64,000 nt of DNA from positions 2,294,001 through 2,358,000 of the forward strand of contig NZ_JAUSYG010000001.1 of assembly GCF_030816725.1 (NCBI RefSeq). Reading direction: 5' to 3'. Positions 1 to 64,000 of this stretch are shown here, one piece after another; position 1 is the first letter of the stretch; the number at the start of each line of letters is the position of its first letter. Origin of the DNA: Pseudarthrobacter defluvii (lineage in GTDB: Bacteria; Actinomycetota; Actinomycetes; Actinomycetales; Micrococcaceae). Below the pieces are notes generated by a model. That model worked only from the letters and a program-made list of their open reading frames with translations, had not been told where the DNA came from and did not search any database. A program made the position numbers and the translations under genes.

Positions 1-181
1 CCTTGACCACGCCCGGAACCGCGGGCAGTCCCCCACCTGCGGCCTGGCTAGCCGCTGGAACGGAAACCGCCGGTGATGCTGCGGAGGCGCTGGATCCTGG
101 CGCGGAATTCCCGGTGCAGCCAGCCAGAGCGAGTGCTGCTGCCGTCGCTGCAGCTGCCGGGTAAATCCTGAAGTATTTCAT
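1..181 (-). CDS. putative lipoprotein, N-terminal part (runs off left edge)
   Basis: An open frame starts at the ATG at 181-179 and continues without a stop to the window edge (about 60 codons). The start is preceded by AAGGAGT at 188-194 with good spacing. The protein opens with a signal peptide (MKYFRIYPAAAATAAALALAG) ending in the lipobox LALAGC, so it should be exported and lipid-anchored through Cys22. A low-complexity Ser/Ala/Pro linker follows, which is usual for surface lipoproteins. The function cannot be assigned because the domain lies outside the window. A TTGCG-N4-CGCAA palindrome sits about 170 bases upstream and could control it. Confidence 0.75.
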   Translation of the reverse strand, partial: MKYFRIYPAAAATAAALALAGCTGNSAPGSSASAASPAVSVPAASQAAGGGLPAVPGVVK

Positions 182-348
182 GGGGTTACTCCTTCTTGAG
201 AGCCTCCAAGGAAGCGGGCCCCTTGCGCCTCTGAAACTGTTCCGCCCCGCACCGAGCTGCCTGGTGCGAGGCGTTACCTCGGCCGCCTGGCTTTTGCCGG
301 GGCAGCCGGGAACAACTATCGCACGGTGGTTTTATTTAACCGCACTAA

Positions 349-362
349 TTGCGCAAGCGCAA
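349..362. promoter_or_regulatory. inverted repeat TTGCG-CAAG-CGCAA, candidate operator
   Basis: A perfect 5+5 bp inverted repeat with a 4-nt centre, in the long gap upstream of the lipoprotein gene that starts at 181. The same TTGCG-N4-CGCAA pattern recurs perfectly at 8311, 10466 and 20110, and with one mismatch at 1910 and 11053. The 11053 copy lies in the promoter region of a MarR gene, so a MarR-type dimer is the obvious candidate binder. That link is inferred. Confidence 0.5.
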
Positions 363-840
363 CGGTAATGACGGTTATTGATGTGGGTTTGGGAATGAAG
401 TTCCCGCGGCCTGCCTCATCGACGTTGTAGAGACGGCTTTCCCCGGCTAGGGCTGATGGAACCGCGGCCAGAGCTGACCCGCCGGAGATCCCAGAGAAGC
501 TGATGGTGATGTTCAGTACCGGATGACCCGCAGTTCTTTTTCGTCTCTGCTCATCATCTCGCCGCCTGAGGTCCGTCGTGTCAGTCCACGGGCGTGGAGG
601 CCAGTGAAGCACTTGGGCTTGGGCGGCCGCTTCTGTGTGGGGCAGGCACGAACAGCAGCCCCTGCCTGACAGCTGGCTGAAGCACTGACCCCAGGATGAA
701 GACTCGGCCACTCGTAAGGCCGTGGAAGTTCTGCTTTTCTGAGGTTCACATCTTGGTGACGGGTTGTTCGCGATGCCGGAATCCGCGGCGCCGCCGCGTC
801 GATGAGTCGCGTGCGCGTGGTCTGGTACTGGTCTTTGGGG
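363..840. other. intergenic stretch with no supported gene
   Basis: Several overlapping open frames exist on both strands between 363 and 840. None has a convincing ribosome binding site, recognisable domain or compositional pattern of a real protein, and they contradict one another. It may be a long 5' region for the flanking minus-strand lipoprotein gene or decayed sequence. Confidence 0.5.
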
Positions 841-1311
841 TCAGCTGGATGGGCTTGGAGATGGAATGTATGGCCGGTACTGGTCAAAGGTTCCGTTCTG
901 GATGGGCACGTTGATTGAGGCCTGTTGCCCTTTCACTGTTACCTGTAGATCGGTGCGGGCACCGGGCGGCTCCTGGGTGCTGTTGAAGATCACAAGTGAC
1001 TGGTCAAACTCGATGTGTCCCAGAGCGGGGATCTTGACTGGAAGTTGTTCGTCGGAGTCGGCCAGAACCATGTGTATGTCGGTAGCAGTGGTGTTGAAGA
1101 TCGTTCCCAGGACGCGCCCGGGTTCGTTTTGGCCGGACGTCAGGATCAGGACGCTCCGCAATTGCAGTCCCGAGAAATTCAGGTCCGCGCCGAGGGCAAC
1201 GGGGTCGTGGTCTCCTTCAGAGTGGTTGTAGCAGCCAGTTAGGAGAACCGATGATATCGCCAGGGCTGGGATCAGGCGAAAGTACTTTGCGGTGCTGTCC
1301 GTGGGTTTCAT
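841..1311 (-). CDS. putative lipoprotein, about 156 aa
   Basis: The protein begins MKPTDSTAKYFRLIPALAIS and has a hydrophobic signal segment ending in the lipobox LLTGC, so it is expected to be lipid-anchored at Cys27 on the outer face of the membrane. The rest is a compact domain of about 120 residues rich in beta-forming residues, ending in a Pro/Ser tail. It resembles the small conserved actinobacterial lipoproteins that sit beside copper or stress genes, but I cannot name the family. The start overlaps the stop of the upstream zinc-ribbon-like gene as ATGA (1308-1311), which implies translational coupling. Confidence 0.8.
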   Translation of the reverse strand: MKPTDSTAKYFRLIPALAISSVLLTGCYNHSEGDHDPVALGADLNFSGLQLRSVLILTSGQNEPGRVLGTIFNTTATDIHMVLADSDEQLPVKIPALGHIEFDQSLVIFNSTQEPPGARTDLQVTVKGQQASINVPIQNGTFDQYRPYIPSPSPSS

Positions 1312-1538
1312 GGGAGGTCCTTATTGCGGTGCTGTGAACTGGTTGGTTGATCAAACCTGAAGCCGCAGGCGCAGCTGTAAGTGATGACGCCGTCGACGCT
1401 GCTGGTGCGGCTTTCGGCAACGGACCCCAGGCGTAAGATCGTCATGGGCCCACCGCAGTGGGTGTGTGTTGTGAGCATTCGCAGAAGCTGTGGATCGGGT
1501 GACAGTGCTTTGACGTCTTCCGGCCGGTGTTGTTTCAT
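1308..1538 (-). CDS. small Cys/His-rich protein (putative zinc ribbon)
   Basis: A 76-aa protein starting at the ATG at 1538. Its centre has THTHCGGPMT and, about 25 residues later, YSCACGFRF. This pairing of HxHC and CxC elements is typical of a small zinc ribbon. The fold is inferred from these ligands and I do not recognise a characterised family. The gene ends in ATGA overlap with the lipoprotein gene, so the two form one transcription unit. A longer start at 1607 is possible in the same frame. The shorter start is preferred because a 17-codon open frame with a good Shine-Dalgarno (1538-1591) ends exactly on it as TGATG. Confidence 0.6.
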   Translation of the reverse strand: MKQHRPEDVKALSPDPQLLRMLTTHTHCGGPMTILRLGSVAESRTSSVDGVITYSCACGFRFDQPTSSQHRNKDLP

Positions 1539-1591
1539 CACTGGCCACGGCCTGTTTTGACCTCGGTGCCGGTGGTGAATTTGGTATTCAT
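1538..1591 (-). CDS. possible 17-codon leader peptide
   Basis: ATG at 1591, preceded by GAGAGG at 5-nt spacing, encodes MNTKFTTGTEVKTGRGQ. It stops in TGATG, sharing one base with the ATG of the zinc-ribbon-like gene. The arrangement would make the downstream start depend on ribosomes finishing this peptide. Alternatively the real N-terminus of the downstream protein begins at 1607 in its own frame and this peptide is fortuitous. Confidence 0.3.
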   Translation of the reverse strand: MNTKFTTGTEVKTGRGQ

Positions 1592-1607
1592 ACTGGCCTC
1601 TCTCCAT

Positions 1608-2144
1608 GAGTTGTCCGTGGTGGGTGCCGCCCCTCTTCGCCCCTAGAGGCCTGGCCTGTCAAGGAGCGGATCAAGTAATTACCCAGGCGAGGGCAATCAC
1701 CGATCACTACCCGGCGCTTGGGTCTAATGGATGGATCGGCCTAGCAACTGCCGCTATTCCCTGTACAGTGACCGGCCTGAGTGGCCGTTGCCTTCCCGAG
1801 GTTTCTGCCCCGTGCGTACTGCCCGCCATGCCGACTGGCAGCAGCTTTACTGACTCGTCCAGGCCGTTCCGTTCCGCTGAGAGGCCTTCACCCAAGTCTG
1901 GCGCATCGGTTGCGCAAAAGCAATGAATTGCTCGTTTTCCGGCCACCCGTTGGCAGGATTGTTGTACTCCTGTAACCCCTCACGGCCCCGGGGCGGGAAT
2001 GGGGGCGATAAGGTTGTTTGCTTATTGCTAACTATTCGAGTCGCCGTCCGTAACAGCGGCCGCGTTTCGGCCGCCTTCTTGGCATGCCCCTGCAGGGCTT
2101 GATGGGTGACCCTTGGTGCGCGGCACGAACAAAGGAAGTTCTGC
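1608..2144. other. intergenic stretch; one near-match to the TTGCG palindrome
   Basis: This divergent gap lies between the minus-strand lipoprotein unit and the plus-strand penicillin-binding protein. Short open frames are present but conflict with one another and lack start signals. The one recognisable element is TTGCG-CAAA-AGCAA at 1910-1923, which matches the repeated palindrome in 9 of 10 arm positions. Confidence 0.5.
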
Positions 2145-4253
2145 ATGCTGATCAAAGACATCCTGTTGAGGAAAGCGGGGGCCTTCATCGCAGCCGGCGT
2201 TATCGGCGGCTTCCTGGTCGCCGGACTTCTGGCCCCGGCCGCGGCGTTGGGATCGACGGCAGCCGGGGCATCCATCAGGTTCTTGGATCAACTCCCCTCT
2301 AACCTGAACCTGGAGCCACCGGCCAGGAAATCGCGGGTCCTGGCGAAAGACGAGTCGGTCATCGCCACTTTCTACGCCCAGAACCGGGTCCCGGTGGACC
2401 TGGAACAGATGTCGCCCTTCATCCGCGACGGGATCGTGGCGATCGAGGACGCACGCTTCTACGACCACGGCGGGATCGATCCCACCGGTATCCTCCGCGC
2501 GCTCTACGTGAACGCCCAGGGCGGCCGGCAGGGCGCATCGACGATCACCCAGCAGTACATCAAGAACGTCCTCATCCTGTCAGCGGAAAACGGCGGCAGC
2601 AGCGCAGAGGAGGCCATGACCACCGCCGCCCGAAGCATCGGCGACAAGCTGCGGGAAATGAAGCTTGCCGTTGGGTTGGAGGAAAAATACTCCAAAGACC
2701 AGATCCTGCAGGGTTACCTGAACCTCGTCTATTTCGGCAACGGGGCCTACGGCATCCAGGCGGCAGCGAAAACATACTTCGGTGTGGCCGCTAGCGCCCT
2801 GAGCCTTCCCCAGGCCGCAGCACTGGCAGGAGTAGTGAACAGGCCGGCCTACTACGATCCCCTCACCCAGCCAGACCATGTGGTGGCCCGCCGGAATGAA
2901 GTCCTGGACAAAATGCTCCAGCAGGGATACATCTCCCCCATGCTGCACGACAAAGCCGCCGAATCCCCCTTGGCCCTGGATGTCCAACACAGCCCGCAGG
3001 GCTGCGCCGCTGCCACCGCACCATATTTCTGCGACTACATCCAGCGGCTGATCCTCAACGATCCCGCCTTTGGAGCGGACGAGGCCGCCCGGCACAAGCT
3101 CCTCTACCAAGGCGGGCTGACCATCCGCACGACCTTGGACCCGGGCCTGCAAAAGACCGCCCAGGAGCAGGTGAATGCCTCACTGCCTGCAACAGACCCC
3201 CTGCAACGCGGTGCCGCCCTTGTCAGCGTTGAGCCCGGCACCGGCAAAATCCTGACCATGGCCCAAAACACCATCTACGACCCGACCACAGGACCCGGAC
3301 ACTACACAGGCAATCTCACCCTTCCCGAGAAGGACAGCAACGGCAATCCCCTTCACGGAGCAGGCGGCTTCCAGATCGGCTCCACCATGAAACCGTTCGT
3401 TTTCGCCGAGTGGCTTAACTCCGGCCGGTCAATGGCCACTGAACTGGACGGCTCTATCCGCACCTACAAAGCCGACTACCCCTGGAAAAACTCCTGCGGC
3501 ACGACTACCGGCTCCTACGACCCCGCGCTGGGTCAAACCCCATTGCCAAACGATGATCCCTACCACTACTACCGGATGAGCGTCCTGAAGGGCCTCTACC
3601 ACTCCATCAACACCATCACTTTCCAGTCAGCGACGCAGCTGGACTTCTGCAAAATCCAAAAAATGGCCACGGCCGCCGGAGTCAAGAACGGCCATACCAA
3701 CAAGCCCTACGACCTCTCCAGCATCGCAAGCCTGATCGGCACGCAGGACATTGCCCCACTGGACATGGCTACCGCATACGCGACCTTCGCAGCAGGCGGT
3801 ATCCACTGCAACCCGATCGCCGTTGAATCCGTCACGGGCCCCAATGATCACAACTATCCGGTGACTTCGGCCGGTTGCGAGCAAACCATCGCCCCGGACG
3901 TGGCTGCCGGCGTCACTTACGCCCTCAAGCCCGTGCTGACCAAGGGCTCGGGCTACAACATCCCAGTGAACAAGGAGCAGGATATTTTCGCTAAAACCGG
4001 CACCACCGACGGACACACCCAGACGTGGACGGTAGGAGCCACAACGGGCATCGCCACCGCTTCATGGTTCGGAAGCTATAAAGGATTTGGTCCCCAATGG
4101 GCGAATGAGCACATTACCATCAACGGTACGTACTACGCGGGACTGGATGGAGCCAACATCGCCGGCACCCAGTGGGCCCACCTCATGAACGCCGCAGAAC
4201 CGAAATATCCAGGAGTGCACTTTCCTGCCCCACCGCCCTCGATGCTCCGGTAG
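2145..4253 (+). CDS. class A penicillin-binding protein (transglycosylase/transpeptidase)
   Basis: This 702-aa bifunctional murein synthase should be anchored in the membrane by its N-terminal hydrophobic segment (about residues 12-35). The GT51 glycosyltransferase domain shows the catalytic Glu in EDARFYDH (E101), followed by GASTITQQ and LVYFGNGAYG. The transpeptidase domain shows GSTMK with nucleophile S413 and K416, then SIN, and KTGTTDGHTQ near the C-terminus. It polymerises lipid II and cross-links stem peptides. The start at 2145 is chosen because AAAGGAAG lies 6 nt upstream; a start at 2106 in the same frame lacks this. The length is within the usual range. It stands alone, with no cell-division genes nearby. 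Confidence 0.9.
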   Translation: MLIKDILLRKAGAFIAAGVIGGFLVAGLLAPAAALGSTAAGASIRFLDQLPSNLNLEPPARKSRVLAKDESVIATFYAQNRVPVDLEQMSPFIRDGIVAIEDARFYDHGGIDPTGILRALYVNAQGGRQGASTITQQYIKNVLILSAENGGSSAEEAMTTAARSIGDKLREMKLAVGLEEKYSKDQILQGYLNLVYFGNGAYGIQAAAKTYFGVAASALSLPQAAALAGVVNRPAYYDPLTQPDHVVARRNEVLDKMLQQGYISPMLHDKAAESPLALDVQHSPQGCAAATAPYFCDYIQRLILNDPAFGADEAARHKLLYQGGLTIRTTLDPGLQKTAQEQVNASLPATDPLQRGAALVSVEPGTGKILTMAQNTIYDPTTGPGHYTGNLTLPEKDSNGNPLHGAGGFQIGSTMKPFVFAEWLNSGRSMATELDGSIRTYKADYPWKNSCGTTTGSYDPALGQTPLPNDDPYHYYRMSVLKGLYHSINTITFQSATQLDFCKIQKMATAAGVKNGHTNKPYDLSSIASLIGTQDIAPLDMATAYATFAAGGIHCNPIAVESVTGPNDHNYPVTSAGCEQTIAPDVAAGVTYALKPVLTKGSGYNIPVNKEQDIFAKTGTTDGHTQTWTVGATTGIATASWFGSYKGFGPQWANEHITINGTYYAGLDGANIAGTQWAHLMNAAEPKYPGVHFPAPPPSMLR

Positions 4254-4291
4254 GGGTAACGCATATCAATTCCAGCCACCGCCGAAGAGAG

Positions 4292-4957
4292 CTAGTCAAC
4301 CCCTTCGGTGACCTCAGGATAGGGAACGGCCTGGTCCGTGAGGGCCTGGATCCCTCCAGGAAGGTATCGCACGTGGACACCATGGTCCTGCGTTGCGGCC
4401 GATTGCTCTAATACCGGCAGAACGGCAGCTATGAATACAGGGTCCTTATCTGCCAGATACCGAACGTAGGAATCAGGCAGACTTTGCGACATAGAACGCT
4501 TTCCGACCGCTTCCTCCAAGGGGTTGCCTTCCCCCTCTGGTCCACCACCGTCTGGGATAGCCGGTGTCAGCCTGTCGAGGGCCTTGCCCAGGACGGCGCC
4601 GTAGAGCAAGTGAGCGACCAGCACCGTCACGGCCCGTCCCGGCTTGTCGCGGTGTGCAGGGGGCAGTATTCCCATGGCAGGCAGCCATCCCTCATATCCT
4701 GCAGCCCATACAACAGCACCATAAGCCAGACCCGTGCCGACGGTTGGCCGCTTCCAGCGTGCGAGGGCGAAGAGACTTCCACCGGCGATCCCGTAGCCAA
4801 AATGGGCGACGATGGCAGCGGTGTTCCTTAGCGGCAGCGGAAGCCGGGGAAAGAACTTATCGATGATTTTCCGGGGAGGCTCGTAGTCCATCACCCCGGT
4901 GACGTCAGCGGCCACGAGCAGAACACTCATGGCACCGGTAGCGGCCAAGCCCGCCAC
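4292..4957 (-). CDS. multi-pass membrane protein, function unknown
   Basis: About 221 aa. The N-terminal 130 residues contain roughly four hydrophobic segments and a distinctive stretch GYEGWLPAMGILPPAHRDKP. The C-terminal 80 residues are hydrophilic. It recalls small DUF1440/DUF6789-like inner-membrane proteins, but this is a low-confidence recollection. The only in-frame start before an upstream TAA is a GTG at 4957, with a GGAGG only one base away. An internal ATG at 4930 is an alternative. The coding-like pattern continues upstream of the GTG, so the true N-terminus may have been altered. Convergent with the PBP gene; 38 bases separate the two stops. Confidence 0.6.
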   Translation of the reverse strand: MAGLAATGAMSVLLVAADVTGVMDYEPPRKIIDKFFPRLPLPLRNTAAIVAHFGYGIAGGSLFALARWKRPTVGTGLAYGAVVWAAGYEGWLPAMGILPPAHRDKPGRAVTVLVAHLLYGAVLGKALDRLTPAIPDGGGPEGEGNPLEEAVGKRSMSQSLPDSYVRYLADKDPVFIAAVLPVLEQSAATQDHGVHVRYLPGGIQALTDQAVPYPEVTEGVD

Positions 4958-5262
4958 GCCTCCATCGGCAAACGTAATGAGGGTGTGCTTACGGCGTTCC
5001 GCATCCGTCTCTTCATGGAAGCGGAATACGTGTGTAATCGCAAGCGCTTAGCGGGGTAAATTGTAAACGGCCCCTTCACTCAGAAAGGGTCAATCGCGCA
5101 GCTGGCGGAACTTCCTGACGAGAGAAGTTACTGCTATAGGGCCACCGCGGAAGAGCAAAACCCATAGCCGGAATGAGGAAACAAGGTTCAAGACCATTGC
5201 GCATCTACAACTATTGCACTATCCTCATATTGCTTCCGCTGAGGGCCAAAGGAGAGATCCAG
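4958..5262. other. divergent intergenic region with a half operator
   Basis: A gap of about 300 bases between the minus-strand membrane protein and the short-chain dehydrogenase. At 5197-5210 there is TTGCG-CATC-TACAA, with one intact arm of the repeated palindrome and a degenerate second arm. It is followed by CAACTATTGC, a string that also precedes the perfect site at 10466. No gene is supported here. Confidence 0.4.
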
Positions 5263-6280
5263 ATGGAAACAGCACGCAGGGTAGTGGTGGTCACCGGCGC
5301 CAGTGCGGGGATAGGCCGGGCTTCCGCTATCGCTTTTGGAAGGCAGGGTGACGCCGTTGCCCTGCTGGCCCGGGGTGAGGCAGGGCTTGCCGGGGCGGCC
5401 GCCGAGGTTGAAGCGGCCGGTGGGAAGGCCTTGCCGGTGCCGGTTGATGTCGCTGACCCCCACGTTCTCGACGCCGCCGCTGAGCGGGTCGAGCGGGAGC
5501 TTGGTCCCATCGATGTCTGGGTGAATGTGGCCTTTACGTCGGTCTTTTCCCGCTTCGAGGAGATTAGGCCCGAGGAGTTCAAACGTGTCACGGAAGTCAG
5601 CTACCTGGGCTACGTCTACGGGACAATGACTGCTCTGAAGTGCATGCGCCCACGGAACCGGGGAACGATAGTTCAGGTCGGGTCAGCCCTCGCCTACCGG
5701 GGGATTCCACTTCAAAGCGCATACTGCGGAGCGAAGCACGCCATCCAGGGCTTCAACGAAGCACTTCGAACCGAACTGCTGCACGAACACAGCGGTATCA
5801 GGAACACGATGGTTCAGATGCCGGCCGTGAACACTCCCCAATTCTCCTGGGTCCTCTCCCGGCTCCCCCACCAGGCGCAGCCGGTACCGCCGATCTATCA
5901 ACCCGAAGTCGCGGCCCGAGGCGTGGTCTACGCAGCGGCACACCCCGGACGCCGCGAGTACTGGGTAGGCGCCAGCACCGCCGCGACCCTCATCGTGAAC
6001 GCGATCATGCCCGGCCTTTTAGACCGGTACCTCTCCAAGACTGGTTTCACGTCCCAGCAGACCTCCAAGCCCCGCAGTCCAGACCAGCCGGCAAACCTTT
6101 GGAAGGCCGCCGATTGCACCCACGACTTCGGCACCCACGGGATCTTTGACAGCGAGGCTTCGGCGCAGCTACCAGCTCGTTGCCTCCCAACATCACGGCC
6201 CCATCGCGGCCGCGCTCGGGGCAGCCCTTTCGACGGCCGTGCTGGCCACTGTCTTTCTCGCCAGGAAGGACCATGGATGA
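5263..6280 (+). pseudogene. short-chain dehydrogenase/reductase with a C-terminal frameshift
   Basis: Starts at the ATG at 5263 (AAAGGAGAG upstream). The Rossmann motif TGASAGIG lies near the N-terminus and the catalytic tetrad region shows S...YCGAK (YxxxK), typical of classical SDR enzymes using NAD(P)H. After GIFDSEASA the frame changes: the original frame runs on into the next gene. Shifting by one base near 6160-6166 restores a continuous tail, SYQLVASQHHGPIAAALGAA and onward, with a final hydrophobic segment and a stop at 6278-6280. That stop overlaps the next start as ATGA. The catalytic domain is untouched, so a fused product may still be active. Sequencing error cannot be excluded, but no homopolymer is present. 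Confidence 0.75.
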
Positions 6281-6615
6281 GCCTCCTGGAAGTATTCCGG
6301 GCCGCTTACGGCACCGCCGAGCTCCTCAGCCCCGGGGCTGTCGAGGGCTTTCTGATCGGTCAGGCCCCTGATTCACATGCCCGCACCTTTATCCGGGTTC
6401 TGGGGGCACGACATGTGCTGCAGGCCACTGTGAGCAACCGCGGCGGGACTGTTCTGCACCGCCTGGGCGGTGGAGTTGACGCGCTGCACGCCCTGACCAT
6501 GCTTGCGCTGGCAGGTTTGGACCGGCGACGGCGACACGCCGCCGTCGCCAGCGCAGCCATCGCCCTGGCCTTCGCGGCAGGGGAAGTTCGATGCGGCAGC
6601 CTCAGCGCCAGGTAG
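6277..6615 (+). CDS. small membrane-associated protein of unknown function
   Basis: A 112-aa protein beginning MSLLEVFRAAYGTAELLSPG. The start overlaps the restored stop of the SDR gene as ATGA. It has a helix around VRVLGARHVLQ and a hydrophobic run LHALTMLALAGL followed by RRRRHAAVASAAIALAFAAG, so one or two membrane segments are likely. I know of similar small proteins placed directly behind SDR genes in related actinobacteria, but no function. Because of the frameshift upstream it is currently also readable as the C-terminal half of a 451-aa SDR fusion. Confidence 0.65.
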   Translation: MSLLEVFRAAYGTAELLSPGAVEGFLIGQAPDSHARTFIRVLGARHVLQATVSNRGGTVLHRLGGGVDALHALTMLALAGLDRRRRHAAVASAAIALAFAAGEVRCGSLSAR

Positions 6616-6708
6616 GGCCTAAATGCCGTCACGCACCCCGGGGGCTGAAGTGCCCGGCAAACGAAGGATGAGCATTCAGACCACAGTGAGCAGCCATCAG
6701 GAGAGGAC

Positions 6709-7020
6709 ATGAGGGCCAATAAGACCAGCGGTGACAAAACTGGCTTCTTCACGAAGTTCACTTCCAGGACAGCGAAGATTCTGGGGCACGCCAGGGTGTT
6801 CGCCGCGGCAGTCGCCGCTCTCGTCCTCTGGGCATGTACGGGACCGCTTCTGGGTTTCTCCAACAGCTGGCAGCGCGTCATCAACACCGGCACGACGATC
6901 GTCACATTCGCGATGGTGTTCATCATCCAAAGCACCCAAAACCGGGACTCCCCAGCGTTGCACCTCAAGCTCGACGCCCTGATGCAAGAGCTTCACGTCA
7001 CCCCACTCCACGCTCTATGA
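6709..7020 (+). CDS. low-affinity iron permease family protein, shortened C-terminus
   Basis: 103 aa from an ATG preceded by GGAGAGGAC. Two hydrophobic segments (about residues 28-47 and 57-75) are followed by the family signature FIIQSTQNRDSPALHLKLD. Members of the Fet4-like low-affinity iron permease family (PF04120) usually continue with an acidic, coiled C-terminal stretch. Here the frame ends at 7020, but the expected acidic tail (EAEDEGEEE) is readable in another frame just downstream. That suggests loss by frameshift, next to a 23-bp tandem duplication at 7085-7130. Transport activity is not established for bacterial members. Confidence 0.7.
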   Translation: MRANKTSGDKTGFFTKFTSRTAKILGHARVFAAAVAALVLWACTGPLLGFSNSWQRVINTGTTIVTFAMVFIIQSTQNRDSPALHLKLDALMQELHVTPLHAL

Positions 7021-7084
7021 GGCTGAAGACGAGGGCGAAGAGGAATGCGAGCACCAGCGCAAGTCCCTGGAGGCACCCTCCGGA

Positions 7085-7130
7085 GAGCTGCCCGCCAGAG
7101 AGAAGAAGAGCTGCCCGCCAGAGAGAAGAA
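7085..7130. repeat. perfect 23-bp tandem duplication
   Basis: The 23-base unit at 7085-7107 (starting GAGCTGCCCGCCAG) is repeated exactly and without gap at 7108-7130. Twenty-three is not a multiple of three, so the duplication changes frame. It lies just behind the shortened iron-permease-family gene and 13 bases before the DUF4193 start. Confidence 0.95.
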
Positions 7131-7143
7131 ATGAGAACGTGCT

Positions 7144-7443
7144 GTGGCAAGCGATTACGACGAAGTCCGACCCGAGGTTAAGGAATCGCAGGAAAGTTCA
7201 CTGGAGGCGCTGCGCACGGAGAATACTCCGGATCCCCGCAGCGTCGTTAGGGAACTCGACGAAGCCGATACGGTCGACGGCGTCGACCTGCCTGGCGACT
7301 TCATCGCCGAAGAACTCGTCGTGGAAGTCGTCCCCCAGAAGGAGGATGAATTCACCTGCTGGTCCTGTTTCCTGGTCCGCCACCGCTCCCAAATGGCCAG
7401 GGAAAAAGACGGCCACGCCTACTGCATCGAATGTGAGGGATGA
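7144..7443 (+). CDS. DUF4193 family protein
   Basis: A 99-aa protein from a GTG start. The N-terminal half is acidic. The C-terminal third carries DEFTCWSCFLVRHRSQMARE and then YCIECEG, which gives two CxxC pairs expected to bind zinc. This layout and spacing match the actinobacterial DUF4193 family, whose role is unknown. The start codon has only a weak ribosome binding site, so co-translation with the upstream genes is likely. The stop overlaps an ATG at 7440 in another frame. Confidence 0.85.
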   Translation: MASDYDEVRPEVKESQESSLEALRTENTPDPRSVVRELDEADTVDGVDLPGDFIAEELVVEVVPQKEDEFTCWSCFLVRHRSQMAREKDGHAYCIECEG

Positions 7444-7446
7444 GCA

Positions 7447-8268
7447 GTGCCGGGCCGGGCGAGGTCCGTATCGACGCCGCAGCCACACCCGAACAAATGC
7501 CGGGACGACAGCTGGCCCACGACAAACAGGCGAAAGGGACATGTCCGGTTGGGCGACGGGTACGTGGTGTCCCCCGGCCATTTCCTGGTCCTTTGTGCAC
7601 TGTCCCTCATGCTGGCCCTGGCCGGTACGGCTACGTTCGTACTGACTCTCGGCCAAGTGCTCGATGGGCAAGGGATCGCCACCGCCGACGGGCCAGTAAC
7701 AGCATGGTTCGTGGATCACCGAAACGGCTTCACCACCGCCGTCCTGACAGCCTTCGCGTTCGTTTTCGGCCCAGTCGCGCTTCCGGTGATTACACTGCTC
7801 GCCACCACCGCCTGGGCTCTGCTGACCCGATGTCTGTGGCGCCCGTTACTGCTCGCCGGAGCAATGGTCACAGGAGTAATCGTCACAGAGGCGACCGCCC
7901 ACGCCGTAGGCCGCCCCCGGCCGCCCTCGACCCTGATGATGCTTGGTGCCGACCCCACTTCATCGTTCCCTTCCGGCCATGTCGTCGGTGCAGCGAACTT
8001 TTTGCTGGTCGGGGCATATCTGGTCTTTTCCCGATCCACGGCAATTTCCCCGCCGGCTGCATTCAGTGCTGCTGCCACAGGTGTCATATTGGAGGCGACA
8101 AGCCGCATCTACCTGGGCTACCACTGGTTTACCGACACCCTGGCTTCCGCCTCGATCTCCATGGTCATCCTCGCCTTCGTCATCACGCTGGACGTCACCC
8201 GCGGCAAGCAGACCCCGAGGGAACCAAAAAGAGAGCCCTCGGCCCTGAACGGCTGCCTTCAAAGGTGA
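7447..8268 (+). CDS. PAP2-family membrane phosphatase
   Basis: About 273 aa with five or six hydrophobic segments. It has the PAP2 motifs HAVGRPRPP (motif 1), SFPSGHVVGA (motif 2, catalytic His) and SRIYLGYHWFTD (motif 3, nucleophile His and Asp). Family members dephosphorylate lipid phosphates or undecaprenyl pyrophosphate at the membrane. In motif 1 the usual Lys of KxxxxxxRP is Ala, so activity may be altered. The N-terminus is uncertain. The GTG at 7447 has no good ribosome binding site, while an ATG at 7440 overlaps the DUF4193 stop as ATGA and opens a plausible N-terminal peptide in another frame, so a frameshift around residues 25-35 is possible. Confidence 0.8.
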   Translation: MPGRARSVSTPQPHPNKCRDDSWPTTNRRKGHVRLGDGYVVSPGHFLVLCALSLMLALAGTATFVLTLGQVLDGQGIATADGPVTAWFVDHRNGFTTAVLTAFAFVFGPVALPVITLLATTAWALLTRCLWRPLLLAGAMVTGVIVTEATAHAVGRPRPPSTLMMLGADPTSSFPSGHVVGAANFLLVGAYLVFSRSTAISPPAAFSAAATGVILEATSRIYLGYHWFTDTLASASISMVILAFVITLDVTRGKQTPREPKREPSALNGCLQR

Positions 8269-8310
8269 CCAGCGGCGACAGGAATGGTCTTGACGGTCCT
8301 GAGGGTGCCG

Positions 8311-8324
8311 TTGCGCTAACGCAA
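8311..8324. promoter_or_regulatory. inverted repeat TTGCG-CTAA-CGCAA, candidate operator
   Basis: A perfect copy of the recurring palindrome, 49 nt upstream of the start of the sugar dehydrogenase gene and therefore in its probable promoter. The operon that follows runs to the MarR gene region. Control by that regulator is inferred from the motif near its own start. Confidence 0.6.
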
Positions 8325-8372
8325 ATATCGTTGGAAACTGGCGATACGTAGCCCTGCGTTTAAGGAGAGGCA

Positions 8373-9443
8373 ATGCAAGCGTTGACAGTTACCCCCGGGA
8401 AAAAGGACTCACTGAGCCTTCGCGGGATTCCTGAGCCGTCGGCCAGCCAGGGGCCGGTGCTGGTTGAGGCGCTGGCGGTGGGCCTGTGCGGCACCGATAT
8501 CGAGATCATCGCGGCAGAGTACGGCGAGGCTCCGCCCGGCCAGGACTACCTGGTTCTGGGCCATGAAAACCTGGGCCGTGTCCGGGAGGCTCCGGACGGT
8601 TCCGGTCTGGCCGAGGGTGACCTGGTGGTCGGCATCGTCCGCCGCCCGGATCCCGAACCGTGCAAAGCGTGCGCCGCCGGGGAATGGGACATGTGCCTGA
8701 ACGGCAAGTACACCGAGCACGGCATCAAAGGCCTGGACGGGTTCGCCCGGGAGCAGTGGCGCGCAGACCCGCAGGCGATGGTGAAACTGGATCCAGGACT
8801 GGAAGACGTGGGAGTGCTCCTGGAGCCCACCACCATCGTGGCCAAAGCGTGGGAACAGATCAGCCGGATCGGGCAGCGGGCGTTCTTCGACCCCCATATC
8901 GCCGTCGTGACCGGGGCCGGGCCTGTGGGCATGCTCGCGGCCCTTCTGGGTACGCAGCAGGGCTTGGAGGTGCACGTCTTCGACGTCGTCAAGGACGGGC
9001 CGAAGCCGGAGCTGGTCCACGACCTTGGGGCCAGCTACCACAGCGAGTCCCTGCCCGATTCCGGTCTCAAACCGGACGTCCTGGTCGAGTGCACAGGGGT
9101 GACGTCCGTGGTGCTGGAGGCATTGCGCTGCCGCGCCCAGGACGCCATCACCTGCCTCACCGGCGTCTCCGGCACTGGAAAGCAAACGGGAGTGGATGTG
9201 GGCGCCCTCAACCGCGAGGAAGTGCTCATGAACGGGGTGGTGTTCGGCAGCGTCAACGCCAACCGCCGCCACTACGACGCCGGCGCCAAGGCTCTGGCCG
9301 CCACCGACAAGGACTGGTTGCGCCGGCTCATCAGCCGCCGGGTACCCCTTGAAGACTTCGCCGAAGCCTTCGACCACCGCCCCCATGATGTCAAAGTTGT
9401 CCTGGACCTGCAGGCCGCCGACGACGGAACGCGGCAGTCATGA
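8373..9443 (+). CDS. zinc-dependent glucose/sugar 1-dehydrogenase (MDR family)
   Basis: 356 aa with AAGGAG placed 5 nt before the ATG. GLCGTDIEI and GHENLG supply the catalytic zinc ligands. CKACAAGEWDMC matches the structural-zinc loop of archaeal-type glucose dehydrogenases, and GAGPVGMLAALL is the Rossmann nucleotide loop. The C-terminal part (GSVNANRRHYDAG) is also typical of the glucose dehydrogenase subgroup. The expected reaction is oxidation of D-glucose or a similar aldose to its lactone with NAD(P)+. The stop overlaps the epimerase start as ATGA, so the two are translated together. The exact sugar cannot be read from sequence. Confidence 0.85.
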   Translation: MQALTVTPGKKDSLSLRGIPEPSASQGPVLVEALAVGLCGTDIEIIAAEYGEAPPGQDYLVLGHENLGRVREAPDGSGLAEGDLVVGIVRRPDPEPCKACAAGEWDMCLNGKYTEHGIKGLDGFAREQWRADPQAMVKLDPGLEDVGVLLEPTTIVAKAWEQISRIGQRAFFDPHIAVVTGAGPVGMLAALLGTQQGLEVHVFDVVKDGPKPELVHDLGASYHSESLPDSGLKPDVLVECTGVTSVVLEALRCRAQDAITCLTGVSGTGKQTGVDVGALNREEVLMNGVVFGSVNANRRHYDAGAKALAATDKDWLRRLISRRVPLEDFAEAFDHRPHDVKVVLDLQAADDGTRQS

Positions 9444-10408
9444 GTTCGGGGCAGGAACCGCCACTGGAGGCCAACAACGGTTACGGAGTCCCGTCAGGCT
9501 GCCAATACGGGATCCGGCATGGCCGGCAGTCTGTACACCTGACAGAAGTTGGCGGGGCGTTACGGGACTACCTGCTGGACGGCCGCCCCCTGCTGGACGG
9601 CTACGGGCCTGAGGAAATGTGCACCGGCGCGCGGGGACATTCGCTGATCCCGTGGCCGAACCGGGTCAAAGGCGGACGCTACGAGTGGGGTGGCCAGCAG
9701 TTGCAGCTCGACCTAAGTGAGCCGGACAAGGGCGCGGCAATCCATGGTCTGACCCGGTGGCGGAACTGGAACGTCCCTGTGGTGGAGCATGAGAACAACA
9801 AAATCTCCTTCACTTACACCCTGCATGCCTGCCAGGGCTGGCCATGGGTACTTGACTGCCGCCTGGACTACACGCTCGACGACGGCGGCCTGAGCGTGCG
9901 GACCACGGTCACCAACCGCAGCCCGGAGCCGTGCCCCTTCGGGACAGGTGCGCACCCCTACCTCAGCCTGGGGCTGCGGGGCCAGGTCATCGACCCGGGT
10001 TTGGTCCAGGTGCCCGGACGCACCTTCCTGCCCGTGGATGACCGTGGCATCCCCACCGGCCACGAACCGGTGGACGGCACAGAGTACGACCTGCGGGAAC
10101 TTCGACAGCTTGGCAGCCGGCGCATCGATGTGGCCTACACGGACCTCATTCGTGACGCGGACGGGCGGGCGCGGGTGAAACTGGTCCGGGCCAACGGCTC
10201 GGCAGGAGTGGAGTTGTGGGTGGACGAGACATACCCCTACCTGGAGATCTTCACCGGCGATACGCTCCCCCAGCCGGACCGCCGTCGGACCGGACTGGGC
10301 GTGGAGCCCATGACCTGCGCCCCTGACGCCTTCAATTCGGGCGACGGCCTAATCACCCTCGAGCCTGGGCAATCCCACTCCGGACAATGGGGCATCACGC
10401 CGCTCTGA
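9440..10408 (+). CDS. aldose 1-epimerase family protein
   Basis: 322 aa, coupled to the dehydrogenase by a 4-nt overlap. Family markers are ARGHSLIPWPNR, AIHGLTRWR (first catalytic His), GAHPYLSLG (second His) and GVEPMTCAPDAFNSGDGL (catalytic Glu). Such enzymes interconvert alpha and beta anomers of aldoses in the cytoplasm, which would supply the anomer that the upstream dehydrogenase oxidises. The length and motif order fit the GalM-like superfamily. The substrate is not determinable. Confidence 0.85.
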   Translation: MSSGQEPPLEANNGYGVPSGCQYGIRHGRQSVHLTEVGGALRDYLLDGRPLLDGYGPEEMCTGARGHSLIPWPNRVKGGRYEWGGQQLQLDLSEPDKGAAIHGLTRWRNWNVPVVEHENNKISFTYTLHACQGWPWVLDCRLDYTLDDGGLSVRTTVTNRSPEPCPFGTGAHPYLSLGLRGQVIDPGLVQVPGRTFLPVDDRGIPTGHEPVDGTEYDLRELRQLGSRRIDVAYTDLIRDADGRARVKLVRANGSAGVELWVDETYPYLEIFTGDTLPQPDRRRTGLGVEPMTCAPDAFNSGDGLITLEPGQSHSGQWGITPL

Positions 10409-10465
10409 ACGACTCCCTGCGCCAATCCGATCCAGAAGAATATCCGCCTCGGCCATCGCCAACTA

Positions 10466-10479
10466 TTGCGAATACGCAA
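10466..10479. promoter_or_regulatory. inverted repeat TTGCG-AATA-CGCAA in a convergent gap
   Basis: A perfect copy of the recurring palindrome, located between the stops of the converging epimerase and MarR genes, where no promoter for a known gene is expected. It may be an auxiliary or looping site, a promoter for an unannotated small transcript, or a relic. Confidence 0.5.
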
Positions 10480-10529
10480 GCATTGGAGTTCAATGGAGGC
10501 ATGGCTTGCCGCACCAGGATCCGGTCACG

Positions 10530-11036
10530 TCACGTGCCGGTTCCCAACGTAAAGCGACCGTCGGAGGTACCTTGGCCGCCGGCGGCGGCTGCGAAGGCCT
10601 CGAGGGCGGCGGCCAGTGCCGGACGGCGGCCGGCAGGCATCCTGGAAATCACCTCGGCGATGGCCTGCCGCCGGTGCCCCAGCACAGTATCGACCAGCTC
10701 CTTGCCCTCCTTGGTCAACTCCAGCCGGATGTACCGGCGGTCAGCGGGATCCTCACGCCGCTGCACCAGGCCAGCTGCTACCAGCCGGTCGCAGATGCGG
10801 GTGGCATTCGAGGCGTGCACGCCAAGCTCTGCGGCCACACCGCCGAGATTCTGGGGTCCGTGGGTATGGATAAGGACCAGCACCCGCAGCTGCGGGGTAT
10901 TTACGATGTCCTCAACCTCAGCAACAGAGCGGGCCACCACACGCATCAGAGTGTCGGCGGCGCCCATCACGGCTTCGACTTCACGGCTTAGGGGCTCAGG
11001 GACCGGCACAGATCCGGCAGATGCATCCATGAGCAC
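10530..11036 (-). CDS. MarR-family transcriptional regulator
   Basis: About 168 aa. A winged-helix domain of MarR type is visible: VHASNATRICDRLVAAGLVQ is the recognition region and RREDPADRRYIRLELT is the wing with the DxRxxxxxLT signature. Such proteins bind palindromes as dimers and usually repress divergent or nearby genes. The GTG at 11036 is preferred because GGAGG lies 6 nt upstream; an ATG two codons later is the alternative. It is divergent from the gene at 11116 and embedded in the sugar cluster. TTGCT-ACCC-CGCAA lies 17-30 nt upstream of its start, consistent with autoregulation. Confidence 0.85.
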   Translation of the reverse strand: MLMDASAGSVPVPEPLSREVEAVMGAADTLMRVVARSVAEVEDIVNTPQLRVLVLIHTHGPQNLGGVAAELGVHASNATRICDRLVAAGLVQRREDPADRRYIRLELTKEGKELVDTVLGHRRQAIAEVISRMPAGRRPALAAALEAFAAAAGGQGTSDGRFTLGTGT

Positions 11037-11052
11037 CAGTTTCCTCCAATAG

Positions 11053-11066
11053 TTGCTACCCCGCAA
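11053..11066. promoter_or_regulatory. near-palindrome TTGCT-ACCC-CGCAA, candidate MarR operator
   Basis: It matches the recurring TTGCG-N4-CGCAA pattern in 9 of 10 arm positions. It lies between the divergent MarR gene (start 11036) and the membrane-protein gene (start 11116), the classical place for a MarR autoregulatory site. Confidence 0.5.
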
Positions 11067-11115
11067 AGTTTGCCCGCTTCCCTCACCTGTTGGTCAGCCG
11101 GCATGAAGGAGAATC

Positions 11116-11583
11116 ATGAAGACGCAACATCCGGCAGATCCGGTCAGCAGCACGGTCAACGGCATCGACCGGTTGATCCGCAACGTGCAGACCGGCCGGT
11201 TTGAACGCTCATTGTCAGGCTTGACGGCGGCCGGGGCCCTGGTCACGGCCGCGGAAATCTACCTTGAACATGACAAGGCCAGCTTTGGCAACAAGTGGAT
11301 GTGGGTCCCGGTGGCCCTGGGCCCGGTGGGTGCCGCCGCGGGAGTGGCCGGCGTGTTCAGCCGCCGCATGGCCAAGACGGCCCTCCCGCTGGCCAGTGCG
11401 GCCATCATCGCCAATGGCCTGCAGGGCACATGGCTGCATCTGCAGGGCATCCGGCAGAAGCCCGGCGGTCTGTCCAACCTGCGTTACAACCTGGAGATGG
11501 GTCCGCCCCTGTTCGCACCGCTGCTGGTCACCATGGTGGGTGGGATGGGTGTGCTGGCCTCAGTCCTCAGGCGGGAACCATGA
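11116..11583 (+). CDS. membrane protein of the sugar-oxidation cluster, unknown function
   Basis: 155 aa with three or four hydrophobic segments (about residues 35-52, 60-80, 88-105 and 128-148) and the conserved-looking stretch WLHLQGIRQKPGGLSNLRYN. The start follows GGAG at 7 nt. The last codons overlap the subunit 3 gene as ATGA. Its position directly before the dehydrogenase subunits suggests a membrane anchor or partner for the oxidase complex. That role is inferred from order alone. Confidence 0.7.
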   Translation: MKTQHPADPVSSTVNGIDRLIRNVQTGRFERSLSGLTAAGALVTAAEIYLEHDKASFGNKWMWVPVALGPVGAAAGVAGVFSRRMAKTALPLASAAIIANGLQGTWLHLQGIRQKPGGLSNLRYNLEMGPPLFAPLLVTMVGGMGVLASVLRREP

Positions 11584-12221
11584 CCGGGCTGCCCTTGGAA
11601 GTGTCTGACGGCGGCGGACGCTACCCGGGCTTCAGCACCCTTGCCCAGGCGGGGCATTGGGACCAGGCCACTGCCGCCGTCGTCGAATCACGCCTGGGCA
11701 TGCCACCGGACATCCGTTTCTTCACGCCAGTGGAAGAGGCCGCCGCCCGCGCCCTGTTCGAGCTGTTGCTGGACCAGCACGGCGAACCGCGCGTGCCGGT
11801 GGTGAACATGGTGGGCGCCCGGCTGGCGGAGGAGCAAACCGATGGCTGGCACTATGACAACATGCCGCGCGACGGCGAGGCGTGGCGGGTTACGCTCGCG
11901 GCGCTGGACAGCGAAGCCGGCACCCGGGGCAGCTGTACCTTCGCGCTGCTGGATCCGGATCAGCAGGCCGAACTGCTCCAGGACATCTGCGACCTGGACC
12001 GGGAGCTCTGGCACGGCTTGCCGGCGGACCGGGTGTGGAGCCTGTGGACGCGGTACGCCTGCACCGCGTTTTACTCCCATCCGCTGGCGTGGGACGAGAT
12101 CGGCTTTGCCGGCCCGGCGTACCCGCGGGGCTATAAGAACCTGGGCGTGGACCGGCTGGAACCGTTCGAGGTGCGCGACGTCCGCCCTGACGCGGACCCA
12201 ACCCACGGGGCAGACCGGTGA
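11580..12221 (+). CDS. gluconate 2-dehydrogenase subunit 3 family protein
   Basis: 213 aa from an ATG that overlaps the preceding stop. FFTPVEEAAARALFELLLDQ and YSHPLAWDEIGFAGPAYPRGY are characteristic of the small third subunit of flavin-dependent gluconate 2-dehydrogenases. In those enzymes it escorts the large flavoprotein subunit. Unlike classical members I see no twin-arginine signal peptide, so the complex may be cytoplasmic. It ends in a GTGA overlap with the GMC oxidoreductase gene, the expected partner. Confidence 0.85.
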   Translation: MTGLPLEVSDGGGRYPGFSTLAQAGHWDQATAAVVESRLGMPPDIRFFTPVEEAAARALFELLLDQHGEPRVPVVNMVGARLAEEQTDGWHYDNMPRDGEAWRVTLAALDSEAGTRGSCTFALLDPDQQAELLQDICDLDRELWHGLPADRVWSLWTRYACTAFYSHPLAWDEIGFAGPAYPRGYKNLGVDRLEPFEVRDVRPDADPTHGADR

Positions 12222-13873
12222 ACCGGGTCCGCGAACGCAACGAATCGGCCTGGCTGCTCCCTGCCGGGCCGGGCAGCAACCTGCGGCTGCGGGAGGACAT
12301 GCGCCGCTACGGCGAAACGGATGAGGTGGACATTGTCATCGTGGGCTGCGGAGCAGGTGGCGCCACACTGCTGCAGCGCCTGTCACGCGCGGGCTGGCGT
12401 GCCGTGGCCCTGGACGCAGGACCGTTCTGGGAACCGGACCGGGACTGGGTCAGCGATGAAGCGGGGTCCCACCACCTGTACTGGACCGAACCCCGGGTCA
12501 TCACCGGGACGGACCCCGTGCCATTGGGGTCGAACAATTCCGGCCGCGGGGTGGGCGGATCCATGGTCCACTTCGCCGGCTACACACCGCGTTTCCACCC
12601 CAGCGACTTCCGGACCTTCACTGCGGACGGTGTGGGCGCAGACTGGCCGCTGGAGTACGGGGACCTGCGGCCGTACTACGAAGACATCGAAGCCGAACTG
12701 CCCGTCTCCGGCGAACACTGGCCCTGGGGCGACCCGCACGGCTACCCCCACCGCCCGCATCCGGTGTCCGGCAACGGTGAGCTGTTCCTGCGCGGTGCCA
12801 ACGCCTGCGGCATCACGGCAAAGGTGGGGCCGGTGGCCATTGCCAACGGGCGGTTCGGGAACCGGCCGCACTGCATCTACCGCGGCTTCTGCCTTCAGGG
12901 CTGCAAGGTCAACGCCAAGGCATCCCCGCTGATCACGCATGTCCCGGACGCGCTGGCACACGGCGCTGAAATCCGGCCCGACTCGATGGCGACCCGGATC
13001 GGATTCGACGAACGCACCGGGCTGGCGACCGGCGTCGAATACGTCCACGGCGGCGTCCAAAGATTCCAGCGGGCCCGGATGGTGGCCGTGGCCGGTTACT
13101 CGATTGAGACCCCGCGGTTGCTGCTGAACTCCGTGTCACCGCGCTTTCCGGAAGGGATGTGCAACGACTTCGACCAGGTAGGCCGGTACCTGATGGTCCA
13201 GGGCGCTCCCCAAACCGCGGGCCGGTTCCAGGCCGAAGTGCGGATGTGGAAGGCCCCTCCCCCGGAAGCCAGCACCGAGGACTTCTACGAGACCGACTCC
13301 ACCAAACCCTATAAGCGCGGGTTCTCCATCCAGTGCGTGTCCCCGCTGCCGATTACCTGGGCCGAGCATGTTGCCGCGCAGGGGCACTGGGGCCCGACCC
13401 TCCGCCGGTACATGAGCGACTACCCGCACTGGGCCTGCCTGGGCGCCCTGTGCGAGTTCCTCCCCCTCGAGGGCAACCGGGTGACACTGGCGGAGGAAAC
13501 CGACCGCCACGGCATCCCCGTGGCCTGCTTCAGCTACAGCCAGTGCGACAACGACCGGCAGCTGATGTCCGCCGCCCAGCAGGTCATGGAGCAGATCCTG
13601 ACCGCTGCCGGGGCACAGGAGGTCATCACCATCAACCGCTACGCGCATCTGGTGGGCGGCGCCCGGATGGCAGCCACCGAGGATACCGGCGTAGTGGACA
13701 GGAACCTGCGCACTTTCGCAGTCCCCAACCTCCTGGTCACCGACGGCAGCGTCCTGCCCACCCAGGGCAGCGCCAACCCGGCCCTGACCATCATGGCGCT
13801 GGCGGCCCGCGCCGCCAGTGTCCTGGTCCAAGGCGCCCGCCGTGGCGCCCCGATGAACACGAAGGAAGACTGA
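12218..13873 (+). CDS. GMC-family oxidoreductase (gluconate dehydrogenase-type flavoprotein)
   Basis: 551 aa from a GTG start that overlaps the subunit 3 stop. The FAD-binding Rossmann motif GCGAGG is at residues 43-48. HCIYRGFCLQGCKVNAKAS resembles the cysteine-bearing loop of the gluconate 2-dehydrogenase flavoprotein. The C-terminus shows YAHLVGGARMA and the terminal GMC signature VLPTQGSANPALTIMALA. It should oxidise a hydroxyl of a sugar or sugar acid and pass electrons onward. No cytochrome subunit is encoded next to it, so the electron acceptor is unknown. The downstream TPP enzyme begins 2 bases after the stop. Confidence 0.85.
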   Translation: MNRVRERNESAWLLPAGPGSNLRLREDMRRYGETDEVDIVIVGCGAGGATLLQRLSRAGWRAVALDAGPFWEPDRDWVSDEAGSHHLYWTEPRVITGTDPVPLGSNNSGRGVGGSMVHFAGYTPRFHPSDFRTFTADGVGADWPLEYGDLRPYYEDIEAELPVSGEHWPWGDPHGYPHRPHPVSGNGELFLRGANACGITAKVGPVAIANGRFGNRPHCIYRGFCLQGCKVNAKASPLITHVPDALAHGAEIRPDSMATRIGFDERTGLATGVEYVHGGVQRFQRARMVAVAGYSIETPRLLLNSVSPRFPEGMCNDFDQVGRYLMVQGAPQTAGRFQAEVRMWKAPPPEASTEDFYETDSTKPYKRGFSIQCVSPLPITWAEHVAAQGHWGPTLRRYMSDYPHWACLGALCEFLPLEGNRVTLAEETDRHGIPVACFSYSQCDNDRQLMSAAQQVMEQILTAAGAQEVITINRYAHLVGGARMAATEDTGVVDRNLRTFAVPNLLVTDGSVLPTQGSANPALTIMALAARAASVLVQGARRGAPMNTKED

Positions 13874-13875
13874 TC

Positions 13876-15666
13876 ATGGCAACGACAGTGGCTGACTACC
13901 TGCTCTCCCGCCTGGGTGAGTGGGGCGTGGACAAGGTCTTCGGGTTCCCCGGAGACGGCATCAACGGCATCCTCGCCGCCTTCGGCAAGGCAAACAACCA
14001 GCCGAAATTCATCCAGGCCAGGCACGAAGAGATGGCCGCGTTCGAGGCCGTGGGCTACGCCAAGTTCAGCGGGCAGCCGGCAATCTGCATGGCCACCTCC
14101 GGTCCGGGGGCAATCCATCTGCTCAATGGCCTCTACGACGCCAAACTGGACCACGTACCCGTGGTGGCCATCGTAGGGCAAACGGCCCGCAGCGCCATGG
14201 GCGGGTCCTACCAGCAGGAAGTGGACCTGCTGACCCTGTTCAAGGACGTAGCGTCCGATTACGTCCAGATGGTCACCGTTCCCCAACAGCTGCCCAACGT
14301 GATCGACCGCGCCATCCGCATCGCCGAGACCCAGCGCGCTCCCACCGCCGTGATCATCCCGGCCGACGTGCAGGAACTCGAATACGCCGCCCCCACCCAC
14401 GAATTCAAGATGGTGCCCTCCAGCGTCGGTTTCCGCTGGCCCGACATCCAGCCCGACAATGAGGCCATCCGGGGTGCGGCCCAGCTGCTGAACGAGGGCT
14501 CCAAGGTCGCCATCCTGATCGGCCAGGGCGCGCGCGGCGCGGCCGCCGAGGTCCGGGAGGTGGCCGAACTGCTCGGAGCCGGGGTGGCCAAGGCGCTGCT
14601 GGGCAAGGACTCACTGCCGGACGACCTGCCGTACGTCACCGGCTCCATCGGGCTGCTGGGCACCCGGCCCAGCTACGAGATGATGCGCGACTGCGACACC
14701 CTGCTGACCGTCGGCTCGAGCTTCCCGTACACGCAGTTCCTGCCCGAACCCGGCCAGGCCCGGGGCGTGCAGATCGACGTGGACCCGAAAATGATCGGGC
14801 TGCGCTACACCAACGAATTCAACATCATCGCCGACGCCGCCACCGCCCTGCGCGCCCTGATCCCCTACCTGGCACGCAAGCAGGACCGCTCCTGGCAGGA
14901 AAACCTGCAGTCAAATATCAGCCGCTGGTGGGAAACCATGCACGACGAAGCAATGGTCAGTGCCAACCCCGTCAACCCCATGCGGCTGTTCGCCGAACTC
15001 TCCACCCGGCTGCCCGGGAACGCCATGCTCAGCGCCGACTCCGGCTCGTCAGCGAACTGGTACGCGCGGCAGCTGAAGTTCCGCGACGGCGTCCGCGGCT
15101 CGCTCTCGGGCAACCTGGCCACCATGGGACCGGGCGTCCCCTACGCCATCGGCGCCAAGTTTGCCCACCCGGACCGGCCCGCCATCGCCTTCGCCGGCGA
15201 CGGCGCCATGCAGATGAACGGGCTCGCCGAGCTCATCACCATCAAGCACTACTGGCGCGAATGGGATGACCCGCGGCTGGTGGTGGCCGTCCTGCACAAC
15301 AACGACCTCAACCAGGTCACCTGGGAAATGCGCGCCATGGGCGGCGTGCCCGCCTTCCGCGAGTCCCAGGCCCTGCCCGACGTCGACTACGCCGGTTTCG
15401 CCGAAAGCCTGGGGCTGCAGGGGATCCACGTTGAGGATCCCGACGACGTGGGGCCGGCCTGGGAGAAGGCCCTCGCCGCGGACCGGCCCACCGTCTTTGA
15501 CGTCCGCACCGACCCCGACATTCCGCCGATCCCGCCGCACGCCACCTTCGAGCAGGCGCGGAAGACGGCCGAAGCCATGGTCAAGGGTGACGACAGTGCC
15601 TGGGGCGTGGTGAAGGAGGGGGTCAAGACCAAGATCCAGGAATTCCTGCCGCACAAGGAGGGCTGA
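13876..15666 (+). CDS. thiamine-pyrophosphate enzyme, pyruvate oxidase-like
   Basis: 596 aa beginning MATTVADYLL, with GGAAG about 10 nt upstream. The N-terminal Pyr domain carries the activating Glu in RHEEMAA (E51). The central domain looks like the FAD/nucleotide-type middle domain. The C-terminal PP domain has GDG at 441-443 and, about 27 residues later, NNDLN, the metal/ThDP motif. The closest families are pyruvate oxidase or dehydrogenase (PoxB/SpxB-like) and acetolactate synthase. Its location behind sugar-acid dehydrogenases suggests oxidation or cleavage of a keto acid product. The true substrate is unproven. Confidence 0.85.
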   Translation: MATTVADYLLSRLGEWGVDKVFGFPGDGINGILAAFGKANNQPKFIQARHEEMAAFEAVGYAKFSGQPAICMATSGPGAIHLLNGLYDAKLDHVPVVAIVGQTARSAMGGSYQQEVDLLTLFKDVASDYVQMVTVPQQLPNVIDRAIRIAETQRAPTAVIIPADVQELEYAAPTHEFKMVPSSVGFRWPDIQPDNEAIRGAAQLLNEGSKVAILIGQGARGAAAEVREVAELLGAGVAKALLGKDSLPDDLPYVTGSIGLLGTRPSYEMMRDCDTLLTVGSSFPYTQFLPEPGQARGVQIDVDPKMIGLRYTNEFNIIADAATALRALIPYLARKQDRSWQENLQSNISRWWETMHDEAMVSANPVNPMRLFAELSTRLPGNAMLSADSGSSANWYARQLKFRDGVRGSLSGNLATMGPGVPYAIGAKFAHPDRPAIAFAGDGAMQMNGLAELITIKHYWREWDDPRLVVAVLHNNDLNQVTWEMRAMGGVPAFRESQALPDVDYAGFAESLGLQGIHVEDPDDVGPAWEKALAADRPTVFDVRTDPDIPPIPPHATFEQARKTAEAMVKGDDSAWGVVKEGVKTKIQEFLPHKEG

Positions 15667-15669
15667 ACC

Positions 15670-16776
15670 ATGCCCGCCGCCGCCACCCCGGTCACCGCAG
15701 TCCGGGCATCCGCCTACACGGTCCCCACCGACGCGCCCGAAGCGGACGGCACCTACAGCTGGAACTCCACCACCCTGGTCTTGGTGGAAGCGGACGGCGG
15801 CGGGACGACAGGGCTGGGCTGGACCTACGCCCCGGCACCGGTAGCTGCCCTGGTGGAAGACCTGTTGGGCCCGGCCGTGCAGGACGTTGAGGTCCTGGAC
15901 GTGCCGGCCGCGGCCGCGGCGATGGCCCGGGCGGTGCGAAACCCGGGCCGGACCGGTCTGGCGTCCTACGCCGTGTCCGCCGTCGACTGCGCCCTCTGGG
16001 ACCTGAAGGCAGGGCTGCTGGAGCTGCCGCTGCACAAGCTCCTCGGCGCAGTCCGGGACACGGTGGCGGTCTACGGCAGCGGCGGGTTCACCACCTATAC
16101 CGAACACCAGCTGCAGGCCCAGCTCCAGGGCTGGGCCCACGGTCAGGGGATTCCGCGGGTGAAGATCAAGATTGGCCAGGACGGGGGAACCAACGTCCCG
16201 CGGGACCTGGACCGCATCCGCCAGGCGCGTGCCGCCGTGGGGCCCGGCACCGAACTGTTCGTGGACGCCAACGGTGCCTACACCGCCAAGCAGGCCATCC
16301 GGGTGATGCACCAGGTTGCCGAGGAGAACGTGACCTGGTTCGAAGAACCGGTCTCCAGCGATGACCTCCCCGGACTGCGCGCGGTACGTGCCGCTGTCGA
16401 CGCCGATGTGGCGGCAGGGGAATATGGCACGGGTCTGCAGTACTTCTGGCGGATGTGCAGCGCGGAAGCCGTCGACTGCCTGCAGGCGGACGTCAGCAGG
16501 TGCGGCGGGATCAGCGAGTGGCTGCGCGTCGCCGCCGTCGCCGCCGCGCACGGCCTTGAGCTCTCCGGGCACTGCGCACCCCACCTGAGCGCCGCCGTCG
16601 CCGCCGCTACCCCCAACTTCCGGCACCTGGAATGGTTCCACGACCACGTCCGCATCGAAAACCTCTTCTTTGACGGGACCCTTGACCCCAGCGGCGGGTC
16701 TGTCCGGCCAGCGGATGCTCCCGGCAACGGGCTGGCCTTCCGCAGCACCGACGCCCGCCAATACCGGGTCCAGTGA
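15670..16776 (+). CDS. enolase-superfamily sugar-acid dehydratase (mandelate racemase/MLE type)
   Basis: 368 aa with GGAGG 8 nt before the ATG. RVKIKIGQ supplies the KxK base pair, VDANGAY the first metal Asp, WFEEP the second metal Glu, and AAGEYG the third ligand. QADVSRCGG and SGHCAPHLS supply the Asp-His dyad of the mandelate racemase subgroup. Such enzymes abstract the alpha proton of a carboxylate, and dehydration of aldonic acids such as gluconate or galactonate is common. That fits a pathway in which the upstream dehydrogenases make aldonate and this enzyme makes the 2-keto-3-deoxy acid. Substrate assignment is inference. Confidence 0.8.
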   Translation: MPAAATPVTAVRASAYTVPTDAPEADGTYSWNSTTLVLVEADGGGTTGLGWTYAPAPVAALVEDLLGPAVQDVEVLDVPAAAAAMARAVRNPGRTGLASYAVSAVDCALWDLKAGLLELPLHKLLGAVRDTVAVYGSGGFTTYTEHQLQAQLQGWAHGQGIPRVKIKIGQDGGTNVPRDLDRIRQARAAVGPGTELFVDANGAYTAKQAIRVMHQVAEENVTWFEEPVSSDDLPGLRAVRAAVDADVAAGEYGTGLQYFWRMCSAEAVDCLQADVSRCGGISEWLRVAAVAAAHGLELSGHCAPHLSAAVAAATPNFRHLEWFHDHVRIENLFFDGTLDPSGGSVRPADAPGNGLAFRSTDARQYRVQ

Positions 16777-16855
16777 ACGCACGTGGGAAACGAAAGGACT
16801 GGCAGATGACAAACCTGTGCCCTGGTGCAGGCCGGCGACCGACAGAGGGTCGTGA

Positions 16856-17614
16856 ATGATGCCCGAATGGTTACAGGCCTGGATGTGGGGCACCATCGCC
16901 GGAGGCGCCCTGGTGGTGGGCTGCGGTTTGGCCTGGAAATGGAAGATCCCCTCCAAGGTGGTGTCCTCCGTCATGTCCTTCGGCGCAGGCGTGCTGATCT
17001 CGGCCCTCGCCTTTGGACTGGTGCAGGAGGCCGTCAACGGGGGAGGCCTCTGGCCGACCATCGGCGGCTTTGCCACCGGTGCCGTGGTCTATGTGGCCGC
17101 TAACGCCGTCCTCGCCTTCAAAGGCGCCAAACACCGCAAGCGTTCGGGCGGGAAACAGCCGTCAGAACAGCAGAAGCCAGGCAGCGGGACCGCCATCGCC
17201 ATAGGGGCCCTTTTGGACGGCATCCCGGAATCGGTGGTTCTGGGGGTCGGGCTGGTAACAGCTGGCGCAGTCAGCCCAGCCATGCTGGCCGCCGTCTTCA
17301 TCTCCAACGTGCCCGAAGGCCTCTCCAGCACAGCAGGAATGAAGAAAGCAGGGCGCAGCGCCAAGTACGTGTTCGGCGTGTGGGTCGGCATCGCCGTGGT
17401 GTCAGGCCTCGCGGCCCTGATCGGATTCCTGGTCCTGCAGGACGCACCAGCCGAGGTCGTCGCCTTCATCACGGCCGTGGCCGCCGGGGCGATCCTGGCC
17501 ATGCTCGCGGACACGATGATCCCCGAAGCCTTCGAGGAACACCACATCCTCACCGGCCTGATCGCCGCCGTCGGCTTCCTGGCCGCCTTCACAGTGGACC
17601 AGGTAGGCGGCTGA
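16856..17614 (+). CDS. ZIP-family metal transporter-like membrane protein
   Basis: 252 aa with about eight hydrophobic segments. LLDGIPESVVLG and FISNVPEGLSSTAGM correspond to the paired metal-site helices of ZIP transporters, where HNxPEG motifs are common, and MIPEAFEEHH lies near the C-terminus. The central loop (residues 80-108) is basic and polar. ZIP proteins move zinc, iron or manganese into the cytoplasm. Here the first-helix His is replaced (DGIPES), so substrate and activity are uncertain. It sits between enzyme genes, so supply of Mg/Mn or Zn to the metalloenzymes is possible. Confidence 0.75.
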   Translation: MMPEWLQAWMWGTIAGGALVVGCGLAWKWKIPSKVVSSVMSFGAGVLISALAFGLVQEAVNGGGLWPTIGGFATGAVVYVAANAVLAFKGAKHRKRSGGKQPSEQQKPGSGTAIAIGALLDGIPESVVLGVGLVTAGAVSPAMLAAVFISNVPEGLSSTAGMKKAGRSAKYVFGVWVGIAVVSGLAALIGFLVLQDAPAEVVAFITAVAAGAILAMLADTMIPEAFEEHHILTGLIAAVGFLAAFTVDQVGG

Positions 17615-17635
17615 ACCATGACTGAAAGGAACCAC

Positions 17636-18253
17636 ATGAGCACCACTGCGAGCAGCAGGAAACCCGCCGGGACAGAGCCGCTGAGCGCGGACCCGACCGG
17701 GCAGGACCCGGATGCCATCGACCCCATGGTGAACGAAAAGCTCCAACTGCAACTGGCGATCTTTGAAGTGACCCCGGACGCCCGGGGCAAAAGCCTGGAC
17801 GAAATTCAGGCCATGCTGCGTTCAGCCTTCGCCGCCCGTGGAGTTGAATGCCCACCAGGTACGTGGCTGGAGTCCGTGGCGTCCTCCGCTTTCCATGGGG
17901 AGCCGTACATCGTTGACCTTCCGGCGGCGGTTGCCGCCGACAACACCATGCCTGCCCCCAACGAAGAGGTGCGCCGGAGGCTTTCCCTCCGGCGCCGCCT
18001 GCGGCAGGAAAAGCTTCCGGCGGGGATTTTCCCTTCCCCAACTGACTGGGACATCCCGGCCCACCACGCAACCAACGCCAATGCCCACGGCACGCACCAC
18101 AGTTGGCGCTCCCGGGCCATGATCAGGTCCAAGGGCCCGGGCGCCATGCTCGCTGCTGTTCTTATCGGGGTCGCCGTTTTGGTAGCCCAGGCGCTCAGAC
18201 GCCGGCGCACACACCGACAGCTGGATCAGGGTATGAGAGGGGAAGGTGTCTGA
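17636..18253 (+). CDS. hypothetical protein with one C-terminal membrane segment
   Basis: 205 aa. The start at 17636 is chosen over 17618 because AAAGGA lies 5 nt upstream. The N-terminal 100 residues include KSLDEIQAMLRSAFAARGVE, which looks like an amphipathic helix; then comes a basic region, and the protein ends with AMLAAVLIGVAVLVAQAL followed by RRRRTHR, a tail anchor with positive flank. I do not recognise the family. The stop overlaps the GH15 start as TGATG, so it is co-translated with the glucosidase. Confidence 0.7.
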   Translation: MSTTASSRKPAGTEPLSADPTGQDPDAIDPMVNEKLQLQLAIFEVTPDARGKSLDEIQAMLRSAFAARGVECPPGTWLESVASSAFHGEPYIVDLPAAVAADNTMPAPNEEVRRRLSLRRRLRQEKLPAGIFPSPTDWDIPAHHATNANAHGTHHSWRSRAMIRSKGPGAMLAAVLIGVAVLVAQALRRRRTHRQLDQGMRGEGV

Positions 18254-20082
18254 TGGCTGAGATCAGTGACTATGCGATGCTGGGCGATCTGCATACGGCA
18301 GCCCTGGTGGCCCGCAGCGGCTCCGTTGACTGGATGTGCATGCCGAATTTTGACTCGCCGGCCTGCTTTGCGGCCCTGCTGGACTCCCCCGAGGCGGGAC
18401 GCTGGCTCCTGGCCCCAACCGGCGCCGGGAACTGCACCCGGCGGCGCTACCGGCCCGGCACGCTGATCCTGGAGACAGAATGGGATACCGCGGAAGGGAG
18501 CGTCAGGGTCACTGACTTCATGCCCGCCCGCGATGACTCCGCGGACATGGTGCGTATCGTGGAGGGCCTGAAAGGCAGCGTCCCCATGCAGGGGGAACTG
18601 CTCCTTCGCTTCGATTATGGCCGCATCATTCCCTGGGTCCGCCGCACCGAGCATGGCTTAAGTGCCATCGCCGGCCCGGACGCCGCCTACCTCCGTACCC
18701 CCGCCCCACTGGAGGGCCGGGACATGCGGACCATCAGCGAGTTCACGGTCAAGGCCGGGGACCGCATCCCGTTCGTCCTGCACTGGGCGCACAGCTACAA
18801 GCCCGTCCCGGGCCGGGCCGACCCCGAAGGCGCCCTGGCCTCCACCCAGAGATTTTGGGAGCAATGGATCGGGCGCAGCGAGATGGAGGGAAAGTACAAG
18901 GAGCCCGTGGAGCGCTCTCTGATCACCCTCAAGGCTCTCACCTATGCCCCTACCGGAGGCCTTGTCGCCGCGGCCACCACCTCGCTGCCCGAAGACCCGG
19001 GCGGCAGCCGCAACTGGGACTACCGGTTCTGCTGGCTACGGGACGCAACCTTGACGCTGCAGTCCCTGCTCGCCTGCGGCTACACCGCGGAAGCTGCAGC
19101 CTGGCGGGAGTGGCTGCTCCGCGCCGTGGCAGGTGACCCGGCCGAGCTGCAAATCATGTACGGGCTCGACGGCACCCGCCGCCTGCCCGAGACTGAACTG
19201 ACCTGGTTGGCCGGATACGAAGGCTCCAAACCGGTCCGGACTGGAAACGCAGCCGCCCCGCAGCTGCAGCTGGATGTGTGGGGCGAAGTGCTCGATGGCC
19301 TGGCCCTCACCCGCGCCGCCGACCCCGGCACCACCGATGATTCCTGGGACATCCAGGTGGCCCTCATGGAGTACCTGGAAGGCGCCTGGGACAAGCCCGA
19401 CAACGGGCTCTGGGAAATGCGCGGGCCGCGCCGCGACTTCACCCACTCGAAGGTCATGGCCTGGGTCGCTGCGGACCGCATGGTCAAGGCCGTCCAGGAA
19501 TCCGGACTTCCCGGACCGGATAGACGCTGGGCGGCGCTGCGCAAGCAGATCCACGACGACGTCATGACCCACGGCTTCGACGAAAACAGCAACAGCTTCG
19601 TCCAGTCCTATGGCAGCGCTGAACTCGACGCCAGCTTGTTGCTCATCCCACGCGTCGGGTTCCTCCCCCACGAGCACCCCCGCGTCATCGGCACTGTCGA
19701 GGCAATCCAAAAAAACCTCACCCAAGACGGCTTCGTTCTGCGCTACCACCCGGAAGCGAGCAATGACGGGCTCCCCGGCACCGAAGGCGTCTTCCTGGCC
19801 TGCTCCTTCTGGCTCGTCGACGCGCTGCTGGGCATCGGCCGCCGCCACGAGGCCGTCGAACTCTTCGAGCGCCTGCTCACACTCCGCAACGACGTGGGCC
19901 TGCTCAGCGAAGAATGGGACCCCCGGAACCATCGGCAACTCGGAAACACACCCCAGGCTTTCAGCCACTTTCCCCTCATCCACTGCGCCCTGCAACTCGA
20001 ACAGGGGCTCTCACACCACAGCAACACTCCCCTGCCCAGCCCCCAACACTCCGGCGGCCGTGGACAGCGGGACAGGAGATAA
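18253..20082 (+). CDS. glycoside hydrolase family 15 (glucoamylase/trehalase-like)
   Basis: 609 aa starting MAEISDYAMLGDLHTAALVA, the usual opening of cytoplasmic bacterial GH15 proteins. RNWDYRFCWLRDAT is the family substrate-binding signature. The general acid lies in GLWEMRG (E388) and the general base in LLSEEWDP (E553/E554). Known relatives hydrolyse trehalose or short alpha-glucans to glucose. Glucose would feed the epimerase and dehydrogenase encoded earlier in the cluster. No signal peptide is present. The start is fixed by a one-base overlap with the preceding gene. Which disaccharide it cleaves cannot be told from sequence. Confidence 0.88.
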   Translation: MAEISDYAMLGDLHTAALVARSGSVDWMCMPNFDSPACFAALLDSPEAGRWLLAPTGAGNCTRRRYRPGTLILETEWDTAEGSVRVTDFMPARDDSADMVRIVEGLKGSVPMQGELLLRFDYGRIIPWVRRTEHGLSAIAGPDAAYLRTPAPLEGRDMRTISEFTVKAGDRIPFVLHWAHSYKPVPGRADPEGALASTQRFWEQWIGRSEMEGKYKEPVERSLITLKALTYAPTGGLVAAATTSLPEDPGGSRNWDYRFCWLRDATLTLQSLLACGYTAEAAAWREWLLRAVAGDPAELQIMYGLDGTRRLPETELTWLAGYEGSKPVRTGNAAAPQLQLDVWGEVLDGLALTRAADPGTTDDSWDIQVALMEYLEGAWDKPDNGLWEMRGPRRDFTHSKVMAWVAADRMVKAVQESGLPGPDRRWAALRKQIHDDVMTHGFDENSNSFVQSYGSAELDASLLLIPRVGFLPHEHPRVIGTVEAIQKNLTQDGFVLRYHPEASNDGLPGTEGVFLACSFWLVDALLGIGRRHEAVELFERLLTLRNDVGLLSEEWDPRNHRQLGNTPQAFSHFPLIHCALQLEQGLSHHSNTPLPSPQHSGGRGQRDRR

Positions 20083-20109
20083 ACCTTCGGTAAAGCCCTA
20101 ACGTATTCC

Positions 20110-20123
20110 TTGCGTATACGCAA
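20110..20123. promoter_or_regulatory. inverted repeat TTGCG-TATA-CGCAA, candidate operator
   Basis: A perfect copy whose whole 14 bp is self-complementary. It lies in the gap behind the GH15 gene and about 210 nt upstream of the MFS transporter start. A further half site, TTGCG, occurs at 20313 just ahead of the transporter's ribosome binding site. Confidence 0.55.
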
Positions 20124-20332
20124 CAATTGCCGTTGAATAAGAGCATGGTTCGCGTGGGAGGGCCCGCCGACAGGTTGGCGGCGGTTGGATTCCACCGCCG
20201 TGCTGACGGCTCCCCCGCAAAGTCCCGCTCGTTCCGTCCTGCGGCGGAAAGCTGGCCCGTCTGGGTCCGCGGGAGAGCATCAGCGTGCTGGGGCGCTATC
20301 TGATAAGCCATATTGCGCAAGGAGTACTTCCG

Positions 20333-21670
20333 ATGGCACGCAACGTCACGTCAGCCCCCGCGGTGGGAAATGCCCGGTGGAAGCGGCTGATTCCCGTCGC
20401 AATCATCGTCTACATCATCTCGTTCATGGACCGGACCAATATCGGGTTCGCCCTCAACGGCCTCCACCAGGACCTGGGCATCGACGCCGCCCAGCAGGGA
20501 CTGGCCGCCGGCATCTTCTTCATCGGCTACCTCGTCCTGCAGATACCCGGCGGTCACCTCGCCGAACACTGGAGCGCGAAGAAGTTCGTCGGCATCATGG
20601 TGCTCATCTGGGGTGTGCTGGCCGTCCTTTCCGGCTTCATCCAGGACTTCACCCAACTACTCGTGGTGCGCTTCTTCCTCGGCGTTGCCGAGGCCGGGAT
20701 CTGGCCGGCGATCCTTGTCCTGATCAGCCACTGGTTCCCTGCCGCTGAACGGGCTCGGGCCTACGCGTTCTGGATGATGAACATCGCCATCGCTTCCATC
20801 ATCACAGCGCCCCTCTCCGGCTGGATCCTCTCTTACTCGGACTGGCGCTGGCTGTTCATCATTGAAGGCATCTTCCCGTTCGTCATCGCTGCACCCCTCT
20901 GGTGGGCCCTCATCGCCGATCACCCCCGTGAAGCCAAGTGGTGCTCGGTCCAGGAACGTGAGTACATCGAGAAGGGACTTGCTGCTGACGCAGCAACACA
21001 TCCACAACAGGAAAGGCTGGGGCTTCGCCACGTACTGTCCAACGCAGTGGTATGGAGGCTGACGTTGGTGTACTTCCTCATCCAGATCGGCTTCTACGGC
21101 ATCAACATCTGGCTCCCCCACGTGATCAAGACGATCACTTCCGGCTCTTCCGTCGAGGTTGGCCTGATCACCGCGATTCCATACGTGCTGGCGATGTTCG
21201 GACTCTGGTACAACGCCAAGGCAGCGGACCGCTCCGGCCATTACTCCACCCATGTGCTCCTGTCGATGGCCGTCGGTGCCGTTGCCCTGGTGATCTCCGT
21301 GGCAACCGGGGACAACCTTCCGTTCCTTGCAGTCACCCTCATAAGCATCGCCGTCGCCGGAGCTTTGGCCTACGACGGCCCCTTCTGGGCGTCCGCGTCC
21401 CGTGCCATGCCGGTCGCCGTGGCTGGCACCGCAATGGGACTGATCAACGCGGTAGGCAACCTCGGCGGATTCGTCGGACCCTACGTGGGAGGCTACCTTC
21501 AGGACGTCACCCACGGCAGCTTCCTTGCCACGTCCATCTTCCTCGCATGCTGCCTGCTGGCTGCCGGCCTGGTGATGCTGACACTGCGTCGCGGCGGGGA
21601 CAGGCCCCTTGCAGCCGACCATTTGCATGAGCACAAACCCGGGAGAAAGAATGCCGGAAAAGCAATATAG
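20333..21670 (+). CDS. MFS transporter, anion:cation symporter (ACS) family
   Basis: 445 aa with twelve predicted helices. The start at 20333 follows AAGGAG at 8 nt. FMDRTNIGFALNGLHQDLGI in the first helix and loop is typical of ACS-family importers of organic acids (hexuronates, tartrate, phthalate and similar). GVAEAGIWPAILVLISHWFP is another family block. It probably imports a carboxylate with protons. The TTGCG palindrome upstream links it to the sugar-oxidation cluster, where a sugar acid would be a sensible substrate. Confidence 0.85.
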   Translation: MARNVTSAPAVGNARWKRLIPVAIIVYIISFMDRTNIGFALNGLHQDLGIDAAQQGLAAGIFFIGYLVLQIPGGHLAEHWSAKKFVGIMVLIWGVLAVLSGFIQDFTQLLVVRFFLGVAEAGIWPAILVLISHWFPAAERARAYAFWMMNIAIASIITAPLSGWILSYSDWRWLFIIEGIFPFVIAAPLWWALIADHPREAKWCSVQEREYIEKGLAADAATHPQQERLGLRHVLSNAVVWRLTLVYFLIQIGFYGINIWLPHVIKTITSGSSVEVGLITAIPYVLAMFGLWYNAKAADRSGHYSTHVLLSMAVGAVALVISVATGDNLPFLAVTLISIAVAGALAYDGPFWASASRAMPVAVAGTAMGLINAVGNLGGFVGPYVGGYLQDVTHGSFLATSIFLACCLLAAGLVMLTLRRGGDRPLAADHLHEHKPGRKNAGKAI

Positions 21671-21800
21671 CTTATTAGAAAAAGTTTGAATTCGCTGCAG
21701 GTGTTTACGCGTGGAAGATGCCACGTGGCCGTAGCCGACGTGATCCTTGCCCAGGGAATGTTCTTCAAACACGATTCAAGACGAAGAGGAGTCCAGGAAT

Positions 21801-22004
21801 ATGAGCGATCAACACCCGGAAAAAGAACCCTCCAATTCCGGCAAACTTCGAGAAGACGACCGGGTTTCAGAAGAATACGACACGGTGAACCCGAACCCGG
21901 CCGAGCAAGCCATTACCGGACTGACACCTGGGGGTGGAGTGCCTCCCGGGGAAACTCCACCAGCATCAGCGCAGACAGCGGTAGATCGCGGACGCCAGAC
22001 GTAA
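21801..22004 (+). CDS. DUF6480 family small protein
   Basis: 67 aa, acidic and probably disordered, starting at 21801 with GAGGA 10 nt upstream. The core [20 protein letters not shown] is the recognisable block of DUF6480 proteins, which are small and of unknown role. A longer in-frame start at 21747 lacks a ribosome binding site. Confidence 0.7.
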
Positions 22005-22041
22005 GACCATCCTGACGGCGCTAAGGCGCACAGGAGACCAG

Positions 22042-22398
22042 GTGAAGGATGGAGACAGCATGGTGCAGGCCGCCGGCATACAGCTCTGGTTCGGGTTGGC
22101 AGGAGGAAGCTTCCTGGCTAGTTGCACGCTCGGTCTCGGCACCGCGCTGAGCTGGTTCGACACCGCCGGTTTTCGTTGGCTCCATCACGCGCTGTTCGTG
22201 CTCACCTGCGTCCTGGCTGCCGTCGGCGCCGGTTCCCTGCTGTGGTCGGCGAGTCCTGCCGGCTGGTTCCTGCTTCCGGCCGCCTTGCCACTGGCGGCAC
22301 TGCCCGCCCTCGGTTCCTCAAGCCTTATCCGGCACGCCGCGATTGCCGTCACTGCCACCCCGTTCTTTCTGATCAGCGTCCTCGTTGCCTCGAGGTAG
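22042..22398 (+). CDS. small four-helix membrane protein, unknown
   Basis: 118 aa from a GTG preceded by GGAG at 5 nt. Hydrophobic segments lie at about residues 12-32, 46-66, 70-88 and 95-115. No motif is recognised. It directly follows the DUF6480 gene (37 nt) and precedes the nitroreductase remnant (7 nt), so it is probably in one transcript with them. Confidence 0.6.
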   Translation: MKDGDSMVQAAGIQLWFGLAGGSFLASCTLGLGTALSWFDTAGFRWLHHALFVLTCVLAAVGAGSLLWSASPAGWFLLPAALPLAALPALGSSSLIRHAAIAVTATPFFLISVLVASR

Positions 22399-22405
22399 GT
22401 ACTGA

Positions 22406-22822
22406 ATGGAATTTCTCGAAGTCGTTTTCAATCGCAAAACCACTAACGGACCCTTCCTGCCACATAAGGTCAGCAAAGAACACCAGCAGCTACTGATGAA
22501 GGTGGCGGCCGCGGCACCGTCCCAGTTCAACAGCCAGCCGTGGCGGTTCGTGCTCATTGAGGAGCAGGAAACGATCGACAGAATCGCTGAAATCAGCGGC
22601 GCCAGCATGACGAAGGTCATGGCCGAGGGGACATTCTTTGAGCGTCACAGGAAGTATTTCCGCTTCAGTCGACAAGAGATGGACGAACAGCGCAGCGGAA
22701 CGCTCCGGGGGCGTGAACGGATTCAAGGAGTATGGCGACCGAGACCGGGGAAGAGCGGGTGCCGTGGTCCACTGGCGGTCACCTACAACAGGACCGAAAA
22801 GTGCGCACCTCCCCTAAATTAG
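22406..22822 (+). pseudogene. nitroreductase-family protein, truncated
   Basis: The first 98 or so residues are a clear nitroreductase N-terminus: [19 protein letters not shown] is the FMN-binding opening of the fold. After [10 protein letters not shown] the resemblance stops, and the remaining 40 residues are basic and unlike the family. The second half of a normal protein of roughly 250 aa, including the other flavin contacts, is absent from all frames downstream. The gene is therefore truncated and unlikely to give a functional dimeric flavoenzyme. Confidence 0.7.
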
Positions 22823-23326
22823 GGTCGCCGTGCAGATGGGTCCCCCCAACCTGACAGGCGGCGCAGTCCGCGCTGCTGCAGACGCCACTTCGCCTGGTGT
22901 CCTCAGCTTTACGGAATCTCCACTATCGGCTCTCCACATGGCCGGGGGAGTGTCTGCAGAGGAGGCCGTTTTCTGTCGTCATTCTCGGCGTCTTCACAGG
23001 TCCACCGGCTTTTCGCCAATGACTGTGCGGCGGTCGTGCCTCGACTCTAGCCGCAGCCCCCTTTCGCTGACCTTGGAGGACGGACCACTGTGACGGACAC
23101 GCCGGTGTCCTGAAGTTCGTGGCTGATGATCCCGGTGAATCCGCAGATGCCGCAGGAGAGCAGGCGCAGACCGCGTCGATGTGCACCTACTCGATGCCCT
23201 GGCCCGATTGACGCCCTCGCATTACTGGACCGTGCTCCGAGATAGGCTCACCTCAATCCACAGAAACCGGGCCCCCGCGGGGAGCCTGAGTCGATCAGCA
23301 GGCATAAAACAGGAGGAATACCGCGC
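22823..23326. other. intergenic stretch, nothing recognised
   Basis: About 500 bases behind the nitroreductase remnant. Open frames on both strands are short, lack start signals and show no family resemblance. The lost half of the nitroreductase gene is not present. The hydrolase's ribosome binding site (AGGAGG) closes the stretch. Confidence 0.5.
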
Positions 23327-24418
23327 ATGAGTCTGAGAATGGGATTAATTGCCGCGTATCTGCGGCTGACCGCGAAGCCGAAGATGGTGACGGCCCAGCG
23401 GGCGCGGCGCCGCATGGCCGAGCCGCCGGGGCCCTCCGCTCCCCCGCAGAAGGTGCGCGAACGACACAATGTCACCTGCCGCAGGGTCAATGGGTTCGAG
23501 TGCTGGACCGTCACGCCACGGACCGGTGGCGACCGTGCAGCGATGTACCTGCACGGCGGCGCTTACATATCCGAGATCGCGCAGCAGCACTGGGAACTGG
23601 TTTCTGCCATGGCTGATGCCGGCGTCCGCGTCGAAGTGCCGATCTACGGGCTGGCACCCCAGTACACCTACCGGCACGCCTACCCCTTTCTGACGCAGGT
23701 CTACCGTGACCTCGTAGCCGTTGCCGGCCCCTCCGCAGTGGCCATCGCTGGCGACTCGGCCGGTGCCGCTTTGGCTCTTGGCCTGACGCAGTCGCTATCG
23801 GAGGCAGGGCTGCCTGCACCCTCCCGGATGATCCTCATCTCACCGTGGTTGGACCTCACCCTAAACGGACAAGGCGTGGCCGAAGCCGATACGCGCGACC
23901 CGTGGCTATCACGGGCGGGACTAATCGAGGCAGGCGCGGCCTGGGCCGGCGGCGATGACCCGACTCAGCCGAGACTAAGCCCCATAAACGGTCCCATGAG
24001 CGCGCTCCCGCCGACCGATGTCTATATCGGCACACGGGACTTGTTCCTTCCCGACGTGCGCCGCTTCGCCCGGATCGCTGCCCAGAGCGGCGCCCCGGTG
24101 ACCGTTCAGGAATGCGCCGGCGCCGTGCACGTATACCCGCTGGTTCCCGCTCCCGAAGGCCGCCTTGCAACGCAACGGATCATCGCTTCGATCGCATGCC
24201 CGGTTTGGAGTCATCGTCAGCCGACGAGCCTCGACGACCGGAGCCTTCGGCGTAGCTACGTAGACCGCCCTACCCACTTGGCAGAAAGGCAGCCTATGAC
24301 CACGGCAGGACATACAGCCATGTCCCAGTACCGACAGCTTCGCAGCAGCACCGGATGGCTGGTCCGGAGGACGCTCATAGGAGTTCGTTTGTTCGGCACG
24401 ATTGTCAGATCGCCCTGA
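23327..24418 (+). CDS. alpha/beta hydrolase (hormone-sensitive lipase family)
   Basis: 363 aa with AGGAGG 10 nt before the ATG. The oxyanion motif HGGAY, the nucleophile elbow GDSAGAALAL, the acid in GTRDLFLPD and the His in GAVHVYPL form a complete catalytic set. It should hydrolyse small carboxylic esters in the cytoplasm. Family members normally end soon after the block APEGRLATQRIIASI, at about 290 residues. Here 65 basic residues follow that resemble nothing, suggesting a lost stop codon or a frameshift in the last helix. The catalytic part is intact. Confidence 0.8.
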   Translation: MSLRMGLIAAYLRLTAKPKMVTAQRARRRMAEPPGPSAPPQKVRERHNVTCRRVNGFECWTVTPRTGGDRAAMYLHGGAYISEIAQQHWELVSAMADAGVRVEVPIYGLAPQYTYRHAYPFLTQVYRDLVAVAGPSAVAIAGDSAGAALALGLTQSLSEAGLPAPSRMILISPWLDLTLNGQGVAEADTRDPWLSRAGLIEAGAAWAGGDDPTQPRLSPINGPMSALPPTDVYIGTRDLFLPDVRRFARIAAQSGAPVTVQECAGAVHVYPLVPAPEGRLATQRIIASIACPVWSHRQPTSLDDRSLRRSYVDRPTHLAERQPMTTAGHTAMSQYRQLRSSTGWLVRRTLIGVRLFGTIVRSP

Positions 24419-24824
24419 TTATTCACTACTTGGGGCCGCCCACAGTCCGCGCAACTCCGCAACATCCCGGTAGGCTTTGTCACAGCCGGTACACGGCCGG
24501 GGAAATCAAGCCCCAAATCGGGAAGGGCGGCAGTTTTCAGGCCAGCCGCTATTCGGACCGCAGGGTGGCTCAGAAGGTAAAGACTAAAGAAGCATACGGT
24601 GGGGTGGACCTGATCGCATCCCAGCCCAGATGTACCTGTTACCCCAACCGGTCCCGCCGCACACCTACACATTCGGGCCCGTACACCGCATGACCCGCGA
24701 ATCCGTCACCTACCCCGAACCGATACCGAGTTGACCTCGCTGCCAATCTGCATGCTTGGCAGCGCACCTCCAGGCTCCCTCCCCCTTGTTGCTCTAGTGT
24801 CGGCGTTGCTGATGCACAGGAATG
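24419..24824. other. intergenic stretch, nothing recognised
   Basis: About 400 bases between the converging hydrolase and HPr genes. I see no gene, no strong hairpin with a T-run and no repeated motif. Confidence 0.5.
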
Positions 24825-25106
24825 CTATTTGGTGTCGTGGTCCGTTTCGAGGATTTGGGCCAGCTGGCCGAGAGCTTCGTCGGCGCCGTGGCCGTCAGCC
24901 CGTAGGACGACCCTTTCGCCGTGGCCTGCTCCCAGGCTCATCAGTGACAGCATGGATGCGGCGTCCACTGCGTTGTGTTGAGGCTCTCCTTCGGGGGCGA
25001 TGGTGATGTCAAGGTGTTCATACTGGCTTGCGGCCTCGGCGAAAACCGCTGCCGGGCGGGCATGCAAGCCGGTGTTGGAAGCGATGGTTGCGGTACGTTC
25101 TGCCAT
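24825..25106 (-). CDS. ptsH: HPr phosphocarrier protein
   Basis: 93 aa. NTGLHARPAAVFA carries the phosphorylated histidine at position 15, and SMLSLMSLGAGHGERV is the following helix and strand of the HPr fold. HPr transfers phosphate from enzyme I to EIIA domains, here most simply to the EIIA domain of the beta-glucoside permease encoded in the same operon. It is the last gene of that operon, 102 nt behind the antiterminator. Enzyme I is not encoded in the window. The segment around the usual regulatory Ser46 is not standard (NAVDAAS). Confidence 0.9.
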   Translation of the reverse strand: MAERTATIASNTGLHARPAAVFAEAASQYEHLDITIAPEGEPQHNAVDAASMLSLMSLGAGHGERVVLRADGHGADEALGQLAQILETDHDTK

Positions 25107-25208
25107 GTCGATGGCATCCTTTCACTGGTTCATGGTGCGGCCGGAGTGTGGCATAGGACAGTTGGTCTGGGTAGAAAGCAAGGCCAAAGTGTGCGATGTC
25201 TGCGGGTG

Positions 25209-26051
25209 TTAGTCGCGGATGTCGTCGACCATCCGGGCGATGTGCAGGGTCAAGTACGTGACCTCATCCTCGGTAAGGGGTTCGCCCAGCCTGAGTTCCA
25301 GGACAGCCTGTAGCTTGATTGCGGTGGCAAATGCCTCTGGGTACGACTCCCGGATTGCAGCGCTGAGCCGCGCGGCGCCTTCGTCCAGTTGTCGGCCGGT
25401 GTGGGCTCGGACGAAGAAGTAGCGGAGGTGGGTGATGAAGCGGGCTGCGTTGATGGTGTTGCGGTCAAACGAGCGGCCGTATGCCTGTTCAAGGACTTCG
25501 AACAGCTGCGTGAAGATCCCTGTCATTTGATACGTGAAGGCCAGATCGCCGGTCGCGAATCCGGCGTTCACCAGATGCAGTGCGATCGGGACTGCTTCTG
25601 CATCCGGAAGTGGCTGTTCAAGACAGGTATTGACGTGCTTGAGGATCCGTTGGGCTATTCGGAGTTCGTCGGGGTAGAGGTGGGAGACCTCGGCCCACAG
25701 GGGGTATTCGATATCGATGCCCTGTCTTAACCGTTTTATGGCGAAGCTGAGGTGGTCCGCGAGCCCTACGACGGTCGTGGAGCTCAGGGGGCTGTCCATG
25801 CCGGACCGGGCGATCTCCAGGGCTTGGTCCGCCAGAAGCAGGTGTTCGGGGGGAATTGCTGCCACCAGCGCCCCGAAGTTGTCCGCGTCGCGCCCGTCGT
25901 CGGGTACGAAGACGCGGACAACCTTGGCCTGGTCGATTTTCTGCCCCGGTTTCGCTTGGAAGCCAAGGCCGTTACCGGTGGCGATGACTTCACCGCCGTT
26001 CCCGTTGCGGGCGAGCACGACATTGTTGTTGAAGACACGCAGGACTTCCAC
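25209..26051 (-). CDS. BglG/LicT-family transcriptional antiterminator
   Basis: 280 aa from the GTG at 26051 (AAAGGAGG upstream). The N-terminal 55 residues (VEVLRVFNNNVVLARNGNGG...) are the RNA-binding CAT domain. Two PTS regulation domains follow, with conserved histidines in GLADHLSFAIKRL (PRD1) and in FITHLRYFF and YLTLHIARM (PRD2). The protein should dimerise when the PTS substrate is present, bind the RAT element in the operon leader (29545-29571) and prevent formation of the overlapping terminator. Its length equals that of LicT. It lies third in the operon that it controls. Confidence 0.92.
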   Translation of the reverse strand: MEVLRVFNNNVVLARNGNGGEVIATGNGLGFQAKPGQKIDQAKVVRVFVPDDGRDADNFGALVAAIPPEHLLLADQALEIARSGMDSPLSSTTVVGLADHLSFAIKRLRQGIDIEYPLWAEVSHLYPDELRIAQRILKHVNTCLEQPLPDAEAVPIALHLVNAGFATGDLAFTYQMTGIFTQLFEVLEQAYGRSFDRNTINAARFITHLRYFFVRAHTGRQLDEGAARLSAAIRESYPEAFATAIKLQAVLELRLGEPLTEDEVTYLTLHIARMVDDIRD

Positions 26052-26078
26052 CTCGCCCTCCTTTCTCTGACGTTGTTT

Positions 26079-26117
26079 GCACCCGGGGGCACCGGGCGTG
26101 CTGGTGCCCCCGGGTGC
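26079..26117 (-). promoter_or_regulatory. perfect 15-bp stem-loop between the glucosidase and antiterminator genes
   Basis: Arms at 26079-26093 and 26103-26117 (GCACCCGGGGGCACC and its complement) with a 9-nt loop, all within the 76-nt spacer. No U-run follows on the coding (minus) strand, so it is not a standard intrinsic terminator. An RNA-stability or attenuating hairpin that keeps the regulator below the enzymes is more likely. Confidence 0.7.
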
Positions 26118-26127
26118 TTTAACGGTT

Positions 26128-27588
<1,461 letters not shown>

Positions 27589-27607
27589 TCACTGTCAGCG
27601 GTCGGGC

Positions 27608-29627
<2,020 letters not shown>

Positions 29628-29674
29628 ACGACCGGGTTGACGCATTACAGGTGTTCCAATCGTGGCGGGGTGGA

Positions 29675-30574
29675 TTAGGTCGCTGACCCTGTTGCTTCCG
29701 TGAGTGCTGTTGCAGTCCAGCTGTTGAGGAGTTTGATCCGTTCTTCGTGGGTTGTTCCGGGTTCTGCCGTGTAGACGCTGAGTTCGTGGACTGGCCGCGG
29801 GAGGGTCTGCAGTGCAAGGGATTGATATGCCAGCTCCACGTCGCCGACCACGGGGTGTCGCAGCCGTTTGATTCCTTCGTGGCGGAAACGAATGTCATGG
29901 GAGGCCCAAAGGGTACGGAACTCCGGGCTAAGCGTTGACAACTCGCCGATCAGGGCGCGAAGCGGTGGGTCATTGGGGTTGCGGCCGGCTTCGGCGCGCA
30001 ACAAAGCCGCAGTGGCAGCGGCGCCGGCCTCCCAGTCGACAAAAAACTCCCGCGAGGCCGGCTCCAGGAAGTGGAAGCGCGCGAAGTTCGCGTGCCCGTG
30101 GGCGGTAGTTGTGTCGCTGGCGAACATGGGCGCGTGCAGGGAACGGGCGAGCTGGTTACTGGCGATGACGTCGAGTCGGCCATTCCGGACAAAAGCGGCG
30201 GACATGCTCATGGACTCGATCAACCAACGGACAGGGGCCGCCAGTGCCGCTTCCTTGCGGCGGGAAGTCGTACGCCGCAGGGGCTGGGCGGCGCGGGCCA
30301 GTTCGAAAAGGTACGTGTGTTCCTCCTCGTTCAACTGCAATGCCTCAGCGACAGCCTTGAGCACGTCCTCTGAGACACCCCGGATGTTGCCTTTCTCCAG
30401 CCGCGTGTACCACTCAGGACTCACTCCGGCGAGAATGGCAACTTCCTCCCGGCGCAGGCCCGGAACCCGCCTCCGGCTCCCGGCGGGCAGACCGACCTGC
30501 TCAGGGCGGAGCTTGGCGCGTCGACTGGACAGGAAATCACGGATGTCGGCGCGGTTATCGGGCTGGGTGGTCAT
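29675..30574 (-). CDS. XRE-type helix-turn-helix regulator with MmyB-like ligand domain
   Basis: 299 aa from the ATG at 30574. The N-terminal third is a Cro/CI helix-turn-helix: LRREEVAILAGVSPEWYTRLEKG is the typical recognition region of this actinobacterial regulator class. The remainder (about residues 100-290) resembles the MmyB-like ligand-binding domain that follows such helices (FRTLWASHDIRFRHEGIKRL). It is divergent from an MFS pump and alcohol dehydrogenase, so it most likely controls them. A longer in-frame start at 30694 would reach into the shared promoter region and is not preferred. Confidence 0.85.
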   Translation of the reverse strand: MTTQPDNRADIRDFLSSRRAKLRPEQVGLPAGSRRRVPGLRREEVAILAGVSPEWYTRLEKGNIRGVSEDVLKAVAEALQLNEEEHTYLFELARAAQPLRRTTSRRKEAALAAPVRWLIESMSMSAAFVRNGRLDVIASNQLARSLHAPMFASDTTTAHGHANFARFHFLEPASREFFVDWEAGAAATAALLRAEAGRNPNDPPLRALIGELSTLSPEFRTLWASHDIRFRHEGIKRLRHPVVGDVELAYQSLALQTLPRPVHELSVYTAEPGTTHEERIKLLNSWTATALTEATGSAT

Positions 30575-30706
30575 GAATCCACGATAGCCCCGGCACCTGC
30601 CCATAGCGGGGGGAGAGTTTGTACCCCCTATAGACGCAGCCTTCTTCGGGTGCGCGGGAGGGGGTGTCATTGATAGAAACGACATCAGTGGCAAGAAGGA
30701 GCATGT

Positions 30707-32002
30707 ATGCCAGTGGACACGAAAGCCCCTCGGCAGGAGGCTCGGCCCCCAAGGACCAGTAGTCGCTCAATCCGGCTTCCGCTGGTGGTCTACGTCCTGG
30801 CAGTGGGAACATTCCTGATGCTTGCCACGGAGTTCGTCGTGGCCGGAATCCTTCCCGGGATCGCAGCCGATTTTCAGGTCGAGGTCGCACAAGCGGGACT
30901 GCTGATCACCGTGTTCGCGGTAGGAATGGTTCTGGGCGCACCCCTAATGGCCATGCTGACCCTCCGGTTGCCGCGCCGGCTGACCTTGATTCTTGCGCTT
31001 CTGGTGTTCGCGGTCGGGCACGTCATCGTAGCCCTTGGGCCCAACTTCAACCTGGTCCTGGTTGCGCGCTTCCTGACCGCCCTTGCTACCGGCGCGTTCT
31101 GGGCGGTAGCCGCTGTGGTCGCAACCCAAGCGGCGGGCCCGGCAAAGGCAGCCCGGGCAACGGGACTGGTGAATGCCGGGGGCATGCTGGCAACCGTTAT
31201 AGGGGTGCCGCTGGGCGCCTTCATTGGTCAACTCGTCGGATGGAGGGGAACGTTCTGGGCGCTGGCAGCCCTGGCACTGCTCGTCACAGCGCCGATTGCA
31301 CGCTACGTGCCGCATGACAGGCAGCCTTCACAGGCGGCGTCCATCCGGTCAGAACTGTACGGACTGCGCTCCGGCCGTTTGTGGCTGGCACTTGCCGCCT
31401 GTGCCGCCACCACCGGAGGGGTCCTCGCCGCCTACTCCTACATCTCTCCGCTACTGACTGACCGGGCCGGCATTCCCTCAGCTCTCGTTCCACTGGCCCT
31501 GGCCGGCTTCGGCGTCGGATCGCTCGCCGGCTCACTTCTTGGCGGCCGTTTCGGCGACAGGCACCCGTACGTGATCACTCTCCTCGCCCCCGCAGCCACT
31601 GCGGGCATCCTGTTACTGATCTGCGTGCTCGCAGGACAGCCACTGCTGACCGCAGTGCTGGTGGTGATGCTGGGACTCTTCGGACTCGGAGCAAATCCGG
31701 TATTGATTTCCTTGGCGATTCGCTTCGCCGGCGCAGCACCGACGCTCGGATCATCACTAAGTGTTTCGGCCTTCAACGTTGGAACAGCCGTCGGATCATG
31801 GCTGGCTGGCCTGGCCCTGGTTACACCCCTCGGAACCACAGGACCCGCTCTGGTGGGGACTGTCATCGTGACGCTGACCTTAATCCCAGTCGCAGCGCTT
31901 GCGCTGCGCACCCGGGTCCGGCCGGACCCCACCACAAGCCCTGCAGACGCAACCACCGCGGCCGACGTCGACAACCTCACCAAAATTGGTGCCGACAACT
32001 AA
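30707..32002 (+). CDS. MFS efflux transporter (DHA1, chloramphenicol-resistance type)
   Basis: 431 aa with twelve helices, AAGGAG 5 nt before the start. FVVAGILPGIAADFQV in helix 1 and its loop, and AFWAVAAVVATQ and GVPLGAFIGQLVGWRGTFW in the fifth/sixth helix region are hallmarks of the DHA1 drug:H+ antiporter group that includes Cmx/CmlR-like proteins. It should export small toxic compounds. It is divergent from the XRE regulator and followed after 45 nt by an alcohol dehydrogenase, suggesting a shared inducer such as a reactive aldehyde or aromatic. Confidence 0.85.
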   Translation: MPVDTKAPRQEARPPRTSSRSIRLPLVVYVLAVGTFLMLATEFVVAGILPGIAADFQVEVAQAGLLITVFAVGMVLGAPLMAMLTLRLPRRLTLILALLVFAVGHVIVALGPNFNLVLVARFLTALATGAFWAVAAVVATQAAGPAKAARATGLVNAGGMLATVIGVPLGAFIGQLVGWRGTFWALAALALLVTAPIARYVPHDRQPSQAASIRSELYGLRSGRLWLALAACAATTGGVLAAYSYISPLLTDRAGIPSALVPLALAGFGVGSLAGSLLGGRFGDRHPYVITLLAPAATAGILLLICVLAGQPLLTAVLVVMLGLFGLGANPVLISLAIRFAGAAPTLGSSLSVSAFNVGTAVGSWLAGLALVTPLGTTGPALVGTVIVTLTLIPVAALALRTRVRPDPTTSPADATTAADVDNLTKIGADN

Positions 32003-32047
32003 ACCATCTGGCACCTGAAGCCATCCGAAACCAACAAAAGGAGAATC

Positions 32048-33091
32048 ATGCTAACTGTCAACGCCTATGCCGCGACTTCCGCCACCGAACCCCTGATTCC
32101 CACCACCATCCAGCGCCGGGGCCTTGGCCCGCACGATGTCCTCATCAACATCGATTACGCCGGAATCTGCCACTCCGACATCCACACGGTGCGCGGTGAC
32201 TGGGGCCGGATCACATACCCGCAGGTCGTCGGACACGAGATTGTCGGCCACGTCACGGAGGTCGGCTCCGCCGTCAGCAAGCACAAGGTCGGCGACAGGG
32301 TGGGAGTTGGCTGCGAGTCCGGATCCTGCGGCAGCTGCGAGCAGTGCCTCAAAGGCGAAGAGGTGTACTGCCTGAAAGGCAATGTGCAGACCTACAACGG
32401 CGTCGATGTCGACGGATCCATCACCCAAGGCGGATATTCACAGGCGATCGTCGTGAACGAGGACTTCGTACTCCGCGTTCCCGAGTCGCTCGACATCGAG
32501 AAGGTCGCGCCGCTGCTCTGCGCAGGCGTCACCCTGTACTCCCCGCTCAAGCACTGGAAAGCCGGACCAGGCACGAAAGTCGCTATCATCGGAATGGGCG
32601 GGCTCGGCCACGTCGGCGTGAAGATCGCCCACGCACTCGGCGCGGAAGTCACCGTGCTGTCCCGGACCTTGTCAAAGCAGGAGGACGGCCTGAAACTCGG
32701 CGCGGACCACTACCACGCCACCAGCGACCCGGCCACGTTCGAAAAACTGGCAGGCTCCTTCGATCTGATCCTGAACACCGTCTCGGCGGGGCTGAACTAC
32801 AACCAGTACGTCAACCTGCTCGCCGTTGACGGCACCTTAGTGATCCTGGGTGCCCCCAGCGAACCGGTCTCCGTCGATGCAATGTCCCTCGTTGCAGCCC
32901 GTCGGAGCATTGCCGGTTCGGCCAACGGCGGTATCCCTGTCACCCAGGAGATGCTGGACTTCTGCGCAGAACACAACATCGTCCCCGAGATCGAGCTGAT
33001 CAAAGCCTCCCAGATCAATGAGGCGTACGAACGGGTACTTGCATCTGATGTTCGGTACCGCTTTGTAATAGACGCGAAGACGTTCGCCTGA
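32048..33091 (+). CDS. zinc-dependent NAD(P) alcohol dehydrogenase (cinnamyl-type, YahK-like)
   Basis: 347 aa with AAAAGGAG before the start. The catalytic zinc ligands lie in GICHSDIHT and GHEIVGHV. The structural zinc loop is [35 protein letters not shown] is the nucleotide fold with the GLGHxG signature of the cinnamyl alcohol dehydrogenase class. Such enzymes usually reduce a wide range of aldehydes with NADPH. It follows the efflux gene and is probably co-transcribed, fitting a detoxification unit. Confidence 0.9.
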
Positions 33092-33567
33092 GTACGAGCA
33101 ATTAGGGACAACCCGGAAGGCAACAGCGACAGCAAGGCTTTGGCAGCCCCCCTGTCGGACTCCATCACGACGTCTGGATGGAACTGCATGACGACCTGCT
33201 CACCACGCTAGGCCAATGAGAACCGACAAAGACGAATAACAGTGTGGCGCGGCTTACCCTATCGAGTGGATACGGAGCACGTCGCCAGAATGAGCTGTAC
33301 TACTAGAAGGGACGTTCGGCCGCCAACTGGCCGTGCGTCCCTTCTGGTCTCTGCTCTTTGTGGGGTAAAGCCTTCTGAACGAGCTGCAGGACCTAGGTTT
33401 GCTCAACCAGGTCTAAAACGGCCGATTATGCAGCTAGAGAACATGTCTGACGGTAGTTGTCGTACTGTTAGGGCAACCCGAACCTGACGACCCTGGGCAG
33501 TGGGCCTTGACTTTCTTCTGGTACGAGCCTAGAACTCAATCTGACAGGACGAGGGTCGGAGGCGCGA
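33092..33567. other. intergenic stretch upstream of the resolvase
   Basis: About 475 bases without a supported gene. Two short conflicting open frames occur. I looked for resolvase subsites ahead of the recombinase gene. Some partial inverted repeats exist around 33446-33500, but nothing I would call a res site. Confidence 0.4.
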
Positions 33568-34134
33568 ATGACTGGACAGCGGATCGGGTACGTGCGGGTG
33601 AGCACGCTGGATCAAAACGAGAAACGCCAGCTCGAAGGCCAGGTTCTTGACAGGGTTTTCACCGACAAGGCCTCGGGCAGGGATACCGCCAGGCCGGAGC
33701 TCACCGAACTGCTGCGGTTCGCCCGCGACGGGGACACCGTGGTGGTGCACAGCATGGACAGGCTCGCGCGCAACCTCGATGACTTACGCGCTCTCGTTCA
33801 GGGCCTGACCCGCAAAGGCGTGCGGGTGGAGTTCATCAAGGAGAGCCTGGTCTTCACCGGTGAGGACTCCCCCATGGCCAACCTCATGCTCTCCGTCATG
33901 GGTGCGTTCGCTGAATTCGAACGCTCACTCATCAAAGAGCGCCAGAGGGAAGGCATCGCCTTGGCCAAGCAGCGAGGCGCCTACAAAGGACGGAAGAAGA
34001 CTCTCACCCCGGAACGGGCCGCCGAGCTGGCCCAGCGCGCCGGCGACGGTGTGCCTAAAGCTGTCCTTGCGCGGGACTACGGAATCAGCCGGGAGACCGT
34101 GTGCCAGTACCTGCGCCACGCCAAGCTGGACTGA
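33568..34134 (+). CDS. serine recombinase, resolvase/invertase family
   Basis: 188 aa, GGAGG 5 nt before the ATG. RIGYVRVSTLDQN contains the catalytic Ser, VVVHSMDRLARNLDDLRALV the Arg-rich active site, and MLSVMGAFAEFERSLIKERQREGI the long dimerisation helix. The C-terminal 45 residues form a helix-turn-helix (PKAVLARDYGISRETVCQYL). This is the small Tn3-resolvase/DNA-invertase type. No transposase, terminal inverted repeats or second recombinase is visible nearby, so it is either a relic of a Tn3-like transposon or a free-standing recombinase. Confidence 0.9.
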   Translation: MTGQRIGYVRVSTLDQNEKRQLEGQVLDRVFTDKASGRDTARPELTELLRFARDGDTVVVHSMDRLARNLDDLRALVQGLTRKGVRVEFIKESLVFTGEDSPMANLMLSVMGAFAEFERSLIKERQREGIALAKQRGAYKGRKKTLTPERAAELAQRAGDGVPKAVLARDYGISRETVCQYLRHAKLD

Positions 34135-34233
34135 AGCACTCCCCTACCGACGCCGTCGTTGTGCCATAACCCCCGTGGCCGTAGCTTGACGGAAGGCTGG
34201 TTATCGGCGCTTAAAAAAATGGCCGGGGAGCGG

Positions 34234-34249
34234 CTAGAAAACGTTCTAG
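34234..34249. repeat. palindrome CTAGAA-AACG-TTCTAG
   Basis: A perfect 6+6 bp inverted repeat with a 4-nt centre, in the 218-nt gap between the resolvase stop and the convergent ABC ATPase stop. It has no T-run, so it could be a recombination or protein site or chance. Confidence 0.5.
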
Positions 34250-34352
34250 GTTCAAAACTGGCCGGCCAGCGCCTGGTTCACGGCAGGGCTTGATGTGGTG
34301 AAGGCCGAAGCCTCCGGGCCGCGGTTCTTGAACGATGCCGGGGTGTTGGATT

Positions 34353-35051
34353 TCAGGCCGTTGCCAGCAAGGGGGTGAGTTTGCCGTCGCGCATGGTGGC
34401 CACTGAGTCGGTCAGGGGCACGAACTCGGTGTCGTGGGTGACCATGACGGTGGCTACCATGAACTCGTCGGTGACGCGACGCAGGAGCCGGACGATGGAG
34501 TCACTGCGTTCATGGTCCAGGGCCGCGGTGGGTTCGTCCACGAGCAGGACCTTGGGGTTGCCCATCAGGGCGCGGGCGATGTTGACCCGCTGACGCTGGC
34601 CGCCTGAAAGCTGGTGCGGCCGTTTGTGGGCGCTGGAGCTGAGTCCGACGACGTCGAGGAGTTCGGCGGCCTTGGCGCGGGCAGTCTTGAGGGGCTTTCC
34701 GCGCAGGTGATCGCCGATGATGAGCTGTTCTACAGCGGTTAGGGACGCGAGAAGGTTCGGCTGCTGGAAGATGATCCCGACCTTCTCCCGCCGAAGCGCG
34801 GTGAGGTCCTTGTCGCCGAGCCCGGTGGCGTCGGTCCCGTCGATGAGCACCAGTCCGTGGGTGGGGCGCACGAGGGTGGCTGCCGCGGCCAGGAGACTGG
34901 ATTTACCGGACCCGGAGGGACCCACGAGCGAGACCATCTGGCCCGCCTGGACGCTGAGATTCACTGCGTCCAAGGCTTTTATCGTTCCGTCCCCGTCCGG
35001 GTATTCGAGGGTGACATTCACGAGGTTCAGCGGACTGTGGATGGAGGACAT
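34353..35051 (-). CDS. ABC transporter ATP-binding protein (LolD/MacB type)
   Basis: 232 aa. Walker A GPSGSGKSSLL, signature LSGGQRQRVNIARAL, Walker B VLLVDEPTAALD and the switch His (VMVTHDTEF) are all intact. It groups with the LolD/MacB/SalX ATPases that pair with FtsX-like permeases for mechanotransmission, lipoprotein or peptide export. It follows the permease gene (63 nt gap, same strand), its evident partner. Confidence 0.92.
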   Translation of the reverse strand: MSSIHSPLNLVNVTLEYPDGDGTIKALDAVNLSVQAGQMVSLVGPSGSGKSSLLAAAATLVRPTHGLVLIDGTDATGLGDKDLTALRREKVGIIFQQPNLLASLTAVEQLIIGDHLRGKPLKTARAKAAELLDVVGLSSSAHKRPHQLSGGQRQRVNIARALMGNPKVLLVDEPTAALDHERSDSIVRLLRRVTDEFMVATVMVTHDTEFVPLTDSVATMRDGKLTPLLATA

Positions 35052-35114
35052 GGTGGTACTTCCTTATGGCAGGGTGATGTGACATGGGTGGTGGGCCGGC
35101 GGGTAACGGAGGGT

Positions 35115-36248
35115 CTAGTTCCCGCCGAGGGCGATCAGGGCGTCGACCTTGGTAACGCGAGCGACGGCCAGCGCCGCTCCGGCCAAACCAAGGGCGATGA
35201 TGCCGAAGACGGGCAGGAGCGTTGTTGCCGGGTTGACCAGGAACGGAGCCGCCTGCGCTGCGAAGAAGCCGCCTAGGACGCCGATTCCGCCGCCGATCCC
35301 CGCGCCCAGCACCAGGACGATCGCGGCCTGGGTAATGGCATCGCGCAGAATGTAGGTGCTGGATCCACCCATGGCTTTGAGGACGGCGATATCGCGGGTC
35401 CGCTGGACGGTCCACACGGTCAGAAAGGCGACGATGACCAGGGCGGAGATCCCGTATAGGAAAGCCTGCATCAGGGTCAGGGATCCGTTCTCGCTCTTGT
35501 AGGAGCCCAGGGCCTGAAAGGACCCGGTGCGTGACGTGCTGACGGTGTGGGCTGCGATGTTGGCGGCGGCCTCGTCGACCTTGGCACCGTCCTCGTAGGT
35601 GACGGCAGCGACGGTTCCGCGCTGCTCCGGGTCGGTCAGGTGCGCCAGCTTCGACCAAGTAGGCAGGGCGGTCCATACGACGCTGGTGTGGGAGTACCAC
35701 TGGTCCTCGACGACGGCGCGGACGGTCAGTTCGAGCCCTCCGACGCTTGCCTTGTCTCCCGCACTCAGGGAAAGGGCCTCCGCTACGGTCTTGCCGATCA
35801 CGACGGTGTCCGGGGTGAGACGGGAGGGCGCCAGGTGGCCGTCAGGTTCGACGCCGAAGACGGCGACATTGGTCGTGCCGGTTCCGGCCCCGGTATCGGC
35901 GGCCACAGCCTGGAACCGGGTCTGGCTGATGCCCAGGGCTTCGGCGTCTTGAACCCCGTCCCGGTATTTCCAGCTGTCAACCTGCGCGGCGGTGACTTCG
36001 CTTTCGGTGTAGGAGGCCTTGGGCTCATTGGTTCCGGGGGCGCCGAAAACGATACTGTCTACGGCCTTTGACGCGACCCCGGTGCCGTTGACAGCGCCGA
36101 GTTTGTCAATGGCCGAGGTTGACTGATCGCCCAGGCCGGAAGTTAGGCCGGAGAGCATGACCAACAGCAGGGTGATCAGGGCGACAACGCCGCCCATCAG
36201 GGCGAACCGGCCCTTGGCAAAGCGGATATCGCGGATAGCAAGAAACAC
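35115..36248 (-). CDS. ABC transporter permease, FtsX/MacB family
   Basis: 377 aa from the GTG at 36248. A first membrane segment (GGVVALITLLLVMLSGLTSG) is followed by a large extracytoplasmic domain (about residues 50-245) and three C-terminal membrane segments. The FtsX block TRDIAVLKAMGGSSTYILRD precedes one of these. This topology is that of MacB/FtsX permeases, which couple cytoplasmic ATP hydrolysis to movement of the external domain. The upstream region contains longer in-frame starts, but the hydrophobic segment and family alignment favour 36248. Divergent from a two-component system that may control it. Confidence 0.85.
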   Translation of the reverse strand: MFLAIRDIRFAKGRFALMGGVVALITLLLVMLSGLTSGLGDQSTSAIDKLGAVNGTGVASKAVDSIVFGAPGTNEPKASYTESEVTAAQVDSWKYRDGVQDAEALGISQTRFQAVAADTGAGTGTTNVAVFGVEPDGHLAPSRLTPDTVVIGKTVAEALSLSAGDKASVGGLELTVRAVVEDQWYSHTSVVWTALPTWSKLAHLTDPEQRGTVAAVTYEDGAKVDEAAANIAAHTVSTSRTGSFQALGSYKSENGSLTLMQAFLYGISALVIVAFLTVWTVQRTRDIAVLKAMGGSSTYILRDAITQAAIVLVLGAGIGGGIGVLGGFFAAQAAPFLVNPATTLLPVFGIIALGLAGAALAVARVTKVDALIALGGN

Positions 36249-36423
36249 GACTGTTCTTCTTTCATGAGGTGAAGCTGGCGGCCAAAAGGCCCTATATTCA
36301 GCCTCCCGCGCACGGGCGCCGGCACCATCGCGCAGTTGGTTGATAGGCGGTGGAAGAATGGTTGACCCCACGGTCAACCATTCGGTTGATCCTGCCCATG
36401 GCGGGTGCGCATAAGCTGATCCA

Positions 36424-37761
36424 ATGCCTGCCACGGAACCACTCCGGCCCCTGCCCGAGGCCGGCCTCGACAAGGCCTACCCGCTCAGCGGCCTGGACGC
36501 TGCGCCCTCCGTTGCGATCCTGCGCGGCCTGCGGCTGACGCTGCACGTCGGTTTCGCCGCCCTGCTCGGTGTCGCTGTGCTGAGGTTGCTGCTATCCGGT
36601 GCCGGGGGCCCCCTGCAATATGTCTGGGCCGGAATCGCGCTGGTCCTGGCCGGGGTCTACCTCATGGGAACCATCCTGGAAAAGCGCTTCGCCAGCGGCA
36701 GCACCGCTTTTGATCCGCGCCGTTATGGCCCCCTGTGGCTGGGACTCGTCACCGCCCTGTGGGCCATCCTGCTGGCCGGAAGTTCGGATTTCGCCTGGTT
36801 GGCCTTCCCTCTGTTCTTCCTGCACCTGCACCTGTTGCCGCGCCGCATTGCGATGCTCACGATCGCGCTGATGACGGCCGCGGTCATTGCATCCCAGTGG
36901 CTCGCCAGCGGCCTGCCGGTCCCGCATCTGGCGGCAGTCCTGGGACCGCTGTTCGGTGCCGCGTTCTCTGTCGTTACCGGGCTGGCCTATCAGGCGCTCT
37001 ACCGCGAAGCGGAAAACCAGCGCCGTGCCGCCGATGAACTCCGCCGGACCCGGGCGGAACTGGCAGCATCCCAGCACGATGCCGGCGTCCTGGCCGAGCG
37101 CGAACGGCTTGCCCGGGAAATCCACGACACGCTCGCCCAAGGGTTCTCCAGCATCGTGCTGATGGCCCGCGCAGCCGAAAAATCGCTGGCAGACGGAGAT
37201 ACCGCCACCGCCGCAGCCCGCTTCGCGCTCGTGGAGCAAACAGCCTCAGAGAACCTGGCCGAAGCCAGGAATTTCGTCCGGGGACTCACGTCCCCGCAAC
37301 TGCAGGAAACCTCCTTGGTGGAAAGTCTGCGCAGGCTCTGCGCCACAACGGAAACCAGCGCGGCGGCCCGGGGCCTCGGGTTGCGGTGCCGGTTTGAAAT
37401 GGACGGGGACCCGCTCGATCTGCCGCAACCGCTCAAGGTCACATTGCTTCGGGCGGCCCAGGCCAGCCTCGCGAACGTCACAGACCATGCCAAAGCCGCC
37501 ACCGCCGTCGTGACCCTCGCATTCCTGGGCAATGAAGTCACCCTGGACATTTATGACGACGGTATCGGCTTCGACCCCACCGGGTCCGCCGCTCATAGGA
37601 ATGACCGAACCGATGGAAGCGGTTACGGGATCCGGTCACTGCAGGAACGGGTGACGGCACTCAAAGGCACTCTTGAACTCGAATCAGCTCCCGGGGAGGG
37701 TACGGTAGTGGCCGTCCGTCTGCCGCTGAATGACGAACCTGGGGGGAAGAACAATGAATGA
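36424..37761 (+). CDS. sensor histidine kinase (HisKA_3/NarL type)
   Basis: 445 aa. The N-terminal 195 residues contain about six membrane helices forming the sensor. A coiled stretch (AENQRRAADELRRTRAELA) follows, then the HisKA_3 dimerisation motif LAREIHDTLAQGFSSIV with the phospho-acceptor H234, and the ATPase domain with DDGIGFDP and GYGIRSLQERV. It phosphorylates the response regulator encoded by the overlapping downstream gene (8-nt overlap). Being divergent from the ABC transporter suggests a role in sensing cell-envelope stress or antimicrobial peptides. Confidence 0.9.
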   Translation: MPATEPLRPLPEAGLDKAYPLSGLDAAPSVAILRGLRLTLHVGFAALLGVAVLRLLLSGAGGPLQYVWAGIALVLAGVYLMGTILEKRFASGSTAFDPRRYGPLWLGLVTALWAILLAGSSDFAWLAFPLFFLHLHLLPRRIAMLTIALMTAAVIASQWLASGLPVPHLAAVLGPLFGAAFSVVTGLAYQALYREAENQRRAADELRRTRAELAASQHDAGVLAERERLAREIHDTLAQGFSSIVLMARAAEKSLADGDTATAAARFALVEQTASENLAEARNFVRGLTSPQLQETSLVESLRRLCATTETSAAARGLGLRCRFEMDGDPLDLPQPLKVTLLRAAQASLANVTDHAKAATAVVTLAFLGNEVTLDIYDDGIGFDPTGSAAHRNDRTDGSGYGIRSLQERVTALKGTLELESAPGEGTVVAVRLPLNDEPGGKNNE

Positions 37762-38407
37762 CATCCGGGTCCTGCTGGTCGATGACCATCCCGTGGTCCG
37801 GGCCGGGTTACGGGCCATGCTCACCGAATTCGAGGGCATTTCTGTCGCAGCCGAAGCGGCCGACGGCGACGCAGCACTAACGGAACTACGGCGGCTGCAG
37901 ATCCTGGGTGAGCCGGTCGATGTCGTGCTCATGGACCTGCAGATGGGTTCGGGCATGGACGGAGTCGCCGCGACCGCGCAGATTAGGCTGTTGAACGATG
38001 CTCCGCCGGTCCTGATCCTGACAACGTACGACACGGATGCGGACATCCTGGCCGCCGTGGAAGCAGGAGCCAGCGGCTACATGCTCAAGGATGCCCCACC
38101 GGAACAGATCCACCAGGCCGTGCTGGCAGCAGCCGCCGGCCAGACCGCACTGGCACCACGAGTTGCCGCCCTGCTCATGGGCCGGATCAGCAACCCGGTC
38201 CCCACTCTCACGGCGCGGGAAATACAATTGCTTGAGCTGCTGGCGACAGGTTTGTCCAACCGGGCAATCGCCAAACAAGTCTTTATCTCCGAGGCGACCG
38301 TCAAAACTCACCTGGTGCACATCTATGCCAAACTCGGTGTGGACAACCGCACGGCAGCCATCGCAGCCGCAACCCAGCGACGCATTATCCGATCCCCTGG
38401 CCAGTAG
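37754..38407 (+). CDS. response regulator, NarL/LuxR family
   Basis: 217 aa. The receiver domain has DDHPVVRAG, the phospho-Asp in VLMDLQMGSGMDG (D61) and the conserved Lys in YMLKDAPPE. The C-terminal LuxR helix-turn-helix reads PTLTAREIQLLELLATGLSN and then ISEATVKTHLVHIYAKLGV. It starts inside the kinase gene, so the pair is translationally coupled. The likely target is the divergent ABC transporter promoter (36249-36423). Confidence 0.92.
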   Translation: MNDIRVLLVDDHPVVRAGLRAMLTEFEGISVAAEAADGDAALTELRRLQILGEPVDVVLMDLQMGSGMDGVAATAQIRLLNDAPPVLILTTYDTDADILAAVEAGASGYMLKDAPPEQIHQAVLAAAAGQTALAPRVAALLMGRISNPVPTLTAREIQLLELLATGLSNRAIAKQVFISEATVKTHLVHIYAKLGVDNRTAAIAAATQRRIIRSPGQ

Positions 38408-38650
38408 AAACTGCACCAAACAGATTCAAAACCAAGCTCCGTAAGTGGAGACCTCTCGCTCCCTGCCTTGATTCTGCAGTTGATTCCCCAATGGAGCTGC
38501 CGGTGCACCCTGCTTTGCTGCATGATTCGGACCGTTTCGCTGCCGCCCCGGTTTTCCGAAAGCCGATGTGCTTACTGGAGCGCTGAAGGCGCAGTGTTGT
38601 AGTGCAGTCACCGTCCCCGCAGCTGCAACCATCACCACTGAGGAAACACT

Positions 38651-38865
38651 GTAAAGTACGATCCCGCGCACGAGCGCAGCCCGCTGCCGTACCCCCCTTT
38701 CAAGAGTTGCACCGTCCCGCGGCCCATGGGCTGGCTTTCCTCCGTCAGCCCTGATGGCGTGCAGAACCTTGCTCAGTACAGCCAGTGGCAGAACCTGACA
38801 TTCGACCCACCCATGGTGATGTTTTCAGCGAACCAGTACCCGGACGGCAGGAGGAAGGACACTGA
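38651..38865 (+). pseudogene. flavin reductase-like protein, 5' fragment
   Basis: A frame running VKYDPAHERSPLPYPP and on through VPRPMGWLSSVSPDGVQNLA to MFSANQYPDGRRKDT matches the N-terminus of the DIM6/NTAB flavin-reductase-like family (FMN-binding split barrel). The first codon is GTA, placed where ATG or GTG is expected, behind GAGGAA. After KDT the resemblance ends and unrelated sequence follows to the stop at 38956. About 70 of roughly 200 expected residues remain. The start codon loss and truncation both argue for a dead gene. Confidence 0.75.
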
Positions 38866-38965
38866 ACTACGTGCACGCATAAAACTGCTCCCAAGAAATT
38901 TGAAACGAATTCCTCAGTCAAGCTTTCGGGGAGCAGGGATTCTTGGTCTGCTCTAGGTGAAGATC

Positions 38966-40312
38966 CTAGAGACGGATGGCTGTGAGTGCCTGGTCGTAGA
39001 TGGCCAGTGCTTGCGCTACTTCTTCAGGGGTGACGACGGCGGGTGGCACCACGTGGATGCGGTTGTCGGCGAGGAAGGGCAGCAGGCCCAGACGCAGGAG
39101 TTCGGCTTTGAGGCGGCCCATGTACTCAGCCGTGACCAGCACGCGTGTGGCACGGTCCTGGACGAGTTCGAGCGCCCAGAAGACGCCGCGCCCACGCACT
39201 TCTCCGATGACGCCGTGCTTCTCCGCAAGCGCATGCAGACCTGGCTCTAGGTGGTCACGGCCGATCCGGGCGGCGTTGCCGACAATGTCTTCTTCCTCGA
39301 AGGCCTCAATTGAGGCAACCACGGAGGCGGCAGCGAGCGGGTGGCCGGAGTAGGTCAGGCCCCCTGGGAAGACTCTTTCGTCGAACGTGGCGGCGATCTC
39401 GCTGGAAATGATGACGCCGCCAACCGGGACGTATCCGGAGTTGACGCCCTTGGCGAAGGTGATCAGGTCGGGGGTGACGTTGACGGCGTCCAGCGCGAAC
39501 CAGTCGCCGGTGCGGCCGAAGCCGGCCATGACTTCGTCAAGGATCATGACTATGCCGTATTCGTCGCACAGTACACGGACTCCTTCCAGATAGCCGGGCG
39601 TGGGGACAAGGATGCCGGCGGTGCCGGGGATCGTTTCCATCAGGACTGCGGCGATCGACTGGGGACCTTCGGCTTGTATGACGCGGCGCAGGTGGTGCAG
39701 CGCCCGCTCCGTTTCCTGCTCGGGGGTTTCAGCCCAGAAATCCGAGCGGTACAGGTAGGGGCCGAAGACATGGACGTGCCCGAGGGAGTATTCGTTGGGG
39801 ATGCGGCGCCAGTCACCGGTCGCTGCTATCGCCGCCCCGGTGTTGCCGTGGTAAGAACGGTACCGGGAGATGACCTTCTCGCGGCCGGTGTGCAGGCGCG
39901 CCATGCGTATAGCGTTTTCGTTGGCGTCAGCACCGCCGTTGGTGAAGAACACTTTCTTCATGTTGGTCGGGGCGTGCGACAGGATCTTGACTGCTGCTTT
40001 GGCGCGCACGTGGTTCGCCGCGCCGGGTGCAACGGTGGCCAAGCTGGAGGCTTGCTGGGCGATGGCCGCGATGACTTTGGGGTGCTGGTGGCCGATGTTG
40101 GTGTTGACCAGTTGGCTGGAGAAGTCCAAGTATGTGTTGCCGTTGTGGTCCCACACGGTGCTGCCCGACCCGCCGGCGATCGCAACGGGGTTCAGTGACT
40201 TCTGGGCTGACCAGGAATGGAAAACGTTGGCGCGGTCTAGGGCGACGACGTCGGCGTTGCTGACGGCTGCAGTGATAGCTGCGGCGTCCAGGCTTGCCGG
40301 GCTTGCGACCAT
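38966..40312 (-). CDS. class III aminotransferase (beta-alanine/omega-amino acid type)
   Basis: 448 aa from the ATG at 40312 (GAGGAA 5 nt upstream). FFTNGGADANENAIRMAR binds the PLP phosphate, ILDEVMAGFGRTGDWFA holds the PLP Asp, and FAKGVNSGYVPVGG contains the Schiff-base lysine K288. It belongs to the omega-amino acid:pyruvate/2-oxoglutarate aminotransferases. With methylmalonate-semialdehyde dehydrogenase and a PucR regulator next to it, conversion of beta-alanine (or 3-aminoisobutyrate) to malonate semialdehyde (or its methyl form) is the most coherent role. Substrate remains inferred. Confidence 0.88.
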   Translation of the reverse strand: MVASPASLDAAAITAAVSNADVVALDRANVFHSWSAQKSLNPVAIAGGSGSTVWDHNGNTYLDFSSQLVNTNIGHQHPKVIAAIAQQASSLATVAPGAANHVRAKAAVKILSHAPTNMKKVFFTNGGADANENAIRMARLHTGREKVISRYRSYHGNTGAAIAATGDWRRIPNEYSLGHVHVFGPYLYRSDFWAETPEQETERALHHLRRVIQAEGPQSIAAVLMETIPGTAGILVPTPGYLEGVRVLCDEYGIVMILDEVMAGFGRTGDWFALDAVNVTPDLITFAKGVNSGYVPVGGVIISSEIAATFDERVFPGGLTYSGHPLAAASVVASIEAFEEEDIVGNAARIGRDHLEPGLHALAEKHGVIGEVRGRGVFWALELVQDRATRVLVTAEYMGRLKAELLRLGLLPFLADNRIHVVPPAVVTPEEVAQALAIYDQALTAIRL

Positions 40313-40384
40313 GGCGGTTCCTCTCGATGGCTTATTGGTAACTTCCTCCATCATCCGATTAGTTGAGTGCAGAGAGCGGTATAC

Positions 40385-40396
40385 ATTTGTACAAAT
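40385..40396. promoter_or_regulatory. 12-bp palindrome ATTTGTACAAAT in a divergent promoter
   Basis: A perfect inverted repeat in the gap between the divergent aminotransferase and PucR genes, an AT-rich island in GC-rich DNA. It is a reasonable operator for the PucR protein encoded alongside. There is no direct evidence. Confidence 0.45.
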
Positions 40397-40435
40397 AATT
40401 CAGCTCAGTTCGCCGTCTTCATACCAGGGTTCCTT

Positions 40436-42025
40436 ATGCCTCCGAATTTGAATGTTTTGATCCGCAGCCGCTCGCTAAAGCTCCGCCTCGTGGTGCCCGA
40501 CCTGGGCGCCCCGCAGCTGGAGGACCCCATCAGCTGGGTTCACAGCTCCGATCTCGAGGACCCCACTCCTTTCTTGGACCAAGGTCAGTTTCTTCTCACA
40601 GACGGTACCCAGTTTCCGGTAGAGCCGCCATTAGGTACGACTACGGCGCAGGCTGGTGCAGAGCGCCCGTTATCCGAGTTTCCAACCAGTCAGGCCTATG
40701 AGGAGTACGTACGGCGGCTGGTGGATCACGGCATCGTGGGTTTAGGTTTCGCGACTCAGGTGATCCACGGGACACTGCCTCGCGGGCTGCAACAGGCATG
40801 TAGGAACAAGAATCTGCCGTTGCTGGAGGTACCGGACCGGACTCCGTTCATAGCGATTATCCGGATGGTGGCTGATCATCTTGCCACTGAAGCGCACGCG
40901 AGGGCTGAGTGGTCGCTACAGGCGCAGCGTGCCATTTCCCGCGCGGCCCTCCGGCCGGACGGCCTGACCTCGATCCTTGGGGAGCTTGAGCGGCAGTTGC
41001 ACAGCTGGGTGGCTCTATACGATGCTTCGGGGACCTACGTCCGCATGCCTCGCAACCGTCCAGTTCCCTCTGGCATTTCCCGAGAAATTGCGCAACGGGT
41101 GCGGAGTGCTCTGGACCTGGGCACGCGCTCGGCGTCACACCTGGAGGTTGGCGGGCAGTTGGTGACGTTGCAGACCCTTGGCAGGAAGGGCAGTTTACGC
41201 GGCGCGTTGGTGCTCGGCGCTATCGAGCCTTTGGACCCTGCCAGGGCGGACATCGTCAACAGCGTCATTGGCCTCGCGAGCCTGGCTTTGGAACAGGCCC
41301 GCACCCTTGATACCGCCCGGCGGCACCTTCGCGCCGGTGTCTTTGAGCAGCTGCTGGCGGGCAGCACCGACGTCGCCCTTCGGACGGCCCGGCAGGTTTG
41401 GGGCCAGTTACCGCGAGACCCTCTGCTGGTGACGGCGTCGCGGCAGGAAAACGCTGCGCCGAACCTGCTTGAAGCCTTGGAACTGCTGGCTGATGACCAT
41501 CGCGGGGCTGTATTTTATGCCGTGCGCGGTGAGTTGCTGGTTGTCCTGTCAGGGAAGGCCCACCAGGACAAGGTCCTGGAACTCCTGCAGCGCCACGGAG
41601 CAGTCTGCGGCGTTTCCAGAGAGGCGACCGCCGAGACTCTGCCGGATGCACTCGAAGAAGCTGCGCGTGCTTTGCGACGTGCAACGGAGGTCGGTAGCGC
41701 AGTCGTCGAATTCTCGGAATTGTCCGACAGCGGGATGCTCGGACTGTTGAGGGAGGAAGAAGCCGGGCCAGTGGCCAGGGGACTGTTGCAGCCGCTGATC
41801 GCTTACGACGCTACGGAAAACACCAAACTGTTGGCGACAGTTCAGGAGTGGTTTGCCAACAACTGCGTTTGGGACAAGACCGCACGCCGCTTGGGGGTGC
41901 ACAGGCATACGCTTCGCAACAGGATCGACGCCGCCGGGCGGATTTTGGGGCTGAACTTGGACGGCATGCGGGACCGGTTGGAGCTCTTTGCCGCGGTCCA
42001 GTTCGTGGAGGAGGCGCAGAAGTAA
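40436..42025 (+). CDS. PucR-family transcriptional regulator
   Basis: About 529 aa. The N-terminal PucR domain (about 1-120) contains FLDQGQFLLTDGTQF and GIVGLGFATQVIHGTLP. A GGDEF-like middle region follows. The C-terminus is the PucR-type helix-turn-helix, WDKTARRLGVHRHTLRNRID, which marks regulators of purine, allantoin, GABA and beta-alanine catabolism. It is divergent from the aminotransferase and convergent with the dehydrogenase, and is thus likely the pathway's activator. The start at 40436 is chosen for family fit; the ribosome binding site is weak. Confidence 0.88.
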   Translation: MPPNLNVLIRSRSLKLRLVVPDLGAPQLEDPISWVHSSDLEDPTPFLDQGQFLLTDGTQFPVEPPLGTTTAQAGAERPLSEFPTSQAYEEYVRRLVDHGIVGLGFATQVIHGTLPRGLQQACRNKNLPLLEVPDRTPFIAIIRMVADHLATEAHARAEWSLQAQRAISRAALRPDGLTSILGELERQLHSWVALYDASGTYVRMPRNRPVPSGISREIAQRVRSALDLGTRSASHLEVGGQLVTLQTLGRKGSLRGALVLGAIEPLDPARADIVNSVIGLASLALEQARTLDTARRHLRAGVFEQLLAGSTDVALRTARQVWGQLPRDPLLVTASRQENAAPNLLEALELLADDHRGAVFYAVRGELLVVLSGKAHQDKVLELLQRHGAVCGVSREATAETLPDALEEAARALRRATEVGSAVVEFSELSDSGMLGLLREEEAGPVARGLLQPLIAYDATENTKLLATVQEWFANNCVWDKTARRLGVHRHTLRNRIDAAGRILGLNLDGMRDRLELFAAVQFVEEAQK

Positions 42026-42031
42026 AGGTAG

Positions 42032-42059
42032 GGGCGCCCGGCGTGACCGCCGGGCGCCC
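42032..42059. terminator. bidirectional terminator hairpin
   Basis: A 12-bp perfect stem (42032-42043 with 42048-42059) and TGAC loop, immediately behind the PucR stop and 20 nt beyond the stop of the opposing dehydrogenase gene. ACTTTAAAG follows on the plus strand. Position and symmetry suit termination in both directions. Confidence 0.75.
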
Positions 42060-42078
42060 ACTTTAAAGCTATGGGTTC

Positions 42079-43584
42079 CTAGTTCTGCGGGAAGCCCAAG
42101 TTGATGCCACCGTGACTGGGGTCGAGCCAGCGGGAGGTGATGGCCTTTTCGCGGGTAAAGAACTGGAAGCCCTGCAGCCCGTAGGCCTTGGAGCTGCCGA
42201 AGATGGAGTCCTTGAACCCGCCGAAGGAGTAGTAGGCCACGGGGACGGGGATGGGCACGTTGATGCCGACCATGCCCACTTCAACTTCGTTCTGGAAGCG
42301 GCGGGCCGCGCCGCCGTCATTGGTGAAAATTGCCGTGCCGTTGCCGTAGGCGCTGGAGTTAATCAGGTCCAGGCCTTCTTCGTAGGTGCGGACGCGGACG
42401 ACAGACAGGACCGGGCCGAAGATTTCATCGGTGTAGACGCTGGACGTGACCGGAACTTCGTCGATCAGCGTAGGACCAAGCCAGAAGCCGTTCTCGTCAC
42501 CGTCGACGTTGATGCCGCGCCCGTCCACCACCACCTTGGCGCCGTCCTCGATGGATACCTCGATGTAGGACGCAACCTTGTCCCGGTGCTGCTTGGTGAC
42601 CAGCGGGCCCATGTCGCAGTTGCGGCGGCCGTCGCCGATTTTCAGCGTGGCCATGCGGGAGGTGATCTTTTCGATCAGATCGTCGGCTACGGGCTCGACG
42701 GCGACTATGACACTGATGGCCATGCAGCGTTCGCCGGCGGAACCGAAGCCGGCGTTAATGGCGGCATCGGCGGTCAAGTCGAGGTCGGCGTCGGGCAGGA
42801 CCAGCATGTGGTTTTTTGCGCCGCCGAGGGCCTGTACGCGCTTGCCGTTCCGTGCGGCGGTCTCGTAGATGTACTGGGCGATCGGGGTGGAGCCAACGAA
42901 CGAGATGGCCTTGACGTCCTTGTGTTCAAGGAGTCCATCGACGGCTTCCTTGTCGCCGTGAAGGACGTTGAAGACACCGTCCGGCAGGCCAGCTTCGGTG
43001 AACAGTTCAGCGAGCCAGTTCGCAGCTGTCGGGTCCTTTTCGCTGGGCTTGAGGACGACAGTGTTGCCGGCGGCGATGGCGATCGGGAGGAACCACAGCG
43101 GCACCATTGCGGGAAAGTTGAACGGGCTGATGATCCCTACGACGCCGAGCGCAGACTTGGTGGAGTACACGTCCACGCCGCTGGAGACGTTCTCGGAGTA
43201 CTCGCCCTTGATCAGATGCGGAAACCCGGTGGCCAGTTCCACGACTTCCTGGCCGCGGGTGATTTCTCCCAGTGCGTCTAACACCACCTTGCCGTGCTCA
43301 GCGGTGATGATCTGCGCGAGTTCGCTTTTGCGCTCGTTCAGGAGCTCGCGGAAGCGGAAAAGGATCTGCTGGCGCTTGGTGATGGAGAGATCACGCCAAG
43401 CGGGGAAAGCCTTCTGCGCCGAGGAGACCGCAGCTTCGATGTCAGATGCGTTGGCCAGTGCCACGCGCTTGGTTTCAATGCCGCGGGCGGGGTCGAAGAC
43501 GGGGGCGGTGCGGTCGCCAAATGAGAGGAATTCGGCTCCGCCGATCCAATGGGACAGCACGGGAAGTTCCTGGTTTACGGACAC
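42079..43584 (-). CDS. mmsA: methylmalonate-/malonate-semialdehyde dehydrogenase (CoA-acylating)
   Basis: 501 aa from the GTG at 43584, the standard length for this family. SHWIGGAEF opens the protein; IISPFNFPAMVPLWFLPIA, GSTPIAQYIYETAARNGKRV and GSAGERCMAISV with nucleophile C287 are typical of MmsA/IolA. The enzyme converts (methyl)malonate semialdehyde plus CoA and NAD+ to acetyl- or propionyl-CoA, CO2 and NADH. It would complete the route started by the aminotransferase encoded next to it. A longer frame upstream of 43584 shows no family resemblance. Confidence 0.93.
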   Translation of the reverse strand: MSVNQELPVLSHWIGGAEFLSFGDRTAPVFDPARGIETKRVALANASDIEAAVSSAQKAFPAWRDLSITKRQQILFRFRELLNERKSELAQIITAEHGKVVLDALGEITRGQEVVELATGFPHLIKGEYSENVSSGVDVYSTKSALGVVGIISPFNFPAMVPLWFLPIAIAAGNTVVLKPSEKDPTAANWLAELFTEAGLPDGVFNVLHGDKEAVDGLLEHKDVKAISFVGSTPIAQYIYETAARNGKRVQALGGAKNHMLVLPDADLDLTADAAINAGFGSAGERCMAISVIVAVEPVADDLIEKITSRMATLKIGDGRRNCDMGPLVTKQHRDKVASYIEVSIEDGAKVVVDGRGINVDGDENGFWLGPTLIDEVPVTSSVYTDEIFGPVLSVVRVRTYEEGLDLINSSAYGNGTAIFTNDGGAARRFQNEVEVGMVGINVPIPVPVAYYSFGGFKDSIFGSSKAYGLQGFQFFTREKAITSRWLDPSHGGINLGFPQN

Positions 43585-43781
43585 GCTTCTTCTCGCTTTC
43601 GGGGTTGTTCGTTCGGCAATGCCGGGAGTGGCCTGAAAGGCAAGCCTAGTTTGGCGGCAACATATGAGGGCGTCGACGTTTGTCCCGAACGTGGGGAGAC
43701 CATCAACATATGTATATGCCAAATGGATGATGGACCGCGCTACGGTTTTGCCATCTGCTACTTAGTAGGGAGGAGAATGCC

Positions 43782-43835
43782 ATGAGAAAACGCCCGCCCA
43801 AGTCCCCTGATTACCTCAGGCGCAGACCCTCGTAG
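43782..43835 (+). CDS. candidate 17-codon small ORF
   Basis: AGGGAGGAG 7 nt before ATG gives an unusually strong translation start. The frame encodes a basic peptide, MRKRPPKSPDYLRRRPS, then TAG. It lies divergent from mmsA and about 400 nt before aceA. It may be a leader peptide, a toxin-sized or RNA-binding microprotein, or the remaining first codons of a lost gene. Confidence 0.3.
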   Translation: MRKRPPKSPDYLRRRPS

Positions 43836-44240
43836 TCCGCACTAGCGAGCACTGCACCAAGACTGGCTGGTGGCAGTCGGTTCAGCAGCAACTTGCCGGG
43901 CCTGGGCCAAACTTTCTTTTTGTGGGTCAGGGAAGCGTAATGCCAGCAGTGGGCGGCTCACCCTCCCTCTAGGTGCCAGCGAAATTAGCCAATGACCTAG
44001 CTGGTCCCGGGACCCTGTCGCACTGGAGTCACAGGTTAAAGCGACGTGCTGATTTAGTTCAAATTTGCACAGGCGGAAGAGGCAAGTGTTTCCAATGGCC
44101 GCGACTGGAAATAGGTGTTGGAAATACTGAAAAGTAATGAACATTCGAAAAAGGACACCGCACCGGATCAGCTGATTGGGACCGCAAAGAAGCAGTTCCG
44201 CCCGGCAGTAACTACCGGAGCTCAATTAAGGAGATCGACG
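43836..44240. other. upstream region of isocitrate lyase gene
   Basis: About 400 bases without a supported gene; the minus-strand open frame across it has no start signal or domain. It should contain the aceA promoter. I could not identify a convincing regulator site by eye. Confidence 0.45.
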
Positions 44241-45557
44241 ATGACTGCAGCATTTGAGCTGACCCAGCAGACGCCCGAACAACTGGCCGCCGCCCTGGAG
44301 CTCGAGTGGGCCGCCAACCCCCGCTGGGAAGGTGTGACCCGGGACTACTCGGCTTCCGACGTCGTCCGTCTCCGCGGGCGCGTCTCCGAAGAGCACACCC
44401 TGGCCCGCCGCGGCTCCGAGAAGCTGTGGAAGCAGCTCACCGAGGAGCACAAGGAAGGCAAGTACACCAACGCGTTGGGCGCCTTGACCGGCAACCAGGC
44501 AGTCCAGCAGGTCAAGGCCGGTCTCCGTGCGATCTACCTTTCCGGCTGGCAGGTCGCCGCGGACGCCAATAACTCGGGCCACACCTACCCGGACCAGTCG
44601 CTGTACCCGGCCAACTCGGTCCCCACGGTGGTGCGCCGGATCAACAATGCCCTGCTCCGGGCCGACCAGATCGAGTTCGCCGAAGGCGTCCAGAGCGTGG
44701 AGGACTGGCTGGTGCCGATCGTCGCCGACGCCGAGGCCGGCTTTGGCGGGCCGCTGAACGCCTACGAGCTCATGAAATCCATGATCCAGGCCGGCGCCTC
44801 GGGCGTTCACTGGGAAGACCAGCTCGCCTCAGAAAAGAAGTGCGGCCACTTGGGCGGCAAGGTCCTGATCCCCACCCAGCAGCACGTCCGGACCCTGAAC
44901 GCCGCCCGCCTCGCGGCGGACGTCGCCGGCACCCCCACCGTGGTTATCGCCCGCACCGACGCGGAGGCAGCAACCCTGATCACCTCGGACGTGGACGAAC
45001 GGGACCAGGAATTCATTACCGGTGAGCGTACCGCGGAGGGCTTTTACAAGGTCCGCAACGGCATCGAGCCCTGCATTGCCCGGGCCAAGGCCTACGCCCC
45101 CTACTCGGACCTGATCTGGATGGAAACCGGCACGCCGGACCTGGAGCTGGCCCGCAAGTTCGCCGAAGCGGTCAAGGCCGAGTTCCCGGACCAGATGCTC
45201 TCCTACAACTGCTCGCCGTCGTTTAACTGGCGCAAGCACCTGGACGATGCCACCATCGCCAAGTTCCAGCGTGAACTCGGCGCCATGGGCTTCACCTTCC
45301 AGTTCATCACCCTGGCCGGCTTCCACGCCCTGAACTACTCGATGTTCGACCTCGCCCACGGCTACGCCCGTGAAGGCATGAGCGCCTACGTCGAGCTCCA
45401 GGAAAAGGAATTCGCCTCCGAGTCCCGCGGCTACACCGCAACCAAGCACCAGCGCGAAGTCGGCACCGGCTACTTCGACACCATCTCCACCGCGCTCAAC
45501 CCGAACGCGTCCACCCTCGCCTTGGTCGGATCGACCGAAGAGGGCCAGTTCCACTGA
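44241..45557 (+). CDS. aceA: isocitrate lyase
   Basis: 438 aa starting [10 protein letters not shown] with AAGGAG 7 nt upstream. [23 protein letters not shown] is the substrate-phosphate loop equivalent, and the catalytic signature KKCGHLGGK contains C201. [14 protein letters not shown] near the C-terminus completes the active site. The enzyme splits isocitrate to glyoxylate and succinate, the first step of the glyoxylate shunt needed for growth on acetate, fatty acids or acetyl-CoA-yielding compounds. Malate synthase follows on the same strand. Confidence 0.97.
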
Positions 45558-45561
45558 TCCC

Positions 45562-45606
45562 CGGCCGCCCCTCCACTCGCAAGCTCGCGAGGGAACCTGG
45601 CGGCCG
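45562..45606 (+). terminator. GC-rich hairpin behind aceA
   Basis: CGGCCGCC (45562-45569) pairs with GGCGGCCG (45599-45606), enclosing a second inverted repeat (CTCGC...GCGAG). It begins 5 nt after the aceA stop. There is no T-run, so termination efficiency is uncertain. Confidence 0.45.
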
Positions 45607-45818
45607 TGGGCCCACTTGCGACGGCGGTTGTCCTTCGTCGATGAACCGGACCATCCTCTGCGTGCTATGCGCTGTGGCCAGCTTCTTACCTCGCTGGGCG
45701 AGGACGAAGCCGGCGGCAGGGCCCCCTTCACGCACGCTGTCGGATGCCCGGTTCGCCGCCTGTGCATACTCACCAGCCGCCGGCGAACTTTCTCTTCTTG
45801 CTTTAAGGAGCAAACGAA

Positions 45819-47471
45819 ATGAATTCCTTTACTGACAGCTTCACTGTCAATGACATCAGTTTGAACGCGCAGCCGGTTTACCGGCAAAACGAGGTGCTTA
45901 CTCCGGATGCCCTTTCTTTTATTGCCGGGCTGCACCGGGCTACTGCTGACCGCCGGCAGGAGCTGCTGCAGGCACGGCGGGCCCGCCGCGCCGACATTGC
46001 CGCCGGTGCCGACCCGCGGTTCCTGCGGGAGACCGAGCACATCCGCAACGATCCGTCCTGGCGGGTCGCTCCGCCCGCACCGGGTTTGGAGGACCGGCGG
46101 GTGGAAATTACCGGGCCGGTGGATCAGAAGATGACCATCAACGCGCTGAACTCCGGCGCGAAGGTGTGGCTGGCGGACATGGAGGACTCCTCCACCCCGA
46201 CCTGGCGCAACGTGATCAAGGGCCAGCTGAACCTCACCGACGCCCTGGAACGCCGGATCGACTTCACCACCCCCGAGGGCAAGGAATACAAGCTTCGCCC
46301 CGCCGGCGAACTGCCCACCATCGTGGTCCGTCCCCGCGGCTGGCACCTGCCCGAGAAGCACATGCTGATCGACGGCGCCCCGATTGCCGGCGGCATCGTG
46401 GACTTTGGCCTGTTCTTCTTCCACAACGCCCGCCGCCTGCTCGCCCAGGGCAAAGGCCCCTACTTCTACCTGCCCAAGATTGAAAACCACCTCGAAGCCC
46501 GGCTCTGGAACGACATCTTCATCCTCGCCCAGGACCTGCTCGGCATCCCGCAGGGAACCATCCGCGCCACCGTACTGATCGAAACCATCACCGCAGCCTT
46601 CGAAATGGAAGAAATCCTGTACGAACTGCGCGACCACGCCGCCGGCCTGAACGCCGGCCGCTGGGACTACATCTTCTCCCTCATTAAGAACTTCCGCACC
46701 CGCGGCCCCCGCTTCGTCCTCCCCGACCGGGGCCAGGTAACCATGACCCAGCCCTTCATGCGCGCCTATACCGAACAGCTGGTCCGGGCCTGCCACAAGC
46801 GCGGCGCCATGGCCATCGGCGGCATGGCAGCAGCAGTCCCCAACCGCAAAGACCCCGAAGCGAACGCCAACGCCTTCAACAAGGTCCGCGCCGACAAAAC
46901 CCGCGAAGCGAACGACGGGTTCGACGGCTCCTGGGTGGCCCACCCCGACCTCGTGCCCGTTGCCCGCGAGGTGTTCGACTCCATCCTCGGCGAGAAGCCC
47001 AACCAGCTGGACCGCACCCGCGAGGACGTCACCCCCGACGACCGGGCCCTGATCAACGTGGCCGCCACCGAAGGGACCATCACCGAACAAGGGATCCGGA
47101 ACAACATCGAAGTAGGGATCCGCTACATCGAATCCTGGCTCCGCGGCAACGGCGCAGTGGCCATCCACAACCTCATGGAGGACGCCGCCACCGCAGAAAT
47201 CTCCCGCTCACAGCTTTGGCAGTGGATCTACGCCCAGGCCATCACTGACCGAGGTGAAATCGTCACCCACCACTGGATCGAAGAACTCCTCGACGAAGAG
47301 TTCGCAAGGCTCGAACGCTTCGACGGCGACCGCTTCGAAGACGCCCGCGACATCTTCGAAGAAGTCACACTCGCCCGCGACTTCCCGTCTTTCCTCACCC
47401 TGCCCGCCTACGCCCGCTACCTCACCGAAGCCCGGGAAAAGGCCACCCCGGAAGAGCTCGCCTTGGCGTGA
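45819..47471 (+). CDS. aceB: malate synthase A
   Basis: 550 aa with AAGGAG 8 nt before the [54 protein letters not shown] and [11 protein letters not shown] are the family's active-site blocks. The enzyme condenses glyoxylate with acetyl-CoA to malate. With aceA it forms the complete glyoxylate shunt. About 260 nt with a hairpin separates the two genes, so it probably has its own promoter as well. Confidence 0.97.
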
Positions 47472-47559
47472 CCAGACTTCCGTCCCCGGACCGGCACGCC
47501 CTCCGCAACAGGCACCCCGAGGTCCGGTAGCTCGCCTTAGCGACGGAATCATAGAAGCA

Positions 47560-47580
47560 CTGACAATATCCAATTGTCAG
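47560..47580. repeat. inverted repeat CTGACAAT-ATCCA-ATTGTCAG
   Basis: A perfect 8+8 bp repeat with a 5-nt loop, about 90 nt behind the aceB stop and 230 nt before the next gene. It is too AT-rich for a strong terminator and has no T-run, so a protein site is possible. Confidence 0.5.
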
Positions 47581-47811
47581 CGCGCTTCGAGTATTGGGGT
47601 GCGGGGGTGACCGGGACCGGTGCGGTCAGCATTTGGGTAACGACTTGGGGAGAAACGCCCTAGTCGCCTTGTTGTGGAGCGGGAGCCTGTAAACACTATG
47701 CATCAATTCGTGGTAAATCGCTGAGATGTTGTAAGGACTGGGCGTCGGACTGACTGACGCTGGAACAACAGGTGACGTATGTCTGCAGAAAATACCAATC
47801 AGGAGAAGCTC

Positions 47812-49128
47812 ATGACCAATTGGCGGATCAGGGACTTCCATTCAGCGGATCTGGACGGGATCCTGCATCTTTGGGAGACCCTCAAGTCCCACAACGTCGA
47901 GCCGGTCTACGCCCTTTCCGAGGTCCTCGCGTCATGCGAGAAGGACCATGCCGTGGTGGCGGTGCTGGGCGAGCAGGTGATGGGTGCCGCCGTCGGCCGC
48001 GCGGCGCACGACCAGGGGTGGATCGTTTTCCTCGCGACGCTGCCCGAATGCCGCGGCCGCGGTATCGGCACCTCGCTGCTGGCCGCCGTTGAAAACCGGA
48101 TGGCGCCGCACGGGCTGAACAAGCTCTCGGCCCTGATGCCGGAATCGGAAACCAGGGTTGAGGCGTTCCTGGGCCGCGGTTTTGCCCTGAAGAAGAACCT
48201 GCGTTACTTCGAGCGGACCATCCCCGTCCAGCGGCAGGAACTCGGCGCGCTGGGCCAGCTTGGCGGGCGCGTCCTGGCCCGGGACCTGTGGGAAAACGTG
48301 GCGGGCATGCGCAAGGAAAAGGAACTGCTGGAACGCCGGCTCGTCCTTCCTCTTGCTGAAGCGAACCTCGCCGACGAATTCGGCGTGGTGCCGCCGCGCG
48401 CCGTCGTACTCTTTGGGCCGCCCGGCACGGGGAAGACCACCTTTGCCAAAGCCATCGCCTCGCGGCTGGAATGGCCCTTCGTCGAAGTCTTCCCCTCCCG
48501 GCTGGCCGCCGATCCGCAAGGCCTGGCCGGTGCTCTCCGCGAGACGTTCCTCGAAATCGCGGAACTGGAGCACGCCGTGGTGTTCATCGACGAGGTGGAG
48601 GAGATCGCCTCGCAGCGCTCCGGCGAACCGCCGTCGCCACTGCAGGGCGTCACCAACGAGCTGCTCAAAATCATCCCGGCCTTCCGCGAACAGCCAGGCC
48701 GGCTCCTGGTCTGCGCCACCAACTTCATCCGCGCCCTGGACACCGCCTTCCTGCGCCACGGCCGCTTCGACTACGTCATCCCCATCGGCCTGCCCGACCG
48801 CCAGGCACGCGAAGCCATGTGGCAACGCTTCATCCCCGCGGCCGTGGTGGACGCCGTGGACGTGGAACTGCTGGTGGAACGCACCGAAGGCTTCTCACCT
48901 GCGGACATCGAGTACGCCGCCCGAAGCGCCTCCCAGCGTGCCCTTGAGAAGGCCGTGTACGACGACTGCGGGCTCCCCTCCGGCGGCACACTTTCCGTTC
49001 GGGAGACCGTCCGAAAAGGCCCCTCAACCCAGGACTACCTCAACGCCATTGGCGATACCCGCACCACCGTCAGCGAAGAAGTTCACCAAGACTTCCGCAG
49101 GGATATTAAAGCCTTGGCCCGCGTTTAG
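47812..49128 (+). CDS. fusion of a GNAT acetyltransferase-like domain and an AAA+ ATPase
   Basis: 438 aa. Residues 1-135 form a GNAT fold with the acetyl-CoA loop CRGRGIGTSLL (81-86) and the C-terminal FLGRGF block. Residues 180-430 form a classical AAA+ module with Walker A FGPPGTGKTT (201-210), Walker B VVFIDEVEE (257-265) and RHGRFDYVIPIG with the arginine typical of FtsH/Cdc48-like proteins. The start at 47812 is chosen for AGGAG 6 nt upstream; 47779 in the same frame is possible. The combination suggests ATP-driven remodelling of a target that is acetylated, or sensed, by the first domain. Function is not known to me. Confidence 0.85.
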   Translation: MTNWRIRDFHSADLDGILHLWETLKSHNVEPVYALSEVLASCEKDHAVVAVLGEQVMGAAVGRAAHDQGWIVFLATLPECRGRGIGTSLLAAVENRMAPHGLNKLSALMPESETRVEAFLGRGFALKKNLRYFERTIPVQRQELGALGQLGGRVLARDLWENVAGMRKEKELLERRLVLPLAEANLADEFGVVPPRAVVLFGPPGTGKTTFAKAIASRLEWPFVEVFPSRLAADPQGLAGALRETFLEIAELEHAVVFIDEVEEIASQRSGEPPSPLQGVTNELLKIIPAFREQPGRLLVCATNFIRALDTAFLRHGRFDYVIPIGLPDRQAREAMWQRFIPAAVVDAVDVELLVERTEGFSPADIEYAARSASQRALEKAVYDDCGLPSGGTLSVRETVRKGPSTQDYLNAIGDTRTTVSEEVHQDFRRDIKALARV

Positions 49129-49602
49129 GTGCAGCTAAGGCATAGCGCCTAGAAAAGCGGCTGGGCGTGCAGTTGAATTACCAGGAATCTCGAACATCGC
49201 TTCATGTGGCGCTCTTGCTCTACCGGTTGAGAGGGCTTCCGCATGATGTTGAAGAAAACGTGCTGGCGTGAAAATTCGGATGTGGCTTGCCAATAACGGG
49301 GCAATGACCCTCGTTGCTAGTGCACTGACCCTCGTCGCATATGGGGCTGTGGTCCGGATTTGGCCTTACGTTGTCGGCATGAAGGGCAATGGCCCTCGCT
49401 TGAATCGAAACTAACGCCATGACAGCGGGAAGGACGGCAGCGGTTACTCCTGACACGTGCCGGGAGTGCCCGAAGGCATTCCAGCACCGGTTCGCTCCTG
49501 ATCTACCCTGACGTCATACATCTCGGTGTCCACTCCGCCCACTAAGGAACCAAAGTTTGAGGACCACGCTGCTGGACCCGCCTTGGATCGAACGCATCTT
49601 GA
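49129..49602. other. intergenic stretch with short direct repeats
   Basis: About 470 bases. Two 17-base near-copies occur at 49301-49317 and 49322-49338 (both CACTGACCC/CAATGACCC followed by TCGTYGC), and a third partial copy lies near 49388. A minus-strand open frame covers them but has no family resemblance. Possibly the edge of an old mobile element. Confidence 0.4.
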
Positions 49603-50010
49603 TCAATTCACCATTGTAAGTTCAGACGACGACGGTTCGGAGAACACCGAGGCAAGGAAGGCCTTGGTGCGTTCGTTCTGCGGTTTGGTGATAGTCTGCC
49701 GGGCTGGCCCCCGCTCTATTACATAGCCATCGGCCATGAAGACCACCCGGCCGGCAACATCGCGGGCAAAGTTCATCTCGTGCGTGACCACAACCATGGT
49801 CATACCCGTCTTCGCCAAGTCCTTCATCACCTTCAGGACTTCCCCCACGAGCTTCGGGTCCAAGGCGGACGTCGGCTCGTCAAAGAGCATGAGCTGCGGC
49901 TCCATGCACAGACGCGGGCGATCGCCACCCCGCTGCTGCTGACCGCCGGAGAGCTGACGCGGATAGGACCGCGCCTTCTCGGTCAGCCCGACCTTCTCCA
50001 ACAAGGACAT
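49603..50010 (-). pseudogene. amino-acid ABC transporter ATPase, C-terminal remnant
   Basis: The frame keeps the second half of a GlnQ/ArtP-type ATPase: LSGGQQQR, then MLFDEPTSALDP (Walker B) and VVVTHEMNFARDVA. The N-terminal third with Walker A is missing. Between the signature and Walker B the residues GGDRPRLCMEPQ replace the usual VAIARALAMEPQ, showing a pair of compensating frameshifts. The remnant directly abuts the permease remnant, so an internal deletion removed the rest. Confidence 0.85.
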
Positions 50011-50013
50011 GGC

Positions 50014-50857
50014 TCACGCCACTGCTTTTACTTTCTTTTTCTTCCGGACCAGTCGCGGCGTCTCGATCAGGTTCTCCAACGCGACGATCAGCAACGGCGT
50101 AGTTTCGAGGGTCCGTGCGTAGATGATTTGCGCCGAATATAGCAGTTCCGGCACCGAGATAACGCTGACCAGCGCGGTTGTCTTAAGCAGGCCATCGTTT
50201 CGTTGCCCGTGGGCGCGATAGTCACGCGCATAGCCTGCGGCAGCACCACCCGGTGCATAATCTGCATCCGGGTGATGCCTAAGGCCTCGGCTGCCTCCGT
50301 CTGCCCGTGGTCCACCGAGAGGATGCCGGCACGGACATTCTCGGACATGTATGCGCCCTGGTTCAGACCCGGTCCCAGGATGGCGGCCATCATAGGCGTA
50401 ATCATTTGGTTCGCGTCCAGTTGAACGGGTGGATGGCGAACTTGATGACAGGGTACAGCGCCGCCAAGTTGAACCAGAACAGCTTGCACCAGCACCGGGA
50501 TGCCTCGGAAGAAGTTCACGTAGGCGTAGCGGCACCGCGACGATCGGGTTGGCCGCAAGTCGCTTGACTGCGAAACGACGCCGAGCACGATACCAATAGC
50601 CATACTGATCGCCGTCAAACCAGGCGTGACGAGAATGCCCCGGTCAATGGAATCATCGCGCAGATAGAGCCCGACGATTTCCCAGCCAAAGTTGGGGGTG
50701 GTCATTACAGAACGCAGCAGAAGCACGATCACAATAACGACGTCCGCGGACAGCCACCTGCGGGGATGTTTGGCCTTCAGAGCGGTATAGCCATCGCCGG
50801 TGGACGCTGCTAGCTCACTTCGGCTGGTCAGGGCAGTCGCGCTCTGCTTCCTCTCCT
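50014..50857 (-). pseudogene. amino-acid ABC transporter permease, multiply frameshifted
   Basis: Fragments of a HisM/GlnP-type permease are readable in different frames: SADVVIVIVLLLRSVMTTPN near the N-terminus, YVNFFRGIPVLVQ, then SENVRAGILSVDHGQTEAAEALGI with VVLPQAMR (the EAA loop), then TALVSVISVPELL. At least three frame changes join them. No start codon is found behind the binding-protein stop (GTA occurs where a start would be). The gene is inactive. Confidence 0.85.
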
Positions 50858-51805
50858 CTACTTCTTATCGAGGACTTCGGAGGTGACCAGGACGGACTTC
50901 GGAAGGCCCCATTTAACGCGCATTACCTCGTAATAGTTGCTGTCGAGGATGCTGCGGGTGGCCTCGGTGACCGCTTCCTTCAGCCCGCCGTCCTTAGCAA
51001 GGGCGATACCTGTGGGGACGGGCTCGTAGTCTTCTCCGGGCGCCAGTTCGAACTTGCCTCCAGTTTTCTTTGCCTGGTAGGCCAACGAGATGCTGTCTGC
51101 CACGACAGCGTCCACCCGACCGGATGCCAGGGCGAGGTTGGCGTCCGTTTGCCCGGGGAAGTTTTGGATAGTAAGAGGCTCCTTGCCTGCCGTCGTGCAT
51201 TGCTCGGAAAATTCGGGAAGGTACTCCATGGATTGGATTGAGCCCTTCTGACCGGCAATCTTCTTGCCACACATGCTCAAGGGGTCCATAAAGATTTTCT
51301 GAGGGTTTCCAGGCAGAACGGCGACACCGGAGCCGCCGTTGAGGTACTCCGCAAAGTCTACGATTTTCTCACGTTCCGGGGTGATCGAGAACGTCGACAT
51401 CGCCATGTCATACTTCCCGGAGGCCAGACCCGGCAGGATGGTATCGAACGTTGCGGGTACGTGCTCCACCTCGAGGCCCAAGGCAGCACCCACCGCGTCC
51501 GAGAAGTCGACGTCGTAGCCGATCATCGTCTTGTTGTCCGTGTCGTAGTACTCGAACGGAGCGTACGTCGGGTCCGAGGCCACACGCAGGGTTCCGGCTG
51601 CACGAATCTTCTCAGGCAGCAGATTTCTTGCCGCCTCGTTAAGCGCAACGGGTTCCGCGCCGGGAGTGGAGCCTTCAGAAGCAGCGGTACCTGCCGGCTC
51701 CGGGGCGGCCTGAGAGGCGTTGGTGCAGGCGCTCAGGGACAGGGCTAGCAGGACCGAGGCGACCAAAATGGTTGAGCGGGTGTCGCGGCGACGGGAATGA
51801 CGCAT
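50858..51805 (-). CDS. amino-acid ABC transporter substrate-binding lipoprotein (family 3)
   Basis: 315 aa from the ATG at 51805 (AAAGGA 6 nt upstream). A signal peptide ends in the lipobox LSLSAC. LRVASDPTYAPFEYYD, IGYDVDFSDAVGAALG and TFSITPEREKIVDFAEYL are typical of the PF00497 polar-amino-acid/ectoine-type binding proteins. It is first in a cluster whose permease and ATPase are dead, so it is an orphan unless another transporter accepts it. The neighbouring deacylase makes an acylated amino acid or ectoine a possible ligand. Confidence 0.9.
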   Translation of the reverse strand: MRHSRRRDTRSTILVASVLLALSLSACTNASQAAPEPAGTAASEGSTPGAEPVALNEAARNLLPEKIRAAGTLRVASDPTYAPFEYYDTDNKTMIGYDVDFSDAVGAALGLEVEHVPATFDTILPGLASGKYDMAMSTFSITPEREKIVDFAEYLNGGSGVAVLPGNPQKIFMDPLSMCGKKIAGQKGSIQSMEYLPEFSEQCTTAGKEPLTIQNFPGQTDANLALASGRVDAVVADSISLAYQAKKTGGKFELAPGEDYEPVPTGIALAKDGGLKEAVTEATRSILDSNYYEVMRVKWGLPKSVLVTSEVLDKK

Positions 51806-51872
51806 GTATTTTCCTTTCATGGTCCGGACCGCATTGTCCGGTAACGAATACCCGGCATTGATCAGGAGACGA

Positions 51873-52943
51873 TCAGTGCTTCGGTGCTTCAAATTCAGGT
51901 GCGATGTGCAGCAGGTAGCTGCCTATCGAGGCCAGGGAGGGCCGACGCAGGATGGCGACGATGCCATCCAACCTAGCCGTGTATTCCTGCGGTGCGCGCT
52001 CAAGGTCATCGATGGCGTGGACCCGGGCAACTGGATCGCCTGCCCGGACCCGCTGGCCCAAGCCCACCAGTGGCTCGAAGATGCCCGGAGTGGTGGCCAT
52101 GACCGGGGACTTGGGCACCAACTCCAACCAGACAGGCTCGGCGACCACCGTTCCGGCAGCCTGCACCTCGGTGAAGGGCTGGGCTGCCAGGACTCCTACG
52201 TGGGCGAGCAGCGAGCGCACGCCGCGCCGCGCATCCGTCAAGACGCCCGGATCCACGGTGCCTCCTCCGCCGAGTTCCGTGGACAGTGCCAGCACTCCCG
52301 CATCGTCGCCCGCGGTGCTGAGCGAACCAGGTTCCAGGCGGGGCTGTACCACGATCACATAGGGCAGTCTCATGGCCCGCGACGCGGAAACCTTCCGCTC
52401 CCAGGTCCGTTGGTCGGGCCCACGGTAGATGAACATGCTCGGCAGGTAGGTGGAGTTGGATCCGCCCGAGTGCAGGTCAATGACGACGTCGGCCTTCGGC
52501 AGCAGCGTGCCAGCGATCAGTTCGGCAACCTGGTCCGTGGGACCGCTGCGCGGCTGTCCTGGGTAGCTGCGGTTGAGGTTGCCGCCGTCGACAGGCGAAA
52601 CCCTGGTACCGGCCCGTACCGCCGGTGCGTTGGCTGCGGGCACGATGACCACCGTGCCGCTCAGATGCTCCGGTTCCAGCCATCGGATCATTTCCTGCAG
52701 AATCACTTGGCCTTCGTACTCGTCCCCGTGAGTGCCAGCCACTAGCAACGCCGTCGGCCCGGGCCCCGAGGAAATAACCGCAACTGGTACCGTGATCAGC
52801 CCGTTGTCATGAACGTTGTCTGAATGCGACAGGCCGGCAAAACCCAACTGCTTGCCGGCACGGCCCAGTTCGATGCCGTACAGTGCCGGACCTGACGTAC
52901 GCCGCTGGGTCTCAACGGCAATACCGGCGGTCAAGGGACCCAC
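51873..52943 (-). CDS. AstE/AspA-family zinc deacylase (EutE/DoeB-like)
   Basis: 356 aa from the GTG at 52943 (AAGG 7 nt upstream). VAGTHGDEYEG supplies the HxxE zinc ligands and VVIDLHSGGSN the third His, the signature of the succinylglutamate desuccinylase/aspartoacylase family. The C-terminal 90 residues form a small beta domain. Relatives remove acyl groups from N-acyl amino acids; in ectoine breakdown EutE/DoeB deacetylates N-acetyl-diaminobutyrate beside an Ehu transporter, an arrangement similar to this one. The start was probably shaped when the upstream Rieske gene decayed, since the two now overlap. Confidence 0.85.
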   Translation of the reverse strand: MGPLTAGIAVETQRRTSGPALYGIELGRAGKQLGFAGLSHSDNVHDNGLITVPVAVISSGPGPTALLVAGTHGDEYEGQVILQEMIRWLEPEHLSGTVVIVPAANAPAVRAGTRVSPVDGGNLNRSYPGQPRSGPTDQVAELIAGTLLPKADVVIDLHSGGSNSTYLPSMFIYRGPDQRTWERKVSASRAMRLPYVIVVQPRLEPGSLSTAGDDAGVLALSTELGGGGTVDPGVLTDARRGVRSLLAHVGVLAAQPFTEVQAAGTVVAEPVWLELVPKSPVMATTPGIFEPLVGLGQRVRAGDPVARVHAIDDLERAPQEYTARLDGIVAILRRPSLASIGSYLLHIAPEFEAPKH

Positions 52944-53248
52944 AGAAGAACCTTGGCTAGTACCGGATAATCGCGCACCTTTGCGTGTCCCGGGATCAAG
53001 GACTGCGCAGGCACTTTGGTGCACATGCCATTGGGACCACATGCGGAGCCGGGGTAGCCAGGTTCCAAAGAGTCGCCACCGGTGCGGCCCTTGGACAGCG
53101 GAAAGGCACGTTGGTCCGCCAGCGCGACGGCTCGTTTGTCCTGGGTGCCGAAATGGGCCATCGGCTGTTCGCACGTGGCCCGGTGAACAGGCTTAGGCTC
53201 CACTTCCACGGACAACGCCGCTCTGTGCCGATTGTTGAACGCATACAT
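52931..53248 (-). pseudogene. Rieske-type oxygenase (vanillate demethylase-like), decayed N-terminal fragment
   Basis: The frame from the ATG at 53248 aligns with the intact Rieske protein at 63651: CEQPMAHFGTQDKRAVALAD, RAFPLSKGRT, KVPAQSLIPGHAKVRDYPVL. Both pairs of iron-sulfur ligands are lost. The first, CAH in ADRCAHRAF, is deleted, leaving ADQRAF. The second, CGYHG, reads PGYPG. Only about 100 of some 350 residues remain; the deacylase gene overlaps the end. The 17-bp palindromic operator 21 nt upstream of the ATG is also shared with the intact gene. Confidence 0.85.
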
Positions 53249-53269
53249 TTTCTCAGTTTCCTTCTTCCT

Positions 53270-53286
53270 TGTATACATTGTATTCG
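53270..53286. promoter_or_regulatory. GntR-type operator upstream of the decayed Rieske gene
   Basis: Plus strand TGTATACA-T-TGTATTCG. Read toward the gene it matches the operator at 63613-63629 in 15 of 17 positions, and both lie 21 nt before the ATG. It therefore looks like a fossil of the same regulon. Confidence 0.7.
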
Positions 53287-53473
53287 ATGGCATATGTGAC
53301 GACCACCACTTTTTGAGTGAGCGTTTGATTCGCGACAGCCGCAGCTTCTCTCGACCGGCCACAGGAACGATGGGTACCCGATGAAGCGCATGGGAAGAGG
53401 ACTGCTGCGGCACTACGAATGATGCGAGACTCGGGCGTGGGAAGGGGCAGGCAACGGTTAGCTCGTCACCGGC

Positions 53474-54907
53474 TCATCGCCAGGAGGTCGGACGGCGGGC
53501 GGCCCAGGGCCGCGCGGCTTCCACGGCGGCGCCAACGGTGAAGACCGTGGCGTCGTCGAACGGGTGCCCAACTATCTGGACCCCGGTGGGGATGCCGCAG
53601 TCGGCCATTCCGCTCGGCACGGCTAGCACTGGGCAACGGTTGGTGATATTGAACGGCGCCGTCATGTGGCCCTGCCAGTAATGCTCCAAATGCACGTCAC
53701 CGGCTTCAATCCCGTCAAGGTACATGCCGTCAGCCTCGAGCGCGGCAATGGCGGAAGCAGGGCAGATCAAGGCATCGAAGCCATCCATCGCAGCGGCCAG
53801 CTCAGCCTGGATGCGCGTCTCCGCTCTGATGCCGTCGACGAAGCGGTTGTCCTGTGCGGCTTTTCGGGTGTCAGCCATGAAGCGTTGGGTGTAGGCGGCG
53901 AGCAGTCCCCTTGAGTTGGCGGTCTCATCCTCGATGGTTGGGCCTAAAAGGTAGCCGAAATGCGTGAACACCGTCCGGCTGATTTCCTCGATGGTCCATG
54001 GCAGTTCAATCTCCTCCACCGCAGCTCCGGCTGCACCCAGGGCGGAGGCCACGGCGCGAGTGTTAGCCTCCACGTCCGGCGCAACGGGGTAGTTCCCCAG
54101 TCGGATGCACAGTGCCAACCGCATGCCGGCCACCGCGGCGGCGGCATCGGCAGCCGGAGGGCAGAACAGCGTGTGGCTGCCCGGGAGGGAGGTGTGGTCC
54201 CCGGGATGCCGGCCGGCCATGACGCTCGCCAGCAGCGCCGTGTCTGCGACGGTCCGCGCCATCGGGCCGTCGCCGCGATAGTGGTCGGCGGAGAGCGGGG
54301 CCAGGCCTGGAATCCGCCCGTAGGGCGCCTTGTACCCGACCGTCCCCGTGAACGAGGCCGGCAGCCGGGTTGAGCCGGCGATGTCGGAGGCGGTGGCGAG
54401 CGGCGCGAGGCCGGCAGCCAGCGCAGCGGCCGAGCCTCCTGAAGAACCCCCCGGGGAATACTGTGGGTTCCAGGGGTTGCGGGTGACGCCCCAAAGCGGG
54501 CTGTGGGTGACTGTGGCACAGCTGTATTCCGGTGTGGTCGTGCGGGTGTGAATGATTCCGCCCGCTCGCCGGATCCGTTCGATGACGGGGTGGTCCACCG
54601 GTGCCAGCTCGTCTCTCCGCGCCACTAGTCCCTGCGAGAGGGTGCGTCCCTTGAGTCCGTGTTTCTCCTTGGCAGCGATCGGCAGCCCCAGCAGCGGCGT
54701 CAGGTCCCTGCCGCGCGCGTATCTGGTAGCTGCCTGCTGTGCGGCGGGCAGCGCTTCCTCGAAAAGGGTTTCAGTCAGCGCGTTGATTTGGCCGTTGACG
54801 GCTTCCGTCCTGGCGATCACCGCTTCCAGGAGCTCCACAGGAGAAAGTTTCTGGGCACGGAAGAGTTGCAATGCCGTGACGGCGTCGAGGTAGTGGAGTT
54901 CAGTCAT
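53474..54907 (-). CDS. amidase signature-family hydrolase
   Basis: 477 aa. The Ser-cisSer-Lys triad is readable: K80 in PIAAKEKHGLKG, the GGSSGGSAAALAAGLAP block with S155/S156, and the nucleophile S179 in DIAGSTRLPA. The enzyme hydrolyses a C-N bond of a carboxamide, but the family is broad (aryl acylamidases, AtzE-like, GatA-like). I see no GatB/C partners, so a catabolic amidase is likelier than a tRNA amidotransferase. The start shares four bases with a short upstream frame (54904-55059). Confidence 0.9.
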   Translation of the reverse strand: MTELHYLDAVTALQLFRAQKLSPVELLEAVIARTEAVNGQINALTETLFEEALPAAQQAATRYARGRDLTPLLGLPIAAKEKHGLKGRTLSQGLVARRDELAPVDHPVIERIRRAGGIIHTRTTTPEYSCATVTHSPLWGVTRNPWNPQYSPGGSSGGSAAALAAGLAPLATASDIAGSTRLPASFTGTVGYKAPYGRIPGLAPLSADHYRGDGPMARTVADTALLASVMAGRHPGDHTSLPGSHTLFCPPAADAAAAVAGMRLALCIRLGNYPVAPDVEANTRAVASALGAAGAAVEEIELPWTIEEISRTVFTHFGYLLGPTIEDETANSRGLLAAYTQRFMADTRKAAQDNRFVDGIRAETRIQAELAAAMDGFDALICPASAIAALEADGMYLDGIEAGDVHLEHYWQGHMTAPFNITNRCPVLAVPSGMADCGIPTGVQIVGHPFDDATVFTVGAAVEAARPWAARRPTSWR

Positions 54908-55059
54908 ACCAGGGCCTCCGCTGGCAGCGCGGAGGATTCCGGGAGGGACCTGCAGGTGAGCTCGCGGGTCACGCCAGTGAGCATGTCCACCTTGGTCACC
55001 ATGCCGGCGCCGGTAGCGGCTTCCCGGCCGCGGGTGTCGTTGACCGTCATGACAGCCAT
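54904..55059 (-). CDS. possible 51-aa ORF coupled to the amidase
   Basis: ATG at 55059 opens MAVMTVNDTRGREAATGAGM and ends in TGA overlapping the amidase ATG (ATGA). The segment VTKVDMLTGVTRELTCRSLP looks like the tail of a larger beta-rich protein rather than a complete one, so this may be the retained C-terminus of a truncated upstream gene. No family is recognised. Confidence 0.35.
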   Translation of the reverse strand: MAVMTVNDTRGREAATGAGMVTKVDMLTGVTRELTCRSLPESSALPAEALV

Positions 55060-55357
55060 GCTAGAACCGCGGCGTTTCCAATTTCCCTTAACTTGTTACG
55101 GCCGTGGGAAATGAAGTCTGCTGAAGCCACGGTCTTGCCGGCATGCCCATGTTGGGAAATGCTGCTGACACATTGGGCGTGAACCGGAACCATTCAATCT
55201 CCTTTGATGAATGTGGTTGTCGCGCTTGGGGCTCGGCCGAGGTCGGCCTCGCAGGAATGGCCGGTTAAAGGCTCCCTTGGCTACCACACTGCACCAACTC
55301 TCGGTTATGCCTTCACATCTGTCCAATTGATAGTTTTTGATGGAGTCATGGATTTTA
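55060..55357. other. intergenic stretch, nothing recognised
   Basis: About 300 bases between the amidase unit and the tail of the interrupted LysR gene. No gene, repeat or clear promoter is seen. Confidence 0.45.
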
Positions 55358-55534
55358 TTAATGCAGGTTAGGGGGATTTATTGAATCTCCCGCCGAGCTG
55401 CCGTGGGCTCGGACTTTGTAGAGACGCATGCAGGTCTCCTCAAAGGCAAGGGCCCTGCGGGTGGGCTGTGCCCCCTCGGGCCGGACCAGCATCACCTCGA
55501 TCGGTGGAAAGTCGTCTGTCAGGCTCAGAGCCAC
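55358..55534 (-). pseudogene. LysR-family regulator, C-terminal part cut off by an IS element
   Basis: When one copy of the 4-bp duplication is removed, the frame of the N-terminal part at 56792-57578 continues here without change: ALSLTDDFPPIEVMLVRPEG and so on to LAFEETCMRLYKVRAHGSS, ending with TAA at 55358. This is the expected last 55-60 residues of the effector-binding domain of a LysR-type regulator. It has no start of its own. Confidence 0.9.
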
Positions 55535-55558
55535 TGGTTGGACCCCCGTTAGCAGTCC
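55535..55558. repeat. IS terminal inverted repeat (left in window)
   Basis: A 24-nt end beginning TGGTTGGACCCCCGT and ending AGCAGTCC. It pairs with the right end with a few mismatches and one 1-nt gap. Confidence 0.85.
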
Positions 55559-55563
55559 AGCGC

Positions 55564-56409
55564 CTATGCGATAGCTAATTGGTTTTCTTGCGTCCAGTTT
55601 TCCCAGTAGCGCTTCGGCGTCATGCCGTTCAGGGATCCATGGGGCCGTTCATGATTGTAGATAGCTTTCCATTCGTCGGCCAAATACTTGGCTTCGGCCA
55701 TGGTGTCCATGATTTCTCCGGAGAGTTGTTCCCTTCTGAACTGGGCGTTGAAGGACTCGATGAAGCCGTTCTGCCAGGGTGATCCCGGGTCAATGAAGGC
55801 GGTATCCACGCCGGCGGTGTTGCACCACTCAATCAGTGCGGCGGCGGTGAATTCGGGCCCGTTGTCACACCTCACGTAGGTCGGGGCGGTGCCGGTCTCG
55901 GCGATGATGTTCTCCAACACAGCGACCACGTCGGCGGCCTTGAACGACCGGCGCGGAATGACCGCCAGCGCCGTGCGGGTGTATTCGTCGATGACGTTAA
56001 AGAACCGGATGTGCCGTCCGCAAGAGGTCACATCGGACTGGAAGTCGAAACTGACCACATGCATCGGGTACTGGGCAGTTAGGCGCTTCTGTTCACCGGC
56101 GCCGGGCCCGGTCCGGCGCTTCTTCCTCGCCCGGGGTTTACAGACCAGGCCTTCATCGCGCCAGAGCCGTCGCACCCGCTTCCTGTTCAGCACCACGCCG
56201 TCCCACTCAGGCTGAGCCAGCAGGTGCCAGCGCACCTTCCGCCAGCCCCACGCGGGGTGCTGCCCGGCGACGGCGCGCAAGGCTGCACGGAGCCGGGCTT
56301 CCTCAAAGCCCATATCGGGCTTCTTCTTGCGGAACGCGGACCGGTTCTGCCCCAGCACCGCGCACGCGAAACGCTCGGACGCCCCGAACTTCTCCACCGC
56401 CATGCGCAC
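55564..56409 (-). CDS. IS3-family transposase OrfB (DDE integrase core)
   Basis: 281 aa from the ATG at 56409. An N-terminal HTH_21-like segment (RLRAALRAVAGQHPAWGWRKV) precedes the rve core with the catalytic triad: D in VSFDFQSDVT, D in RCDNGPEF and E in GFIESFNAQFR. The C-terminal block YNHERPHGSLNGMTPKRYW is typical. The same frame is open upstream to 56439, where a -1 slip joins it to OrfA, so the active enzyme is probably the OrfAB fusion. Confidence 0.93.
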   Translation of the reverse strand: MRMAVEKFGASERFACAVLGQNRSAFRKKKPDMGFEEARLRAALRAVAGQHPAWGWRKVRWHLLAQPEWDGVVLNRKRVRRLWRDEGLVCKPRARKKRRTGPGAGEQKRLTAQYPMHVVSFDFQSDVTSCGRHIRFFNVIDEYTRTALAVIPRRSFKAADVVAVLENIIAETGTAPTYVRCDNGPEFTAAALIEWCNTAGVDTAFIDPGSPWQNGFIESFNAQFRREQLSGEIMDTMAEAKYLADEWKAIYNHERPHGSLNGMTPKRYWENWTQENQLAIA

Positions 56410-56432
56410 GGCACGACGGCGGGGTTCGGGGC

Positions 56433-56711
56433 TCAGAATTTTCCCTTGGCCACCTCGTTCAGGATGTCGATGGCCAGTTCCTTCTCCGCCAGCAGCCGCT
56501 TAAGCCGGGCGTTCTCTTTCTCCAGCTCCTTGGTCCGTTTGGACGCCTCGGCGTTCTTCTCGGACCCGTACTGGTTCAACCACCGATACCAGGTCGCCTC
56601 GGTAACCTGGAGCTCCTTGATTACCTCGACCATCGGGCGCCCGTCATTGAGCATCTTCTGGCCCTGCCGGACCTTGGCGATGACCTGCTCAGGGGTGTGT
56701 CTGCGTGCCAT
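56433..56711 (-). CDS. IS3-family transposase OrfA
   Basis: 92 aa starting MARRHTPEQVIAKVRQGQKM. A helix-turn-helix (VIKELQVTEATWYRWLNQYG) is followed by a leucine-zipper-like helix (KRTKELEKENARLKRLLAEK). It binds the IS ends. GGAGG lies 13 nt upstream of the chosen ATG. It ends AKGKF-stop; the heptamer G-GGA-AAA at 56445-56439 lets some ribosomes slip back one base and continue as KILSPEPRRRAVRMAVEKF into OrfB. Confidence 0.9.
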   Translation of the reverse strand: MARRHTPEQVIAKVRQGQKMLNDGRPMVEVIKELQVTEATWYRWLNQYGSEKNAEASKRTKELEKENARLKRLLAEKELAIDILNEVAKGKF

Positions 56712-56766
56712 GATTCGTGAATTTCCTCCTGCGTCCATTCTCGGACACGAAACTCACACAAACACT

Positions 56767-56791
56767 GGACTTCTATCTGGGGACCCAACCA
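56767..56791. repeat. IS terminal inverted repeat (right in window)
   Basis: A 25-nt end reading on the minus strand TGGTTGGGTCCCCAGA and ending AGAAGTCC. The partner is at 55535-55558. Confidence 0.85.
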
Positions 56792-57578
56792 CCACCACCC
56801 TGCCCCCGGAATAGGTCAGGTCACTGTGAATTCTCTGGTTGAGTAATGCATACCCGTGGCCCTTGGCCACAAAGGAGCGAACTGTTTCATAGCCGGCGAA
56901 GCGGTGCCGCACCTTGGGCACCACCCCGGCGATGGCATATAGCTGCTCGTAATATTCCCGGCTGTACGGGAGGTCCAGGACAACCGAGGCTTCGCCGTCG
57001 AGATCCCGCAGCGCGATGCTCCGCTCAGGGCGGGACGCCGCAGGATGTCCTGCATGGACCAGGACATGCGGGGGCACCAGCTCAAGCACCTGGTGGGTGA
57101 AGCCTCGGCCCAGGCCAAGATTGTACGTCAATGCGACGTCGCACTGGCCCTCCAGCAGGGCTGTCTGCAAGCTGGCCAAATCGGCTTCGAGGACGGAGAC
57201 CTCAATACCCGGATGCTGAACTTCGAAGGTCTGAAGGATAGTCGGAAGCCTGAAAGGTGCCAGCGGGGAAAATACCCCCACCTTGAGTTCGCCCACCAGG
57301 CTCGTCGCAAGCCCCCGGGCTGATTCATACAAGGAATCGGCGTGCTCCAGCAGGACTTTGATGTCCTGGGCCAGCTGTCGGCCCAAGGGCGACAGCCGCA
57401 GGCCGCGCGTCCTGGGCCGCACGAACAACTGCGTCGACAGGCTAACCTCAAGCTGGGCAATGGCGGTAGACAATGTGGACTGCGTCACCAAAAGCCTTTC
57501 GGCCGCCGCTGTCATGCTCTCGAGCTCTGCCACTACCGCGAAGTACCGCAGCTGGGTCAGGGTGAAGGGCCTAGCCAT
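56792..57578 (-). pseudogene. LysR-family regulator, N-terminal part interrupted by the IS element
   Basis: The frame from the ATG at 57578 carries the LysR helix-turn-helix (LTQLRYFAVVAELESMTAAAERL, LVTQSTLSTAIAQLEVSLSTQ) and most of the effector domain, ending RIHSDLTYSGGRVV at the insertion site. Inside the IS the frame picks up nine alien residues and stops at 56754. About 55-60 residues of the effector domain are separated (55358-55534). The truncated protein keeps its DNA-binding domain and could still bind but would probably not respond normally. Its natural targets were likely the amidase and transporter genes. Confidence 0.9.
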
Positions 57579-57759
57579 CCGCTATTGCTCGCATGCTGCG
57601 CGGTTCCGCGCGGTCACAGGCCCCGAAGCCGATGTAAAAGGAGGGCCATGGAACGAGGTCAGCAACCTCAAGGAAACGGAACCCGGCCTAGCTGTCGTCG
57701 AAAGATGCCACTTAACGATCGGGTGGGCAAGGCGGCCGGGGCGATCTCCCCGTCCACCC

Positions 57760-58287
57760 AAGCTCCCCGTTATGCAGACCACGTCGAGGAATCCCTGCTC
57801 GGTCTTCCTCGCGACCACTACCGCGTCGTACCGCAATAATGGCTCCAGTTCTTCAGCGTGGCCGCTGACGTTGGTTTGCCCGTGCAACAAGATTCCCGAC
57901 TGCCCTTTGAGGATGGATAGGTATGGTCTCGCCGAAAATCAGTGATAGACGTAAAACACTTGAAGCTGCCTGTTCGCGTGATCATGTTTAAATCCTTGAT
58001 GCCACCGCTGGGGAGGGATCCGTGGACCATGTCCTCCCGGGAGCAAAGGAACGGCGGATGCTTTGCCACACGCCGTTCCCAGTCGTCCCCTGCCAGCACC
58101 AGGTAATCTGCCTCGATAACGGTAAACACGCGTTCGTCATGCTCACCAGCCAGTACCAGTCATGGCTGGACCTGACTGGGACTGGCGCGCCGGACGCTGC
58201 AGCCGGCAGGACGGACATTTCCCGCGTGACACCACCGCCGTTGCGCCAGGATTGGACCTTCAGCTCTGCAAAGCGAATGATATGCAT
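57760..58287 (-). pseudogene. HutD/Ves-family protein, frameshifted
   Basis: The first frame from the ATG at 58287 reads MHIIRFAELKVQSWRNGGGV, TREM and DWYWLVSM, the HutD opening. The middle (RVFTVIEADYLVLAGDDWERR, GSLPSGGIKDLNMITRTGSF) lies in another frame from about 58129. A third frame near 57890-57770 contains YDAVVVARKTEQGFLDVVC, like the family's end. About a dozen residues expected between SM and RVFTVIE are missing. HutD-like proteins are cupins associated with histidine use and with nucleotide pools. The start overlaps the opcA stop as TGATG, so it once formed part of the zwf-opcA operon. Confidence 0.7.
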
Positions 58288-59189
58288 CAGCTCAGCCTCG
58301 ATAGAGAGCTTCCAAAGACTTCGTCGGGGTCGAGGCGGCGGAGTTCCTCGGCAAGGCATTCGCTTAGGCTGCGGCGGGGCAGCGAGATCCGTTGGGCGGG
58401 CTGGCCCGGCTGGGTCAGCTCGGCGACGGACAGTCCAGGACGGAAGAGTTGGACGTCGCCGCCGGGGCGGGTGAGCCGGACGCGGCGGATGCCGGTTCCG
58501 GCGGGGTCCGCCACGATGGTGACGGGTGCTTCCAGGGCGAGGGTGAGCCAAGCCGCGAGGAGGATGGTGGACGGGGAGTCCGAGGCACCCTCGACGGCGA
58601 CGGCGGTCACCGGCGAGGAATCGACTCCGTCCAGGGCGGCTGCGAGCTGGATCCGCCAGTTGGTCAGGCGGGTCCAGGCCAGATCGGTGTCCCCGGCGCG
58701 GTAGGTTTTGTGGATTCTCTCCAGTGCTGCCTGCGGGTCCGGCTCGTTGGCGGAGTCGGTGATCCGGCGGTGCGCGATCCGCCCGATGGAGGTTTCGCAG
58801 GCGTTTTCCGGGGCACCGTGCGGCCACCAGGCCACGATCGGCGCGTCCGGGAGCAGCAGCGCGGCCACCAGGGATTCGTTTTCGTGGGCGAGCTGGCCGT
58901 AGCCGCGCAGTACGATCACCTCGGACGCGCCGGCGTCCCCGCCCACCCGGATCTGGGCGTCGAGCCGGTCCGCTGCGTCGGCTCCGGCGTCGGCCAGGAC
59001 GATGATCCGGCAGGGGTGTTCCCGGCTGGCATCGTTGGCGGCCTCGATCGCTTCTTCCTCAAGCCCGGACTTGGTGACCACCACGAGGGTGAGCACCCGG
59101 CCCAGGGCGATCACGCCGCCCTGCTCGCGCAGGGCCATGAGCTTCTTGGAAACGTTGGAGGTGGTGGTGTCCGGCAGGTCTACAATCAT
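58287..59189 (-). CDS. opcA: glucose-6-phosphate dehydrogenase assembly protein OpcA
   Basis: 300 aa. The family blocks MIVDLPDTTTSNVSKKLMAL, RIIVLADAG and PDAPIVAWWPHGAP are clear. OpcA is an allosteric partner that activates glucose-6-phosphate dehydrogenase in cyanobacteria and actinobacteria. The start overlaps the zwf stop as ATGA, the usual coupling of the pair. The C-terminus overlaps the start of the hutD-like pseudogene by one base. Confidence 0.95.
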   Translation of the reverse strand: MIVDLPDTTTSNVSKKLMALREQGGVIALGRVLTLVVVTKSGLEEEAIEAANDASREHPCRIIVLADAGADAADRLDAQIRVGGDAGASEVIVLRGYGQLAHENESLVAALLLPDAPIVAWWPHGAPENACETSIGRIAHRRITDSANEPDPQAALERIHKTYRAGDTDLAWTRLTNWRIQLAAALDGVDSSPVTAVAVEGASDSPSTILLAAWLTLALEAPVTIVADPAGTGIRRVRLTRPGGDVQLFRPGLSVAELTQPGQPAQRISLPRRSLSECLAEELRRLDPDEVFGSSLSRLS

Positions 59190-60739
59190 GGCCTTCTCCA
59201 GGTTCGTCCGTCGCGGGCCAGCAGCTCATCGGCAGAGGCCGGGCCCCAGCTGCCCGGGGGGTAGGGTTCGGGCTGTTCGTCCAGGGTGGCCCAGTAGTCC
59301 TCGAACGGGTCAAGGATCTTCCAGGACAGCTCCACTTCCTCGTGCCGCGGGAACAGCGGCGGTTCGCCCAGGAGCACGTCCAGGATCAGCCGCTCATAGG
59401 CTTCCGGGGAGGATTCGGTGAAGGAGTGGCCGTAGCCGAAGTCCATGGTGACGTCGCGGACTTCCATCTGCGTGCCGGGAACCTTGGAGCCGAACCGGAT
59501 GGTCACGCCCTCGTCGGGCTGGACCCTGATAACCACGGCGTTCTGGCCGAAGTCATCCTCGCCGTGGTCGCGGAACAGCAGGTTCGGTGCCCGTTTGAAG
59601 ACGACGGCGATCTCGGTCACGCGCCGTCCCAGGCGCTTGCCCGCGCGCAGGTAGAACGGCACGCCGGACCAGCGGCGGGTATGGATGTCCACCCGGATTG
59701 CGGCGAACGTTTCGGTGGTGGAGTCGGCCGGGATGCCTTCTTCCTCCAGGTAGCCCTGGACCTGTTCGCCGCCCTGCCAGCCGCCGGTGAACTGGCCGCG
59801 CGCTGAGTGCGTGGAGAGGTCATCGGGGAGCTTGACGGCTGCGAGGACCTTTTCCTTCTCGGCGCGCAGGTCATCGGCGTTGAAGGAGATGGGCTCTTCC
59901 ATCGCGGTCAGGGCCAGCAGCTGGAGCAGGTGGTTCTGGATGACGTCGCGGGCCGCGCCCACGCCGTCGTAATACCCTGCACGGCCGCCGGTGCCGATGT
60001 CCTCTGCCATGGTGATCTGGACGTGGTCCACGTAGTTGGCGTTCCACAACGGCTCGAACAGCTGGTTCGCGAAGCGCAGAGCCAGGATGTTCTGCACCGT
60101 TTCCTTGCCCAGGTAGTGATCGATCCGGAACACCGCGTCCTGCGGGAACACCGACTCCACAATGTCGTTCAGCTGCCGGGCCGACTCGAGGTCGTGCCCG
60201 AACGGCTTCTCGATCACCACACGCCGCCACTTGTCCCCCTCGGCCTGCGCCAGGCCGTGCTTGGACAGCTGCCGGCAGACCTGCTCGAACCCCTTGGGCG
60301 GGATCGAGAGGTAGAACGCGTGGTTGCCGCGGGTGCCGCGGACATCATCCAGTTCCTTAATGGTCTCGCCGAGCTGCTCAAAGGCGCCGTCGTCGTCGAA
60401 CTCACCCTGGACAAAACGGATGCCCTCGGACAACTGGTTCCACACCGCCTCATCAAAGGGCGTGCGCGCGTAGGCCTGCACGGAAGCCTTCACCTGACCG
60501 GCGAAATCCTCATCAGTCCACTCCCGGCGCCCAAAACCCACCAGCGCAAAGCTCGGCGGCAGCAGCCCGCGGTTGGCCAGGTCATACACGGCCGGCAACA
60601 GCTTCTTCCGGGCAAGATCCCCCGTTACCCCAAAGAGCACCAACGACGACGGACCGGCAATCCGGTTCAAACGGCGGTCACGCGGATCCCGCAATGTATT
60701 ACGCCGGGGGCGTCGCCGTGTGCAAGTAGGGTCAAGCAC
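59186..60739 (-). CDS. zwf: glucose-6-phosphate 1-dehydrogenase
   Basis: 517 aa with the chosen GTG start. VLFGVTGDLARKKLLPA is the NADP-binding loop and FRIDHYLGKETVQNIL holds the catalytic His-Lys region. The enzyme oxidises glucose-6-phosphate to 6-phosphogluconolactone and yields NADPH. The start is uncertain: GTG at 60739 has AAGGAG 12 nt upstream, whereas an ATG at 60841 overlaps the preceding small gene as ATGA but adds 34 residues unlike the family. Placed behind the RuMP genes it could run an oxidative cycle for formaldehyde or regenerate NADPH for the Rieske oxygenase system. Confidence 0.93.
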   Translation of the reverse strand: MLDPTCTRRRPRRNTLRDPRDRRLNRIAGPSSLVLFGVTGDLARKKLLPAVYDLANRGLLPPSFALVGFGRREWTDEDFAGQVKASVQAYARTPFDEAVWNQLSEGIRFVQGEFDDDGAFEQLGETIKELDDVRGTRGNHAFYLSIPPKGFEQVCRQLSKHGLAQAEGDKWRRVVIEKPFGHDLESARQLNDIVESVFPQDAVFRIDHYLGKETVQNILALRFANQLFEPLWNANYVDHVQITMAEDIGTGGRAGYYDGVGAARDVIQNHLLQLLALTAMEEPISFNADDLRAEKEKVLAAVKLPDDLSTHSARGQFTGGWQGGEQVQGYLEEEGIPADSTTETFAAIRVDIHTRRWSGVPFYLRAGKRLGRRVTEIAVVFKRAPNLLFRDHGEDDFGQNAVVIRVQPDEGVTIRFGSKVPGTQMEVRDVTMDFGYGHSFTESSPEAYERLILDVLLGEPPLFPRHEEVELSWKILDPFEDYWATLDEQPEPYPPGSWGPASADELLARDGRTWRRP

Positions 60740-60837
60740 GGCTGAATGCCACTCCTTACCTGAATCTTTTTTGGCATGTGTGGAAGTCCGGGTGGCGGTG
60801 GCACCCTGGGTGGGATGCAGCCGCTGCGGGGATGGAG

Positions 60838-61047
60838 TCATAGAGGGCACAGCAGGACACCGTCCTCCCGTAGGAAGAGCCGCCGATGGGCTGTCCCATT
60901 CTCGATCACCCAGATGAGCTCGCCCTGATTGCCGACTTGATCGACTCGGCCGGAGTACTGAAATGATTCGGAAAACCATACTTCGATGTCGTCTCCGGAG
61001 CTCAATGCTTCCCACCGTGATACGGGTTGTCTTATAGGTCGTGACAT
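60838..61047 (-). CDS. small conserved-looking protein, unknown
   Basis: 69 aa starting MSRPIRQPVSRWEALSSGDD. Segments IEVWFSESFQYSGRVDQVG and LIWVIENGTAHRRLFLREDG alternate in a way that suggests a small SH3-like beta barrel. I have no family name. Its stop overlaps a possible zwf start at 60841 as ATGA. Confidence 0.5.
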   Translation of the reverse strand: MSRPIRQPVSRWEALSSGDDIEVWFSESFQYSGRVDQVGNQGELIWVIENGTAHRRLFLREDGVLLCPL

Positions 61048-61148
61048 CGAAGTTTCCGCTCTCAACACTCGTCCACTCTGGATTGACGTGCGTCTGTCCA
61101 GTGAACGTCAGGGTTTTTAGTTGTCGGGTTCGTAGCAGGGTGGACGTA

Positions 61149-61179
61149 GCGGTCCGCACCTTTGACAGGCGCGGACCGC
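61149..61179 (-). terminator. hairpin behind hps
   Basis: A 9-bp perfect stem GCGGTCCGC/GCGGACCGC (61149-61157 and 61171-61179) lies 19 nt beyond the hps stop on the minus strand. No U-run follows. Termination is likely but not strong. Confidence 0.5.
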
Positions 61180-61197
61180 CACACTTTAGGGGCCTTC

Positions 61198-61821
61198 CTA
61201 GCCGATCGCAGCCCGGAGTTCTTTGGCTGCCAGGGCGGGGTCAGCTGCGGCGTAGATAGCGCCGCCGGCAACGGCGACCTCCGCTCCGGCACGCTGCACG
61301 GCTTCGATGGTCGAGAGTTTCACGCCGCCGGCAACGGAGAAGGGGACGCGGGCTTCCTCCCCTGCGCTGAGCAGGCCGTTCAGGTCATAGCCGGGCTGGG
61401 CCTGCTCATCCAGGCCAGCGTGGAATTCGACGAACTCCGCACCGAGAGCGTGGGCTTCCTTGGCACGGGTTACTTTGTTTGCCACGCCGATGAGGTCAAC
61501 GACGATGCCTTTGCCATGTGCCCGGGCGGCTTTGATGGCGCCCGCGATAGTTGAGTCGTCCGCGGTACCGAGCACGGATACCAGGTCTGCGCCAGCCGTG
61601 AACGCGATGTCCGCCTCAAGCTCCCCCGCGTCCATGGTTTTCATGTCCGCGAAGACAATCTTGTCCGGGTGCGCTTCCTTGACAGCCGTGACGGCGCCCA
61701 GTCCGGCAGCCTTGATCAGGGGTGTGCCCAGTTCGATGATGTCTACGTATTCAGCGACCTTGCCAGCGAGTTCGAGTGCGTCCTCGACGGTGAGCAGATC
61801 CATTGCGACTTGGAGTTTCAT
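61198..61821 (-). CDS. hxlA: 3-hexulose-6-phosphate synthase
   Basis: 207 aa from the ATG at 61821. MKLQVAMDLLTVEDALELAG, IELGTPLIKAAGLGAV, VFADMKTMDAGELEADIAF and the later FHAGLDEQAQ and VAGGVKLSTI are the orotidine-decarboxylase-superfamily blocks specific to HPS. It condenses formaldehyde with ribulose 5-phosphate, the first step of the ribulose monophosphate pathway. The isomerase gene lies just upstream in the same operon. It probably serves formaldehyde detoxification and assimilation. Confidence 0.95.
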   Translation of the reverse strand: MKLQVAMDLLTVEDALELAGKVAEYVDIIELGTPLIKAAGLGAVTAVKEAHPDKIVFADMKTMDAGELEADIAFTAGADLVSVLGTADDSTIAGAIKAARAHGKGIVVDLIGVANKVTRAKEAHALGAEFVEFHAGLDEQAQPGYDLNGLLSAGEEARVPFSVAGGVKLSTIEAVQRAGAEVAVAGGAIYAAADPALAAKELRAAIG

Positions 61822-61882
61822 AAGGGTTCTTTCTGTAGGGATGTGGAGGGTAAGAGGAAAGGCGGCAGTTGAGCCCTGCCTG

Positions 61883-62482
61883 CTACTCGAGATTCGCGTG
61901 CCGGGTCCACAGCTGATCGGCAGGGATTTGGGCTTTCTCCCATAGGGCCTGGAAGACCGACTCGGCAGCGAGGAACAGCACTTGTTCGAAGAGGCTTCCG
62001 GAATACTGTTGGGACGCCCCGGATCCGTGGTCAGTTTTTTGCGGGGCAGGAACAATTACCAGAGTGTGCGCCAGTGCGCCCAGCGGTGAGCCCGCGTTGG
62101 CCGTGAAGGCTGCAACACGGGCGTCGGCCTTGACCGCAGTTTCTCCGGCCCGCACGACACCTGATGTTGTTCCAGAGCCGGAAGCCACTAACAGCAGGTC
62201 GCCGGCTCCAATTGCGGGAGTGGTGGTGTCGCCCGCGACGTGGACGGTCAGGCCAAGATGCATCAAACGCATCGCAGCCATGCGCAGGACAAGCCCGCTC
62301 CGGCCCGCCCCTGCCACGAAGACGCGAGGGGCCCCGGCAAGCTCTCCGGCCAGAGCGGCGAGTTCTTGAACGCTGACCCGGGCTGCAGTGTCTGCAACCT
62401 CGCCCTGAATAAGCGAAAGGCTGCGAGAAATTGCCCCCACAGTTCCGGCTTGGACAGGGCTCACTTCTGAAACGCTCGGCAT
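61883..62482 (-). CDS. hxlB: 6-phospho-3-hexuloisomerase
   Basis: 199 aa. The SIS fold is shown by VFVAGAGRSGLVLRMAAMRL and LLLVASGSGTTSGVVRAGETA. KTDHGSGASQQYSGSLFEQVLF and the final block (LWEKAQIPADQLWTRHANLE) are typical of PHI. It converts 3-hexulose 6-phosphate to fructose 6-phosphate. First gene of the hps-phi operon. A 17-bp TGTATACA-type palindrome lies 65 nt upstream of its start. Confidence 0.95.
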   Translation of the reverse strand: MPSVSEVSPVQAGTVGAISRSLSLIQGEVADTAARVSVQELAALAGELAGAPRVFVAGAGRSGLVLRMAAMRLMHLGLTVHVAGDTTTPAIGAGDLLLVASGSGTTSGVVRAGETAVKADARVAAFTANAGSPLGALAHTLVIVPAPQKTDHGSGASQQYSGSLFEQVLFLAAESVFQALWEKAQIPADQLWTRHANLE

Positions 62483-62546
62483 GTTGCTCTCCTTTGAGCT
62501 GCTACTGGCTTGGGCACCTTAATACCTCCGGCAAGGCATTGCCCCT

Positions 62547-62563
62547 TGTATACACTGTATACA
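62547..62563. promoter_or_regulatory. GntR-type operator TGTATACA-C-TGTATACA
   Basis: Two perfect TGTATACA octamers (each self-complementary) separated by one base, upstream of the hexuloisomerase gene. The same element lies between the GntR gene and the Rieske gene (63613) and before the decayed Rieske gene (53270). Confidence 0.8.
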
Positions 62564-62804
62564 GGCGCCGCGGTTGTGGTCAAGTGGATTTGGGGGCAGG
62601 GTCAGTTTGCTCTGGCCAGCTGTCCGAGGAACCTATGTTGAAAGGCGCACGGCGACGGGTTGAGGCGGCAGCTACGTCCCCGGGTCGGGGTGTTCGCGGC
62701 AGGTATAGTTACGGACAGCGTGGCAACGGGCTCGAAGCCCCATAGCCATCGTGTGTTGTTAGGCCGCTTGGGTCACTAGGCCGTAGCAGCTTGCATCTGA
62801 CGCG
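62564..62804. other. gap between the phi promoter and the GntR stop
   Basis: About 240 bases that contain no supported gene. A short plus-strand open frame has no start signal. Confidence 0.4.
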
Positions 62805-63467
62805 TCAGTTGGCGGGCGCAGCTTGCGCGCGGGTCGGGTCAGTCACGTCATGGCAGTGCCGCAGGAGTTCGATTGCCTGGTCCGCATCCCCGTTTTTAAG
62901 CGCATTGAGGATGCGGCGATGGTCATCGACCACCTTGTTCTGGTACTCCTCACCTTGACGGTAAGTCATTGTGATGCGCTTCTGAATGGGGTGGTTCCAT
63001 ACGGAAGTGAGGACACTGAGCAGAAAGCTGTTGCCGGCAGGTCCGACGAGGGCTATGTGGAAGGCCTGGCCCAACCGGAACAGCTCCAGGTTGTCCGACG
63101 GGTCGATCAGGGCGGTCTCCTCAATGAGGCTACTCATGCGCAGCATTTGCTGAGGAGTGTAGTGCCCACATGCGCGGTGTACCGCGAGGGCTTCGAGGGC
63201 ATAGCGAACGTCAAAGACGTCAGCGATTTCGCTTTCATCGAGCTGATTGACGACGTACCCGCGTCCAGGGACGAGTGTTGTAAGCCCCTCCAGCGTCAAC
63301 CGGGTCAACACGTCGCGGACGGGAGTGCGTGAAACCCCATACTGGGCAGCGACCTGTTCCTGAACGAGTGCGGTTCCGGACGCTATTTTCCCGGTGGCGA
63401 TATCAGCCGTGATGAGATCGTAGACCTTCTCGGCCAGCGGCCGGAGATCCTTCAGTTGTACGGCCAT
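62805..63467 (-). CDS. GntR-family (FCD/FadR subgroup) transcriptional regulator
   Basis: 220 aa from the ATG at 63467 (AGAGG 4 nt upstream). The winged helix shows VQEQVAAQYGVSRTPVRDVLTRLTLEGL and the wing LVPGRGYVV. The FCD ligand domain follows with FDVRYALEALAVHRA, LFRLGQAFHIALVG and DDHRRILNAL, whose Asp/His residues form the usual metal site. FCD regulators respond to carboxylates; VanR-type members respond to vanillate. It is divergent from the Rieske gene with a TGTATACA palindrome between them. The same site upstream of phi suggests it also controls the RuMP operon. Confidence 0.92.
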   Translation of the reverse strand: MAVQLKDLRPLAEKVYDLITADIATGKIASGTALVQEQVAAQYGVSRTPVRDVLTRLTLEGLTTLVPGRGYVVNQLDESEIADVFDVRYALEALAVHRACGHYTPQQMLRMSSLIEETALIDPSDNLELFRLGQAFHIALVGPAGNSFLLSVLTSVWNHPIQKRITMTYRQGEEYQNKVVDDHRRILNALKNGDADQAIELLRHCHDVTDPTRAQAAPAN

Positions 63468-63612
63468 GGCACCTCTGCTTTCGGTTTCTGCAATTTTGTC
63501 ACGAAGTAGTTCCCCCCAAGCCGTCACTGCACTGGCGCGTAACTGGATGAGGACACAACAGCACTGCCCTGCCGGCTGCGAGAGAAAAGCACTTGACCTG
63601 AGTCACAAGGTC

Positions 63613-63629
63613 TGAATACAGTGTATACA
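63613..63629. promoter_or_regulatory. GntR-type operator TGAATACA-G-TGTATACA
   Basis: A 17-bp near-palindrome, one mismatch from the 62547 element's octamer pattern, 21 nt before the Rieske oxygenase start and in the divergent promoter region of the GntR gene. Confidence 0.8.
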
Positions 63630-63650
63630 CTCAATTGGAGGAGAACAAAG

Positions 63651-64000
63651 ATGTTTGTCTTAAACACGTGGTACGTGGCGGCATGGTCCACGGACGTTTC
63701 CCGCAAGCCCATACGGCGAGTGATCTGCGCGCAACCGATTGTCCTTTTCAGGACACAGGACAACGAGGCGGTGGCGTTGGCTGATCGTTGTGCCCACCGT
63801 GCCTTTCCGCTTTCTGAAGGTCGGACAGTTGGCGACTCGGTGGAGTGCGGCTATCACGGGTTTACCTATGGATCTGATGGGGCATGCACGCGTGTCCCCG
63901 CCCAAACTTCGATTCCGGAGCGGGCCCGGGTTCGCAAGTACCCGCTCGTTGAAAAAGACGGCTGGATCTGGGTCTGGACGGGCGATGCCGAGCTGGCAGA
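63651..64000 (+). CDS. Rieske [2Fe-2S] aromatic oxygenase, vanillate O-demethylase type (runs off right edge)
   Basis: N-terminal 116 residues of a protein normally about 350 long, with GGAGGAG upstream of the ATG. FVLNTWYVAAWSTDVSRKP is the family opening. The Rieske cluster ligands are ADRCAHRAF (CxH) and VECGYHGFTY (CxxH). It matches oxygenase components of vanillate and related methoxy-aromatic O-demethylases, which release formaldehyde using electrons from a reductase (not in the window). Neighbouring hps and phi fit that product. Other Rieske substrates cannot be excluded from the N-terminus alone. Confidence 0.9.
   Translation, partial: MFVLNTWYVAAWSTDVSRKPIRRVICAQPIVLFRTQDNEAVALADRCAHRAFPLSEGRTVGDSVECGYHGFTYGSDGACTRVPAQTSIPERARVRKYPLVEKDGWIWVWTGDAELA

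Follow-up and report, generated by a model that had tools for sequence, protein, structure and literature searches.

A predicted GntR operator shared by phi-hps and a VanA-family Rieske oxygenase operon in Pseudarthrobacter defluvii

Passages of the review PMC8879981, citing Mitsui 2003, describe Burkholderia cepacia TM1 as a non-methylotroph that handles formaldehyde from demethylation by HPS/PHI during growth on vanillate. The Pseudarthrobacter defluvii locus would resemble it in this respect, but its link is a shared GntR operator and its substrate is probably not vanillate. The same passages describe hxlAB of Bacillus, also a regulated hps-phi operon; its regulator HxlR responds to formaldehyde itself, whereas the sensor here would be a catabolic GntR protein. 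VanAB-type vanillate O-demethylases combine a Rieske and VanA_C oxygenase with a VanB-type reductase, and the operon studied here encodes the same combination. Different from it, the PadR-Rieske-VanB-MFS genes on a Rhodococcus ruber MSA14 plasmid (L223), which we take to be a van cassette from their annotation, encode a VanA-like protein with ~39% identity to our Rieske protein, and their regulator family, transporter and clade are different as well. Genes of the Hut pathway (hutH, hutU, hutI, hutF, hutG, HutD) adjoin the Rieske gene in several relatives. To our knowledge, no Rieske enzyme belongs to the known Hut pathway; the one here would supply it with histidine.

Judging from sequence and gene context, we consider it an evenly balanced proposition that the locus encodes a demethylase acting on an N-methylated compound of histidine type and that HPS/PHI, under the shared GntR operator, captures the formaldehyde. 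In this soil actinobacterium, a formaldehyde-fixing operon would then stand under the control that governs an enzyme predicted to make formaldehyde, a change traceable between species, and toxic formaldehyde and its capture genes would switch on together.

Operator sites, promoters and gene content

The features of the window (the whole 64-kb stretch of P. defluvii DNA analysed) and of its continuation are listed in Table 1. Gene names rest on HMM or tblastn matches except those marked by eye, and neighbour genes were chosen by a GC3 rule, which can miss genes or pick wrong frames.

Table 1. Features of the locus and of its decayed second copy
Feature	Position	Strand	Remarks
opcA	58287..59189	-	TIGR00534 225.8 bits, slightly under cut-off 256.25
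zwf (start approximate)	59186..60700	-	downstream of hps; TIGR00871 649.2 bits, cut-off 400.6
hps (hxlA), 3-hexulose-6-phosphate synthase	61198..61821	-	TIGR03128 251.8 bits, cut-off 200
phi (hxlB), 6-phospho-3-hexuloisomerase	61883..62482	-	TIGR03127 225.4 bits, cut-off 160
Operator TGTATACAgTGTATACA before phi-hps	62547..62563	-	exact match; overlaps -10 of phi-hps promoter
phi-hps promoter TTGACC-18-TACAGT	62554..62583	-	consensus match only
FCD-type GntR regulator	62805..63467	-	PF00392 + PF07729; start picked by comparison with G357 DNA
Rieske promoter TTGACC-18-TACAGT	63593..63622	+	same elements as phi-hps promoter
Operator TGAATACAgTGTATACA between gntR and Rieske gene	63613..63629	+	1 mismatch
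VanA-family Rieske oxygenase, 350 aa	63651..64000, continues past window (L005:1652-2704)	+	PF00355 + PF19112
HutD-like gene	L005:2707-3153		after Rieske gene; 148-aa protein
SBP	L005:3203-4132		after HutD-like gene; SBP_bac_3 importer component
Permease	L005:4148-5098		after SBP gene
ATPase	L005:5095-5892		after permease gene
Reductase, VanB-type	L005:5894-6850		after ATPase gene; Fer2 and NAD-binding matches
IclR	L005:6807-7733		after reductase gene
Third operator, before dead Rieske relic	53270..53286	-	2 mismatches
Rieske relic	52931..53248	-	aligns to residues 1-102; without CAH motif
DoeB-like (AstE/AspA) deacylase	51873..53174	-	PF24827; 6twm 2.8e-57
Remainder of decayed copy	49562..51811	-	SBP, permease, ATPase remnants

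The first-pass annotation had pointed to two related 17-mers, and both are borne out beyond chance in window and genome. The copy TGTATACACTGTATACA at 62547-62563 matches the operator pattern TGTATACAnTGTATACA without mismatch, and TGAATACAGTGTATACA at 63613-63629 matches it with one. A third match (53270-53286, two mismatches) had escaped that annotation. At up to three mismatches, 0.03 matches are expected by chance in the window, and none of 100 shuffles gave three. The whole genome (4,580,739 bases) at the same threshold holds only these three sites, with no control matches; they precede phi-hps, the Rieske gene and the dead Rieske relic, all of them module genes, and the 62547 copy is the sole exact one. 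A weight matrix trained solely on the Rieske operators of 26 other genomes scored the three sites at 33.6, 31.5 and 27.4, the best of 20 Markov resamplings of the window reaching 9.7. The operator is built of palindromes TGnATnCA at 9-bp spacing, and its GTATAC fits by eye the FCD GntR consensus NyGTM-N0-1-KACNy given in passages of PMC4494728. The FCD GntR protein NanR, according to passages of PMC8012715, likewise uses short closely spaced repeats and places several dimers on one operator, but these repeats are (GGTATA)3 rather than 9-bp-spaced palindromes.

The phi-hps and Rieske promoters are identical in their TTGACC-18-TACAGT elements, and an operator overlaps each. The former is one of two promoter-like sites within 61000-63700 (shuffles 0.6). 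By a permissive pattern scan, TTGAC lies 12-18 nt ahead of a half-site at 26/26 other module loci; no such pattern was found beside the third operator (53270). The adjacent regulator combines a GntR HTH with an FCD domain, which assigns it to the FCD (FadR) subfamily. As the operator overlaps identical promoters in both live cases, the geometry fits repression by this protein, which probably binds the operator, given the co-occurrence of gene and site, and would repress both promoters.

Both hps and phi score over their equivalog cut-offs and are adjacent, and hence pass as an HPS/PHI (RuMP) operon; this hps is the only copy found in the genome (one match at E<=1e-30). The annotation was also right about zwf-opcA downstream of phi-hps on the minus strand, zwf scoring above its cut-off and opcA a little below, and the reductase that it expected to the right of the Rieske gene is indeed encoded there, downstream of the ABC importer.

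Distribution of the operator in related genomes

The operator accompanies the GntR gene across loci. It lies between the GntR and Rieske genes, with at most two mismatches, in all 26 other module loci. In a wider set of 35 loci, a site within 300 bp before the Rieske gene was found at 19/19 loci with an adjacent GntR gene, within four mismatches (eight sites at two or fewer, five at three, six at four), and at 0/16 loci without one, where the best matches had 6-9 mismatches. Two Brevibacterium loci have a second site ahead of the deacylase-importer operon. On the phi side, the 17-mer that the annotation saw at both promoters is conserved in one other species, Pseudarthrobacter sp. HLT1-5 (G357), with one mismatch, and confined to 2/27 module genomes. 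PHI was detected at 1e-20 in 10/27 module genomes, eight of them besides these two, and at those eight loci no operator site lies within four mismatches. We also scanned 24 other phi upstream regions with the weight matrix, which come from the fetched loci rather than from all 34 HPS-bearing genus genomes and include the distant homolog L121; 23/24 scored below 0. The remaining one (L105) scored 16.6, over the 9.7 of the resamplings; its weak match overlaps the start codon, and no module is listed for that genome. This scarcity suggests local rewiring, which most simply arose in an ancestor of our strain and Pseudarthrobacter sp. HLT1-5.

The link might also be promoter capture without function, if the module inserted next to phi-hps-zwf-opcA in a single ancestor and its promoter was duplicated or came along. 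The link was seen in just two species, which are related, and hps is native to the genus (34/61 genomes), as this explanation would have it. We nevertheless regard it as very improbable, as HLT1-5 retains the operator, a TTGACC and the ribosome site within phi upstream DNA that has otherwise diverged, no site in the genome other than the 62547 copy is exact, and module and hps-phi have become adjacent independently in G096, though without the operator. Weighing against the main reading, HPS/PHI would not be essential, since a mycothiol-dependent formaldehyde dehydrogenase scores over its cut-off in 25/27 module genomes, with two copies in this strain.

Substrate class of the Rieske oxygenase

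The Rieske family occurs in several actinobacterial genera. In an alignment of 17 sequences, C47, H49, C66, H69, D154, H157, H162 and D289 are invariant. An AlphaFold model of the Rieske protein was discarded (pLDDT 33).

The first-pass annotation had read the locus as one GntR operator joining a Rieske demethylase of vanillate-type substrates to formaldehyde fixation. The joint is supported, by a shared operator, identical promoter geometry and recurrence in a second species, but vanillate, veratrate or syringate as substrate is not. A vanillate-type aromatic O-demethylase that methoxy-aromatics induce together with formaldehyde capture, as part of one regulon, would agree with the VanA_C domain, the VanB-type reductase and the nearest solved structure by sequence, dicamba O-demethylase DdmC. 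Sister hps-phi copies of G310 and G335 also sit in an aromatic-type cluster, and in G335 genes for a P450, a ferredoxin and a reductase come next, a set that L102 lacks. According to passages of PMC8879981, B. cepacia TM1 shows increased HPS/PHI activity on vanillate. Arthrobacter sp. C2 bears a module ortholog (L159), and passages of PMC9327799 mention two genes annotated as vanillate O-demethylase oxygenase in that strain and, in lignin comparisons, annotated oxidoreductase changes of 1.45- to 2.51-fold. We still think this reading improbable. The Rieske protein does not group with the VanA-like proteins of the tree, which are annotated rather than biochemically characterised: together with six same-family proteins (68-81% identical to it) it forms a clade that the tree sets apart from the PadR-Rieske-VanB-MFS cassette and from the pobA-pcaD neighbour (local support 0.999). 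The latter, a candidate VanA beside pobA and pcaD on a Streptomyces plasmid, is ~42% identical to our protein. Moreover, 15/23 module genomes also carry a protein of the VanA-like kind at ~40% identity, two of which (G105, G022) were placed in the tree. Dicamba itself was set aside, as the dicamba-carboxylate residues, mapped by eye, are not conserved in the alignment, which counts against the vanillate type as well. The partners, too, are of another kind: a polar-amino-acid-type importer (SBP_bac_3), a HutD-like protein, hut neighbours and, in most relatives, a DoeB-like deacylase. The case cautions against lignin-type function calls based on nothing but a VanA_C domain.

Gene neighbourhoods in relatives point most likely to an N-methylated histidine-type compound as substrate. 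The HutD-like gene lies on the Rieske strand in 53/62 loci and within 250 bp downstream in 43/62, and in 0/20 hps control loci. The 148-aa protein of this strain has no Pfam match to PF05962; among its relatives, L189 scores 17.8 bits (gathering 25), and L195 and L056 have no match. Its AlphaFold model (pLDDT 87.7) has as best Foldseek match 1yll (PA5104; TMq 0.65), presumably a HutD; HutD 5fcc ranks 41st (TMq 0.59), and the other matches are for the most part ordinary cupins with lower TM. Histidine-utilisation genes lie in or beside the Rieske operon in three lineages. Specifically, L187 and L188 have hutH-hutI-hutU facing IclR-Rieske-hutG-like, where start and stop codons overlap; hutI, hutF, M20, hutU and hutH lie beyond gntR in L046; and hutH, hutU and M20 are near the Rieske gene in L199. 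L187 and L188 are closely related, their hutG-like protein does not reach its cut-off, and no GntR operator, importer or HutD-like gene is in view there. In our genome, hutU is ~1.5 Mb from the module. The presence of hutU in 27/27 module genomes was discarded as evidence; it means little because 241/295 family genomes (82%) carry the gene.

The hut linkage would also suit a histidine-linked Rieske enzyme with a substrate other than ring-methylhistidine, either a histidine betaine of the hercynine or ergothioneine type or an imidazole compound that is hydroxylated without releasing formaldehyde. In Streptomyces sp. LHD-70, the reductase gene is followed by one for a FAD enzyme near N-methyl-L-tryptophan oxidase (247.4 bits, cut-off 257), which would suit the removal of additional N-methyl groups. 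SBP_bac_3, however, is not the importer type known for betaines, and the hps-phi link of two species favours formaldehyde release; we rate these alternatives as rather unlikely. Ectoine was rejected as substrate, the DoeB-like and Ehu-like matches being below their cut-offs (TIGR02994 gave the AstE-like protein 230.9 bits, cut-off 402.7), and we found no literature joining ectoine, Rieske, EutE and catabolism. Among the literature matches listed (titles, abstract starts and term counts), we recognised none joining Rieske with methylhistidine or hutU and no shared-operator case.

Proposed route and the decayed second copy

For the N-methylated histidine-type compound, the FCD-GntR protein would sit on the TGnATnCA palindromes over the -10 boxes and repress both promoters, and arrival of a ligand would release the Rieske operon and phi-hps. 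The substrate would enter by the polar-amino-acid-type ABC system, and in most relatives the DoeB-like deacylase may beforehand release it from an N-acyl derivative. The Rieske oxygenase with its VanB-type reductase is predicted to remove the methyl as formaldehyde, because of the Rieske family and the hps-phi coupling, leaving histidine for the Hut pathway. As in the established pathway, HPS and PHI would join the formaldehyde to ribulose 5-phosphate, and the product would enter the oxidative pentose pathway through zwf-opcA. Tentatively, and with somewhat more doubt than trust, we suggest that the module is a bacterial pathway devoted to N-methylated histidine, either 1- or 3-methylhistidine and possibly in N-acylated form. 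In it, a Rieske N-demethylase acting on the imidazole N-methyl would feed Hut, and HPS/PHI would have been brought into the GntR regulon in two species of the Pseudarthrobacter group, fixing formaldehyde as soon as it arises. If true, this would supply an initial step by which bacteria use methylhistidines, which are common in muscle-derived nitrogen. The reading also gives a testable substrate class to Rieske proteins that VanA_C would otherwise label vanillate demethylase.

The third operator precedes the decayed copy of the module. Its Rieske relic apparently ends in the tail of a HutD-like gene (weak tail match, E 0.002), and the true start of the deacylase is probably some 70-95 residues further in. 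The SBP frame is open (50858-51811), the permease lies in two frames, and the ATPase matches only from residue 111. Blocks of this copy share 83-85% identity with the G062 and G122 modules, versus 73-77% with the live module.

Operator, promoters and regulator

The first-pass annotation had placed 17-mer operators before phi-hps and before the VanA-family Rieske oxygenase gene, and both are present at these positions. Searching for TGTATACANTGTATACA with up to three mismatches gave three places in the window versus 0.03 expected, the third being overlooked in that annotation. The whole genome (4,580,739 bases) contains the same three places only, with no control matches. A weight matrix built from Rieske operators in 26 other genomes, leaving out our own, puts these sites in the top three places (33.6, 31.5, and 27.4); the maximum in 20 Markov resamplings was 9.7.

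Features of the window
Feature	Position	Strand	Basis
Operator before phi-hps	62547		
Operator before Rieske gene	63613		
Third operator, before Rieske relic	53270		
TTGACC-18-TACAGT promoter	62583-62554	minus	promoter scan
TTGACC-18-TACAGT promoter	63593-63622	plus	promoter scan
Decayed module copy	49.6-53.3 kb		
Amidase gene	53474-54907		
IS3-family transposase ORF pair	55564-56738		
Two ORFs with partial HutD matches	57818-58827		

The promoter scan of 61000-63700 returned only these two sites (shuffles, 0.6), and the operator covers the -10 element of both. All 26 other module loci have, under a permissive pattern, a TTGAC located 12-18 nt ahead of a half-site. Such geometry fits a repressor, and the likeliest candidate is the FCD-GntR protein, whose gene lies between the two sites. 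GTATAC matches the published FadR-subfamily operator consensus (PMC4494728). Overlapping operator sites at 9 bp spacing are frequent in relatives, and NanR (PMC8012715) is a precedent for short operators in repeats.

Across a wider set of 35 loci, the site accompanies the GntR gene. Where a GntR gene is adjacent (19 loci), a site of at most four mismatches is always present in the 300 bp upstream of Rieske (8 within two, 5 at three, 6 at four); where it is not (16 loci), no such site occurs (best, 6-9 mismatches), three of the 16 (L181, L184, L189) being on contigs that reach less than 300 bp upstream. A one-mismatch operator at 9648 of L068 (genome G210) has a different GntR gene (41%) on one side and a different SBP gene (49%) on the other, which suggests a paralogous regulon.

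Module distribution and the decayed copy

Beyond the window end, the gene order is Rieske, a 148-aa HutD-like protein, SBP_bac_3, permease, ATPase, VanB-type reductase, and IclR. Counting our own, module orthologs (at least 83% identity) occur in 23 of 295 family genomes and 5 of 206 genus genomes. We fetched all 26 other module loci, 27 with our own; 26 of the 27 have the full set of GntR, operator, Rieske, importer, and reductase, the sole exception being L065, whose contig stops within the SBP gene. A DoeB-like deacylase comes next in 21 of 27 loci, and is absent from L046, L054, L126, L127, L128, and our own live copy. In relatives with the deacylase, the substrate is perhaps N-acylated.

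The window also contains a second, decayed module copy, in which Rieske is reduced to a fragment lacking the CAH motif. The blocks of this copy share 83-85% identity with the G062 and G122 modules (Rieske fragment, 73-76%) versus 73-77% with the live one, a pattern suggesting that it was acquired separately. The IS3-family ORF pair adjoins this copy and the amidase gene. Further on, HutD (PF05962) has partial, sub-cut-off matches to each of two ORFs lying in different frames, and the stretch from the LysR gene to opcA may therefore contain a broken HutD gene.

The hps-phi link

At 1e-20, PHI is found in 6 of 23 module genomes and 4 of 4 further genus members. Only this strain and Pseudarthrobacter sp. 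HLT1-5 (G357) have the operator before phi among module genomes with PHI; in the remaining eight, no site within four mismatches is present at the PHI locus, and G357 has a second, operator-less hps-phi pair elsewhere. Between the two phi upstream regions the operator, TTGACC, and ribosome site are kept, while the remainder aligns poorly. By the matrix, 23 of 24 other phi upstream regions score below zero, and L105 has a weak match at the start codon. This partial operator (16.6) is located ca. 40 bp ahead of the phi match, where it overlaps the region of phi's GTG start in G307, a genome without a listed Rieske module, and is either chance or a remnant.

In the tree, the hps-phi pairs of this strain and G357 are sisters (0.919), grouped with G310 and G335 (0.999), where hps-phi adjoins an aromatic-type gene cluster with FAA hydrolases and an FAD monooxygenase (Pfam on the G335 locus only). 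P450, ferredoxin, and reductase genes come after the cluster in G335 and are absent from the fetched G310 stretch; the cluster is perhaps another demethylase with its own formaldehyde trap. In G096, phi-hps adjoins the module, falls on a different branch of the tree, and carries the usual hps box but lacks the operator. HPS is frequent in the genus (34/61). We read the arrangement as a native hps-phi pair probably captured by the module's regulon. Since 25 of the 27 module genomes have a mycothiol-dependent formaldehyde dehydrogenase above cut-off, hps-phi is not essential to the module.

Many phi upstream regions of L103, L105-L117, L119, L120, L131-L134, and L052 show, by eye, a box of one of two kinds, either CCTACCC-N4-GGGTGG-like or CCTTAAGTGTAG...GTCAGAAAACAGNGTTACCC-like, perhaps sites of an uncharacterised formaldehyde-responsive regulator.

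Candidate substrates: vanillate or a histidine-type compound

The first-pass proposal of a vanillate-type substrate was not supported. The window's Rieske protein is ca. 39% identical to that of a Rhodococcus ruber PadR-Rieske-VanB-MFS cassette, which we take to be van from its annotation, and whose Rieske protein is 68-81% identical to six same-family proteins. It is ca. 42% identical to, and likewise groups apart from, a second candidate VanA (Streptomyces plasmid, adjoining pobA and pcaD), both references being annotated or candidate proteins. Fifteen of 23 module genomes also encode a ca. 40%-identity protein of the van-cassette sort, two of which entered the tree. By these identities, vanillate appears an unlikely substrate. 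PMC9867520 describes a divergent actinobacterial vanillate demethylase, in passages that do not mention GntR.

Four lines point to histidine. First, 53 of 62 loci have a HutD-like gene on the same strand as Rieske (43 of them no more than 250 bp downstream), compared with none of 20 hps control loci. This strain's protein has no Pfam match; its model (pLDDT 87.7) best matches PA5104, a HutD structure ranks lower, and many matches are other cupins. Second, in L187 and L188, from closely related uncultured bacteria, hutH, hutI, and hutU face IclR-Rieske-hutG-like genes, the junctions being TGATG and ATGA in each locus; the hutG-like protein scores below cut-off. Third, Arthrobacter sp. CAU 1506 (L046, contig shared with L149) has hutI, hutF, an M20 hydrolase, hutU, and hutH beyond gntR. 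Fourth, Planosporangium (L199; sister clade, 53%) has hutH, hutU, and an M20 gene within 10 kb. As a hut cluster within 10 kb of such a gene is expected in roughly 1 in 200 genomes, three lineages among ca. 60 loci are suggestive, not proof. Against the histidine link, hutU in this genome is 1.5 Mb from the module; its presence in 27 of 27 module genomes says little, because 241 of 295 family genomes have it.

The hps-phi link would indicate formaldehyde and the hut link histidine, so we infer N-methylated histidine as the simplest compound meeting both clues. That HPS/PHI copes with demethylation formaldehyde is already known for vanillate in Burkholderia cepacia TM1, as outlined in a review (PMC8879981). 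As far as literature searches show, among the matches listed, the shared operator, narrow distribution, and histidine link are new.

The sister Rieske clade (L070-L075, L190-L199; 51-56%) has its own importer and mostly a HutD-like gene, joined in several loci by genes for a GlcD-like protein and an FMN alpha-hydroxyacid dehydrogenase; ahead of the Rieske gene of L195 is one resembling histidinol-phosphate aminotransferase. In Streptomyces sp. LHD-70 (L177, 4626-8703 and 16635-17744), the module is flanked by a LysR gene, an MFS transporter, an amidase resembling the window's, and an N-methyltryptophan-oxidase-like FAD enzyme.
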